The translations under genes and the position numbers were made by a program. The notes under the pieces were generated by a model. It did not search any database and was not told where the DNA came from. It worked only from the letters and a program-made list of their open reading frames with translations. From Polytrichum commune (Eukaryota; Streptophyta; Polytrichopsida; Polytrichales; Polytrichaceae), in assembly GCA_950295325.1 (NCBI GenBank), contig OX485803.1, positions 74,293,554-74,357,553 on the forward strand: a stretch of DNA of 64,000 bases, written 5' to 3'. Of the stretch, positions 1 through 64,000 are shown one piece after another. The stretch's first letter is position 1. The number at the start of each line of letters is the position of its first letter.

Positions 1-264
1 TAGTAACAATCTTTAGTACACCAAACACCATGCACCTTCACACTATTCTTGTATCCACCTTCTAAGCCAAATGTTTGCTCCTTCAAGCATGTAAAATAGT
101 TCTCACATGGAGGAGCTTAGGGTTTAAGTATTGGTTTAGTAAGGTATAATGGCCGCTTTAGGTCACTAAAAACCCTAAAACGTGGAGCGTGGTAACTCTC
201 ATTTACCATGGTAAGTTAACTCATGGTTAGGTTTAGTTTATTGTTTGAACTGTGGTGTAGATTA
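1..264. other. Non-coding left flank of the LINE insertion
   Basis: AT-rich sequence without a credible ORF or recognisable repeat. It ends at the left target-site duplication of the LINE copy. Confidence 0.5.
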
Positions 265-277
265 TACTAAGTGTCCT
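265..277 (+). repeat. Left target-site duplication of the LINE
   Basis: The 13-mer tactaagtgtcct recurs exactly at 4626-4638, directly after the (TCTA)n tail of the LINE. It marks the insertion and the 5' truncation point. Confidence 0.85.
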
Positions 278-1787
278 TTTGGTACATCTAAAGTTACCAT
301 CTCCTCGGCAGCATATGCCGATGATCTCGCCGCAATTGCCAATAAATTAGAGACCCTCCAAACACAACTCAATAAACTAGACAAATTCTACGAATGGGCA
401 GGAATGGACCTTGGCATATCAAAGTGTGCAATTACTGGATGCCCAAACAAATCCAAACTTCACCCTATAACCTTTAAAGCCCTACTCCAAGCAACCAATA
501 TAAATTACAGAAACCAACCTATACCCGCCTTAAACCAACACGAACCATACACGTATTTGGGAATAAATCTTGCACCGTCACTCAAATGGAAAACCCAAAT
601 CAACACCACTACAGCTAAAGTAATTAAACAATATCAAGCCCTCATAGCATGCCCAGCTACTATGAAACAGAAAATTAGCATGGCAGATACGGTCATACGT
701 GCTGGAATAGCATACAACTTCTATGCAGTGCCATATTCCATACCCGCTATTAAAAAACTCGATAAAAAGATCATTGCTCTTCATAAAACGATTTGTGGCA
801 TACCCAAATGCACATCTAACATCGCTACACAACTCCCCCACAATCTATTTGGGATTGAAGCATTCTCATTACAAAATGCCTATCTAAGATGCCTAGGTGA
901 ACAACTACAAAATGCCCTCAATGATAAAGGTAGAATTGGAAAAATTTACACTGGTTTATTGCAATTCATATTCGCCAAATATGGAGGCTCTAAAGACATC
1001 ACCCGCATTAAATACCACCATTGTGTTAGATCACCTATTACTCGAACATTGTTCTTATTCAAGCATAACGCCGGAGTCCACCTCAAAAGTACAATAAACA
1101 ATTTCTTACTAAATTCATCCCCACTCGAAACTGTATGGATGCAAGAAGCACGTCACCTTCCTGGCTTAACTACTCACACCTCACTTATATTATTACACAA
1201 ACTGCTTACACACAATATAATCACACTAGACCAACTCACCATGCCCAATGGTACCACTCTAATGACCCCCGCCGAATTTAAATTCTTCCACTCTGCTCCT
1301 TCTAAACTCATACACAACGCTCTAAACATCGCTAATCAATTATTTTGTCATCCCCCTTGTAATCATTGTATCCTACCATGCCAACAACACCCTCCACCTA
1401 GATCCCTAAAAATTCCCTACATAATAAGCCCCCACGCCATTCTACCACACCCACCGACTGTCCCCGTACCCCCCCGTAATCTTCACATCCCCCATATGCC
1501 CCCTCCACCCAATGACATGCTTGAAGACCCCCGCAAATTTTCCATACATGAAATACTAGATCACAAACAAAGCCAATCTAATGATCATAACGTAATCAAT
1601 AGAATAGTCACGTCATACCTATGCCAATGGAAAACTGCAAATAATACCACATACCACAAGTGGCGTACCCAAAGGGACCTTTACCCCTACTGTGAAACCA
1701 ACACACACGCCTACTCACCCATTACTACACGACCAGACAATACAAACATTGTTCACATATCGTTAATGCCTACTTCTCCAAATCACA
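278..1787 (+). pseudogene. LINE reverse transcriptase C-terminal part and linker (broken)
   Basis: The open frame runs through the element's left end at 278 into flanking DNA, so there is no genuine start codon. The catalytic motif C reads YADD at 314-325, followed by a LINE-type thumb region (LDKFYEWAGMDL, then SKCAITGCPN). The frame stays formally open to 2143, but the meaningful reading moves to another frame near 1750-1790, where continuous protein-like sequence resumes. The remainder to about residue 510 is a Pro/His/Asn-rich linker region I do not recognise. Motifs A and B lie beyond the truncation, so this piece cannot encode an active polymerase. Confidence 0.8.
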
Positions 1788-2841
1788 ACATAAAGACACC
1801 AGATACGTCACACCACCCACAAGTATTCCCCGAGCACTTATTTCTATTAATGAATGTAACCCTGATAATAACATCAAAACAAACTCTGATATTATCCAAA
1901 TACAATTCGATGTCACCCACATATACGAAGATAATGGCCGCCACCTCATCACCATCCCAAAAACTCGATTACTATGGTTATGGACACAATACCACCTGTC
2001 CCACAATACTCCACACGGTCTCCAACCAACTACTCAATCATTCGAAACTGAAATTGTTTGGCTATATCAAAGATACAAGTACCGTATTCCAAAAAATGAC
2101 CCACTCAAGCGGGCCCAATACACACTACCCTCCCCAATATTAGATCTCCTAATTACAACATTCAATATTCACCATTCATACTTCTCCTCTCCAGTCACAT
2201 GCCCCACACATTTTACCCAATTCTACTCGCCATTTTCTCGAGACATTATATTTGGTTCCCTAGGCAAGGTGTTTGCCCATAAATGGCAAGGGATCGGCTA
2301 TGCACATCCTCACAACGCCACAGACCTACAACAAGCTATTCATTGGGCTCGCATGGCAGCCCAAAATGACCCACATACAATCACTATCCTTGTATCTCCG
2401 GATATTGATTGGTACCAAAACTCCACCCCGCATCAAGGCCCATTCCCGGACACACACGTCATTGCCCATTTTGCTGTTGATACTATCATATATGAGGAAC
2501 CCACAATCCCCCCCGAGCTCAACCTCACAAGGAAGGAACCATCAACCATACAAATATTCTGCATTCACCATCAAGATAATAACATTGCCACCTCCGACCA
2601 AATGAAATTACTACACGATACGGCCAATCGCCTCCAAATATTACACTGTTACACCCAAATTGCACCCCCTACTCCTTCAAACATCACCGTTAACTCCAGT
2701 AAAAACTGGTCTAAATCAAACTATCCTAATACACTCCTACACAATAACACCCCTACCCCCCCCCACTCCCAAATTACCATACAAACCTACCCCTTAAATT
2801 CCACCCCCAATTCAGCTACTACACTGATGGCTCCTTTATAA
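1788..2841 (+). pseudogene. LINE internal region of unknown function (broken)
   Basis: One reading frame stays open from about 1788 to 2841 and links the RT piece to the RNase H piece. Only its last 190 residues begin at a possible start codon (2269), and that is probably not a true start. Visible features are an ALISINECNPD stretch, many Trp/Tyr residues (LLWLWTQYHL, WLYQRYKYR), and a pattern with FAHKWQGIGYAHP followed by a hydrophobic strand TITILVSPDIDWY. This could be a folded domain between RT and RNase H. I do not recognise it. A frameshift near 2750-2815 separates it from the RNase H frame. Confidence 0.55.
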
Positions 2842-3245
2842 AACCCAAAGAAATTGCCCCTGGCGAATGGAGAAGAGAAAGAGCTGGCTACGGTATCTAC
2901 AGTCCCAAAGGCTTAAATATCGCCAAAAGACTCTATGGACACCAAAACATACTACGTGCAGAAATGATGGCTCTACACCAAACACTAACACTAATAAATA
3001 CCCAATTTCCTAATGAACCCGCATACATATTCACAAACAGTCTAAACGTACTCTATCTACTCAACACCCAAATTAAACATCCCACCCTTCATAATAGCCA
3101 CCCAGACCAAGTCACACTCAACTCCATGGTACAAATCCTTCAAAACCGTACACAACCAATCACAATTTCCAAAGTTCGAGCACACGTTAACATTGAAGGT
3201 AATGAAAAAGCAGATAAACTAGCAAAAGAAGGGTTAGAATTATAA
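2814..3245 (+). pseudogene. LINE RNase H domain (mutated)
   Basis: This is a type I RNase H fold as found in several LINE clades. The first catalytic Asp is in YYTDGSF (about 2817-2837), the catalytic Glu in LRAEMMAL (about 2956-2979), and the last conserved block is GNEKADKLAKEG near 3200-3235. The third block, normally TDS, reads IFTNSLNV here, so one catalytic Asp is replaced by Asn. A TAA at 3243-3245 interrupts the frame, which continues open afterwards into the endonuclease part. The stop and the D-to-N change both point to decay after insertion. Confidence 0.8.
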
Positions 3246-4277
3246 CACCGTATTGCTACTCACTCATATGAACATGCCCACGCCACCCCATACTATTATC
3301 AAAAAGACGTATGGGCCTCCATGATGGACGTCCCAGATAAAGGCCCTGTCAGATTCTTAGACAAACACATTATAAAATATGATAGGGAAACCAATATAGC
3401 ACTCATGGCCACACAAAGCCCCAATACTTCAAAATGGACAGAAAATGTACACATAGACAAAGAACTATCCAATGAATTTTGGACAAATCCCTTAATCACC
3501 GACAAACAAAAATCCTGCATTATTAAATTCCACACAGGAACATACATGGGCAATGCTAGGAAGCAATTGTTCTTCGGTCCCCAACACTACCCTTCTATTA
3601 TGTGTCCTATATGCAACTCAAACGAACCAGACACTTGGCTCCACGTTCTACTTACATGTAAACAACAACATATACATTCACTTAGAGTTAAAAGACATAA
3701 TAAAGCAGTTGGCAAAATTAGGAAGCTCCTAATCTCGTCCGAAAAATCCCGATGCTTTACTCTCATGAATGCCGGTACCTTCAATAATAATTCCCCCGAA
3801 AATACTGTTCCCAATTGGCTCCTCCCTTGTATATGTAGCACAAACAGGTGTCACTGTAACGCTAGATTTCGGCCAGATATACTCTGTGTAAAAGGACTAC
3901 CATATCAAAGCACCCCTCCCACTGACATTGACCCTAACCTCACCATACAATTTATTGAATTCACATACTGCAATGATAGATTTTCCTCAGAAGCCACTGA
4001 AGCAAAAAATCACAAATATAAGCCTCTAATTGATAGTATCGCTGCCAGAGGATGGAAAATCGAACCGCTTATTGTCCTCACAGCTGGGGCCAGAGCTATT
4101 GCCCACACCCCATCCATGGAAAGTCTTGAAACCAACCTCAAACTACCCATGGCTACCATCAAACATACCTTCAAAACCATTAATACCATCGCAATTCAAT
4201 ATGCCATGTCAATCCTCCTCCATAAACGGCGGATTGAAAACCACCAACCGCTCCCACAAAATTTAGACCCTCCATAA
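3246..4277 (+). pseudogene. LINE Cys/His motif and restriction-like endonuclease
   Basis: The frame is the same as the RNase H and is open from the 3245 stop to a TAA at 4275-4277; 318 residues follow the first Met at 3321. A zinc-binding motif CPIC-x8-H-x4-C lies near residues 95-112, followed by VKRHNKA. The signature RPDILC starts at residue 184, then IEFTYCND and an Ala/Lys block ending NHKYKPL, then VLTAGARA. This order (Cys/His motif, RHN, RPD, acidic strand, K-x2-K-Y) is what is known for the C-terminal PD-(D/E)XK endonuclease of R2-like and Dualen-like LINEs, which nicks target DNA to prime reverse transcription. This part alone looks intact. Confidence 0.75.
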
Positions 4278-4625
4278 CTAAAAACTTCACACTCTAAACT
4301 CACAATTAGATTATATTTATTTCATTAGTTTTTATGTCCCAATCATCTGGGAGATTGGAGCCGCTAGGTTGGTACAACCTACCACAATCACCACCTCGCT
4401 TACATCCTCACTTTACACCCACTCCTTTCTCTTTTTACGCTATTCACCCTAGTGGGCCTTGCTGGACCCATGTTTTTTGGTTATTATAGTGTCCATCCTC
4501 GAAAGAGGAGAGTAGTTTTGTCCCAACTTCCCCATGTCCTGTGGACATCGGATTGTTGGCATCACGAACGGACACTCTATTCACGCCGGCCCCTGAATTG
4601 GGACCGGAGTTTCTATCTATCTATC

Positions 4626-4638
4626 TACTAAGTGTCCT
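4626..4638 (+). repeat. Right target-site duplication of the LINE
   Basis: An exact copy of the 13-mer at 265-277, immediately 3' of the (TCTA)n tail. Confidence 0.85.
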
Positions 4639-5218
4639 AGTCTTAGAAGAAGCTTTTAATCATTTTTTCAAGAATGTTACATTTAAGTATATCTCAATGG
4701 CAAAATCTAGAGCAAAGCGGGAGGGAGAGAGCTGACTTTTCAAAACTTGTACCAAGTTTGTACTTCCTTTTTTCAGAGGCCAAATCCTTCAGTTTCTTCC
4801 TCTTTGCAACACAAGGGTGGGTGGGTGGGAACATCTTCAAGACCCTCTCTATACATGTTTCATGCCATTTCCTATTTGATAGTATAGTACCACATTACAT
4901 AATAGAGTCATTTGCCTAATGTCTCATGGTATGTGTTGTGCTACACATATACACTTTGCATACCTAGTTTGCCTTGCAAGAATACACACCTTATTTGGAG
5001 TTTTTGCTATCATATGGTATTCATCCCCTCATGTATGATGTTAACTATCTCATGCTTTGGAAGCTAATTGCCAACCTTCTTGCCTCCTTATCAAGTACAT
5101 CTAACTATAACACCACATGTATGTTGTATTTACTAAGGAGAAGTACATAGTAACCTCAACCAATATATGTGCATAAAATGTCCTAATCACAATACATCAC
5201 TGCATTGACTGTGTGAGG

Positions 5219-5330
5219 GGCCTGCCTCACCTGTGCCCATGCAACCAACCAACAAACAATTGAGGATTAGTTACGTACACAAGGTAAATAATAGCAGGAC
5301 CCAATTGTTATCCACGTCACACACACTTAG
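5219..5330 (+). repeat. Dispersed repeat family R1, copy 1
   Basis: A block with catgcaaccaaccaac, then gattagttacgtacac and aggtaaataatagc. It matches 10685-10800 and 20775-20885 in the same orientation with scattered substitutions. No terminal repeats or coding were found. It is probably a fragment of an old interspersed repeat. Confidence 0.55.
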
Positions 5331-5798
5331 TTCATTTCAAATGCATCAAAATATTTCAACCTCTAACACTCATTGTAAAACAACATATGGGTGTTCAAAC
5401 ATGTTCTTTTGCCATGATTGGGTTACTCCAAGTAGAAAACTCATCTTGGTGATGAACCCTAGTTACTCTTACTTCAAGCATGTATCTATTACCCTAATGT
5501 GTATACTCAGAGCTCGCCGCACCTCTCACTTGCGTGAATGGTAAAAAAATAGTTCTTTTTTAGGGTTAAGGGCTTATATTGTAGTACTTACGTATGGTAA
5601 GTTCTCGTAATCCTATTTTTACTTCATTCATATGTATCTCTGTTACATCCGTTCCATGGTAAGTATGACTTCTTTCCATGTGCGTAGATATAGTGCCATC
5701 AGAGTTTATATTATCCGTTTTACATAAGAGACCTTTGCTAGGTCTATTAAAGTAAAAAGTTTAAACTTGAATTTTTATGCAACATGGCATTAGTATAG

Positions 5799-5801
<3 letters not shown>

Positions 5802-5837
<36 letters not shown>
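5802..5837 (+). repeat. (GA)n microsatellite
   Basis: A pure GA dinucleotide run of about 18 units. Confidence 0.95.
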
Positions 5838-5839
<2 letters not shown>

Positions 5840-6421
5840 CACTTCCCTTGATGTGGCCTTTCAGACATGATCTATAAGAGTTTAGACATATATTGTGCAT
5901 ATACTAAAAGAGGTTAAGACACAAAGTAGAAGAATTTGTGATATAAGACTTTATGACATAATTCATGATAGTTAAAGACAAAATCATGTAAACATAAGAC
6001 ACAAGACATAATGTGGACAATAACATGAAATGAAAAAAAGAGGCTAGATGTGGACAATAAAATATCAGGGGGGCTCCCCATTTATGATTGGAAAATGATG
6101 TGTTGTCGCATTTTATAGCCGACCATAACATTGCTTCATTGAAACGTATACACCAATATTGTTACCTACAAATACGTGTTTGGAATTATCAAATGTTTGC
6201 CATGTATTAGTAAAACAACAAAATTATCCAACTTACAAGAAGAATCCATCGCAAAAGACTCCATGAAACGTAGGAGGAAAACTTATAGGAAAAACCATCA
6301 CGAGTGTTCCTCGTGTTTTCCCTACGCTGGTTGGAAAATTTCACCAATTATATATTATGTTGAGTGTGTTTCTTCTCAAAGTTTCATATTTGCACAATAG
6401 AATTGTCCTTTTGTGTTTTTA

Positions 6422-6660
6422 CTAAAAAATATATTTTGTCCACATTATTGTTGTGGAAGCCATAACACATTCCCATTTACCATCCCAAGCTCCTTTGTAA
6501 CGTTCGAGGTCTAACATTTTTTCCCCTTTGCTCGTTGCCCAATGTTGTGTTTGAAACTGTCTATAATGAGAATGGTTTTTATCTTGTTGCAAAGTTGTGA
6601 GTGTTTGGCCCATCCACACACGGTAGATAGTTGTGTCTTTAGGATGGATAAAAACAAAAT
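6422..6660 (-). pseudogene. Possible transposon-protein relic
   Basis: On the minus strand a 65-residue open stretch (about 6619-6422) contains VWMGQTLTTLQQD, an HWATSK segment and YKGAWDGKWECVM. Just upstream, across stops, the frame reads FCFIHPKDTTIYR. The spacing of the aromatic and Lys-Trp positions resembles the chromo- or BAH-like segment of some plant transposon proteins, but this is a weak impression. The frame is broken on both sides. It is listed as a possible relic, not as a gene. Confidence 0.2.
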
Positions 6661-7625
6661 CACCTAAAATGACACCTCTGTAATGGTTTCAAGATTCTCT
6701 AGGTTTGTCGCATGTAATTCCATAGAAGGGATATTTGGAATCATTGACTAGTTTCGTACCCTTTAGAACTACATCAAACTTACTTCTGTTTGTCATGATA
6801 TATGTTGTTGATGGCCAAAATTGAGTTATAGCTTGTAAGGTGTTGGGGTAATGGAGTAATCAATTCCTCAACAAGAGTTTTCTAGTAGGTGATGCAATCC
6901 TTCATTTTTTCATGGTAAGTTTATTTTCCAAAATTCCGCTCTCCTAAATTTCAATGTGTTTCCTTATACCATCGCAAATCCCATACCTTATTTTATTTGC
7001 ATCATGAGCATCCTCAACAATTATTTCTGATCTCCATAACATCCAATGAGTACATGGTCCCAAGGAGGCTTTAATTTGGAGAGTGGGTGGTTGTTTTTTG
7101 GGAATGAGTGGGCGAATGCAACCATTAGCCTTCCACATGCAAACCGGCTTGTTTCACATCAACCACTTTGGATCAAGTACACATTTCTTGTGTTGAAAAA
7201 CATGTCATTCATTACTGTCCTTGAAGAATATGAAAACATGCATTTCCTTCAATCCCACGAGCTCCTCAACCTAACATTTCATGAATTGAAGAAATTGTGA
7301 TTCCACGAAAGTCCTCACGAGGTTAGCAAGAACAAACACATCCATTGTTTTGAGTTGTTTGGACAAATAATTGTAATACCCGTCTATGTCTTCATGTGTG
7401 TGACTAACCGATAGAACTTCGACCTGTATCTCTTGGAAAACCTTTCAAGCTGTCAACACGAATAGAAACTCCATAACGTATTATTTTTATTGTCCCTACC
7501 GAAGTTTCCACTCGTAGATATAACTTTCTTGATAGAGATCACACAACATCTAGACCATTTGTTGTTGGTGGATTTGAAAAATGGCATCTGGAGGCCAAAT
7601 TGGGAGGTACATTTGTCTACATCGT

Positions 7626-7916
7626 ACCACCTCTTGGAGGTAGGCCTAACACAAAACCAGGAGACCATGACACTCCGAATGCTCACAACCGTTGATTTAT
7701 TCTATTCTATCCTATGTGAGGACTTGCATGAATAGAAATTCATTGAAATAGCATTTGGTTGAGGGCCCGATCACATATGGCTTCACACTACGCTTGAGGA
7801 TCCGTGACCACACTACATGATGTTGGAGGTGTGTTGGGACGATGGCCTTTGGACACTTTCTTTTGGGCTCTCACAATTTCATGGTCACGGCTCTTGGCTC
7901 GTGTGTGAAGTGGCCC
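7626..7916 (+). mobile_element. Left-truncated copy of the GGGCCACTTC MITE family
   Basis: About 290 bp are nearly the same as 35161-35451, including the right terminal inverted repeat (gtgtgtgaagtggccc) followed by TTA at 7917-7919. The left terminal repeat is missing. The family copies at 33093-33576 and 34950-35451 are complete. Confidence 0.75.
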
Positions 7917-9249
7917 TTAATACTTATTAGATACCGATGGCCTGGCAACACCACATGATGCCACACTGAGCTCTGACTTGTATAAATAATGAAGTAATCA
8001 CACAGCTAATCGGAATCTCTAGTGTACGTTTTATCAAGCAATTGGTAGTAGTAGCCTTGGACCACAGTGTGTCGTTTTGCAAAGGACATATGATATATAA
8101 GTACATTGCATATGATTGTAGTAAGATAGAAGACATGCCTTCGATGTTTACTTTTTTCTCACTGCACCCACTTCTCGTAAGATATGAAACACACAGCTAA
8201 TGCAAGATGATTAGCAAATCCAAATCGTGCCCATTGTCCATAATATTACTAATAAGCAACTACATGATGGTCTGTTTCTTAAGAAAGATGTTGCATTTCC
8301 AAAAAAAAACTCCAATGAATTAAAGTTGTTTGATGAAAACTCTACATTACATGGCCCAAGTGTTGTCCGCATAAACGGCGACCCCTGGAGTTAAAGGATT
8401 ATCATCCTTGCCTGGTACATGGTCTCACATAGCATTGCCAAGGAATTGAGTAATGTTATGTCATTTGTCTCGTAATATTTTAGGCTCATATGAATATTGT
8501 GTTCAACAACAAAATGAAGACTCTCATGCTCATCAAGTGATCATGCGTGTTCCCCTAATCACATTGATTGTTGAGTCTAAGATGGTTAGCATATTTTGTG
8601 CATGTAGTCCAATCTCTTTTAGACACATGTCGTTTTTATGTGAGTTCTTAGATAAGCACTAACCACGCCCTCGCTTAAATATAGGTCTTAAACGTACTGT
8701 TGTTTGATTTTGGCAAGTCTACCTCATCTTGTGCGTGTTGTTTTGATCTATTGATGTTATAAGGTGAGCATACATGTTATGGACATTTTATGGATTTCAT
8801 CATATTACATAGATGTTTGATAACAAATGAAAAGAAACATGAACACATTAGCAAATGCAACTCATGAACATGTCAAGAGTCGAGTATGTTATTACTGGAG
8901 TCGAGGTAACAATCTAATGACTTCTTGAAGTGAAAGTCACATATGACTTGTAATGGTTTCTTTGGGATATTTCCGTCTCAATAGTGACATGTATTCATAC
9001 AACAATATCCATTACATGTTTGTGATAACCTTAACATGGTAGAGTTATCCGTAAAGTCCGTGGATTGGACCCTCCTTTGAGAAAAATGTTTATTAAGGGC
9101 TCGTTAGCTCATCATGCATTGGAGCCTATTTTGAAAGTTGGGTGAAACTTTTGGGACTTCCTCTTTCCACCTCTCAAACTTTGAGAAATTTTTAATTCTA
9201 AAATAAAGTATACGCGTGGGACCCATTGTCTTGAATCCCTGGTCGATGT

Positions 9250-9405
9250 ATGCAAGGCTAGCTTGGACCCACCCATGCTAGTAGGACAAACTAGAAAGTT
9301 GCTATTTAATAGCCCGACACCACTCTTTATCATGGATAATTTAAGCATAAAGAAGATGTGAATGACTTTGTGTTTAACTCATGATTTGGGACTAAACCCA
9401 TGGCT
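9250..9405 (-). repeat. Dispersed repeat family R2, inverted copy
   Basis: The reverse complement aligns with 35755-35930 and 49630-49835: shared blocks include tagtcccaaa, catgagtt, ttatgcttaaattat and tagtttgtcctacta. No coding is seen. Confidence 0.6.
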
Positions 9406-10230
9406 TTGACTGCTTGACTTTAAGAAGTGCTCTAATGTGAAGGAGAAGTTTTTGGAAACTTGGGAGGTTGCTCAACAATGCATTTGAAATGAGCTTGGTG
9501 ATATTTTGATGTGTGAGAGTGACGATTGCTCGTAGAGACAATATATATGTCTCATGGGAAGACAAGTGTCTGTTTGTCGGGATTTCATTTATCAAGTGGT
9601 TGTGCCATTCTTTTCAACAATTGATTTTTCAATTTGCACCCATAATACATGATGTATTTGAGAGGCCAATGGGCATGAAATGATAAGCATGGGCTTCTCA
9701 ATGATTCATTTACGAAGTGTATTATGTGTTGCTTGGTAGTCCAAGGCCCCATAAGGAAGCTTACCACTTACAATTGAACTATATTGTTAGGTGGCCTACC
9801 AAACCACTAGCATGCTCAACTATTCAACCATATATAATGTGTGTGCCACACTAAACATCTAGTTTAGTTGGCATGCACCTTTCATCATCAATCCACACAT
9901 ACTTGTCGTGTAATAACAAGGTAGCAACCAAATAGGGTGTCAAATGATGCTCGGTGTTACATGACCATTCATGAAGACCACTCTAATCAAAACGGCACAT
10001 TAACTTTTAATAAATATTTTGTGTGGTGTTTGGATTTTGTTTACTTTCTTCTTGTAGATGAGATAAATAAGGTGTTTGGTGGAGGTTTGATGGATTTTTT
10101 TAAATCTTTCTTACAATCGAGCATTACAAAGACTTAATGTTATTCAAAATGTTGGTTAAATTAATGAGCATAAAAGTCCACAACTCATGTTAACAATTTG
10201 GTTGTAGTTTGGTTGTTTTCTAATGTTTGC

Positions 10231-10254
10231 ATCCGAGAGTGAGAGAGAGAGAGA
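10231..10254 (+). repeat. Short (GA)n microsatellite
   Basis: An imperfect run of GA dinucleotides, with a single GT interruption near its left end. Confidence 0.8.
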
Positions 10255-10684
10255 TACTCTATCAAAGCTTACCTTCAAGCTTCGTTGCTTCTTGAAACAT
10301 CCTCTTGTTCAGAGGCCATCTATTCTTTTACATATCTATGTGCCTTTCAAAAATTGGGAGGGTGTGTGGGATCACCCTTCATGACCATATTTGTGCATGT
10401 CTATTTCCATACTATTGTATTCATCTCATTTTGGTATACTACTAAACAAGTTAAAACCTTAGCCATCTAAGCTATTAAGGTTTCATACTTTGTATGTTTA
10501 AGCAACATAATGCCGTCCGTATCCTAAGTTTACAAAACCAAGTTCGATATAAGACGTATTCAAGGATACTTCCAGGTTCTATCACAACTCAAATATGCTT
10601 TACATTCCAAATCATCTCGTGGACTATCTAAGCAACATATACATATTTTTGAAAAAAGATGATATATAAAACCTAAGATTGCCG

Positions 10685-10800
10685 TCAAAATTGTGCAGGG
10701 TTTGCCTCGCATGTGCTCATGCCACCAACCAAATCCACATAGAGGGTTAGTGATGTACACGAGGTGAATAACATCAAAACCCTATTGTTATATATGTCAC
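10685..10800 (+). repeat. Dispersed repeat family R1, copy 2
   Basis: Matches 5219-5330 (catgccaccaaccaa, gggttagtgatgtacac, gaggtgaataaca). Confidence 0.55.
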
Positions 10801-11170
10801 ACCAACATGTACGGCATAATCATACAACTCATAACAAAGAATACACATATCACCGATGAGTATTCTACCCGTTCCTTAGCCATTTGAACCTTATGTGACC
10901 GAAATGTGCAGCAAGTTACACACACCTCCCACTTTTACTAATCCGCACCACTTACATAGAAGTAACTTAGGGTAAACGACCACTTGCGGCACAACCTTTG
11001 AAAGAAGGTTCATACGTTTCCTTTCACTTAATATAGGATTAGGTAACTATTCTTGACCATAGATTTTGACGTACTAGATCTATGGTGGGTATTTGTTAGG
11101 AACTTTTACCTAACCCTAGAGTATTTTTTTGGGGGGTTATATTTTGTTACTGTGTCAATCGATTAAGGAT

Positions 11171-12735
11171 GAGAGCTGACTAATCTTGTCTGGATTAGAG
11201 TCATGTCACAATAGGTCATGTCACACCTATTGTAGAGTTATGTTATGTAAAGTCATTGACAACATACATCCTTGTTGGAATAAGGTCTTGATAATCTCAT
11301 GGTATATATATGTGTGTGTACTTCTTAGTTATGAAATGTTTCCAAGAAGTCACAGATATGTGGTAATTTCTGTTTTATCGGTTGTCCGTTAACCATAATT
11401 TATATATGAGTCGTTATAGACCCTTATATTCATATCTGGATCAGACCAGTCTAGAGAGTGTCCTGGTATTATATTCACAGATATAAGCTCACTTCTTAGT
11501 CTGTAGTTTTAGATATTTCATGTGGTCAGTATCTCAGCAGTTAATCACCAACTGAGCAGACTTACTTCATCAATCCATCTATACTGAACAACTCTTCTTA
11601 GTCAGCAATAGGACTTGTAGTATAGAATATATACTCGTCCTAAGTTAGTATCCTCAACAACAGGTCCATATATACCCTTCATGATTTTATAGTAAAAAGA
11701 TCCAGTAACTTTTGAAATCACCATCAACCCATTTTCCTTCTTTCTCAATCTGCAATATCTCAACAGTACTTTATGTAGTTCGAAATAGTCTGTTCAAAGA
11801 ATACTGAATCAAAGAATTTACAGGGACAGATCCATGGGTATGTTTCCTCTGTAAATTTATAACATCCTGAAGTATAGTCAGATTATCACCACGTCTTATA
11901 TAGACAGGAATTGTACTTAACATCATTATTAGAGTATTATATGAAAATGATCACGAATGATAATACTCATCACCACTTCTCTAGGAGAAATTTCAAGAAA
12001 GATAATTGGTGAAGGGACAATTTCTTCCGAAGGTGCACCGCACTTGTAGAAGAGGTCCTCACCTGTGCCCATGCTCCCCAAATTACCAAAAGATAAATTA
12101 GTAGAGCGTACAACAGGTGTAGGCGGACCATCTTACTTGTTATCGATGTCAACAAGGCAATGCTACTTCCATGGAAATAGTTAACATACTCTTATATATA
12201 TATATTGAATTGCTTATGAAGAAGCATTTGTCATTCTTGAATCAAGAAATAAATGATAGATGTTAAAGTACATAAACTGATAATCACAAGAACTCATATA
12301 TATCGTCAAGTGTAGAATCATTTGATCGACACCTTATATTCATCTTGCGCTGAGCTATTCTTTTTGGTCATCTTGAAGAACAGTGTGATCAGAGTATATT
12401 GAGGTAATCGGCTCACAACCCTGCTTCACAGACTGAATCACCGAAATATTTCCTATGGTATCAGGATTTCGGGCCTTCAGGGATATGTTCAGTAATCTCT
12501 GTGGAACTACACCTCACGCTCAGAGACTGCACTCGCAGACTTATCTCTTCTCTACTTCACAGCCAACCTCTGTCACTCAGCACTATCCATCCGCACTATA
12601 GAGGTGAGCCGTAATGGCATCGAGGGAGTTCCTTCAGCGGTGCTTTCTGGGGCTTCAATCCCCTTCTTTATATTGTGATAGTACTTTTTTCACGGGCAGC
12701 CCGTCAACTTTTTGGACAGGAGCCCTTAAATCAAG

Positions 12736-12768
<33 letters not shown>
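11171..12768 (-). repeat. 3' terminal direct repeat (LTR or pseudo-LTR)
   Basis: Identical by eye to 17311-18908. It starts gagagctgactaatc and ends in a (GA)n run on the plus strand. It lies downstream of ORF2, so it is the 3' copy. The only long open stretches are 60-80 codons, duplicated in both copies, without recognisable content. Confidence 0.9.
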
Positions 12769-12771
<3 letters not shown>

Positions 12772-13110
12772 CCGCCATCCTTCCCTTGGTGGCAATGGCT
12801 CCCTATATGTGGATGAGTGGGGTGCACTCACCATATAGGGAGTGCACCACCAAACTCCTATATACTGTTAATAGTCAGTATAATGCTCTCAATTATAACA
12901 TGGTTAACTGTTTGAGTATTTGAAGTGATATCAGGGTCAAATGGTTACTAAGAAAGAGAAATAGCCCGTCACACTATTTGTGACAGAACTTTCTCATATT
13001 CTTTATAATCTGTCCGAGCGGAAAAAGGCAAAACGAATGCACTTATTTCCTATATATAGACAGAAATGTTGTTTAAGAACAGAATTAAGAAGGCACCATA
13101 TGTAAGGGAA
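12769..13110. other. 3' interior spacer of the retroelement
   Basis: Region between the ORF2 stop and the 3' repeat. On the element's sense strand a purine-rich stretch (aagggaaggatggcggga) lies just before the repeat. It could serve as a polypurine tract, but it is interrupted by pyrimidines. Confidence 0.35.
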
Positions 13111-15312
13111 TCATATGTAATTGGTAGGTCCGTAAGAAGGACACAACACTCTGATAGTTGTAGGAACTAACCTCTCTAAATATTGCACCACCCTCAAGAT
13201 ATCAAATCTGAGACCTGGGAATGAGCCATGTCGTAGAAACTTAATCAATCGGCTTTTTAACTTGTGTGGTCGGAACCCATTTTCTGTCAATGTTCGCAGC
13301 AGAAACTCCAATTCGTTCTGAGCGTCAAATTCGTTGCTAGACAGATACAATATTGGGAAGGCCTGTGACTGTATTATGTTGTATGATTGTGAAACACTGC
13401 GATTGGATCTGAATTGTAGAAATTGGGAATATCGAAAGGGTAGGTTTCTGCGCTTATCAAACTTGTGGGTCCGAAACACTCCATCAAGTTCATTCATGAC
13501 AGAAATCTGCATGTTCATGAAATGAGCACTAGTACCTCTTTTTGGAAACAACACGGAGAATTTGTCAATCTCACTTTTTATTTCCACAATCTGAAGTGGA
13601 TAAATCCAGAATGGGTTGGAAGCAACTCTTTCCGAGTTAGGGTCCATAAATTGCTGAATATCCCCATTATTAAGTATACATAGGTCATCAATGTATCGAA
13701 AGGAGTGTCTGAACCTCTTCATTAGGTCAGTCCTCCCTAGAGTAGCCAATCGGGATATAAAACTAGTTTCGTAGTATAGAAAATACAAGTTGCACCAGAG
13801 AGGACTGCATGAGAAGCCCATAGGGATTCCAGAAATCTGTTGCCATACTCGATCCCCTAGTGTGACAAAGCAATTTGAACTAAGCCATCGATTGAGACTT
13901 ACAAGCCTTTCCTCCGTAATCTCAACCCATATTTCACCATTTGGGCAGTGTGACGCCCATCTAGTTGAGGATGCATTCATTTTCCTTTCATCAAACCTGA
14001 CCCATAGGCTCTGCGTGGACCTTGGATGATCAATTCTTTTTTGCTGGAATGCAAAAGAGATTAATTCTGATATTGCATCCATTAAATTGTCATCACCCTC
14101 CAAGGGGATTGCCTCATAGCAATGTGCTATGTCGGCAACGAAAATATCGTAGACTTTATTCGGCAAATTAAGTGCTATGTCTAACACAGAATCTATCATC
14201 CAAAAATTCTTGGTCATAATTCCCAATATTGAGCAATAGGACTGAGTCCTTTTAGCAAACCACAGTTTAAGTACTGGGAGGATCCCCATTAAAGCCGCTG
14301 TGACCAATTGTGCAATAGTCGAAAAAACTGACATATGCGCATTAGTAAGCCAACGATAAGTATTCTTATGTTGTTTAAACGTACCCATCAGATAGGGTAG
14401 CCTAGCATTCTGGTGCGGTATTTCAGGCAAGAGGGAACATATGTCCTCAAAAACCATCTCCGCTTTCTTTAAGGGGTTAATCCACTCTCCTTTGTGCAGA
14501 CATGGTGCAAAGTCTTTACCTTGCAGGCGCAGTAAAGCCTGTGCCCGCATGTGGTTGACACAAATAAAGCTGGCATTGGACGAGGCTTTGTCAAGCCCTG
14601 CCATAAACAGGAACTGTTGGAGCCAATAAAGCTCATCCATGGCAGAATCAATCTTCTTAAGGGATGGTTGAGAATATTTAAAACCTCCCTCATTTGTTGA
14701 AGCTTTTTCTTTTAGAATCTGCCATGTCCTATTCCTGATCCAAGGGAATTGCTCAAGAGGGTCAATTTGTAAAATCATACAAACTTGAGACCAAGCTACC
14801 AGAACAGTCTCAACCACTTCGTGTAGAAGTGTTTGGCGAAGAGGGATATGATTCAGGCCATATATAAAATTCTGCCTGAGAGTATGATCTCTGATGATCA
14901 TAGTATCCATCGTTCGAACATGCATGTCCGTGACCGATGGGATTTGCATATCAGGGGTCTTTCCAGCCGTGTTAGGATCTAGGAATTTTATAAATCTCTT
15001 ATGGGAATTGCAGGGGCAGGGAGATTGGAAAGTGTTCTCATCAAAAACAAAGTCACGGAAGACTTTTGCTGGTCGATATGCTAACGAGCAAAACTGCTCA
15101 TGGTATCGCCATCCGAAAGTGATATATTCAAGGTGCATTGTTAAATCCTCATATCCTTGTCTAATAAGAGCCTCTATACATATATGGCGTATATTGACCC
15201 ACTCCATAGCCCTATTAGGGTATAGCACATGTACAAACCCAATCCTTTGTTGTTTGGATTCTTTTATCAATATGTTCTTTCCCAATACATCTTTCGCAAT
15301 AGATCTTGACAC
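13111..15312 (-). CDS. Reverse transcriptase (ORF2 of the retroelement)
   Basis: An intact frame of 733 codons counted from a GTG at 15312; the same frame is open back to 15360, just after a TGA, and has no ATG until about codon 36. RT motifs are visible in order: FKQHKNTYRWLTN from residue 312 (fingers), VADIAHCYEAIPL with catalytic Asp394 (motif A), ISGIPMGFSCSPLWCNL around 495 (motif B) and FRYIDDLCILNN with YIDD at 540-543 (motif C). After that come IYPLQIVEIKSE, an SAHFMNMQISV block and a FDKRRNLPFRYSQF block. The N-terminal part has CPCNSH followed by a stretch ending TLRQNFIYGLNHIPLR. This pattern resembles RTs close to Penelope-like elements rather than gypsy, copia or LINE enzymes. 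No RNase H, integrase or GIY-YIG domain follows. It is expected to make cDNA of its own transcript. Confidence 0.85.
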   Translation of the reverse strand: MSRSIAKDVLGKNILIKESKQQRIGFVHVLYPNRAMEWVNIRHICIEALIRQGYEDLTMHLEYITFGWRYHEQFCSLAYRPAKVFRDFVFDENTFQSPCPCNSHKRFIKFLDPNTAGKTPDMQIPSVTDMHVRTMDTMIIRDHTLRQNFIYGLNHIPLRQTLLHEVVETVLVAWSQVCMILQIDPLEQFPWIRNRTWQILKEKASTNEGGFKYSQPSLKKIDSAMDELYWLQQFLFMAGLDKASSNASFICVNHMRAQALLRLQGKDFAPCLHKGEWINPLKKAEMVFEDICSLLPEIPHQNARLPYLMGTFKQHKNTYRWLTNAHMSVFSTIAQLVTAALMGILPVLKLWFAKRTQSYCSILGIMTKNFWMIDSVLDIALNLPNKVYDIFVADIAHCYEAIPLEGDDNLMDAISELISFAFQQKRIDHPRSTQSLWVRFDERKMNASSTRWASHCPNGEIWVEITEERLVSLNRWLSSNCFVTLGDRVWQQISGIPMGFSCSPLWCNLYFLYYETSFISRLATLGRTDLMKRFRHSFRYIDDLCILNNGDIQQFMDPNSERVASNPFWIYPLQIVEIKSEIDKFSVLFPKRGTSAHFMNMQISVMNELDGVFRTHKFDKRRNLPFRYSQFLQFRSNRSVSQSYNIIQSQAFPILYLSSNEFDAQNELEFLLRTLTENGFRPHKLKSRLIKFLRHGSFPGLRFDILRVVQYLERLVPTTIRVLCPSYGPTNYI

Positions 15313-15367
15313 AACAGGTTTGTGGATGAAATCTGTTACATACCAGAGTAAGTAGTTCAGTCAAAGC

Positions 15368-17065
15368 TTAATCCCAGCTTATATTTCTGCCAAAAACTGG
15401 AGAAGAAATGGTAGATGTATTAGATCCACCACTAGAGCCCTCAACGCCACTGTGTAATTCATTATTAAGAGATACAGGCTCCCTGTGAGTCTCTGATCCA
15501 TGTACATTACTGCGGATGCGCGAGTTATCATTCTGTTGTTCATGTACAGCAGAAGATCCTCGGTTGCCATAACGCCTTTGATTGTTGTAAGCACCACGCC
15601 CTCGTCCAGGACCATGTGTATTAGGGCGCTGGTGTGAAGAAAAACCACGTCCCCTTCCACCATTTTGGGCCCGCTTATGAGGGTTATGACCAGAATCTTG
15701 GTTTAAGTCTGGTAACGCCCTTTTGAACGAGAGATTAGCCGGATGGCTAATTCCTACGTTAGAGCACGGCCTAATCATCCGTTCGATTTTACGGATGCCT
15801 GCACCATCACCGTGTTTAGCCAGCAACTTGTTCTTCGGAGTAGTTGCAAACTCCAAAGCGCCTTCAATCATCAGAGAACGTATATGTGCAAAGGTAACCG
15901 ATGCTTTGACAGCATCCCGAGCTGCAGTTTCTAACCAACCGATCAATGCTGCATACTTTGAGCAGAGATGCCCCTTAGCTGGGAAGAATAGATCAAGGTT
16001 ATGAATCATGCACCACACCGCATGATCGAACCAGATCATTTTTCCGGTACAAGCCTCCTTTGGTCCGTTTAAAGGGCAACCGCACCTTATGAATGGGCGG
16101 TTGACGTTCCACCAATTTTGGCGGTGTTTCTTATCCCTTTGAAGACCAAGGGGAAGATCCTGTCTAGTGCAGACATGTACCCCCTCCGTGATACTACACT
16201 TCTTGGGATCATAAGCCGAAATGGGAAAAGCAGCAGTAAGCTTACACCCATTTTTCAGAGGTTGTTCATTGTTGATTGCATTTGAAATAGCAATCTCAAC
16301 TTCTTGGTCGGAGAGGGAAGCCCAACACTTCCACATCTCAATCGTGATAGGCGCCAAGTGATTGATATTAGGGTGCATCCACATGCGGTTCTCAAGGCCA
16401 CCAAGTCGCAACTCCAATTGTCTGGGTGGGAGCCAAGGAACAGAAGGTCCTAAGCCAGAAGCCTCAAGCTTATCGAGGTCTGCTGCGGCTTGGTTAGCAG
16501 TGATATTAGCACAATACTGGAGGATCGCATCCTTCTCGTCTTCTGGTATCGGCAGTCTTGTTAGGAGCGACTTCGGCGGTTGTGATACAACATCCCTTGC
16601 GGGCGTGCTACCTATTATCAGGATCCTGCTTTTTGGCGGATTGGAACCCTTTTCCGGCGGGTTCTTGACTTCTGGGTTAGCACTTAGTAGGGCATCATCG
16701 ATAAGCTTAGTCTGAGCGGCCATACGCTCAGCATCTTGATCATCAGAGGCAAGAATATTGGGAAGATCATCGAACAGCTCCTGGAGCTTTCGCATTCCCT
16801 TTTCCTCCGAATGTAAACACGCATCAAGCAGCATAGTCCAATAACGCAGATCCAAGACCTCAAGCAAGGTAGGGGCATGTAAACCTTCGTCGTTAGTATC
16901 TGCTAGAGCCTCTGTATCAAGACGCTGCACAGCAGAATGAAAATTGATACTCGCGATTGAGGCCATAGTAGCCTGGATACCAGGAGTCGGCGGAGTTAAC
17001 GGCTCCTTATACCCCTTCTGCACCAGGTCGTTGTGCCAGCTCGGGGGCTGTGTATAGTCACCCAT
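15368..17065 (-). CDS. ORF1 protein, Gly/Arg-rich, probably RNA-binding
   Basis: Starts at an ATG (17065) about 245 bp inside the 5' repeat and runs 565 codons to TAA at 15370-15368. I recognise no family. The central part has a Cys/His cluster (RCGCPLNGPKEACTG, then WFDHAVWCMIHN, then HLCSKY) that could bind zinc. Residues from about 470 onward are rich in Gly, Arg, Asn and Gln with RGRG and GRGRG repeats, typical of nucleic-acid-binding tails. It lies directly upstream of the RT with an 8-bp gap between its stop and the opening of the RT frame, the place of a gag-like protein. No CCHC knuckle or capsid signature is seen. By position and composition it may package the element RNA; this is inference. 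Confidence 0.7.
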   Translation of the reverse strand: MGDYTQPPSWHNDLVQKGYKEPLTPPTPGIQATMASIASINFHSAVQRLDTEALADTNDEGLHAPTLLEVLDLRYWTMLLDACLHSEEKGMRKLQELFDDLPNILASDDQDAERMAAQTKLIDDALLSANPEVKNPPEKGSNPPKSRILIIGSTPARDVVSQPPKSLLTRLPIPEDEKDAILQYCANITANQAAADLDKLEASGLGPSVPWLPPRQLELRLGGLENRMWMHPNINHLAPITIEMWKCWASLSDQEVEIAISNAINNEQPLKNGCKLTAAFPISAYDPKKCSITEGVHVCTRQDLPLGLQRDKKHRQNWWNVNRPFIRCGCPLNGPKEACTGKMIWFDHAVWCMIHNLDLFFPAKGHLCSKYAALIGWLETAARDAVKASVTFAHIRSLMIEGALEFATTPKNKLLAKHGDGAGIRKIERMIRPCSNVGISHPANLSFKRALPDLNQDSGHNPHKRAQNGGRGRGFSSHQRPNTHGPGRGRGAYNNQRRYGNRGSSAVHEQQNDNSRIRSNVHGSETHREPVSLNNELHSGVEGSSGGSNTSTISSPVFGRNISWD

Positions 17066-17192
17066 GTGCTCACATTAGTATGTTCACAGGAACTTACGTC
17101 ACTTATATCATAAGTATCCTATTGACATAGCTGCCACAGTCCAGGAGAAGGCATAACAAGACAGGAAGACTGCTGTTCAGACCGTAGGAATT

Positions 17193-17234
17193 ATTCCACA
17201 GAAATTGGTCCACAGAAATTATTCCACAGAAATT
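17193..17234 (+). repeat. Three tandem 14-bp repeats in the element leader
   Basis: Three consecutive copies of a unit containing tccacagaaatt, between the 5' repeat and the ORF1 start. Role unknown. Confidence 0.8.
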
Positions 17235-17310
17235 ACTCACAAAAGAGTATACATACCACTCAGATTCTCAAGATACTTCAAATCCCTTTGAAGTAATGGG
17301 TATATGAGAA

Positions 17311-18875
17311 GAGAGCTGACTAATCTTGTCTGGATTAGAGTCATGTCACAATAGGTCATGTCACACCTATTGTAGAGTTATGTTATGTAAAGTCATTGAC
17401 AACATACATCCTTGTTGGAATAAGGTCTTGATAATCTCATGGTATATATATGTGTGTGTACTTCTTAGTTATGAAATGTTTCCAAGAAGTCACAGATATG
17501 TGGTAATTTCTGTTTTATCGGTTGTCCGTTAACCATAATTTATATATGAGTCGTTATAGACCCTTATATTCATATCTGGATCAGACCAGTCTAGAGAGTG
17601 TCCTGGTATTATATTCACAGATATAAGCTCACTTCTTAGTCTGTAGTTTTAGATATTTCATGTGGTCAGTATCTCAGCAGTTAATCACCAACTGAGCAGA
17701 CTTACTTCATCAATCCATCTATACTGAACAACTCTTCTTAGTCAGCAATAGGACTTGTAGTATAGAATATATACTCGTCCTAAGTTAGTATCCTCAACAA
17801 CAGGTCCATATATACCCTTCATGATTTTATAGTAAAAAGATCCAGTAACTTTTGAAATCACCATCAACCCATTTTCCTTCTTTCTCAATCTGCAATATCT
17901 CAACAGTACTTTATGTAGTTCGAAATAGTCTGTTCAAAGAATACTGAATCAAAGAATTTACAGGGACAGATCCATGGGTATGTTTCCTCTGTAAATTTAT
18001 AACATCCTGAAGTATAGTCAGATTATCACCACGTCTTATATAGACAGGAATTGTACTTAACATCATTATTAGAGTATTATATGAAAATGATCACGAATGA
18101 TAATACTCATCACCACTTCTCTAGGAGAAATTTCAAGAAAGATAATTGGTGAAGGGACAATTTCTTCCGAAGGTGCACCGCACTTGTAGAAGAGGTCCTC
18201 ACCTGTGCCCATGCTCCCCAAATTACCAAAAGATAAATTAGTAGAGCGTACAACAGGTGTAGGCGGACCATCTTACTTGTTATCGATGTCAACAAGGCAA
18301 TGCTACTTCCATGGAAATAGTTAACATACTCTTATATATATATATTGAATTGCTTATGAAGAAGCATTTGTCATTCTTGAATCAAGAAATAAATGATAGA
18401 TGTTAAAGTACATAAACTGATAATCACAAGAACTCATATATATCGTCAAGTGTAGAATCATTTGATCGACACCTTATATTCATCTTGCGCTGAGCTATTC
18501 TTTTTGGTCATCTTGAAGAACAGTGTGATCAGAGTATATTGAGGTAATCGGCTCACAACCCTGCTTCACAGACTGAATCACCGAAATATTTCCTATGGTA
18601 TCAGGATTTCGGGCCTTCAGGGATATGTTCAGTAATCTCTGTGGAACTACACCTCACGCTCAGAGACTGCACTCGCAGACTTATCTCTTCTCTACTTCAC
18701 AGCCAACCTCTGTCACTCAGCACTATCCATCCGCACTATAGAGGTGAGCCGTAATGGCATCGAGGGAGTTCCTTCAGCGGTGCTTTCTGGGGCTTCAATC
18801 CCCTTCTTTATATTGTGATAGTACTTTTTTCACGGGCAGCCCGTCAACTTTTTGGACAGGAGCCCTTAAATCAAG

Positions 18876-18908
<33 letters not shown>
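17311..18908 (-). repeat. 5' terminal direct repeat (LTR or pseudo-LTR)
   Basis: Second copy of the 1.6-kb repeat, upstream of ORF1 and expected to hold the promoter. A TATA-like tatatatata run near 18330-18342 is present in both copies. The copy ends in (GA)n next to ccc at 18909. Confidence 0.9.
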
Positions 18909-18910
<2 letters not shown>

Positions 18911-18940
18911 CTTCTTTTATTTTCTTATAAAAAGAAGAGA

Positions 18941-19272
18941 AGAAAGTTATGAAGGAAAGAAGCTTGCTGGGCCAAAACCCAGCAAGCTTCAAATGGCCAT
19001 AACTTTGTCATATGAAAGTCTATTTGAATATTTTTGGGTCTAAAGTATTCTACTTTCCAAGGCGCTTCTAGTCATGTGTCTAATTTTATTTCCTCCATAA
19101 CTTTCTTATTTCAAACACCCCAGTCAAAATAGACATATCACTAGAAGCGCCTTGGAAAGTAGAGTACTTTAGATCCAAAAAACATTCAAATAGACTTTCA
19201 TATGACAAAGATATGGCCCTTAGAAGCTTGCTGGGTTTTGGCCCAGCAAGCTTCTTTCCTTCATAACTTTCT
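18941..19272. repeat. Long inverted repeat (about 132-bp arms)
   Basis: The left arm 18941-19072 and the right arm 19140-19272 are reverse complements with few mismatches, separated by about 67 bp. Each arm also contains a perfect short palindrome, aagcttgctggg then ccaaaa then cccagcaagctt. A transcript would fold into a long double-stranded hairpin. It starts only 32 bp from the end of the retroelement. Confidence 0.9.
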
Positions 19273-19305
19273 TATTTCACATGCCCTCATCAAATCAAAC
19301 ATAGG

Positions 19306-19439
19306 ACTAGAAGCGCATTGGAAAGGCGAGCACTTTAGATTCAAAAAACATTGAAATAGACTTTCTTATGACAAAGTTATGGCCATTTGAAGCTTGCTGG
19401 GTTTTGGCCCAACAGGTTTCTTTCCTTCATAACTTTCTT
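19306..19439 (+). repeat. Third, diverged arm of the inverted repeat
   Basis: Runs in the same direction as the 19140-19272 arm and is clearly homologous (actagaagcgcattgg, then agcttgctgggttttggccc), but carries more substitutions. It could pair with the left arm as an alternative. Confidence 0.85.
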
Positions 19440-21764
19440 CTCGTCTTTTCTTTTCTTTCAAGGCATCACCTTCTTGCTTATTAATTTTTTTGAAGAGCAT
19501 TCAAAATCGTTTAGTTTGTCTTCAGTATTCAAATTTCCTTGTTCAAAGACAAATTGCAAGAACATTATTTAACAACCGTTACATTTAATTGTGAGTTTTC
19601 TACACGTTTGCTATATATGGCCTTCTGACTACCACATAGAATGTGTTGGAGTATGAGGTCCAAGTCTAAAAACTTCAAACAACAAACCCCTATCTCGGTC
19701 TTGCCTATGTAAGAGAATAGTGATGGCCCGCACCGGACACTGGTTTGGTGATTATATCATTGAAAAATATGTATTGGAATGGAAAAACAATTCAATGGAT
19801 ATTGACATACGAACTCCGAAATTGGTGATGAAAATGGATGTGGCTGTGATTTGAATTAGTTAATCATCTTGTACTATTTGCATGGTTAATGTCATAGGAG
19901 AGAGACGGCCTAAGAAGAAGAAGACGACCCATGTACCTTATCATGGGGTTTCTAACCATAGGAGTCTTGTTGCTTAATAATGTGGAAGAAGGATAATTTA
20001 TGAAGCCCAAACACACCAAGTTCCAAATAACTTTTCTTTCACATGTAGAATACAATAATTAAGACCAACTCAATTTGCAAGGTTTCAAATGTAACATGCT
20101 TGAAGCTTAAGAAGGTCCATTTCAAAACCCATTTGCTAGGTGGAAAGTTCAAAACCCCTTTATGTGTGTATGTATGTACAATTCACTATTGTATAGGAGG
20201 GCCGTGGCCAAAGCTATATGCATGTGTCTTATACGTAGTTCTCCCTTGCATGCATGGCAGGGTAACATGATATGGCCATTTACCAACAAATTATCTACTA
20301 ACACGTAGAACATCCCACAACAAAGCATCTAGAATCCCTCCTCCTCCTCATTAGCAAACCCTTATGACTGCACCTAGGGAGGCCATTCCGTGTACATTAT
20401 GAAACTACATGCGGCTACCCCTATATTATGTGCTATAAATAATTTCAAAAATCTTGTTCAAAACTATTTATATAAAACCATTAAAAACATACCTTATTTT
20501 ACTTTATTGAAATTTGTATTCATCATCATTTTTGTAGCAATGTTTGTAGTTGAATTTTGTGTCATTCCAGTTAGAAACGCTATGTTCAAAATAAAGAAGA
20601 GGTCACAAAATTTAGTTATCAATTTTCCCTATGTAATAGATACCGTGCACATCTACTCAAGGAAATAAAGTTGATCAAATTCTATCCATTTTGGTGATGC
20701 ATCTTAGAAGCACTAATTTCCTTCTTACCGCACATGGTCTTGCACTTAACAAATGGAGTGACATCCCCAAGGACTTCATCTAGTTGTCTCACGTGTGGCC
20801 ATACAACCAACAATCATCCTAATAAGGTTAGTCATGTACACAAGTTGTTCACAACATTATTCCACTTGTCATCAAGGTCACAAGTATACATACATAGAGT
20901 TTTACTGTAAGAGAGTACAAAAGAAAAAGTTATTGCTATGAATTGATTTTTGTTCTAGTAGCCCACAATGGGAGTGAACTCTATGAACTCTCTACACCTC
21001 TAAACCCTAAACCCTAAATCGTGTAGCATTAACTGCAAACACTACACCAACACCTTGGTTCAACAACCTTCCATATAAGATATTACCTCGCGGGATGGAC
21101 TTATCATATAGTAAGGGTTAAGGGCTTGCCCTAACCCTAATCCCTTTGCTTACCATTAAGTGATGGATGGCTCAACTATCTTACACATGGTTCAAATAGC
21201 TTAGAAGGCCTAGATGCCTCACATGTGGCAACCTATCCCATCCTTTAGACTAGGGTATGGGCCGAACCCTTTACCAAGTATGGCCGTCACCTCCCTAGTT
21301 TGTGTTTGGCCATGTAAGTCTATGTATGATAAGTTGTGAAGTATTTTATATTCTCTTGGCTCCTCGTAGCCTAATATTATATTTCATACCTTCATGGCTA
21401 TTCTAGCCCAATTTTATATATATTTTTGGATATATATTACATCTATGTATAAAACCAATTGAGAATATATATATAAATAGATAGAGAGAGAGAGAGTTCA
21501 CTTTTATCATGGTTGCAAGCTCATATGCAAACCCACAACATATTCATGGAACCATGCCATGAGATAATTGATTATCCCAATTGGTGCGTGTTACTATTTG
21601 GAGTTACGCAATGCAATAACATCTTACTTAGAAGTTAATTTCTTACTAACGAAAGTTCAATAGGTTGTTAAAACATTATAAAACACAAATGACTTTGCTT
21701 GGTAAAACGTTCCATTCACATTAAATATTCATAGCACTGCATGACTCTGAAGAGTGCCACACAA
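19440..21764. other. Intergenic region without a recognisable gene
   Basis: AT-rich, no supportable ORF. It contains the third R1 repeat copy and a short telomere-like stretch (taaaccctaaaccctaaa) at 21001-21018. Confidence 0.5.
20775..20885 (+). repeat. Dispersed repeat family R1, copy 3
   Basis: Matches 5219-5330 and 10685-10800 (catacaaccaac, aaggttagtcatgtacac). Confidence 0.45.
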
Positions 21765-21767
21765 TAA

Positions 21768-22818
21768 GGGTTGGTTTACACTACGGTGGAGAAGTCCACC
21801 GGTCATGAAAAAAAAGGCGTTTCTCAATTGTGATTGGTCGAAAATGCAACTCTTGACCGGTGGGTGTTTACACTAGGTGAAGAAAACAATGGTGGTGAAC
21901 TTTTCTCATGGATGATAAAATGACATGGCTGCCTACATGGCGGCACTTTTTGGAGTTGGGCTTCTCCAGAGGAGGAGTTTCTTGTCCGGCCTCAAGAGGC
22001 CGGAGAAGCCCAATTCAATAAAAATTTAATTTTCAAAAAACATATCTGGACCGTAGATTTGCATTATATGATCCAAGAAGAAATTGTGACACATATCCAC
22101 TTGGCCGGTCAAATTTCCACACCACCCTCTCCTTACTCCCAAACAAGAAATATGCCATCATCATAATTGAAGCATTATGGTGATACATGATGGTTTTTTG
22201 TATCACCATAGTTGAAACGATAAAATACTTCAAAACCATAAAGATCATAAGAGAGCACAAAATCTCTCTTCTTCGATTATCCATGATTGAAGATCAAAGA
22301 TAAGAAGAGAGAAATTGATGAGGATGATTAAGAGGAGAGCATGTCTTAAATAATACCAAAGAGTAGTGCTTTGTCCAATGTGTATGGGTTTTCCCCTCTA
22401 CATTCTTAAACACCCAAGGAGACATTTATTTTCTACATGGGCCAAACTTGACAATTGGCAATTTGGCAATTTTCATTATCTTTTGAATAAAATTGAACAT
22501 TATATTACACAATTCTTATGAACACAATTCTTGTTGAAATCTTTTGATACAATGTGAATGTAGAGAATTATGGTTTTTTATCACAAAAGATCTTCACCAT
22601 TAGGTGAACTTCTCTTCACCGGTGGACTTCTCCAGTGGACTTCTCCGCTAAACTTCTCCTCTAGGTGTTTAGACTTCAACCGGTCAAGACTCCTTAAGAA
22701 ATATTTTATTGCCTTTAATTCTTCTCCAGCACATCCACCATTTGCCTCATATAACCATGTCTTGGCCAAGCATTCTTGACCGACCGGAGGCTTTCTCCAC
22801 CGTAGTGTAAACCGGCCC
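21768..22818. mobile_element. 1051-bp TIR element, PIF/Harbinger-like, non-autonomous
   Basis: Terminal inverted repeats of about 28 bp: the left begins GGGTTGGTTTACACTACGG and the right, reverse-complemented, begins GGGCCGGTTTACACTACGG, continuing TGGAGAA in both. A 3-bp TAA flanks each end (21765-21767, 22819-22821). Terminal GGG and TAA target duplications are characteristic of the PIF/Harbinger superfamily. Short ttctcc-type motifs recur near both ends. No transposase ORF is inside, so mobility would depend on another copy. Confidence 0.8.
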
Positions 22819-22821
22819 TAA

Positions 22822-25800
22822 CTGGGATAATCAATGTAGCCTTATCACGACAAAAGGATGAGTCCCATGATTTGTAAAAGAGAAAGTGAAAAAAAAAAAA
22901 AAAAAAAAAAAAACATTATTGGGACGGTCGGTAAAGATGTATCGTGGTGTGTCTTTTGAAGCCCCAATTACACAAAGAATACAAAGAAGAATCGGCTCCA
23001 ATCTCTTGTCCTATAATAGTACCTCGGTGGCCCCAACCTCCACTCCATCATTGTGGAATTATACATGGAGATTGGTGCATAGTGAACACTAGGGATGAAG
23101 TTTGGTGCAACCCCCCATCCTTTGGCTTCAATCATTCGTCACCAGCAAAGGCAACATACTGCTCATCTGCTGAGAATGGATAGATGAATGTGTTTATCCA
23201 ATACGTTTATTCATTCGTTGATACCGGGGCAGCCGGTACTAGAGAAAGGGGGGGGGGGCATCTGGAACATGCTTGAGAGGATAAAATCACGGTGTGTGAT
23301 TAGCTCTTACTCTGTTCAATGGATCAGCCACGGACAGAGTGGATGGATGGATGGATGGATGAGATAGTATGACATGTGGGGTGAATTATAGGCGTTTATC
23401 TGAATTATTGCACTCACTGATGATGTTATTACAGTGTATTCACTCATTTCGTTCTTCCAATGTGTCAAGTATCTCATCACGAGTTTGTGATCCGGGGGGG
23501 GGGGGTTCTTGAGTTTTTTTTAATGCACTCAAATACATATTTCAAATCTCACATCTTGTAGCAAGTACAAACATCTTTTGCGTATGTTTTTCTCTCAATA
23601 GCTAGAGAATGATATAGGTTGTGAAGAAGAGAAATGTTGATTTGATAAAAGTAAGGCCAGTAAAGAAATTTAAATCGACGGCTATATAACAAGGTGTCAC
23701 ATTTGATGAGAAGTCAACATAGGTTAAAACCTATGAGGTAGCGACGATCGTGGTTTCATAACAAGGTTGCAAGATCTTTGAACGAGTGAACCGCTGTGGT
23801 ACAATAAACTCCTCGAGGGGAAAAAAAATTCAAAAGGCTTATGCAAGAAGATGAAGCCTCGCTCACAAATCATGTGTGGCAACCTCGATGAGGGCTTCAA
23901 AATGAGGTTGGAAGGAGAAAACCTCACAATCCTCTTTGAGGTAGCAAGAATCACGGCTTCGAAACAAGTTAGCATGAAGAAATATCCTCAGTACGAGCGG
24001 TAATGTTAAACTCCAACACTGCAATGTGGTTCAACATTTACCACAAATCCGCTAAATCAATTAGAACACAAAACACAATGCATGTGTTGCAATATGTCTA
24101 TATGCAAGCCAAAGCCATACCTTCCTCTCATCCGCTATCCTTCTATAGGGTTTAGGGTTTAAGGTGTAGGGTTGAGGACTCCTTGTCTACTTGAGAGTTT
24201 GCTCCATGCGATGCACAAGTTGTGAAACTATGGCGAGTGTGTTTGAATTGAGATCTTCATCTTCTCTCTGGCCTGGTGTCTCTTTTTTGCAGTGTTGTGT
24301 GTATGTCAGTCCAGCTCTTGTGCGTGCCTGCGACTTTGTCTTGGTACGTACGGTTGTCCTCAGTTATGGTAGAAGTTTTTGGTCTACGTCAGTGCAAGCG
24401 AGCGGCTTGGGCATGTGTAGCTTGGATTTTGAGGTTGCTTTGACTTAATGCCCCAATGCATCGACTTATTGATCAGAAAGCCAATTGTTGTGTGTGCTGA
24501 TATTTCTACCAGTCTTGTTACTTCGTTTACTCGTTTTGATGATGGGAAAATTCCTCACGAGTCTCGTCTAAGGAAGGATCAGTGGTGTAATGATGTGTCG
24601 ATCTTTAAGTTAGTTGGAGGGATGAGATGACAGTGACTCCGAAGCTGCTATACTCCGGTTTTTGCGATTGGCTTTTCATTGAACCTCTCTTAACATTTTC
24701 TTACTTGGTTCCAACATAAGTCAATCCGTGTTGATGAGAGCGAGCTTCCTCTAGTTCCATGACCTACTTATAGAAAGACTTCTTAATTGAAGTTCGTTCC
24801 CCTTGCTCAACATCCTACTAACGGCCTGGAATTTCTTGACGACATTTTTAAGTTCTTTACATTTGTGCTTGCAATGTAGTGTAGCTTACATATGGGTCAA
24901 GATCTCCATTAGTAGGTAAATCTTATTTGCTTCGACCTTGCACACCAGAAGTCTGATCTTCAACAATGTCATGATCTCCCGCCACCTTCAGGCACGAGTC
25001 CCTTTGAATAATGAAGTGAGCAATCATGTTCCGCTTTCGATGTTTTTGACTGAGAATCGCCAATTGAGTGATCACTGTCACTTTCTTCTGCAGGCTTGCT
25101 TCCGTGGGCTTGTGAGAAAATAAAAGTTTTGGGTCGCGAACCCAACAACGAATGTTTACAATGACGTTGCGACCTTGTTTTTGCTCAATGCTATGAGTTC
25201 GAATGATGTACAAGAGTGAGAGAGTTACCTCAAAGGTGCCATTGATCAATCAAACGCTGTAGAGTCTAGACATGCAGGTATATCACCATGACCCTAATCC
25301 CAAAGCGTCTGTTCTCAACAATAGCGCGGGAATTGCTTTTCTGCACATGAACATTAATTGGACAAGGTGTTTCGAAATGTGCAGTCTAGAGTATAATTGT
25401 GAAATAACTAAAACGATGAACCTTCTCCGAAAGGTGTATTGGGGTTTTGCATTAGTAAGTCGCAAGTGTTTTCCCTACAAAATTCTTCAGATTGTATGCG
25501 ATGTAAGCCCTTTCTTTACAACCCTTGAAGGAGCTTTTGATTACCGAAGGAATAACCCGAGCTTTCTTCTTTCCTTCAAGACGTGGCCCTAGTGCAAAAT
25601 GATATGGCTGAAGCGTACTGCATGAAATCCATGCACATTATTGAAATAAGGTGTTGTATACTTCACATCCTAACGTTTATGTATTAAAATATTGTCATGG
25701 AAAATTGAAACTTAGATGAAAATTCACTTAGTGACATTAATTGCAACACTGTAAATCTATAATCCCCAAATTATCTACAAGGAATGACAATTGGTGTTGG

Positions 25801-27380
25801 GTTAACATTCAGTGTTGGTGACACTACACCATGGGTTACAATTTGTATTGAGTGAGACAATTAGAATTGGTCACACTAAATATCATATTTAGTGTAGTTC
25901 GTGGCTTCTATGTTGGATGAATGAGAGGTACACTCGTATGTGATAATTTTCATAATATTCAAATGTAACAAGTTTCACGTGACAAGGGATCCTTGGTAAC
26001 TTATTTCATGTTATATTTGAACATCATTCTATGTTATGTATGGGCATATGTACCTAGGGACCAATGACCAAGACCACCGCTTTCTAAAATCTTTCATTGG
26101 TTCAAAAACGAGTGACAATCCCACTTTGGTTTACACAAGGTCACCAAAAATAGAAGTGACCATGTTTGAAAATGAATGAAAATGTGACGTGAAATCTTAC
26201 ATGTCTAAATTTGGATAATTTATGTTGATCACCTGGTTTTGCATTGACAAAACTCAAATAGGTTGTCTCGACGGTAAATAATGTGATCATGTCAAAAGGA
26301 AAATTATAATTTTAGTAGTTATTTGAAAATGTAATATTAGCATATAATGTTCTTAGTCATATTTAATTTTTAAAAATTGTTGAAGTCTTAAGTTTCATAG
26401 AAACATTGCCATTGCAGTCCAAATCCATTTTACAGTTTATGTCCCTTAACCAAGGCTTATCACAAAGTTATGTGTTAACTCTTGGTCACGGTCATGGGAC
26501 TGTCGACCATGACTTGAAAAAAAATCCTAAATCAAATTTTCTCACATCCCTTAGTCTTATGTGTAAAAGAGTCCTATGTTGACATTTATGCACACCCAAA
26601 TATAGACACCATGATGTTAAGAAATATGGTATAGGCATACACATGTAGATAACAAAACAATATGGATCAAATTTATGCAAAAGACAACTACACAAGGAAT
26701 CCAAATCCACACACACGCACTCAAAAATCAAATAAAACAAAAAGTGTTCGTACTCACAATTAATATCTATAGATTCTTGAAGTTAAGAACGATAAGGATA
26801 TATCATATTTACATAAGCTATTGCTCAAGCTTTCTTGAACACTCTCTTTCCTAAAACGCAACATGGGCACAAAAAATAACATCAAGAGATGCGAGCCATT
26901 AGTGACCTTGAGAATTGATCATCCCGTTGATTAGTGGCAATGAGGTCGAGCTTGGCCACCATAGACAACAATGCTCACGCTCTTGATTCCATTGATTTTA
27001 GCCACATGTGTATTGAGGTAACAACTTAGTCAAAAATACACTCATAGAGAGGGCCACATAGTAGCCATTGTCAATGTCAAGTTAATGTAGACGTAGTAGG
27101 GTGTGGGGAGGCCAATTGTGGGATGGTTGTCACAACTCAAAGTAAAAGTATTGGAGCTTTGTTGTGCAAGACTCAAGGCCTTGGCACATGAGGCTAGGGC
27201 AGGTAAGGCAATGGAGGTGTTGCACTTGGTGGGCCCCGCACCAACAGTAGTGTGCACTGCTGCAAAAATTCCAACATTTAGTTGTGGCGAGGTTTTTAGC
27301 TATGGGTTAGTCGAGGCGGCAACTAAGGGTCAACTTATAGTTTATGTTGTCTTGAGGCCTACAGTCCCGTGAGCTATGAT
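22822..27380. other. Intergenic region with low-complexity tracts
   Basis: No gene that I can support. It includes a poly-A run at about 22889-22912, two poly-G runs (about 23249-23258 and 23494-23506), a (GGAT)n run near 23338-23362 and a telomere-like stretch (tagggtttagggtttaagg) at 24146-24164. ORFs of 60-110 codons here lack recognisable motifs. Confidence 0.45.
25905..25950 (+). repeat. Dispersed repeat family R3, copy 1
   Basis: About 45 bp (tatgttggatgaatgagagg, then gtatgtgataatt) match 45240-45285 closely. Both are probably pieces of one interspersed element. Confidence 0.5.
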
Positions 27381-28440
27381 AGGTGTAGCCTATTGGGTGA
27401 CCATCCAAGAGCAGCCAGAGAAGGAACAGGGCAAGGTGAAGGCAGGCCGAGCAAGCGGCGACAGAGGCAAGGCGAGTGCGAACTGAGGGCGGGGACGAAG
27501 GCGAGAACGCGTGGCAACGGGGGACGAGAGCGAGGGGCAGTAGAGGTCCGGTGTTGGGGCCATAAGCCGGGTACCTTCGAAAACAGAGAGCCAGGCTGGG
27601 CAGGTCAAGACCCGGACGAAGGACCCGGGTACCTGGAGGAGGAAGACGGGGAGCGGACCAACGTGGGTAGGCCACGTGTGCCAGGAACGGATGTGGAGCC
27701 GGGACTCGGGAACCCCGGTTATATAGGAGCCAACCGAGCCCGAGTATCCACGGGAGCCGGCCACGTGGAAAGGAAAAAATCTTGGGAACACACTTAGAAC
27801 ACTGGGAACCTACTTAGTGCGGCGGGAACACGGATTAAGCCTCAGGAACGATACCTAAGTCGGCGGGAACCAAGGACGAGACCGTTGGGGAACGGATGAA
27901 GGCATTAGTAGGATAGGATTAGTTTTAGTGATGACATAGTCACTTTTTGATGAGAGGCAAGCACCTTAGTAACTAGAGGTAGTGACCACTTAGGATTTAG
28001 CGAACAATGAGTGGACACATACTTACTAAAGGATGTGGATGACGGACAAAGCCAAGGGATGAAAATCCCTTGGATGACATTAACCGCCTTAACTATCTAA
28101 GCAATGAAGGATGAAATTGGGAATGAATGACTCATGGATGGTAACCGAACCCACCTAGGCACATCTAGGAAATTAGAAGAACATAACCAATCTTCCCCAC
28201 AATAGCATCTATATTTAGCTCGTGTGGGTTCTGTAAATAGATCCGACAGACCTAAATTTAGAATGTAACATGCATTCAGACTAAAATTAGCCTAATTAGA
28301 CATTTGGCATTAGGGGCCACGCCTAACCGCTAATTCAACCAATTATAAGATTTCAAAACCTATATAAAGGGGCACTACGGACCCCTATACCACCTCATTA
28401 TTCATTTCAACAATCCAACGTGAGCGTCAAGAGGAGCATT
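27381..28440. repeat. GC-richer repeat-like segment with a TATA-like box
   Basis: 27.4-27.75 kb is distinctly GC-rich and open on both strands (142 and 133 codons) without recognisable domains, which is typical of composition rather than coding. A TATA-like tatataaagg at 28361-28370 lies about 70 bp upstream of two direct copies of ggagcattatcgggagcg (28433-28450, 28470-28487). This could be the promoter part of an LTR, but no matching second LTR, primer site or polyprotein is present. Confidence 0.35.
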
Positions 28441-29720
28441 ATCGGGAGCGTTTTAACGAAGACCTATTTGGAGCATTATCGGGAGCGATTTGAAGACAAT
28501 CGGAGCTTCGCGATTTTACTCGAGGAATCGAAGATCTTTTCGACAACCTTGAAGACTCTAAAACGTTTTAGAGATATTTGAAGACTTAAAGGATTGAAAT
28601 ATATCCTCGAGCTTGAAGACTTAAAGGATTGAAATATTATCCTCGAGCTTGAAGACGACTGAAGGCCCGCGGCTGAGGGACCACGAGGCCGCAAGGCGTG
28701 AAGACGAAGACCGAAGATTTAGAGAAATTTGAAGACTCTAAAACTTTTAGAGATATTCGAAGACTGAAGGCCCAAGGGTGAGGGACCACAAGGCCGCAAG
28801 GCGTGAAGACGAAGGCCGAAGACTTAGCGATATGTGAAGATACTCGAAGACGAACGGCTTCGAGTTTGAACACCGAATTTAGACTGTGAGCCCGCGATAC
28901 TGAAGGCCCGCGGACTGGAGACCATGACTGGAGGACCGCGGAACCGGACGGCGAGTTTCCGAGACTTGAAGACTGATTCTTAACGAATCCGAAGACTTGG
29001 AGATATGAAGACCCCTTTTGGGTGTACCTTGAAGATTGAGGGCCCGAGGTACTGAGAGACCACGAGACCATAGGAGCGAAGACTAAAGACCTGTGAAGTA
29101 CTTGAAGACTTGATTGAAGACTTTTGAAGACCGGGAGAACATGGAAAACTAAAGGGGCCACAAGACTGAGGGCCCATGAGACTAGAGGACCGAGAAGACT
29201 TTAGGATTTGAAGGTCTTTTCAAGAGATTACGAAATCAAGGACTGCAAGAAAAGACTTGAAAACACTAAAAGCTTTCTTCAAGATTTGGAGACTGAGGGC
29301 CCTCGGGACCAGAGGACCGCAAGCCCGAGACCAAGACCGCAAGTTTGAAGCCCTTTTGAGGACTAAAGGTTTAAACGAACTTCTAACCAAGATCTAAGAT
29401 ACCTTTTGGGTCTAAGGAGATGTCAAGATATCAAAAGTGAAGATGCTAAGAGATTGACAAAATCCGAAGCTCATCGTGAAGACAAAGAAGATTGCGTAAG
29501 GAATCCAAGACCGAAGCACTCAAGAGAATAGGAAGATTAGAGAAGATCATTCCTAGGAATTTAGAGATATTCAAGAATGAAGAACTAAACTCTTATGAGT
29601 AGAGAATACAAAGGAAAACCAGACAAAAGGAAACTTTAGAAGAATGAAGACATTAAGAGGATTTCAAAGCCATCATTCGAGAAAAGAAGAAATTAAAGAC
29701 CATCAAGTAGTCAACTTCCA
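28433..29720 (+). repeat. GAAGAC-rich degenerate tandem array
   Basis: The plus strand is strongly purine-rich, and gaagac or a close variant occurs dozens of times. Better-preserved units are two adjacent copies of about 35 bp at 28578-28612 and 28613-28648 (gacttaaaggattgaaat core) and two copies of about 105 bp starting at 28657 and 28762 (gactgaaggccc, then gagggaccac, then ggccgcaaggcgtgaagacg). More degenerate gact-gagggccc and gaggaccg units continue to about 29330. The minus-strand ORFs across it only translate the repeat. Confidence 0.8.
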
Positions 29721-32700
29721 CTTTGAAGGCATTGCAATGAATTGTTAAATGAAAACTCTCAAAGTAATGTGATTGTGAACTTTGGTTGAGGATTTATAAA
29801 TGAATGGAAGAATGTTGTTATTGATTACAAAAGAATACTCTCTTCATTCATAACACTTAACCTCGACATTAGGATTTCGGGGAACATAAACTTGAAAGCT
29901 TAGGCTACTTTCTCCTTAGAGATTTATCCAAGAGGAAACACCTTCAAAAGTTAATTTAGATAAGTGTAGTGTCCATGTAAACCGGTCAGCAGCGGGTTAC
30001 ACCGTCTAAGTTGCTAAGGGTTTGAAGGTGACCTCGACACCTTTGTGTTAGCTACAGCCATAGAGGGCCCCAAAGTGGCCATTCCCAACACCATGTACCA
30101 TGGTTATTGGGGCTTCGTCTGCACTTAGACTAAACCTACCCCAATATTTCCTCCTTCCCCAAATCATGGGGACACAATGCTTGGGATATTCTTGGACCCA
30201 CAAAAGTCCAAGAAAGAGGTTTGGTAACATTATAATCATCCTCGAGATTTTAAAAATATGCAAATGATGCTACACGTTTAATAAATTGTTTAAACTTGTA
30301 AGTGACATGCTTAAAGTTCACATGTGTTGATAATGGATACATTGACTGGAAAAATAAATAAAAGAAATGAACACGGTGACAATTACAGGTGCCTCTCCCA
30401 CACCTGCATGGAATAGCATCAAAAGAGTGCAATCTCTTTCATGTAACGGGGACACCTTTGCTTGGTGACACCCACACATGACAAACACTAGCACGGGGAT
30501 TGGGATGTGAGTTGTTGCCAAGGAAAGCCCACTAGAATGCTTGGGGCCTACTCAAACTACTCAAATGCTTGAGGTACATAGTACGTCTATAGTACACCCA
30601 AGCTAAGTAAACTAAAGGTCCTTGGTGTAAGATTGGCCATTTTAACATGGTGTGACGAGGTCTTTCATGTTGGCGTCTTTGGAGCCGGAGCTTTATTATA
30701 TAAGGTAGAAAAACTGAAAGTGTTGAATGACCACTATTGATACACTAGACTAGGGATAGAATGATTCTTGTGTGAACCCGTAATGGCTAATTGTAAAAGT
30801 GGTGGCCCGAAAAGGATGCAATGATCGGTCGGATAGGTGTTGTTTTACATCATGTGCAATCACTTTTGGACGTCATTAAGATAATCATTTTTTGTGCATT
30901 TGTATGCAAAGTATGCTATTTTGATGCTTGAATTAAGGAGACTCTAGTGTACAAATAAGGGGATTGACTTACTTGCCTCTTTGGGAAATGTAACTATTTA
31001 TTTACAAGGAATCAAATTACAAAACTACTTGCACTCCTCATCGTTTCCTCAATTGCATCTCTAAAGAAATATTGCACAAACTTCAAGCCACTATTTTTTT
31101 TTGCCAAATAAACATTTAAAAAAAAATTAACCATTTCCATATATCAACCTTAGTAAAATGCCTTGTGATTACTCCCCAACATTAACCCTTACTTCCCAAG
31201 CAACCCATTTTTGGTTGATGGATAATTTCTTCCTTACATCAAGTTCATCTTACTCATTCATCTGTAATCAAAATAACTATAAGCATGAAGCCAACATGTA
31301 TGTTTATTTATAGACACATGAGCCGTGCAATCTGAAGATGACTAGAACGTGGAGAAAATTGTCAAAGTGTGAAGTGATCATGTTTTTGTTTTGTTGGGAG
31401 CTCGTGTGAGGGTGTTGACTCCAATCATTGGTTGCTGCTCTAGTGCAAACTTTTGCATGAACATCAATGATATTTATTTTGATAAACATGGTTTTTTATG
31501 TTCATATAAAAACTGACCTTTGTGCTCACATCGACTGTTACACTTAACATTCAGACACTTTCTGATTTTCAGGGGGTTCTTTGTGTGCATGTGGTTAGAA
31601 ATATGGGACAATTTACATACTCCAAATGCAAGGTGGCTAGCCTATTGTGGTTTGCACACGTTGGCATGAGAATTTGTGGAGATGCTCAAATATTGAGTTG
31701 TTCCCTTCTAGTGGATACAAACATTATGCTCATTTTCCAAGGTGAATTTGATTTGTCAAAAGGTCTTTTGGGGGGATATAACATGGCGCCTTTTTATGCA
31801 TCCATGCCTTTAACTGTTACAATCTAAAATTCTAGAAGTTTGTTTATGCCCATTTTTTCCCTAGAATGAGTTCATCTTCCATGTTTTGAGATCCAATAGA
31901 TACACCTATCCATGAAGATTACACAACCAACATGGGGTAAAATGCACTCAAAATAACTCTTTCATAGGCTTGGGAAGTCATGGGTTAACAATGTGAGGCC
32001 AATGTCCAAAGTCAACAACCCATAAGCTTACAAGCCTTATGGTTGTAATGGATAACATTTTTCAGCCACGTGGGTCAGTTCCATGACCCTGGAACATGTC
32101 AATTATATTTTGCGGGCCACTCAAACAAATTGGGAATATTTTCTTACTATTCATACATTCAGGACGAACTTGAAAATTTGGATGGAATTATACTCCCCAC
32201 TATGCGCATGCATTGTTGTTCATCCTAAGAATATCCAAAGAAATATTGTTCATCTTGAGAATATCCACATGAAACATGTTCATCCCGATATCATTCCCTT
32301 TTAATTACTATCAATGGAAACACCTTCATTGAAAATACCAACACTATTCACGATATTCTCACTATTCAAACCGACATTATTCACTATTCGTACCAATGTG
32401 TGTTTCTTCCCATGAGGATAAGACAGTGGAGGCCCATGTCACTGGCTAAATATAGAATGGAACATAACCATGTAGTTGAATAATGTTATGTGATATCTAT
32501 CTAACCTTTTTTCCATTGTATTTTCATCGTTATCTTGTCCCGGTCCTTCAAAAGTTGAGAGGTGTTCTTTACGTAAGGAACTTGGCCAAAGCTCACGTAG
32601 TGGCCTCAAGTGAAGTGGTCCCATTGTCCGTGCATTGAATAGGTGGATATGGTCAAAGGCACAACATGTTTTCAATTCCAACATCACCCAAAAGCTTGGG

Positions 32701-33037
32701 AAGTTTTAAGTGCATGTGGGCTCACATTAATTACTCAGGCCGGCCGGTCATGCAAAAAGGGAGCCCTAACCTACATGTTATGTTACCTCTCCCACCATCG
32801 CATGCTTCACAATTTAGGCATTTATTGTACTCCATATTCGCCTATTCCGACAACAATTTTGAAATCTCAAATCCTATCTTACTTCAATCTAGTAAGTTAT
32901 TAATACTAAGTTTTGCAACCCATTTGTAGGGTTTGTTATTCAATGGTGGGTTCTTTCAATGCACTCGTTAGGGGGGCTTGGACCCCTTCTACATGCAAAG
33001 ACTTGGAAACAAGTTGGGGTGGAAGAAAGTGAAAGCG

Positions 33038-33070
<33 letters not shown>

Positions 33071-33089
33071 CATTATGGGCCATCCTCAA
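29721..33089. other. Intergenic region without a recognisable gene
   Basis: No ORF above about 100 codons and no family resemblance. A (GTT)n run lies near 33037-33069. Confidence 0.5.
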
Positions 33090-33092
33090 TTA

Positions 33093-33576
33093 GGGCCACT
33101 TCACACTAGAGATTGTGGGCCCTTGACCTTTGATATATGTGATTTGTCGGAAAGTTGGGGGCGGTCCAAGTTGATTTTACACTAAACCTTGAAGGCCTAA
33201 GGGACCAAAGAAATTTGGGTGGGTGAAAAATCTACGTGGCATCATGCATGGCAACAAGTGGATAACAATTTATGATCCACCAGACATTGCTTTAGGTCCA
33301 TCAAAATGAGGTCGGTCTAACGCAAAACTGGGAGCCATGGCAATCAATGCAACTGCCATTGACTCCTATAAATATTATAATTGCCATGATGAGAATCCAA
33401 AGTTGAGCATATGTTGCAATCCCTCAACATGGTCCGCTTTCACTTTACACTAGGTGTGAGGGCCCGTCAATTGCAAAAAATGGACTCCTATTTCCCATGG
33501 TACGGCCAACATATGATTTTCAAAGATATTGCGATTTTTTATGGTCACGGCTCTTGGTCTATGTGTAAAGCGGTCC
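33093..33576. mobile_element. GGGCCACTTC MITE, 484 bp, TTA target duplication
   Basis: The left end is GGGCCACTTCACAC and the right end, reverse-complemented, is GGACCGCTTTACAC, each followed by a second conserved block near the TTGACC/GTGACC motif. TTA flanks both ends (33090-33092, 33577-33579). The interior matches 34950-35451 (ggtctaacgcaaaactggga against ggcctaacacaaaaccggga). It has no coding capacity. Superfamily by end structure: PIF/Harbinger-like. Confidence 0.75.
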
Positions 33577-34337
33577 TTAGTACCTATCTACAACATCACC
33601 AACAATAACTTTATTGCGTGACATTCATTTTCTTCTTTACGATTCCATTTGCCTCAACTAGATCAATTTACGTATTTGATGCAATTTGTTTGCTTATGTG
33701 TGTATTTAGATAATTCACGTGGCATTTAGGTACATATGTTGTTTCATTAGAACCCAAGGTATTTTGTGGGTGTACTCGATGCTCAACAAACACTAACGCA
33801 ATGCAAACAATGTCCCCTCAAACAATTGATTGTTGATTAAGTTACAATGTTTGTTGGATGTATCCCATGTTATGGGACAAAGGCATTGTAAAGATTGCCT
33901 TTGAGTGATAATAGGGTCCAGGTTATGCATGACAAAACTTAACGAATAAGGTTTGATGAAGCTTAGCGAAAGCTCAGTGTAAGCTCGGTGAAATTTTCAA
34001 TTTAATATGAGAAGAGCTAGTGAATAAAGACAATTACTTTTAAAATGTCATTTTAGGACATAGCCTCTTGTGGCAAAGCCACATTCCCTTGTTTAGATCA
34101 TGTTTGGGTCTCATAGTCTCACACTTCGTTCCCATCAAATATACACCTTGTACTACTTCACATGAGAGGGTTGTTGAATAAGGAGATATGGTAACAACAA
34201 CACCTAGAGCAAGTCCAAGTTGCGAAATTTGGTAATCCCAACCAAACAACTATACCAACATTACCTATAGAAAAAGGATTGTGTTGATATATGAGATTAT
34301 TTGTTGTTTACAATGTCATTGAAATCATGGCGCCATG

Positions 34338-34352
34338 AAAGAGGACAATTTT
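34338..34352 (+). repeat. Left target duplication of the SINE
   Basis: The 15-mer aaagaggacaatttt is repeated exactly at 34551-34565. Confidence 0.8.
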
Positions 34353-34550
34353 TTTTTTTTTATGGTCCGAGATGACCTTAAACTACCGGATGATGGTGGA
34401 GAGATACCCAAATCTCAAGGAAGAGGTTGGCGGTTCGAATCCCGGCTGTGAAATCTCCTCTCTACTTGATGGAAATCTTGCCAAGTGGTCAACTGCCTCT
34501 TGTGCTTTGGTGTTGGCTTGTCGGCTTCTGTCTCCAAAAAAAAAGGAAAA
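34353..34550 (+). mobile_element. tRNA-derived SINE with 15-bp target duplication
   Basis: An A box-like tggtggagag (34394-34403) and a perfect B box ggttcgaatcc (34432-34442) lie about 28 bp apart, as in an internal RNA polymerase III promoter. The body is about 200 bp and ends in an A-rich tail (34536-34550). Identical 15-mers flank it. It is mobilised in trans by a LINE, as SINEs are. The overlapping ORFs are incidental. Confidence 0.8.
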
Positions 34551-34949
34551 AAAGAGGACAATTTTATTACGAAATAACTTATGTGCCATGCATCGATGCT
34601 TCCATGGCAAGTCACGTGATTTGATCACAAAGAAAGAAACATGTGTCGTGTTTTTAGCATCAAAGAGGGTGCTACTTGCAGAGGGTTTGTCAAGTAGCAC
34701 ACAAACTGACAAGCATATAAGTGATGTTAAAGACTATTGTGAAGAAATTGGAGTTCAATTAGTTATACACAGAGGGAAAATATTGAAATGATTTTTTATT
34801 TTTTTAAATTTATTCTTTTCATGTGGGTTTGTTTGTTTGTTTGTTTGAGATCATAAAGTTAACAGTAAACTTTGGGCATCTGTTGAGGAGTGAGCAGGCT
34901 CCTTTGATTGGAGGAAAACATTAAAGTTCATCCTCATTTGAACCTCTCA

Positions 34950-35451
34950 GGGCCACTTCACACACGAGACTGAGAGCCCGTGACCATTACACTTCAAGCA
35001 CTCTCATTGGTGGAAAGGGCAGAGCCGGTCCAAGTTCGTGTCACACTACGCTTGAGGGACCACCAGAGCATGTGAATGCGAGATGGATGTAAAGTCTACA
35101 TGGATTCCTACATGGCATCGAATGGATCATGTTTCATGGTCACTCGGACTATTTTCAAAAACCACCTCTTGGAGGTAGGCCTAACACAAAACCGGGAGAC
35201 CATGGCACTCTGAATGCTCACAACCATTGATTTATTTTATTTTATCATGTGCGAGGACTTGCATGAACATGAATTCTTTGAAATGGCATTTGGTTGGGGG
35301 CCCGGTCACATATGGCTTCACACTACACTTGAGGGTCCATGACCACGCTACATGATTTGGGAGGTGTGTTGGGACGATGGCCTTTGGACACTTTCTTTTG
35401 GGCTCTCACAATTTCATGGTCACGGCTCTTGGCTCGTGTGTGAAGTGGCCC
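34950..35451. mobile_element. GGGCCACTTC MITE, 502 bp, TCA target duplication
   Basis: Left end GGGCCACTTCACACACGAG; right end reverse-complemented GGGCCACTTCACACACGAG, then similar for another 20 bp (gagcc, gtgaccat). TCA flanks both ends (34947-34949, 35452-35454). It is the best-preserved member of the family in the window and contains no ORF of note. Confidence 0.85.
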
Positions 35452-35754
35452 TCAATAGCATGTAGTGTATGATGAATATCAAGTTCAATCGACATGACAA
35501 TCTGGAAGAATAATATAATACCAAGTTCGGGCAAACAAACACAAGGAGTAGATTGTTCGTTTTCCCATGCCAATAATAGCACAATGTGGACGCCTAAACA
35601 TCCCGAAGCCAAGAATAGCCCCAAAACCACTTTAGTATCCTCTTTGATATTAGCCATTTGACACAGGTGAGATAGTACTTACATGGCACTCCAAAATGGG
35701 GCTCACGACCCCGCTTGATCCCAAAAACAACACTTTACGGTGAGCAACACTATA

Positions 35755-35930
35755 ATTATTCGTAAAGTAAAGTGGATGAAACCATGTGTTTAGTGCCAAA
35801 TTATGAGTTTATGAGAATTAACACAAAGTCATCTAAGTTTTCTTAATGTTTAAATCATCATCCACAAGGAGTGGTGTTGGGTCAATAAAAATCAGTTTTT
35901 TAGCTTGTCCTACTAGAATGGGTGATCTAG
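35755..35930 (+). repeat. Dispersed repeat family R2, copy 2
   Basis: Aligns with 49630-49835 (cgtaaagtaaagtggatgaa against cttaaagtaaagcagatgaa; shared gagtttatgagaattaaca and tagcttgtcctacta) and with 9250-9405 inverted. Confidence 0.65.
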
Positions 35931-38100
35931 GGTTTAGGACAATGGGCCCCATATGCATACCTTTTTTAAGATCTTAAAAGTCTCTCACAATTTGCGAGGT
36001 GGGAAGAGGAGGTCCCAAATTTGCAGCCCGACTTTCAAGATAGACTTTTAAACACGATAAGCTAGCAAGCTCTTAATAGAAAGTTTCCTCAAAGAGGGAT
36101 CGAACGTAGGATTTCGTCCTTCTTTAAGGCACTTTACAGATAACTCTAATGGGCCGACAACTTGGGGGTAACTCCCTTGCAATGTAAGGATTTACGTGTG
36201 ATAAAGGGATGATTCTTTGGGGGGGGGGGGGGAGTACGTGTTTTGGGGGCCATTTTTGAATCATGTAATGTAGTTTTCCATAACTTGGTTTTATTGAGGA
36301 TCCACCCAACCTTGAGCCATATGTACTTGTAGGAACTAAGAGTTGAAGAAATTATAGTGCCTATTACAAGAATTTACGGTGCATGCCTTGAGTGCTCCAC
36401 TTGCCTCTCTTAACACAAAACAAAACAAAACAAAACCCTACTCCTTTCAATTGTACTAATCGTCTTCCCATCTCGAAACACAAATGTTATGCAATGGAAA
36501 AATAACAACACCCAGAACACCAAGGTACAAGAGTTTGGTCCTTTGGTACCAATGTAACATCTCTCAAATGCAAAGAGGAAATAAAAGCCCATGATATTAG
36601 ATCTTCTTGTGTGGAGTCCTCTAGTCTTATAGACCGTAGAATATAGTTGGAATTATAAACAACAAAGGGAACCAATAAATACGCGTTATAAAAACCCACA
36701 TCGGGACCCCTCATTATTGACATCGTATCTATTTGGCGTTGGAAGTGGTGTTCCGGGATAAGAGAAGGGGTTGAATCTCCCAAGTATGACCTTGGCCTCA
36801 CTTGTCTTCAATCTAGAACATCGATGTTCTAGATTGGATGGCCCATAGGCAAGGCCACCCAAATGGTTGTGTCTAATATACCCATGCTCGAGAGTTACCG
36901 TAGTAGTTTCCTAGTTCATCACAAACAACTAGAAATACATAAAACGGAAAGACGTAAATTTAACTTTGACCCTAGACTCACAAAGATTGTTTGCGATACC
37001 TTCTTCCAAGAACCCATGAAAATCTTGACATTAGCCTCATAAAATGTTTTCATCTAAATATTTTTTGTGTTTTATCAGTCTAGTGATGAAATAGTAGGTG
37101 GCATATGTGTCAAGGGTGGAATTTGGTTATCAAAGAATGGCCACACTATTTCTTCTATCTAGTGTGGGCTTTTGATATGTGTCATCATATCGGGGTGGCC
37201 CACTTCAATTGAAGTACTTATGTGAAATAAAGCGGTGTCCTAAACTAGTTGTTGTCTGCATGAGTCATTGCATGGGTTTCCGCTACCAATGTTTGGCCAT
37301 GATTCTTTGCAAATTGTCACTAGTCTCAAAGTAAACACATCTTACAATGACTTGTCATGCCTTAAGGCCGCCAATGCTTTTGACATGAACAATGCATGTT
37401 AGACTTTGTGGTGGTTATGAGTACGTGTGCTTGCAGTCTCTGACCCCACATCAAACGCTTTCAACTCTAGATATGCTTATGGCCATTGGACGAGACTGCG
37501 AATATCTCATCCGACTAGCAATTGTGAATCATGAAGATTTTGTCGTTTCATTTGTCAAAACCATTTTTGATGACATGCAAACATTGTAGGAGATCATAGT
37601 CAATATTCTTCTCTCTCTCTCTTTTTAAGTGATTGTGTAGGCCTTCCAAGTGCGTTGGCTATTGGACATAAAGCAATGTCCTTTTTTTGAGCACATATCC
37701 AATCTCAATTGTAACACGTGTCCAAAAGGTGTCTACTCTTAAACTACAAGCTTTGCCACATATCACTCAAATACATGTGTCTGCACAGACTGTGGTCATG
37801 GCTAGACACTCACCTCTTTGAGGTCCCCCCAACATTACTCAAGGTGAAAACATGTTGAATTATATTACATCGCGTAACTTTCTTTTTAAAAAGAATTTGA
37901 CGATAGAATTAACATTAGAAAGGCCAAATTAATCTAAAGCGACCCAATTGAAACGAATTAAACAAAAATCTATGAGGTCACGTTTTTACTAAACCCTCTT
38001 TACATGCGTTACAATGTTGGTGGGAGACCGACTCAAAGAGGTTTTTGTCTAGCCTTGGCCATAAGACCATTATTGTTCGATTAAGGCCCGCTTACCGTAG
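35931..38100. other. Intergenic region without a recognisable gene
   Basis: Contains a poly-G tract near 36221-36232, an (ACAAA)n-like run near 36413-36437 and a perfect 28-bp palindrome at 36809-36836. No supportable ORF. Confidence 0.5.
36809..36836. repeat. Perfect 28-bp palindrome
   Basis: Self-complementary without a spacer; the half-site is caatctagaacatc. Confidence 0.9.
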
Positions 38101-39300
38101 TCCTTTTCCCCCAAGTCTCCCCGGGCAGCAGCCCGGGCAGGAGAGAGAGGGACTTTAGTTGCTGCCCGCGGTCACTGGGAGCAGGAGGTGGGATGGATCG
38201 GGTCACCTGTCCCAGCCGGTGGGCGTCTGTTCCAAACTGGCACCTTTCGTCGGCCCCGTTGCTTTTCCAGCATTAGTCGCAGCTCTCCGTCTCCGGCCCC
38301 GCGCGGTCGCTGCATCGCCATCTTCCTCGCAGATGCAAACGCAACGCACCTTGGCAGGCGCCTCGCACCCTGCCCAACTACGCCCTGGAACTTGTCTCAT
38401 CCCAATCCGTGCAGTAGCGAGGGAGAAATTAACGTTTTCTTTCGTTCATTCAACTCATTCCATTCATCGCCTTCACGCACAACTTATGGTCCAAGTACAT
38501 ACAGCCTCATCTGATCACACCTACTGCCTGCAAAGTTCGTACTTCCGGATCAAGTCAAGATTATTTCATCGTCTGACGCGGAGTTGATGGCGGGGAGCAA
38601 GTGAGTAAGCAAACAAGTAGACAGGCACTGTTGATGGTGTTCCCTGAGATTTGGGCTGTTAGAGTGCCATTTTTAGCTGCACTGGAGGAGACGTTGCGGT
38701 GGCAGCAGCCATCGTGGATCAGAACTACTTAGAAGCAGTCGATGCAGCATCAGCGTTCTTGTGGTGTGTGCTAATATTAATCATGCCACGAGGACGTAAA
38801 GCTTCCGCGGGTCGAGCACTTGGAAGCAAGGAGGTCCTGCCTCGGAGGTCGCCTTCTTGGCAGTAGAGAGAACTGGAGTGGGCGAATCTCGACGAGTGAC
38901 GGTTGCGTTTGTTTTCGGTTTATGTGAGTGTCTGAGACGGTGTTATATCTTATGCTGCATATTTTCTTGCACTGTGTGTGCAGCCTCGCTCTACTTGTAA
39001 GAGGTTTGCTAACCACACGAGGTTTATTTCACTTAAGACACCTAAGATTCGAGTACTGCACACCTGTCATCATCTTCTTCGGAGGACTTATTAGTTACAT
39101 TGCACACCCTCCCATGACGAAGGCGTAGGCCGCGGCAGCGAAGCCACGTGTTGTGAAATTGTTGATCATCTCGTTCTATTACCACGTCGTCTTGTTGTCT
39201 GAGTCTGCAGAGTTATGTCGTAGCTAAGTTTTGTCTTTTTGGTGTTTCTTTAGTTAAGGCAGAGCGCTTGGTCAATCACAATCACGCAGGAAATTTCTTC
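38101..39300 (+). promoter_or_regulatory. GC-rich, CpG-containing region upstream of the ankyrin gene
   Basis: GC content and CpG frequency rise sharply at about 38100 after a long AT-rich stretch and stay raised to about 39200. The ORFs here (up to 142 codons, starting at TTG) show no recognisable domain. It probably contains promoter or leader sequence of the gene at 40625, possibly with a leader intron. No transcription start can be fixed from sequence. Confidence 0.35.
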
Positions 39301-39603
39301 AACGCATGGATGAGCGATCTTTTGATGACGATGAATTGCTGAACACCTCCGAGATCCTGTCCTCATAAAAACAGCTTCCCACTCTGCCTTCCTTATGTTA
39401 CATCCTTGTACCAATTTCTGGTGTAAATTCGCCGTTTGAAAGGGGCTCTCTGCTGTGCTTTGTTCGTCATGAATGGACTTTTCCGCGTTAACGGTCCGAA
39501 AATTGAAACAAATCGATTTCTGGATCTGTTCGAGAGAGTTTGGTGTGACACGAAGTTTCTGCGTCTGTCTAGGTGCTACGAGAGAGAGAGAGAGAGAGAG
39601 AGA

Positions 39604-40553
39604 GATGGGAATCTCGCAGTGGAGCGGTTCTCATTCTTTCCTCGAGGTGTCGATGCGAGGGGAATTCTACCTTGAAACAGTTAAAAAGAACTCGCATCAT
39701 GAATATATTCCTGCTAATTATGTTGGAGGGGAACGGATAAAATTGTGTTGGTGAGACACACTGTCCATCACAGGGTTGTGTGAGGATTTAGGTTTGAATT
39801 TCTGTTCAAAGGAGTTGGTTGGTTGGTTGGCTGGTTTGTTCCTCGAACCTACGGGACCGTTAGAAACCTGCGCGGAATGCGTAGGGGTACAAAGTGACGG
39901 AGCGGTGCTCATTGTTTCCTCCAATAGTGGTCTCCATGCGAGGACATTCCACCTCGAAACAGTTGCAACGAACACGTTTCTGCTAATCTGCTTTCATGTT
40001 GGAGGGAAATGGATGACATTGAGTTGCTGAGGCATACTGCACAGGATTATATGAAGATTTAGGTGTAGTATTTTGCTCGAAGGAGGTTGGTTGGTTTATG
40101 CGCCATTTAAGATGCAATTTGAGCGAGAGATGGAGTCTCGCAGTGGAGCGGGGCTCATTCTTTCCTCCAATAGATGTCTCGGTGAGAGGGACTGCAGCCT
40201 GAAACAATTGCAAAGAATCTGCATTGTAAACGGATTACAGCTACTCTGCTTTCATGGCCGAGGGAATGGACGAAAGTGAGTTGATGAGACACACGCTGCA
40301 CACGGTTGTGTGGCGATTAGGTTCAAAATTCTGTTTGAAGTGAGTTGGTTGAACTCCCTGCACCATGCGGTGCTCATGTTTTCCTCCAATAAGGTCTTGA
40401 TGCGAGGGAATTTTTCAATGGAAGGAAACTTGCATTGTAAATCACACATTTCTGCTAATCTGGAAACGGATGACATTGAGTTGACACCACACACATGAAC
40501 AGGGTTACGTGAGGATTTAGGGTGAAGATTTTAGTTCGAGGGAGTTGGTTGGT
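39604..40553 (+). repeat. Four degenerate tandem repeats upstream of the ankyrin gene
   Basis: Four units of about 200-275 bp share, in order, a ctcgcagtggagcg-type block, ctttcctccaatag, a tgcgagg-type block, ctgctttcatg, gatgacattgagttg and a closing ggagttggttggttgg. The closing block falls at about 39811-39830, 40084-40097, 40342-40351 and 40540-40558; the last ends 67 bp before the start codon. A (GA)n run (39581-39604) precedes the first unit. The short ORFs within differ between units, so the repeat is not coding. Confidence 0.8.
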
Positions 40554-40624
40554 TGGTTTATTCATCTCACTTACGCTTCCCTTGGGACTCTCCATGGAAT
40601 AATGCAGAGGGGTACAACAAAGGG

Positions 40625-43600
40625 ATGGCGGAAGCGGCGATTGCAGACCAGCTCGAAGAAGGAGCGTACGCAACTCCCCTGCACTTCGCAGTGAAGGAGA
40701 ATGACGTGAAGAAGGTGCGGGAACTCTTGCAAGAAGGTGGGGTGAAAGTGACAACGCGGGACATCGTTGGCCGAACTCCCTTACACTGGGCATTGGTGTT
40801 CGGGCACGACGAGGCGGCCAAGGTGTTGATCGTCAACACTCCACGGCGGGCTCTGGACGCACGGGACGAGCGAGGGTGCACTCCCTTACACTACGCGGCT
40901 GCACGGGGACACGCGGACGTCGCCCGTGTGCTCGTTGAGCGAGGCGCTAGCATCAACGGACTTGATGCTAAGAAACGTACTCCGTTGCATTACGCGGCCC
41001 AGCAGGTTGGACCTGAGCTCGTGGAGCTCTTGGTTAGCCGGGGAGCTGATAAGTTTCTTGCGGATGTGGCAGGGGAGCTTCCTGTTTCAGTTGCTGAGAA
41101 ATGGGGCTCCTCTCAATCCATCGCTTGTTTGAGACCAGACACCATAACCACCATGAGCGAGAAGGTAACCCTAATTCCTGTGTTCCTTCCATTTGATAAA
41201 CTGCATTATCGTAGTGCATTTCAGCAACCGTGTCGTCAATTTGTCGTTGATTTGTGGTGTCATGTGATCGGTCTCTGGATGCACCCGTGAACTAGGAACG
41301 ATTTTATGCCTTCCATCATTTAGTCTTCCAATTTACCGTCGCCGTGAAGCGGGGCTCCTCACAATCCATGATCAGTTCTGAGACCAGGCACCCCAACCAT
41401 GGAGCGAGAATGTAAAGACGAAGACGAGGGTAACCCTAATTCCTATATTCGTTCTGTTTGGTAAATTGCATCATCGTAGTGCAATTTAGCAACCGTGTCG
41501 TCAATTTGGCCGTGAACTTGTAGTCGGTCTCTGGGTGCACCCGTCAACTAGGAACGAATTCTTGCCTTACTCAAAGATTTGTGATCTTTGGATGCAACCT
41601 TCACTTAGGAACGAATTTTCTGTTCCTATCGTGAATTTCTCCTTTCTCAAAGTCTTCCTTGGACAGGTTGTGGCCAACAAGGACAAGGAGGTGGGTTCAT
41701 GCGCGAGGCTGAGTCCCGTGGTCGAGAGGCCAGCAACGAAGGGCCCATCATTGGAGAGATTACTGGGCGCATGGAAAGCAGCGGAGGAAGACGCTCGCAG
41801 AAAGAAAGAGGCTGAGGTAGAAGCAGCCCACAAGGTAAAATACAGGAATTCTGACCCCCAAGTCTTGAGAATCTTGTAACTATTGTCTTCACATGATTGA
41901 GCTACCAAAGTGTCAAGCATGGCGTTGAATGGAAAGTTTTAAGTACACATTCAGGGCTTAAGAGCAGCGCACGCACACTCTACCTCCAGGGGATTCAAAA
42001 ATGAGATTTAGAATCCCAATGAAACAGTTATGGGCATTAGTGTGGTCCAATGTTATGGGTGTACCATAACTATTTGAGATCTAAAGTGCTAATTTGGGAT
42101 TAAGAAAGAGGATGATTTCCCAAGAGCACAATCCCGCCCTCAATCTTGGCCATCGGCCTTCATGATCGGAGGGCCCAGAGTGGAGGGCGCCCCAATGGTT
42201 ATGACCCGATGAATGCACACTGTCAGTCTGAAAAAGTATATCACATTGTAGGGATTGAACAAAACACACTTCAGAGTATTTGAAACACATGAGTAGTCAA
42301 ATTGGGACCCAAACTCAACAGTTTGAGGCATCGGCATTAGATGTAAGACTTGGGTGGTCTGATGTTGTGCATATATCATAACCATCTGGTGCTTGAGGTG
42401 CTGTTCTGCATTGAAGGAGAAGATGATCCTTATTGCAGTCCCCATTATCAGTCTAGGCCATCGGTCTCTATGAACGTAGGCCACCCAAATCGTTGTTATG
42501 TCCAGTAACCCAACTCAGGCCTGGTCCTTGGGGCTAAGATATGTAGTCCTTGCCAAACATTCCCTTTTCACAAGGAGTGGAAAAGAGTGCTAGACTGATC
42601 TCAAAACCGTCCAGAAGCTGAAACTGTCTTGACTTGCAGGCGACAGCGACTCTGCAAGCAGCGCTGAGGGCCTGGAGGGACGAAGAGGAAGCAGCCCGGA
42701 GTGTGAGAATCCAAGTGGGAGAAGCGAGCTGCTCCTCGTCAAGCAGTGGTGGTAGTGCCCACGGATCAGAGTATGAAGTTGAAAGAATGCTAATGCCTTC
42801 TCAGTCTCAATGCAAAGTGCTTGTGGGGCTTGACGGAGCTTCCACGTCGGGGTTGAGCTCTGCCTCAGGATCGTGGCCTCTTTCAGTTGAAGTCGTGAGT
42901 TCCATCGATGGCGAAGAGGAGGACTCAGCAGATAGTAAGGTGAAAATTGTGCAAGTTTTGCTTCAATCAAAGAAATGACACAATCTGCACAAACTCTACA
43001 CAAATTCTTTGATTGCATCCTACTTCGTCTCATCACAAACTCCCAATGGTGGTGCATAAACTAAGGGTTTGGCCACATCAACTGGTAAGTCAATGGAAAC
43101 AGGATGCTAGAGAGCAAAAGAAACAAAGAAAAGAAAGGCGTCCACACCTAATGTTCCCATTAAGTCTTATGTGGCATGTAAATGCATCAGTTGATGCTAA
43201 GTGAAGCGGTGGGATAGCTCTTATCGCTGGGTTATCTTTTGCTCTTACTGCCAAGTCTCAAGTTTCAGCTTGGCAGATAGAGAGAAGTTATGTTGGTTCA
43301 TGTATGCAACCGTCTATCACATGAGAGGAGAGTCGAGGGATTGACAACAATGAGTTCCGACACATTTTTAGATCCGGGTTAGGTGTTGACGTGACTTATT
43401 TGCTCAGGAATTTTTGATTTCAGTGGCTGGAAAATGATCCAATTGGATGTGGTTATTTTTTCATGCCCCCACCTTGGCCGGGACTTTGTGGATCTGTTGG
43501 TCATGTGAAAGGGTCTATTTATTTCATTTTTGAAACGAAAATGTCATTGGACATAAACCATATTTGATGAAATATATGAAATAATTGATGTGACACTCCA

Positions 43601-44007
43601 AAATTTTCAATTCAACATGCAAAGTGTTGAACCTGCCATGACATCACCTTCTTATTTGACATTGGTCTCACTCTTAGTTTATCCCAGCTTTTCTGAGTAT
43701 GGGTGATCCGTTTTTGCAGCCACTGAGAGATCTGTCTTGGTGCACGGAATGGGAAGCACAAGAGGGCGCAGCAGAAACATCTCAATGCTTGTCTCCTAGA
43801 GTGAGAAAGCCGGTGGAGATGCTGGAGTCAAAGGAAGATGAATCTCCGCAGTGGGTACAGGTACCGACGTTCAAGCAAAAGTTTGAGCGAAATTTTGATA
43901 AAGTTAGCTTGAGTAGAACAAATTCTTTCGACAGGCTTCATCTCGTCGCAGAGGTTGAGGGTATCATGACCAAACTGCCCTTCATGTCTAGCTTGGAGGT
44001 TTACTGA
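40625..44007 (+). CDS. Ankyrin-repeat protein, 431 aa (4 exons)
   Basis: Exons: 40625-41164, 41667-41834, 42640-42939 and 43720-44007 with a TGA stop. All introns are GT..AG and phase 0, and the sum is an uninterrupted 431 codons. The ATG at 40625 is the first in frame and opens MAEAAIADQLEEG. Exon 1 holds four to five ankyrin repeats, with the TPLH tetrad at residues 17, 51, 86 and 119 and a weaker fifth at about 150. Exons 2 and 3 encode an Arg/Lys/Glu-rich, probably helical stretch with the repeated idea LLGAWKAAEEDA / ALRAWRDEEEAA, then a Ser-rich low-complexity part. Exon 4 is basic and acidic mixed, with KQKFERNFDKVSLSRTNS. Ankyrin repeats bind other proteins; the partner and the C-terminal region are unknown to me. 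No membrane segment or targeting signal is seen, so the cytosol or nucleus is likely. Intron 1 carries a duplication of the exon-1 end. Confidence 0.8.
41095..41620 (+). repeat. Duplicated exon-1/intron-1 junction of the ankyrin gene
   Basis: 41095-41310, spanning the last 70 bp of exon 1, its donor site and intron start, is repeated with changes at 41343-41570 (offset 248-256). A third partial piece of about 45 bp lies at 41575-41620. The second copy keeps a gggtaaccc donor-like site but has lost the reading frame. Confidence 0.85.
42020..42505 (+). repeat. Two diverged repeat copies inside ankyrin intron 2
   Basis: About 42020-42205 and 42325-42505 share ggcattag, cataac-atctg/tttg, gaagatgat, a ggccatcgg block and a gttatg-type end. 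Non-coding. Confidence 0.5.
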
Positions 44008-45764
44008 ATACCAATACCTAGATGCTACGTATTCTTAGTAGACACGGACCCACTCATGGGTTTGGATGCCTTTCATATCTAAGCTACTAGATTCATCCAC
44101 CTTCCACAGAGCATGCTTTGATGGTCCTGCCAAATGGTGGTTACCATTGTTGTACTATACGAGGCAATTATATTATACATGTGTTATGACCTTACCACCA
44201 TCTGCCACGATTGAGTGTCTTCCAAAACGCATTTATTTCAAGCATTTGTATCCTTGTATCCTTGTTGCCTTGTTGTGGGCTTTTGTTCACTTTAAGCATG
44301 TGGCAGTGCTGTCATGATTAGGTATACTAACACAGTTATCCAATGAGAGTTTGGGAAGCTCTGGTGCAGAGGTGTGAATTTGGTTTCATCATGTGTTGCA
44401 ACAATCTGACCAGCAGAAGTGGACCTCTTCAGGTTTGGCCCCCGCGCAAGGCAGATGAGGCCTCCTCCTCCTCTTCCTCTGCATTTGATGCGATATCGAT
44501 CCACTAGTTCTCGAGTAGCCTGAGTGTTGCTTTAATCTCAACCTTAACAAGGAGGACATATTGTAACCAATTGCCTTCAGCACGAATCCCATGAAAAACA
44601 TGAAGCAAAGGTCATTCAGGTTGATTGGTCACTCTCTGAACCTCGGCATTTTGCTGTCTGGAAGGCTGACTCTTTATCAAGGTCCGAACAAAAGTGGTGA
44701 AGGGTATTTGTGCTGCCACCTTCGAATTTGTACTCTCGAATATTCACAACCTGAAGATGGTATCTCCTTATTGGATCGCTCCTTATCATATTAATGGTAT
44801 CTCCTTCTCTTGGTCTAAAGTATAACATGATAGACATGGCAAGGAATCAATATTTGAATTCAACCTTGAACATCTTCATAGAGAACCATGAATTGAAGAC
44901 ATTGCACTTGTACCAGGTATCCTGACTTTGCATGAAGAAAATTATTGTGAACCAAAGCTGTTGTGAAGGTGAGTATTCCTAGGTTATATGCCATCCTTGC
45001 ATCCTGGTGTCATTGCCTTGCATAGACACAATCTATGTTGGCTATTGAGGGAAGTTGGGCTTAAGAGATGAAATTATCACATTCGAGTGTACATCACATT
45101 CATCGAGCTGGACTCCCCTATATGTTTGTGGCCAATTCATCTCCAATGACTTGGACTAGACTAATTCGGGTCTCCAAAGCTAATTCTCATGTCCAGTCCA
45201 CTACAAGTAGAAAACATCCTGGCTGTATACTATTACAGGGCTTTTATGTTGGATGCATGAGAGGTATGCTTGTATGTGATAATTCCCTCCCTGTGTGCCA
45301 CATGACTTCAACAATGGGTTGTGGGAATGGACACTTTCTTTAACACAGCTATCAAACTTGAGCAAACTTTATTTACTTCACAATTGACCTTGTTATGGAT
45401 AGGACAGATGATGTATGGGCAACAGGTGCAGATGGCATACAACCAGTCCTACAACAGGAGACACAATTGTTGACAATGTACATATACCAGGTGTCATGTG
45501 ACATCATCTAATATTACAACTTCCATTGGTAAAAGGATCTGGCCCTTCACCTGCCACCTATACCTTAACCAAACCAGAGAACTACACCTTTTAATTCATG
45601 AAAAGAGCATTAGAGCCTAAATGATCTCTTTGAAGAAACTACAACATATTTTGGCCACCATTCATTGTCTTTGGTATCTATGCTCCACAACACCATAGCC
45701 AGGATGAGTTCAAAACCCCTGACATCATATGATTACATGTACACAGAATGGAAAAAGCTGCACC
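44008..45764. other. Spacer between convergent genes
   Basis: No gene supported. A 45-bp R3 repeat piece lies at 45240-45285. Around 45400-45520 a short stretch reads faintly like the region preceding a copia protease, but it is too weak to annotate. Confidence 0.45.
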
Positions 45765-48700
45765 CTAGGAGCTGAGGGTCAAGGAAGTAACATCATTGAT
45801 GTTATAGCGTAGAGATTTTGGGTTAGCCACTGGCTGAAAGACTATCTCTGAGTCTGGTCTAACTTCAATACGCCGAGGGAGTCCCATATCTTGCTTCTTA
45901 CTTGGTTTTGCAATGTTGACCTCTCTGTGATCACGAGCAGTGAGGTCAATTTGCACTTTAGGTGTGCGACCAACCATAAAGCCTGCCACAGAACATCTCA
46001 ATGGTTTCAATATGTGCTTGTAATCTACTAAATTTCTTTACAGAAAAAGAAGTCTAGAGAGTCCCATGTAAACAGCAGAGGGACTGTCTAGCATTTTCAT
46101 ACTAATATTCCAAAACAAATAATAATAACAGAAAGTGACCATAAAAAACTACTCATTCAGCTAGACAATCCATAGAAATTTGTTATTGAACTCTTGATAA
46201 GCCTATAATCAAAGAGAGAATAAGCCTATACTCACCCATTACATGACTTGCCCAGCCCCTTCGATGTGTCATAGCTAACACTTTCACAGCTGATCGTGTT
46301 GCAAGCTTCAAAGTTTCCCGATCCTCCGGTTGACCCTGAAAGGACTGAAAATCTCCTACTACAATTTTACCTCCATCAAGCTCCAGCCTATCAATAGTAT
46401 AGCAAAATGCACAGATCAGGATTCCCGAATTCATGAATAATAGATAATAAATGCTTTCTTGCAGTCTTGTTTCTGCTACAGGCTGCTTCAGGTTAGAACA
46501 TGCTTGAGCAATTTTAGATCGTCTCCAAAGACAACATTGGTGAAGGCCACTGCTATAGTTGCCAATAGGAAATTGGGATTAAAGAAATTGTCAAGATGCT
46601 CCTGTGTCTAATAGAAAGCTTAAACTGAATTCGATTGGATTACACAGAGAGGTGCTTGGTTCTTGCTTTGCACACTCAAAAGTAACGTGGGTTTCCAGAG
46701 TTCAGTAAGTTCGTGAGGTCCAGTCATATCTGGCATATACACATTCAGAATCTGCTCGAGCACTCACAAGGTACCGTACAACCATCTGCTGCAAGGTAAG
46801 CAGGAATTCCTACAGCTGAAGAAAAAATCTGTCTAATCCGCTCCAAACACAGGTTCAAAAATGAAGACAGAAGAAAGAATGAAATGAGGAAAACAACGGA
46901 CCTGTCCCAAGTAGGAGCTGTACTCAGAATGTAATGAAGCTGTTTCTCTGTGCTGTCTGAGAGGGCAGGCACAGACTTCTGACTGTTGAAAAGAGTGCTC
47001 AACCATCCAGAGTTGGTTCTCCCTAGACTGTTCTCCATGAAGTGCTCCCATTGATCAGCTGACAGAACTTCCTTCTGCATAACAATTGCTTGCTCTGGTC
47101 TATACACACCACAAAAACTGTCAACGCTACTTTCTACTGGAGACTCTTAATAATGCTGTAGAAAATATGCTCAACTAGAACATGCAGGCGATTACAGCTT
47201 CAGATAATTTAGATTGCACATAATTCCACAACACTTTGCAAGGAGAAATATTTATTTCTTGCATCAAGGAAAAGGGTTCAGGCTATTCTGTCATAGTCCT
47301 GATAGCCCACTGTTATCATACTGTAGGCAGTCTTTTCATACATTCCTAACACGAGGATACAACTCCTAGTACCTGGAATTGCAAGCTTTTTCTGCATTTC
47401 TAAGTTCCTGGATTTGCAAGCTGACCTGCTAACAACTGCTTTGGACAATCCTGGCCACACTGAGCTCTGGTCTGAGGAAATTGAGGTGCCGCATCACTAG
47501 TAGTTCTTCACAATTTGATGTAAACATTTAGGAAGATGCCTTATCAACTCTGTTCTCTGAAATACATAAACACAGACACAAGACACAAGACACAAGACAC
47601 AAGACCAGCTTACCTGCAGTCAGGATTGACAAGAAATACTTTAGGTTGCACAAAGCCGGAGGGCAGAGTCACTCCCCTTTTCTCAATATACGACTCCATC
47701 AATTGAGCACGTAAAATTGTCTCATCCACCTGCCGAAGTTCAAGGCAAGGAAATTACATTAACGATTTCCTTTTTTTTCACAAGAGATCCCATGTATATC
47801 TCCCTTCACATTCCAGGCCATGAAGTTGTGTTTGACATATCCTCGGACTACAAAGGAACATGAAGTATATGACACTAGACTGTGAAACGTTGTGTCACGG
47901 ATTTACTGACACTTGCACAGAACGTGGGGTCTATCATCTCCAGTCAAGTGATGCATTTATAAACAACAACGCCAATAAGATTCTAAACAGTGCTGGAATG
48001 ACTCGGCCTCTGCATCATCTGATCACTTAAACCAAATTTGCTTTGCTAATTGAGAGAAAACTCACGACGTTGCTGTGCTTTTGAGTTGTACCATTCCGAC
48101 GGATCTGCACCCAGCTTCCATCAGCCGGACTCAGCTGAATCATGCCTGACCAATTCTTGACCTCCACAACAAACAACTCCCTGCACCATGGCAAGGTTGC
48201 CCATGTAAACAAACACGTCATCCAACAACATCAGCAACTCAATCAAACTCGGTGCCACAAAACTTATATATGTATAGTTTTAAAAACCAACACAGACTAT
48301 GTGAAGGTTGCTACACCTTTTCGTGAGCAGGACCAAATCGATCTCCCGACGTCCTCGACGACCTGAGTCTGGAATTCGCAGCGACGTGTACACTTGCACA
48401 CCAGGTATCCCTTCAAACCTGAGAAGGCAAACAATCAATCATTGAGTCCCTCCCAGAAGGCATGGGTTGTTCATAAGAAGTCACATACCTCCTAACCAAC
48501 TAAATTCTCGATAAACAGAAATTGATACTAACGGGACGTTGACATGCCTATCTGTCTGTCTGCCTCTCACTCTCTCAAACATACACTAAAACTCTAGACT
48601 TTCGTTGGCTAATGTGAAAATTTGAAAAGGATGCCACTACGAACCTTTGAAATCCAGCAAATTCTTACAACAACAAAAAAATCCTTGTAAAAGAATTCTA

Positions 48701-48972
48701 GAAGCATTGATGAGGGTATGTTGATGTATGGAGAGGATAGGTTTACGAGGTTCTCTCTCTCTCTCTCTCTCTCAAACTTAAGATTTCCGTTTGCTAATGT
48801 GAAAATTTGAAAAGAATGCCACTACGACATCCTGCAGCCCAGAAAATTCTCAGAATACACAACAATCTCGTCAAGAGAATTTCTAAAAATATTGATCACG
48901 GTAGGTTGATGTTCTACTTACATACATCTTAATCAACTAAATTCTCGATCAGCAGAAAACGATACTAATGGG

Positions 48973-49036
<64 letters not shown>

Positions 49037-49448
49037 TAAAACTTCAAGTCGTATCTCGTTGGCAAATATGAAAATTCGAAAAGGATGCCACTTCGAGCCC
49101 CTGGAATCCAGCAAACTCGCAGAATACACAATAACCCTTGTAAGAGGATTATTCCAAACGTAGCGATCAGGGTATGTTAATGTATGGAGAGGTAAAGGTT
49201 TGCGAGGTTCACAAAGAGGCAACTCTAAGCTCGGCAGCACGTCCAGCGCGGTCGCTCTCGAGGTCTTGCTGATTGTTCGGATTGATCGTGAGCACAAGTA
49301 GCTTGAGTTGCCTGTAGAGAGCGGCGATAGCTGCTGCAACGCCCATGATGATGATTTTGATGAGCCACAGGAGGAAGCGAAACACCCTCCAGGCTTTAGT
49401 AGCGTAGTGGCTATGGCGGGCGAGCTGCCCATTCCTTGCCATGGCCAT
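45765..49448 (-). CDS. Membrane-anchored NERD-domain protein, 378 aa (7 exons)
   Basis: Exons on the minus strand: 49448-49213, 48418-48317, 48180-48066, 47729-47614, 47099-46902, 46387-46236 and 45982-45765. All introns are GT..AG, all phases agree, and the sum is 378 codons plus TAG. The start ATG at 49448 (MAMARNGQ) is followed by a hydrophobic segment at about residues 22-46 (VFRFLLWLIKIIIMG), a likely membrane anchor. The NERD (nuclease-related) domain follows: VYTSLRIPDSG, then E104-I-D106, then VEVKNWSG with E119 and K121, matching the PD-(D/E)XK-like core. The C-terminal half (LSTAPTWDRLELDGGKIVVG, DSEIVFQP, end SLTLSS) resembles plant proteins annotated with this domain. A nuclease role is presumed from the fold; substrate and biological role are unknown. 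The exon-1 donor (TTT|GTGAAC) is weaker than the others. The gene converges with the ankyrin gene. Confidence 0.85.
47570..47605 (+). repeat. Short tandem repeat in a NERD-gene intron
   Basis: About four copies of the 7-mer acacaag. Confidence 0.8.
48480..49212 (-). repeat. Repeat array filling intron 1 of the NERD gene
   Basis: Related blocks recur: ggctaatgtgaaaatttgaa at about 48607, 48791 and (diverged) 49059; aactaaattctcgat at 48498 and 48935; a tatgttgatgtatggagagg-type block near 48720 and 49175. (CT)n runs lie at about 48752-48773 and 48974-49013, the latter running into (CA)n to 49036. The last unit reaches the donor site of exon 1. Confidence 0.8.
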
Positions 49449-49629
49449 GCATCTCCTCCGACGCCGACGCCTCTTCCTCTTCCTCTTCCTCTTCCTCTTC
49501 CCCAACCTTGCAAGCAAAAGCGCTGCACTTGCTCGCCCTCTCCTTCTCTATAATCTACGTGACAGCTACATTTCTGTCTCCGCCCACTAACTAAATTGCT
49601 ATTGTGGACCAACCGGCATGATGATTTCT

Positions 49630-49835
49630 CATGACAATTAGAGTTATTCTTAAAGTAAAGCAGATGAAGCCATGGCTTTAGTCCCAAACCCTGAGTTTAT
49701 GAGAATTAACATATACTCATTCAAGTTTGCTTTATGCTTAAATTATCACATACAACGAGTGTTATTGGGTTTTTTTAATTTAATTTAATTTAATGATTTT
49801 TAAAAACTGACTTTCTAGCTTGTCCTACTATGGTA
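49630..49835 (+). repeat. Dispersed repeat family R2, copy 3
   Basis: Aligns with 35755-35930 and, inverted, with 9250-9405. It contains an added (TTTAA)n-like run near 49767-49793. Confidence 0.6.
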
Positions 49836-49969
49836 AATAGACTCATTTTCAATAACCCCCCAATCTTAATACATGGAGTTCCCTAAAGCTGTGAAGTTCC
49901 ACACTTGTGGCTGGGAGTTTTTGTATCTTGTGATTAAGTTCCCCTTGCTTGTTTTTGCACACAACGTGT

Positions 49970-50177
49970 CTGGTTTGTCTAGAGCGAGAGTTGGATTGAT
50001 GGGAAGTGGTGACCTTGAAACATGTGCTCTAAACACATGAATCTCTGAGCCTTGTGGGCCTTGTACCATCGCATTTGGTTTGTCCAGAGCAAGAGTCGGA
50101 TTGATGGGAAGTGGTGACCTTGAAAACATGTGCCTTAAACACATGAATATTTGAGCCTTGTGGGCCTTGGTACCATC
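49970..50177 (+). repeat. Tandem pair of about 105-bp units
   Basis: Two adjacent copies starting at about 49970 and 50075 share gattgatgggaagtggtgac, then aaacacatgaat and gagccttgtgggccttg, with few differences. Confidence 0.9.
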
Positions 50178-52372
50178 ATTATAGGGGAATTAGTTTGGGG
50201 ACTCCTATGAATGTCTATTATAAATTAAGTAGCATTGGCCAATGGGAACAAGGGGAGGCTAGGGATAAGTTTAGAAGAATTGGGTAGACATTTATTAAAT
50301 CGTGTACGTGTTTTTTGGACAACTTTAGAGCATTGAAATTGGATTGAAGAGTGCATTGGACTTGCATTGGACAATCAAGGTTGTCAATGTAGTATTCTTG
50401 TTTAGTTGTACAGTCTCTCCTAGATGAGTGGAGTTAGGAATGGTGTGGATGACAAATGGTGTGAACTGCATCCATTTTTAGATGCCTTGAAGTTAAAGTG
50501 GAACATGCATAGTGATGCAAAATCCCAAGTGGTAGGATATATCACATGGCCTGGCCATTGAATTATGCACATTGATGAGAACATTATATTGGTACCACGT
50601 GACACTTATACAATAATCTATACATTGTTTGACTTCACAATATATTTATTTTAAACACCAAAATCTAGTTTAAATGAGATCTTTGTTGAGAGGAAAAATA
50701 TTAATGTTTCTCGAGATATATCTATAGCAATTTTCACAATCATAATGCTTTATATTTACTTCTTCTTTGCAAAAGATTTCACCCAAAAAAAAATTGTAAC
50801 CTCATTGATACATAAGAATAACAATAAACCAAATATTGGGTAAGAGCTAATAAAAATTGTCTACAGAGGCATGTAGAGAATGCCTTCTTGTCATTTAAAG
50901 AACAAATCGTGATATGTGCAACAAGGACGACTCGTTCCATGGTGTACGAAGTTGGTGCTTAGGTGCCTAGCCATTTTGGACAATTGTACACATCATGTAA
51001 CAAATCAATACCACGTGATCAATACCTATGATCATCTATAGTATGATCCACAAATATATACCATTATTTTACCTCAAAATCTACAAATCATTCACCTTTT
51101 GACCTTTCACTATCTAGTGGAACCCATGCACAATATCCCATATCATTTCAAGTCTATGGCAGATATTCCAATGTGGAAAATATAAGGGTATCACATTTGA
51201 AAACCTATTTGCTTGTCTGACTTAGCCCACTCTCTTACATTGGCATTGCAATCACATATCAATGGAAACACCATGTCAATTCACATCCTTTGCAACCAAT
51301 CACATGCTGAAAATGTAGGTTGCACACAAAATGAACCATGTTAAGGGCGAAGACATCTTAAAATCAATTTAAATATCCACATATAATCTACTTTCTTGGT
51401 ATTTGTTTTATTATATATACATATATAATAATGCCTCCCGCACCCAAGTTGCAACCCTTCAAGTCCAACATGCCCTCTCACAAGGCCATCACAAGTTACA
51501 ACCACGTTTGAATGGAAAATGCCATGTCCTTTCATATCCGTTTACAACAATTCACAATGAATCTAAGTCATTAGTACATGTGGATACCTATTTATCTTTC
51601 GAGCCCAAATTATCCTTCCCTATTGGAAATGCGACCACATGCACTCAGATGTGAATAGAGTGTGAATGGGAACAACATGTCCTTTTGCATTCAATACAAA
51701 CATTTACATTATTGTTTATAGGTACATAAACCCCGGTAGCTTTTCTACAACAATACTCTAGATAGTTATAGAGAATGTGGTCATATGTATCATCCGTGAT
51801 CATATATTCTAAGTAAAATTTGACCCAAAATCTTCATTTATATGCATTTTTTGGTCCACGTGAACAAGTGCATTCGATGGATGTATTGATTTTAGATAGA
51901 TCACTCTTGACTTGACAAAACTATTCCAAACTATAGAAATATGTAGTGTATTTAGATACCCGAATGCCTAAAATTCCCAAAGGAGTTTCATGAATGCCAT
52001 TTTCATAGTTTACACTTGACCATGTGTATATGGTTAGCCACACTTGCCAACTATGATCATGACTTGGTTCCAAAGAACTCATAAGGGTGTTTTTGTCCAA
52101 TTTTTGTAGTGATTTCACATTGTCCAAGCAAAGTTGGAACCTAACTAGGGTTTCTCCATAAACACTAGTCGACAAATACTCGTTTTTCTCTTCCCCTTGT
52201 CGATGTCATGTTGTTGTTTGAGTAAGAATTAAGAAAGGCAAAAAAAAAAGTTTGACGAAGGAAAACTTGCATCAAAAAGTGCAAATCATTAAAGTTGTTC
52301 TTTCATGAAGTGAGCCCCATGTAAAAGCCGACATGTTGTACCTCAACCCCGTGCCCTTCAACCAAAACGATA

Positions 52373-52595
52373 CTCCCTCTGTCCCAAAATGATTGTCCTA
52401 CCCCCCCACCCCGGAGTTTTATGTCCCAGAAAGATTGTCCGAGATCAAAAGTTCATTGATTTTGTTGATGTAGAAATTGTTGGGCACACCAAATTATTTG
52501 GCAAAATTTTCTACACCAACAAAATCAATAAACATTTGGTTATTTTGGGACATAAAAATCCAGGGGGCAGGACGATCATTTTGGGACGGTGGGAG
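52373..52595. mobile_element. Stowaway-like MITE, 223 bp
   Basis: The ends read CTCCCTCTGTCCCAAAATGA and, reverse-complemented, CTCCCACCGTCCCAAAATGA, the known Stowaway terminus, flanked by TA (52371-52372, 52596-52597). The interior is also self-complementary (attgattttgttgatgtag against its reverse complement near 52520-52545), so the whole element can form one hairpin. Tc1/mariner transposases mobilise such elements in trans. Confidence 0.92.
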
Positions 52596-52597
52596 TA

Positions 52598-53160
52598 TGT
52601 TTTCTTGACCCATTCCTATGGCGCATGTTTGGGTAAAGAAATCATAATAAATAAATAACCAGTTTTTTACTTGCTCCCTAAGCTAATCCAATGAATCATG
52701 AATCCAATGTTCTTCTTACACCAAAAATCTAATTTACTGTGGTCCACACGATTCATCATTGACCCACATGAATTGTCTTACAATAAATGGGATGCCAAAT
52801 AGAGAGAGAAATGTTGCATTGCACTTGCTGCTAAATCACAAATCATAAAGACCACTCTAGATAAGTAAGTACCATGGCACATCAATTGTGTAGAGAGCTT
52901 CACATTTGTTTGTCATCCATCCCTAGTTTCAGGCTCTAGATGGATGACGTACATTCATCCATCGATGGGTCTCTCGCTCATCAGAGACCTTGTTCGACGC
53001 TCTGCGTGCTTAGACACTTCGCGCTTTGCCCGATCGCTCCGTAGCTCGCCTCCGTCGTGTTTCATTCCCCGGACTTGACATATCTGCTTCTCATCAGCTG
53101 ACTTGCGCGCATCGTTTATTTCTGTAATTCTCTTCGTGGTTTTTCTTGACGCTGGTGACC
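52598..53160 (+). promoter_or_regulatory. Upstream region of RPN12
   Basis: A GC-richer stretch at about 52960-53160 directly precedes the start codon and probably contains the 5' UTR and promoter. No TATA box is evident. Confidence 0.4.
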
Positions 53161-55750
53161 ATGGAAGCCAAAATTGCCGAAATCCAGCGCCTCTTCCAGA
53201 AGTTCAAGGTCGCATATAACAAAAACGATGTGGATACCAGCGATAACATCCTCTCCCAGATGAAGGTTCTCCTTCTCCTTCTTCGTTGTTTCGATGCCTC
53301 CTCTCGATTCTTTGCCCCCATTTGCCACAATTAGGGTTGAGGTCTATTGCAGGTTTGAATGTTGCATTAGGGTTCGGAGGTCTGGAGGTTCGGAATTGGC
53401 TTTTCAATCCTCCTCTTTGCCTAATTCGAGTTCCTCATATTTTAACATAGTATGCTAATCAAGGTTATGAAATTTGCAGGTGAAGTTGACAGAATTGCCT
53501 GGTCTTCCACCTCTATTCCGGGCATCTCCAACTCAAGTCCAGGAGCTTCTTCTTGCTCGTAAGTGATTCTCCTCATTTTTTGTTAAGGTCTTAAAGTTGA
53601 TTCTTCCATGCCCTTGTGATTTTGAATTGTCACCATGGACTGCTTTCTTGTCAAGGATATGTTATTTCAGAGATCTGGTATCACTTCGTCATCCAGCTTA
53701 TAGGGTTTTTCTTTTGATTTGCATGGTCTTTAGTGCTGGTTACGTCACAAGTTCTTTAGCATTAGTGTTCTCGCTCTGTTGGCACGATGCTGTTAACCCT
53801 AGAAACGGATTTTTTCTTTGGCAGGGGATATCTTTGAACATGCTGTTGTACTGAGTGTGAAAATGGAGGATCAAGATGCGTTTGAGCGCGACTTTCTTCA
53901 ACTGAAGTCATACTACACGGATACAAGGTAATCATATTGATTCTGTGGAAGTAATCAAATATTAGCTAATGGCATCCTTCTGGCCTTCTTATTTTTGAAT
54001 GTCCACCTGCGCCTCCAGAGGATCTTGTGTGGCGGTTGTGGCTGCTCGTATTCTCAAAATGTTTTGTTATGCAACACAGTTGAATGTACTTTCCATGCTT
54101 CCTTTCTGTTCCAAGTTGTTCAATAGAAAATAAGACACTATGAGGTACCTTGATCTGTGTATTGTGTATCATGGTCTGAGGCTTCATATCATCTGAGAGA
54201 AGTTTGGCAACCAGGAAAGTATGAAATGGGTTTGAAAGAGAGTGACATTCATGAACTTAGATAAACATAATGGCATCTTGCTGTACATGTTACCATTATT
54301 GCTTTTTTCATCTAAACGGGAGAGTCTGAATGACATCCAGGGGCTTGATTCCTGCCTCTGAACAAGAGTACCCAATTTTAGGTCTCAATCTGCTACGGCT
54401 ACTAGTTCAAAACAGAATTGCTGAGTTTCACACAGGTATGAAACTGAGTGATTTCATAATACGAAGAGTCTGGAATGCCTTGTTAGGTTTTGAGGCACAC
54501 TAGCTATCTAAGAGTCTAGCATAGGTTGTATGACCTTCATGATTTTTTTATGCTGTTTTTACTGTTATAACCTGTTTGTGACACCAAAGGATGTTGATTG
54601 GTAGCAATTTCAATGTACATCAATTTAGAATTTAAGTATCAAAGTTTGTGCATTTGAAAATACTTGTTATGAAACTTTAATTTTCATAAGGTTTCTTCTC
54701 ATTTTGTTTGTACATCAATTTTGCTAGGACCCTGTACAATGCCCTTGATTGTCTAGTGTCTGTAGCTTACTGGTTTTTTTAATCTTTTCTTTCTTAAATT
54801 CTGTTGTAATGTGTTTCGCAGAGCTAGAGCTTTTGCCAATTGAAGCTCATGATCATGCGTGCATTAAGCATGCAGTTGAGCTTGAGCAGTCATTTATGGA
54901 GGGTGCCTACAACCGTGTCCTAAGTGCTCGTCAGGCAGTTCCTCACGATTCTTATGTGTACTTCATGGACCTACTTGCGAAAACTGTCAGGTATCAATGA
55001 ATCCACCAGCAATTTACATGTATGATAACCACTTATTTGTGTGAGAGTAGTTTGTCAGTCCAAAAAATGTCTTTAAAAAGGGCCTGAAACTGAAACTGAA
55101 ACTCCGGACCTTTTTCTCCATTAATATTTTCGTTTCTCTGTTTCTTGTAAGTGGTGTACCATGTTGTTGCTGTTCACTATACATGCCAGTGTCCTGCACA
55201 TTGAAAGAGTATATAGAAGTTGCTAATCTCACAGTATTGGGCTCACACTGATAATAATCTTGGATGCCCATGGTATCCATGTAATTTGCACAGGGACGAG
55301 ATTGCAGGCTGCAGTGAGAAGGCATACGACTCGTTGTCAGTAGCAGATGCAAAGAAGATCCTGATGTTCTCATCCGATCTAGATTTGGAGAATTATGTTG
55401 TTGATGTAAGTGCTGTTCACATGCTTGCTTTAGATTTATCCCCCTCCATGACATATAAGGTTGGCAGTTCATCTGTTGTGAGTTTCTTAGTCCTTTGCAA
55501 ATTATGAATGCTGTGACAGGTCTTTAATGATAAAAAAAAAATGTGTTCCTCTTTACAATTTGTTGATTCTGTTGCATGCTGATGAAGCTGTAGTTTGGCA
55601 ATGTTGCAGGATCATCCAGAGTGGGAGGTCTCCGGCAACCGTGTCTTCTTCCAAAAAGCCAAGGAGCTTGCACCTTGCAAAGAAATTCCCTCTCTGCAAC
55701 TGATAAACCAAACCCTTGGCTATGCCAGAGAATTAGAGCGCATTGTCTAG
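53161..55750 (+). CDS. RPN12: 26S proteasome lid subunit RPN12 (PSMD8), 267 aa
   Basis: Exons: 53161-53265, 53480-53558, 53825-53927, 54341-54435, 54822-54990, 55294-55405 and 55610-55750 (TAG stop). All introns are GT..AG with matching phases, and the sum is 267 codons, the usual length for this family in plants. The protein opens MEAKIAEIQRLFQKFK and has LPPLFRASPTQVQELLLARD, QLKSYYTD, EYPILGLNLLRLLVQNRIAE, HTELELLP, LEQSFMEGAYNRV, RDEIAGCSEKAYDSL and a C-terminal YARELERIV. RPN12 is a PCI-domain subunit of the proteasome regulatory-particle lid; it joins last in lid assembly and helps the lid dock on the base, in nucleus and cytosol. All expected blocks are present with no break, so it should be functional. 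Confidence 0.97.
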
Positions 55751-57391
55751 GTTTGCAAATGGATGACATCAAAAACTCTTGTAATTTTCTCTTTCTAAAA
55801 GATCCCGATTCCATTGAATGTGCATTTAATATTCAAAGTGCATGAGTTGGCTTATTGTGCAAAGTGCCACTTTATCTGCAAGTAGAATACCTACTTAAAA
55901 AGTCAAAGGTTATGTCTTTTTTGAAGGATATCTTCCCCAGTTGCCACTTGCTATGTTGCAGCCTCTTCAGTTCATGTTTGATATAAGTTTTACTTGGTCT
56001 ATGATATTGAATGAATATTTGGTACAACCTATAATAAATAGGAACTGAAAATACAATCATATGTGGCATGTGTGGTATGTATTTGAGTCTAGGTCAATCT
56101 CCTTACAATTCAGTTTACATGTATTTATGCTCCAATGGGAAGAACATGTTTTCAACTGGCTGATTTTGGGTGGATTCACTTTGAACATTTTATGGTTAAA
56201 ATATAGTAATGGCGTGACCTTAAACCCCTCCATTCAACTCCTTGAACCCTGTAATGAATGGACTTCTCGGGTCTTGAAGGTTAACCCTGAAGGGACTTTC
56301 TCACATAACAACACCCATTGTTCAAATGCTATAAAAGGAAGGTTACAAAGGTGATAGGTAAAAACTTTGTGCAGCTAAGTCATACACATGCTTGGTGTCC
56401 TCATGCTTTGCTATAAAACATGATAGTTTGGTATGGAAATCTTGATCTAAATTCTGCCTACAAACTCCATATGAATATTGCCATAATTGTTTACCCCATG
56501 AACGACTTCATTTGCATCCCCATGCCCCCTCCAAAAATTCTCATTGAACACTAACTGTCATGAGGGCTTAAGGTGAACATCTTACAATCATAAAAGGTTG
56601 TAGACAACCTAGTATCAGTTGAGGCGAACCAACCTGCACACTTGTTCCTAGGAGGCAAGGGTTTAGGCATCCAACAAGGAACAAGTGTATCGGTCGGTTC
56701 ACCCAAATCACCTAGTATCCTACGCACCCAAGATTCACTCCGAAGACTTCCATGTGCATGTGAAGGGGGCAGTAGACCAAGCATGTGGCAAGGGTTGCCT
56801 CACGAGGCTTGGTCATGGAGAGAGGGAACTATCGTGTATACAAGCGTACCTCTCATTCATCCGACATAAAAGTATGCAGCCCGGATGTTGCTTCTAAAAA
56901 AAATTGATTTGACACCCAAATTAGTTTTAGACCCTGACTTAATCTATCCAAGGTCACTTGAGATGAATCGGCAACAAACCTAAGGTAGTTTGACTTGTTC
57001 CAGACCAATTAAGCAATTTCGCATATTTGAGGTTTAGATTTGATTGGAAGAAGGAAAAAATTATGTGTAGAGAAATAGAAATAAGAGGAAATTCATATAT
57101 TTGTAAAATATTTTTCACATCACCCAAATCACTATGAATTTTCTAAGTGGTTAGACTCTTCAACCTATAGGCTACCCTCGTGATAAAGGCTACCCTCTTC
57201 ATGATCACTGATCAATTACAAAACCGATTACGCTTGATTCATGTGATTGTTAAATTATGGCTCCTAAAGATGCTTGCAATCTCTATCTAGTTGTGATTTT
57301 AACCATGGACACTTGGCTAACTTAAGGTGGATCTCGACCATGACATGCCATCACTGATCAAAGATTGATTTGTGTTGCACGGAAATAGGTT

Positions 57392-57718
57392 GGGCACTTC
57401 ACACATGAGCCAAGGGTTGTAACCATGTAATTATGAGGACTCTTGATTGTCATCCAAAGGCTGTACTATTAACATGTTCTACTGGAATTTGCATTAGGCC
57501 TACTTCTTGGAGGTGGGTCTAATGCAAATTTCAACATACTAGTGTACCATCATTATATTTTGTCATCTAGGAATCCATATAGACTTTCATGGTAATTTAT
57601 TTGGACCATCGACCTTCTAGTGTGAAGTGAACTTGGACGGTATTGACCTTTTCAATCAATGAGAGATCTTAGAAATGCAATGGTCATGGGCCTTTAGTCT
57701 CATGTGTGCAATGGCCTT
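57392..57718. mobile_element. Diverged, shortened member of the GGGCCACTTC MITE family
   Basis: Left end GGGCACTTCACACATGAGCC; the right end, reverse-complemented, carries GGCCATTGCACACATGAG, and both continue to an ACCAT block. A central palindrome (gaaatttgcatta with its complement around acttcttggaggt, about 57486-57533) matches the acctcttggagg core of the other copies. The target duplication is no longer clear. Confidence 0.5.
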
Positions 57719-57768
57719 GAGCTGCCAAAATGAGGTGGTTGTTGGGAATGGGTCAAGATTTTGTGGGA

Positions 57769-57829
57769 TGCCCAACCTAGTGCAAGGAGACTCAAATTAA
57801 GTCTAAATTTGCACTAGGTTGGGGCATGC
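57769..57829. repeat. Short inverted repeat (hairpin)
   Basis: gcccaacctagtgcaa and ttgcactaggttggggc pair almost perfectly across a loop of about 27 bp. Confidence 0.85.
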
Positions 57830-60263
57830 CATGGTTATATACTCAAGGCCCACATGAATGAATGCACAATGCTTAATAATGTTATGTCACATCTCAACTC
57901 ATCATGTTATTTTTTTGTTTGACTGTATCCTTAGCAAGGTGACCCCACATAGGCAATCATGAGTGGGTTTAGCTCTTACACTCTCCCTTAGTTTATGGGC
58001 AAGCCACATGGCTCATTGGTTGGACTTAACCCCTAAATCCTGAAGCACCATTCTCCTCAAAATTGGCCTCAAATCATTGCGCCCAAGTGAGATAATTTAG
58101 GACTCGATTTGTAGGTGTTTTCGAGCATACAACCGTATGGATATGATATCGGCCTTTGTATGCACTATTCAAATCAACCATCCACGTGGCAAATGTGAAT
58201 GAGAAAATAGTAAATATGTGAAGGTATAATGGGCGGGGTAGATGATTGAAAACAAATTGTAACTCTATTGACATCATCAAATGGATAACGGGATGAGACC
58301 CACTCGGGATGAAACTTTTTGCATAAGATTTATAACTAAAGTGGGAACCTTTGAGACTTGAAATTTTTATGTTTGCACCAAATGTGATTTTTGGAGAGCC
58401 CTTGAAATGTGTAGCACTCTGTTTTACATCTAATCTTACATGATATTTCTTAAGTAACTTCAAGAATTCCAATTACCAATCTCAATGGTAGAAATCTTAA
58501 ACATAAAATAAACAAAATCCTTGCAGAGATTCATATCTTTTCAAGTTAAAGGTCTCATTTGAAACAAAAACCTTTAAATGGTCATTTTGGGTCTCTTAAG
58601 GGTTTAGGGGTTAAGGCCAATAAGCATGTATCTATATATGTATAAATCTTGTTTCTTTCTAGATTACTAACACATGAGTGGGAAGTGGCAAATTTGAGAG
58701 ATTCCTCCAAAAGTGTGGAGTAACTTTACGATTTGACTTTGTTGATTTGAAATGTGTTATGTGCTTTGAGATGTCGAAATCTCACACAATATTGTACGGT
58801 GTTGAAATCTTGGACACAATGAACACTTACTTTGATAAAGTGTCCCTTATTTGAAAGCAAGTTGGTATTGTCAAGTATTGTACATGTACTTGGATTCCAG
58901 GCACAACCTATTTGACACATACCTTCTACACAAATTATTATGAATACTTCTCCACCTACAAATATCTTATATAAGATTGGGGGTGGTTGAGGCAATGTTG
59001 AGGCAAGTTGATGAGGCCATGCAAGATCGCAAATTGTCACAGACCATCACAAACTGTCAATGCTGAGGTTGTTTGGGAAAGGTGTCCAACGGTCATTTTG
59101 GATAAATGAACTTTGATACAACCGTCGTAAATTTGCAAACCATTGGTGCTAAGATTGAGGATAAACTTTAGCCAAGGTTAGAGTTCAGCATGTGTAGGGA
59201 TTTACTTGCCAAATCCAATATTCTCGCATGGTGAACTATATATGTTACCATATCAAGGGTTACAAGCAAAAGTGGGTTGAGATATTGCCATGGGGGAAGG
59301 AGGGTCAAGAGAAGCTTTCGGGATGTACTTGGAATGTTGTGTATAAATAAGTGTTAAATATATATTATTATGGATATGTGTACACATAGGTATTAAATTG
59401 AGTATAGTTGATATATCCAAGTTGCAACGCAACATGCCACAATGCTAGTATCTCAATAAGGTTGAGGCATCCATAGTCGACCATGTCCATTTAACCGGTC
59501 ACTAGGATCATGTAATGCCGACAAAGATGAGACCTTTACTTTTAAGGCGAACAAAGCTAAAGTTTATGTGCTGGCAACTTGTGATAGATTACCCTCATAA
59601 GAGTTTTCACAATCATTGTAGTGAAGGAATAGCATTGAGATGAGCGGTAATGATTAGCCTATATATCGACTACGTGTAACCCTAAACTTTACGCTTCAAA
59701 ATTTGTGGCAATTTTCAATACATGAATTTTTCTTTAAAATAATTACGATATCCTTAGAATCTACATCTCTTCGCAAGAAATTTTTTTTTCCCACTATTAC
59801 TCCTCCTAAACAAATGCAAACTCTCTTATTTTATCAACTATAGATGCCTCAACCAATGCCTGGGAAGTTTTTCAACATAGTTGGTCAAGATCCTAGTGAT
59901 TCTAAATCCAACCAGTTACATGTTGACATCTTCCGGTTTTGCTTAATTCATTTGAAGCATATTCTTCTATAGATTCCTCTAAAATGATCAGTAATTCTCC
60001 TAAAGTCTCGAAACTCAACCGGTTCATTTGTAACTAATCACCGGTTCTCCCCGAGCCTTGGCCTCAACCTTATTATGAAATATTATTCAATAATTTCCTC
60101 ATGCTTTCAACATTTTTTTTTAATATTTCCCAAAATCCAACTCACCTAAAAGACACCTAATTGACGCCTGATCTGAGCGACGTCGGGTAGATTCAAAGGC
60201 CACGTGTAGATTCTCGTTCTGGTGTCTGTCCAGTCACAAAGGGAACAGAAAGCTGAGGTGGAC

Positions 60264-60895
60264 TTTGGATAGACCTACCGACCCTCCTAGTACCGACCTT
60301 CCTGTCTATCTACCTACCAGACCGGATACCGACCTACCTATATACAGTCCACCCTCTATAAATGTTACACCTACAAGTGTTAACCCTCTCTAAATGTTAG
60401 CTTTCTTCTACTCCCCACATATTGCACACTATAAATGTTAAACGTGTTAATTGTTAACAAAATGGTACTCCCTTCTTTGTAAATTTGACTCTATAAATGT
60501 TAACGAATGAAATACAACCATAATATGGATGATAAAAACTACATGAACTCTCACCAAAGAATCATTGATTCATACTTCACCCATGATTTGTAAACTTGAT
60601 ATTGAATAAAGTTTTGATTGGGTTTGTAATTTTATGAATGGTACTCTCTCACAAGGACTCTTCACAATTGCTTATATTTATAAATGTTAAGATTTGTATA
60701 TTACTCAAAAAAGTAATTTTATAATTGTTAACTGTTAACACCTCTATAAATGTTAACTTTGATCCACTCCCGAGGGTTAACATTTATAGAGGGTAGACTG
60801 TACGCACCAGCCCAGCTACATACCTACCAATCTACCCACCAATCAGCTACAGACCTACCTATCTATCCACCAAACCAGCTACCGACCCACCCACT
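60264..60895 (+). repeat. CTAC/CGAC-type low-complexity region
   Basis: Degenerate ctacc, accgac and tctacc motifs occupy 60264-60342 and 60801-60895. The MITE at 60345-60800 splits what was one tract. Confidence 0.7.
60345..60800. mobile_element. pogo-like MITE, 456 bp, TA target duplication
   Basis: The ends read CAGTCCACCCTCTATAAATG and, reverse-complemented, CAGTCTACCCTCTATAAATG, continuing TTA in both, flanked by TA (60343-60344, 60801-60802). A CAGT terminus with TA duplication fits the pogo branch of Tc1/mariner. The motif ctataaatgtta or a close variant occurs about seven times inside. No transposase ORF. Confidence 0.85.
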
Positions 60896-61793
60896 TGGCC
60901 CTCCTTCGTCTTTCCTCCATCCTGCTCAATTCCATCCGTCCCCACAACAAGATTTAGATACTTGTACTCCATGCTCTCAATCCGCGACCTGTATCGCTCC
61001 GTCTCACATCCCGCTTCCACATGCTCCAACGTCACTTGCTACTATACGTTTCATTTGAGCCCTGCGGCGCATCTTTTGATCCAGTTTTGAGCCATTTTCG
61101 TCCAGTTTTGAGGTTTTGAGCCTCTTGAGGCTTCTTTGCGGCTACAACTTGGGAGGTGGGGTAGGGTTTCGGAGAATCCTCCTTCAGGTAATGAATTAGA
61201 CAGAATTGTATTGGCCTGGTTTATGCCGTCTCGTAGAAGTGTCGTAAGGCGAGTTTTTGGAGTGTTTTTTTGTGTGATGTAGTCGTGGATGTGATCCTTG
61301 GTTGTGCGAGCTGGTTTGGAGAACTGCAATGTGGTGAAGATTTTGCAGTGATTGTGAGGGAGTGGGAGTTTTCTGAGAAATTTGAGTGCATGCAGCTGCC
61401 AAAGGCCCGTTTGGAGCCACTTGTTTAGCTCATGTGGTGTGTAGCTTGTGTGCTGGTAGAGTTTGTTTTAAATGTGTCGAAAGTTTTAGGTTTTTCCTGT
61501 ATTTTGTGGCAGCAGTTTCGTACAGCTGAGGCCAGAGAGAAGACAGAATATTTGTGATTTAATAAAGTTGTTGTTGAGGATTTATGTTGAGGAGAATTTC
61601 ACATCCCACCTTCATAATCACATGTGGATCACCTGTAGCACTTGAACTTGTAAACCGGGGTATGCCACTGTGCTCTGTGATCAAGCTGCCTGTTGTTACA
61701 TTGCACAATTACTACGAAGCTATTGCTGCCAGACTTGGAAGCTGGACTTACTTTTTTTGGCCTGTGTGGGATGGGTAGGAGTGAAGGGGCACA
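60896..61793 (+). promoter_or_regulatory. Upstream region of PSRP1
   Basis: Contains presumed promoter and 5' UTR of the gene at 61794. No defined element is recognised. Confidence 0.35.
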
Positions 61794-63678
61794 ATGGCGA
61801 CAGTTCTAGCGAGGGGGCAAGTGGCAAGTATGGTGTGCAGTTGCAGTAGCAAGGTGCCACAGAGCAATGCTGGAAGGACGAACCTCAACTCCTCGTTCTT
61901 GCGAGTAGAGCCAACATCATCTTTGTCCAGCCTCAATTCTTCGATCCAAGGCCAGGTCTGTGTTGATTCCTCAATGTTCCGGAGGTCCGGGGTGGAAATG
62001 CAGAAGGGAAGAATGACAACATGTATGGCTTGGGGCGGGACCCTTGCCTCCGTGAGGCTCATCATTCAAGGAAAGCACCTTGAGGTAAAGGAAATTATAA
62101 CTTCACACTCTATCGTGTATAGTGTACACCCATAGTCCACATCAACAGCAGCATGCGCCTACTGCTTAGGTAGAGCAGGTTGGATCTTGAAATTGATTCT
62201 TTGGCACACTTGTGCGAGACTCGTGTCTGACTGTAACCTATCTGGCTTCATAGAGGCATGAGGTCTTTCTTCACTGTCTTATGTCACTTTTGCAATTTTC
62301 TCTGGTATGTGACAATTGGCCCCTGTCTTGCAGCTGACAGATGCAATCAAGCAGTATGTGGAGGAAAAAGTTGGGAATGCGGTGCATAACCATGGTCCCC
62401 TTGTGAAGGAAGTAGATGTGCGCATGTCAGTTCGAGGTGCGGAGACAGGACGTGGTGCAAAGCTTCAGAGGTGTGAGGTAGGTCACCTTTGGAACATTCT
62501 CTTGCAGATCAAATGGATGAATGCTTTTGGAGATTGTCAATCCATGCCCCTCTTGTCGGAGATGCCCAAATGTAGGAACCTGGAAATTTTTGATGTGAAA
62601 GGAAAGACTTTCAGAATGCTACTGCGTGACAAGGATTACTTCCTCTTCACAAGACTCTTCGTGCTGGTAGATGGCTCGTTTGACTCTTTCAGCTGGAATA
62701 CCTGAGTGAATTTAGAACATATCTGTGGCACCATTGATGATGTAATGTTGCAATTGCTGAGGTGGAGGTTGGATGTTTCTTATTTCCTCCCTCTGTAGTG
62801 ACCACCTGTGTGTTTTAGATTGTTTTGAAACAATGCTCACTTATATTTGGAATAGTGTGGCTCTGTTTAGGTGATAACTTGAATTCCTTGCATTTGGGCC
62901 AAGCTCACATTGTGTTCTTTGACAGGTTACATTGTTCACAAAGAAGCATGGAGTTGTTCGTGCAGAAGAGGAGGCTGACAGCATGTATGCTAGCATTGAT
63001 AGAGTGTCCGATGTCATCTCTAGAAAGCTTCGCAAGATCAAAGAGAAGGATGGAGGCCATGGGCGGACTGCAAAGATGCGCAACGCACCTCGTATAGGAG
63101 AGCTTCTGTCTGATGAAGTTGTGGATCTCCAACCCATCCTTGAGAAGGAGGTTGATGACTTGCCTGATGAGGTTTGTTCTCGCAGTCCTCCCTTCATTAC
63201 CTTCCATCATCTTGTCTGCAGGCATTGTCACTGTTATCTTGATGTGATGAGGTGAGCATACAATCCTGGCAGTCATACAAGAGTGGGGTGCTTAAAAACA
63301 AATATTAACGGGCTGGTGTCAGAACTCCTAGTCTCTGGTAGAAACTTCTGCCTATAACCTGTAGTATGCTTATAGTATGGGCAGATCTGTTCAAGACTGC
63401 TATGTGTGATGAAGTCTACGAGTACAATAGTGGGTGTCAGATTTTATCACGGTAGTCTAGGTTGACAGTGTTGCCTATTCCAATTTGCTTTTGCTGCTTT
63501 TGATTCTCTGCACAGAATCTGATTTCGACTCTGAAAGTAATTTATATTATGCATGGTGGCTGTGTTTAGGTGGTGAGAACAAAGTACTTTGAGATGCGCC
63601 CCATGAAGCCTATTGAGGCTCTTGAGCACTTGGTGAATGTTGGCCATGATTTCTATGCCTTCCGTAATACTGACAGTG
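61794..63678 (+). CDS. PSRP1: Chloroplast ribosome hibernation factor PSRP1 (partial, 3' end outside)
   Basis: Exons in the window: 61794-62084, 62334-62477, 62926-63171 and 63570-63678 (GT donor at 63679, phase 1), so at least one more exon lies beyond 64000. The ATG at 61794 opens MATVLARGQ. The first 80 or so residues are Ser-, Thr- and Arg-rich with few acidic residues, a typical plastid transit peptide. The S30AE/HPF N-terminal domain follows ([66 protein letters not shown]), then a linker and the start of the C-terminal domain ([33 protein letters not shown]). Long-form HPF/PSRP1 binds the decoding region of 70S ribosomes and stores them as inactive particles under stress or darkness. 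Nothing suggests damage. Confidence 0.95.
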
Positions 63679-64000
63679 GTAAGTCCAGTGTTTTCCTCCT
63701 TGTGAATCACATTATGGGCCATTGTGATGAATGAGGACTTTGTGATAATGAGTTCAACTGGATGGATTGAGAAACAATGTATTGTACATAGAGGAGGATA
63801 TTAGGGTCAGTCTGCAGGGTTCTGAAATAGGTATACAATGAATTGCATTCACTAGAGTGCTCAAGCTTATCATGTAATCTGGATGGTAGGTCTTAAGACT
63901 TCAGTGTTAGCTATAATTTATTGTCTATTTTATAGTCTAGATTGGATGCAGGTCCTGATTGTTACAAGTCATTCCTTAGTTCTCAGCTCTTCAGGTCTGT
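63679..64000 (+). other. PSRP1 intron, incomplete
   Basis: Begins with a good donor (gtaagt). No acceptor followed by the expected C-terminal coding sequence is seen before the window ends. Confidence 0.7.

Follow-up and report, generated by a model that had tools for sequence, protein, structure and literature searches.

A two-protein LTR retroelement family of Polytrichum commune that inserts into (CT)n microsatellites and has no recognisable integrase

Layout of the element and its two proteins

The window (the whole 64,000-nt stretch of Polytrichum commune DNA analysed here, on contig 1 of the assembly) contained an intact retroelement with two ORFs and long terminal repeats (Table 1). 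Positions 11168–12768 and 17308–18908 aligned as direct repeats with 1600 identities over 1601 positions; since the sole mismatch was at 11170, the true repeats were those given in Table 1 and were 100% identical over 1598 bp, bearing out a reading of this DNA made earlier from its letters (below, the sequence-only reading). Apart from ORF1 and ORF2, no sense-strand ORF of at least 100 aa was listed in the interior.

Table 1. Features of the retroelement and of the LTR adjoining it
Feature	Position in window	Strand	Remarks
Retroelement, intact	18908 to 11171	minus	terminal repeats, ORF1 and ORF2
5' terminal direct repeat (LTR)	17311..18908	minus	1598 bp, same sequence as 3' LTR
3' terminal direct repeat (LTR)	11171..12768	minus	1598 bp
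(CT)n run opening the 5' LTR	18881..18908	minus	adjoins outer flank, marks target tract
(CT)n run opening the 3' LTR	12741..12768	minus	
ATGGGCACAG then GTGAGG in the LTR	18203..18212	minus	conserved, 5' splice-site-like
Conserved hairpin	17274..17295	minus	9-bp stem, GGGA loop, 15 nt inside 5' LTR; candidate signal for RT binding or initiation
ORF1, gag-like	15368..17065	minus	565 aa; from ORF listing
ORF2, reverse transcriptase (YIDD)	13111..15312	minus	733 aa as listed from GTG
G-rich tract, polypurine-tract-like	12769..12786	minus	TGGCGGGA; directly before 3' LTR
Older lineage-B LTR, apparently solo	10235..11170	minus	boundaries approximate; window element at its 5' end

The open frame of ORF2 extended upstream beyond its listed start without an ATG. 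In most copies inspected, conserved sequence of ORF1 and ORF2 reached upstream of any ATG, while ORF1 of the window does have one, and both ORFs began after a 3'-splice-like YAG. A spliced ORF start from the putative LTR donor ATGGGCACAG/GTGAGG was not supported, because the reading phase of the donor (phase 1) did not fit the phase-0 acceptors. A signal peptide in the LTR frame of the window was also discarded, the frame having stops at the same place in other copies.

In family profile searches, ORF2 was recognised as a weak reverse transcriptase (RT) core, with 18.2 bits against Pfam RVT_1 (cut-off 29.6), 19.7 bits against the NCBIfam group II intron RT (cut-off 300) and 14.5 bits against a PHROG RT family; ORF1 of the window matched no family in Pfam, NCBIfam or PHROGs. 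The ORFs of other copies likewise showed the RT core alone, plus a few weak matches at chance level, and no ORF of the window or of other copies matched integrase, protease, RNase H, tyrosine recombinase or GIY-YIG profiles. RT scores within the family were 16.7–23.8 bits, versus 115–143 bits for the best 150 RVT_1 places scored in the genome, taken together without assignment to classes. Profile searches against solved structures (with RT profiles of 4 and 6 sequences) gave no meaningful relatives of ORF1 or ORF2, and one scan of viral contigs found none.

The catalytic Asp and YIDD of ORF2 lay where the sequence-only reading had put them, the alignment numbering being ten residues higher. 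CxC, LDKA, IPMGFSCSPL and FRYIDD were kept in all six copies aligned. In its motifs the RT may resemble Penelope-type RTs. The C-terminal part of ORF1 was rich in Arg and Gly, and a CxC...C...H motif was kept in four of four aligned copies; the protein is presumed to bind nucleic acid. Both ORFs were under purifying selection: between the window and copy L040, pN was 0.12 for ORF1 and 0.16 for ORF2, and pS was 0.85 in both, with silent sites saturated.

Elsewhere in the window, a second lineage-B LTR (4626–5837; match 4626–5622) with a CT/GA run at its start (5802–5837) was probably another solo LTR. The 5' flank of the element (18930–19449) consisted of nested, MITE-like inverted repeats with arms of 56–106 nt and 91–95% complementarity, and gave weak matches, far below the cut-offs, to the plant miRNA precursor families MIR2606 and MIR2655. 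Long plus-strand ORFs occupied 245–4277, of which the first matched RVT_1 weakly (23.4 bits), perhaps the remains of a LINE; 1001–3000 had a strong negative GC skew.

A two-lineage family with repeats remade in every cycle

The search for further copies that the sequence-only reading had proposed was made in an assembly of 408 Mb in 64 contigs, seven of them of 42–78 Mb. It gave at least 72 matches to ORF1 and at least 65 to ORF2, indicating that the element was not a product of chance. The matches fell into two lineages with an RT identity of about 43%, lineage A with the window element and L039–L042, and lineage B with L043 and L044. When 39 of the 72 ORF1 matches were compared with the best RT places, an ORF1 match, in some cases a fragment, lay upstream on the same strand at 29 of 31. 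Among the matches listed, at least nine copies had both ORFs free of stops, which speaks against the "non-autonomous" lineage that had been one of two options in the sequence-only reading.

Six loci of 10 kb were compared. Direct repeats were found in L040 (1949 bp, 99.85% identical), L043 (977 bp, 100%) and L044 (1113 bp, 100%), and their interiors contained no third sense ORF of at least 120 codons. L041 and L042 had no repeat pair and L039 had one of 186 bp at 98%; these three are decayed copies. Thus the four copies read at both ends (the window element, L040, L043 and L044) carried ORF1 and ORF2 as their only long sense ORFs, and the lack of any partner enzyme, as first read from the window, held in all of them; an integrase or endonuclease ORF, the result named in that reading as counting against it, was not found in these copies. 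Thirteen GIY-YIG matches were present in the genome, none of them, compared by eye, at any listed RT place. Three of the 13 were on contig 9 (67 kb, with a GC content of 32% over the first 1500 bases), in open frames of 267–285 aa as in organelle intron homing endonucleases. The first 1500 bases of contig 10 had 68% GC and looked bacterial, and the assembly may hold contaminant contigs.

For lineage B, the last 240 nt of the LTRs were compared in ten copies, nine of which (all except L020) gave both ends. The two LTRs of one copy had no difference in eight of these nine and one difference in L031, while different copies differed from one another at 0 to 63 positions over the same 240 nt. Partial LTR pairs were in line with this (differences of 0/801 in L021, 1/284 in L015, 1/283 in L017 and 1/195 in L019). 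Changes common to both LTRs of one copy but absent elsewhere indicated that both were made from one template. These results showed that the LTRs are remade in every replication cycle.

A hairpin motif lay 12–16 nt inside the 5' LTR in 25 of 30 ORF1 loci, the copy in L037 being degenerate; a motif search of these loci did not find it in L012, L023, L033, L035 or L038. The lineage-A alignment (four rows, L014 being left out as identical to L013 in this stretch) had 36 of 36 cells paired and four of nine pairs changed on both sides, against 8–17 of 36 cells paired in slid control versions. The lineage-B alignment (ten rows, leaving out L029, whose stem was that of L024) had 64 of 70 cells paired and two of seven pairs changed on both sides; its slid controls had 5–45 of 70, with the largest counts at shifts of plus and minus 3. 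Beside the LTR there was thus a conserved hairpin showing compensatory changes; it may be a signal for RT binding or for initiation. A G-rich tract similar to that of the window preceded the 3' LTR in L039, L040, L043 and L044 and could serve as a plus-strand primer site. No hammerhead was found in the window, L040 or L043–L045, and other known RNAs or self-cleaving ribozymes gave no match at family cut-offs.

Insertion of the family into (CT)n tracts

Copies with a readable start mostly opened with a (CT)n run and closed with CTCTC(TCT). The run directly preceded the LTR in 18 of the 30 ORF1 loci (L009–L038). No run was visible in the other 12: in the lineage-A loci L009–L014 the LTR was longer than the flank examined, L033, L035 and L038 were decayed or partial, and the lineage-B loci L016, L019 and L032 had no run. 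For the longer lineage-A loci, a CT run was present in the window, L039, L040 and L042 and absent in L041. The 3' end was sought in 19 copies and was clear in nine, where GTCAG, GTCAA, CCCAG or CCCAA was followed by CTCTC(TCT) and then by unrelated flank. In the remaining ten, L017 and L020 had a long CT run, the match ran off or mis-ended in L021 and L031, and six gave no match. The ends were fixed in the copies read. On the right-hand side, the CT stretch of 11 full copies was at most 8 nt in seven and longer in four.

LTRs were also searched for on their own, scoring the best 40 of 770 candidates, a procedure which favoured complete copies and under-represented truncated ones. Among the matches listed, 41 of 51 were complete (at most 6 bases short at an end). 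Six full elements accounted for twelve of these 41. Another 27 had, by eye, no ORF1 or ORF2 match nearby and were regarded as solo LTRs; one tandem neighbour and one LTR beside an ORF1 fragment were left out. In a sample of 20 of the 27 solo LTRs, 17 had a left CT run of at least 20 nt. Of the other three, one had an interrupted run and two had 0 and 7 nt; these two seem to abut the end of another family LTR. Right-hand CT at solo LTRs (n = 19) measured 5–36 nt, with at most 14 nt in 14 and more in five. As a rough background, the 64-kb window had six CT/GA runs of at least 16 nt; two belonged to the element and one lay at another LTR of the family. The long right-hand CT of 4/11 full copies and 5/19 solo LTRs indicated that the position of the junction within the tract varied. 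No target-site duplication was seen in the flanks of full or solo copies, where a duplication within the CT tract would be invisible.

The left flank of L043 was a high-copy repeat (best 40 of 522 candidates scored), and 20 of its junctions were examined, 19 being the best after L043 and one (L137) being picked for its known adjoining solo LTR. Nine were empty sites, in which only a CT tract of about 21–115 nt separated the left flank of L043 from its right flank; the exact right-flank word was present in eight of them (in L129 after a few extra bases following the tract), and L133 had variants. Three were filled (L124, L134 and the chosen L137), with a family LTR after the CT run (E 5e-4 or better), and L136 was a weak fourth case (E 0.006). 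Three more had only 7 nt of CT and then other sequence, and in four the CT run led into sequence that was not assigned. In the filled L043 site both flanks were kept and the CT tract differed. Both flanks were also present at the solo LTR C7:23645787, with a few bases altered at the right edge; C5:29278488 had the left flank only, with an LTR-like start on the right, and C4:16725142 had the right flank only, with an LTR end on the left. The repeat ending in TTGGCAAGCTT(CT)n (L118–L137) seems to be an insertion hotspot.

The family also entered its own sequences: the window element and L044 were placed where older lineage-B LTRs begin with CT, and L020, L026 and L037 came after the CTCTC end of other LTRs. 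Empty sites and insertions at its own LTRs together indicated that the family inserts into CT microsatellites, its own CT tracts included. This target is a new fact, which the sequence-only reading had missed.

Proposed mechanism and relationship to known elements

LTRs are normally expected to come with an integrase. With moderate confidence, we favour the reading that the family is an autonomous two-protein LTR retroelement with a very divergent RT, which lacks any recognisable integrase, endonuclease, recombinase, protease or RNase H of its own and enters (CT)n/(GA)n tracts, probably by priming from (GA)n ends. Where the tract is nicked or broken, the 3' end of the GA strand would pair with CUCUC(UCU) at the 3' end of the LTR. 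The hairpin next to CUCUC(UCU) would hold the RT, and the paired GA end would prime minus-strand cDNA. On a template that is circular or terminally redundant, the RT would copy the LTR, run on through the interior and copy the LTR a second time, up to its (CU)n start; the (GA)n end of the cDNA would then anneal to the target's CT strand, leaving the host to close the gap. GA-end priming with two passes over the LTR would give two identical LTRs and fixed ends in the absence of an integrase, and would leave (CT)n at the left junction and a short CTCTC at the right one. Since no nick-making enzyme was recognised, the break would come from the host or arise spontaneously. Against a circular template stands that no known self-cleaving ribozyme able to produce circles turned up in the window, L040 or L043–L045. 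Tentatively, the family may even represent a separate retroelement order, having true LTRs without integrase, recombinase or endonuclease and being target-primed on (GA)n ends by an RT that passes the LTR twice on redundant or circular RNA.

Athena and Coprina are Penelope-like elements that lack an endonuclease. It is possible, if short of probable, that the present family is another such element, with pseudo-LTRs that target-primed reverse transcription would produce through partial tandem insertion; the mechanism overlaps with that favoured above, and the difference lies in kinship and in the origin of the repeats. Direct pseudo-LTRs and an internal start of reverse transcription at a stem-loop, both described in Penelope-like elements (PMC11167929), agree with such a kinship, and endonuclease-minus forms are reported from Selaginella and conifers (PMC9033089). 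The same paper describes such insertions as often 5'-truncated, whereas 41/51 LTR matches listed here were complete, in a list that favours complete copies. Hammerhead ribozymes are reported in Penelope-like elements (PMC11167929), but none was found in the five family loci searched, and the solved-structure profile searches gave no link for the RT.

In vitro, reverse transcription of a Penelope-like element started inside the RNA, at a stem-loop 111–118 nt into the ORF and downstream of the pseudo-LTR, where the RNA had no homology with the cut DNA (PMC11167929). Our family would likewise make use of a stem-loop, but its ends do share CT with the target. The family resembles Penelope-like elements in its direct terminal repeats, its RT with YxDD, the absence of integrase and a plausible start near a stem-loop, and it may be akin to them. 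It differs from them in its separate gag-like ORF1, its LTRs of 1–1.9 kb with fixed ends, a (CT)n target at interstitial places, the predominance of complete LTRs among the matches listed and the absence of a hammerhead, and from the canonical forms in having no GIY-YIG endonuclease. In rotifers, forms that lack the endonuclease are found in association with telomeres (PMC3846280). In contrast, the ORF places listed here were interstitial, the nearest contig end being about 0.5 Mb away, and had neither telomeric location nor telomere-repeat junctions: the junctions were (CT)n, versus the plant-type telomere repeat TTTAGGG, which among the contig ends read was found at both ends of contig 1 and at the starts of contigs 2 and 7. 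In the literature search, whose coverage did not take in key Penelope papers, no title or abstract described an element of this kind, and absence from print is not claimed.

LTR elements keep a primer site where the hairpin sits here, and the positions of the G-rich tract and the hairpin fit retrovirus-like cDNA synthesis equally well. A full cDNA might be made off the chromosome, with a primer at the hairpin site and the plus strand starting at the G-rich tract. Host repair, either single-strand annealing or microhomology joining, might then link the CT ends of this cDNA to CT tracts. The order LTR, hairpin, G-rich tract, LTR is that of LTR elements, the repeats are remade each cycle and many complete solo LTRs exist, all in favour of this route. 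However, the ORFs matched neither RNase H nor protease, and random joining predicts long CT on both sides, whereas the right side was short (at most 8 nt in 7/11 full copies and at most 14 nt in 14/19 solo LTRs); we consider the route rather unlikely. The family is like copia and gypsy in its remade LTR–interior–LTR structure, gag-like ORF, G-rich tract and solo LTRs, and unlike them in having no match to integrase, RNase H or protease, a weak RT score, a CT microsatellite target and no duplication seen outside the CT tract. DIRS and Ngaro elements are retroelements without a DDE integrase and have split repeats; our family shares the absence of that integrase but has simple direct LTRs and no recombinase ORF. 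Mobilisation of a dead or non-autonomous LTR element in trans, by the integrase of host LTR elements, is very improbable: the genome does have many full-profile RT places of other retroelements, but the family's open ORFs are under purifying selection, no short target duplication was seen and insertion was at CT tracts.

On the favoured reading of priming at (GA)n ends, the family links microsatellite breaks to retroelement insertion. Its natural empty and filled sites make the priming step open to direct testing. The family has been recently active, with remade LTRs, fixed ends and a clear target preference, and has achieved this with no recognisable integrase or endonuclease.
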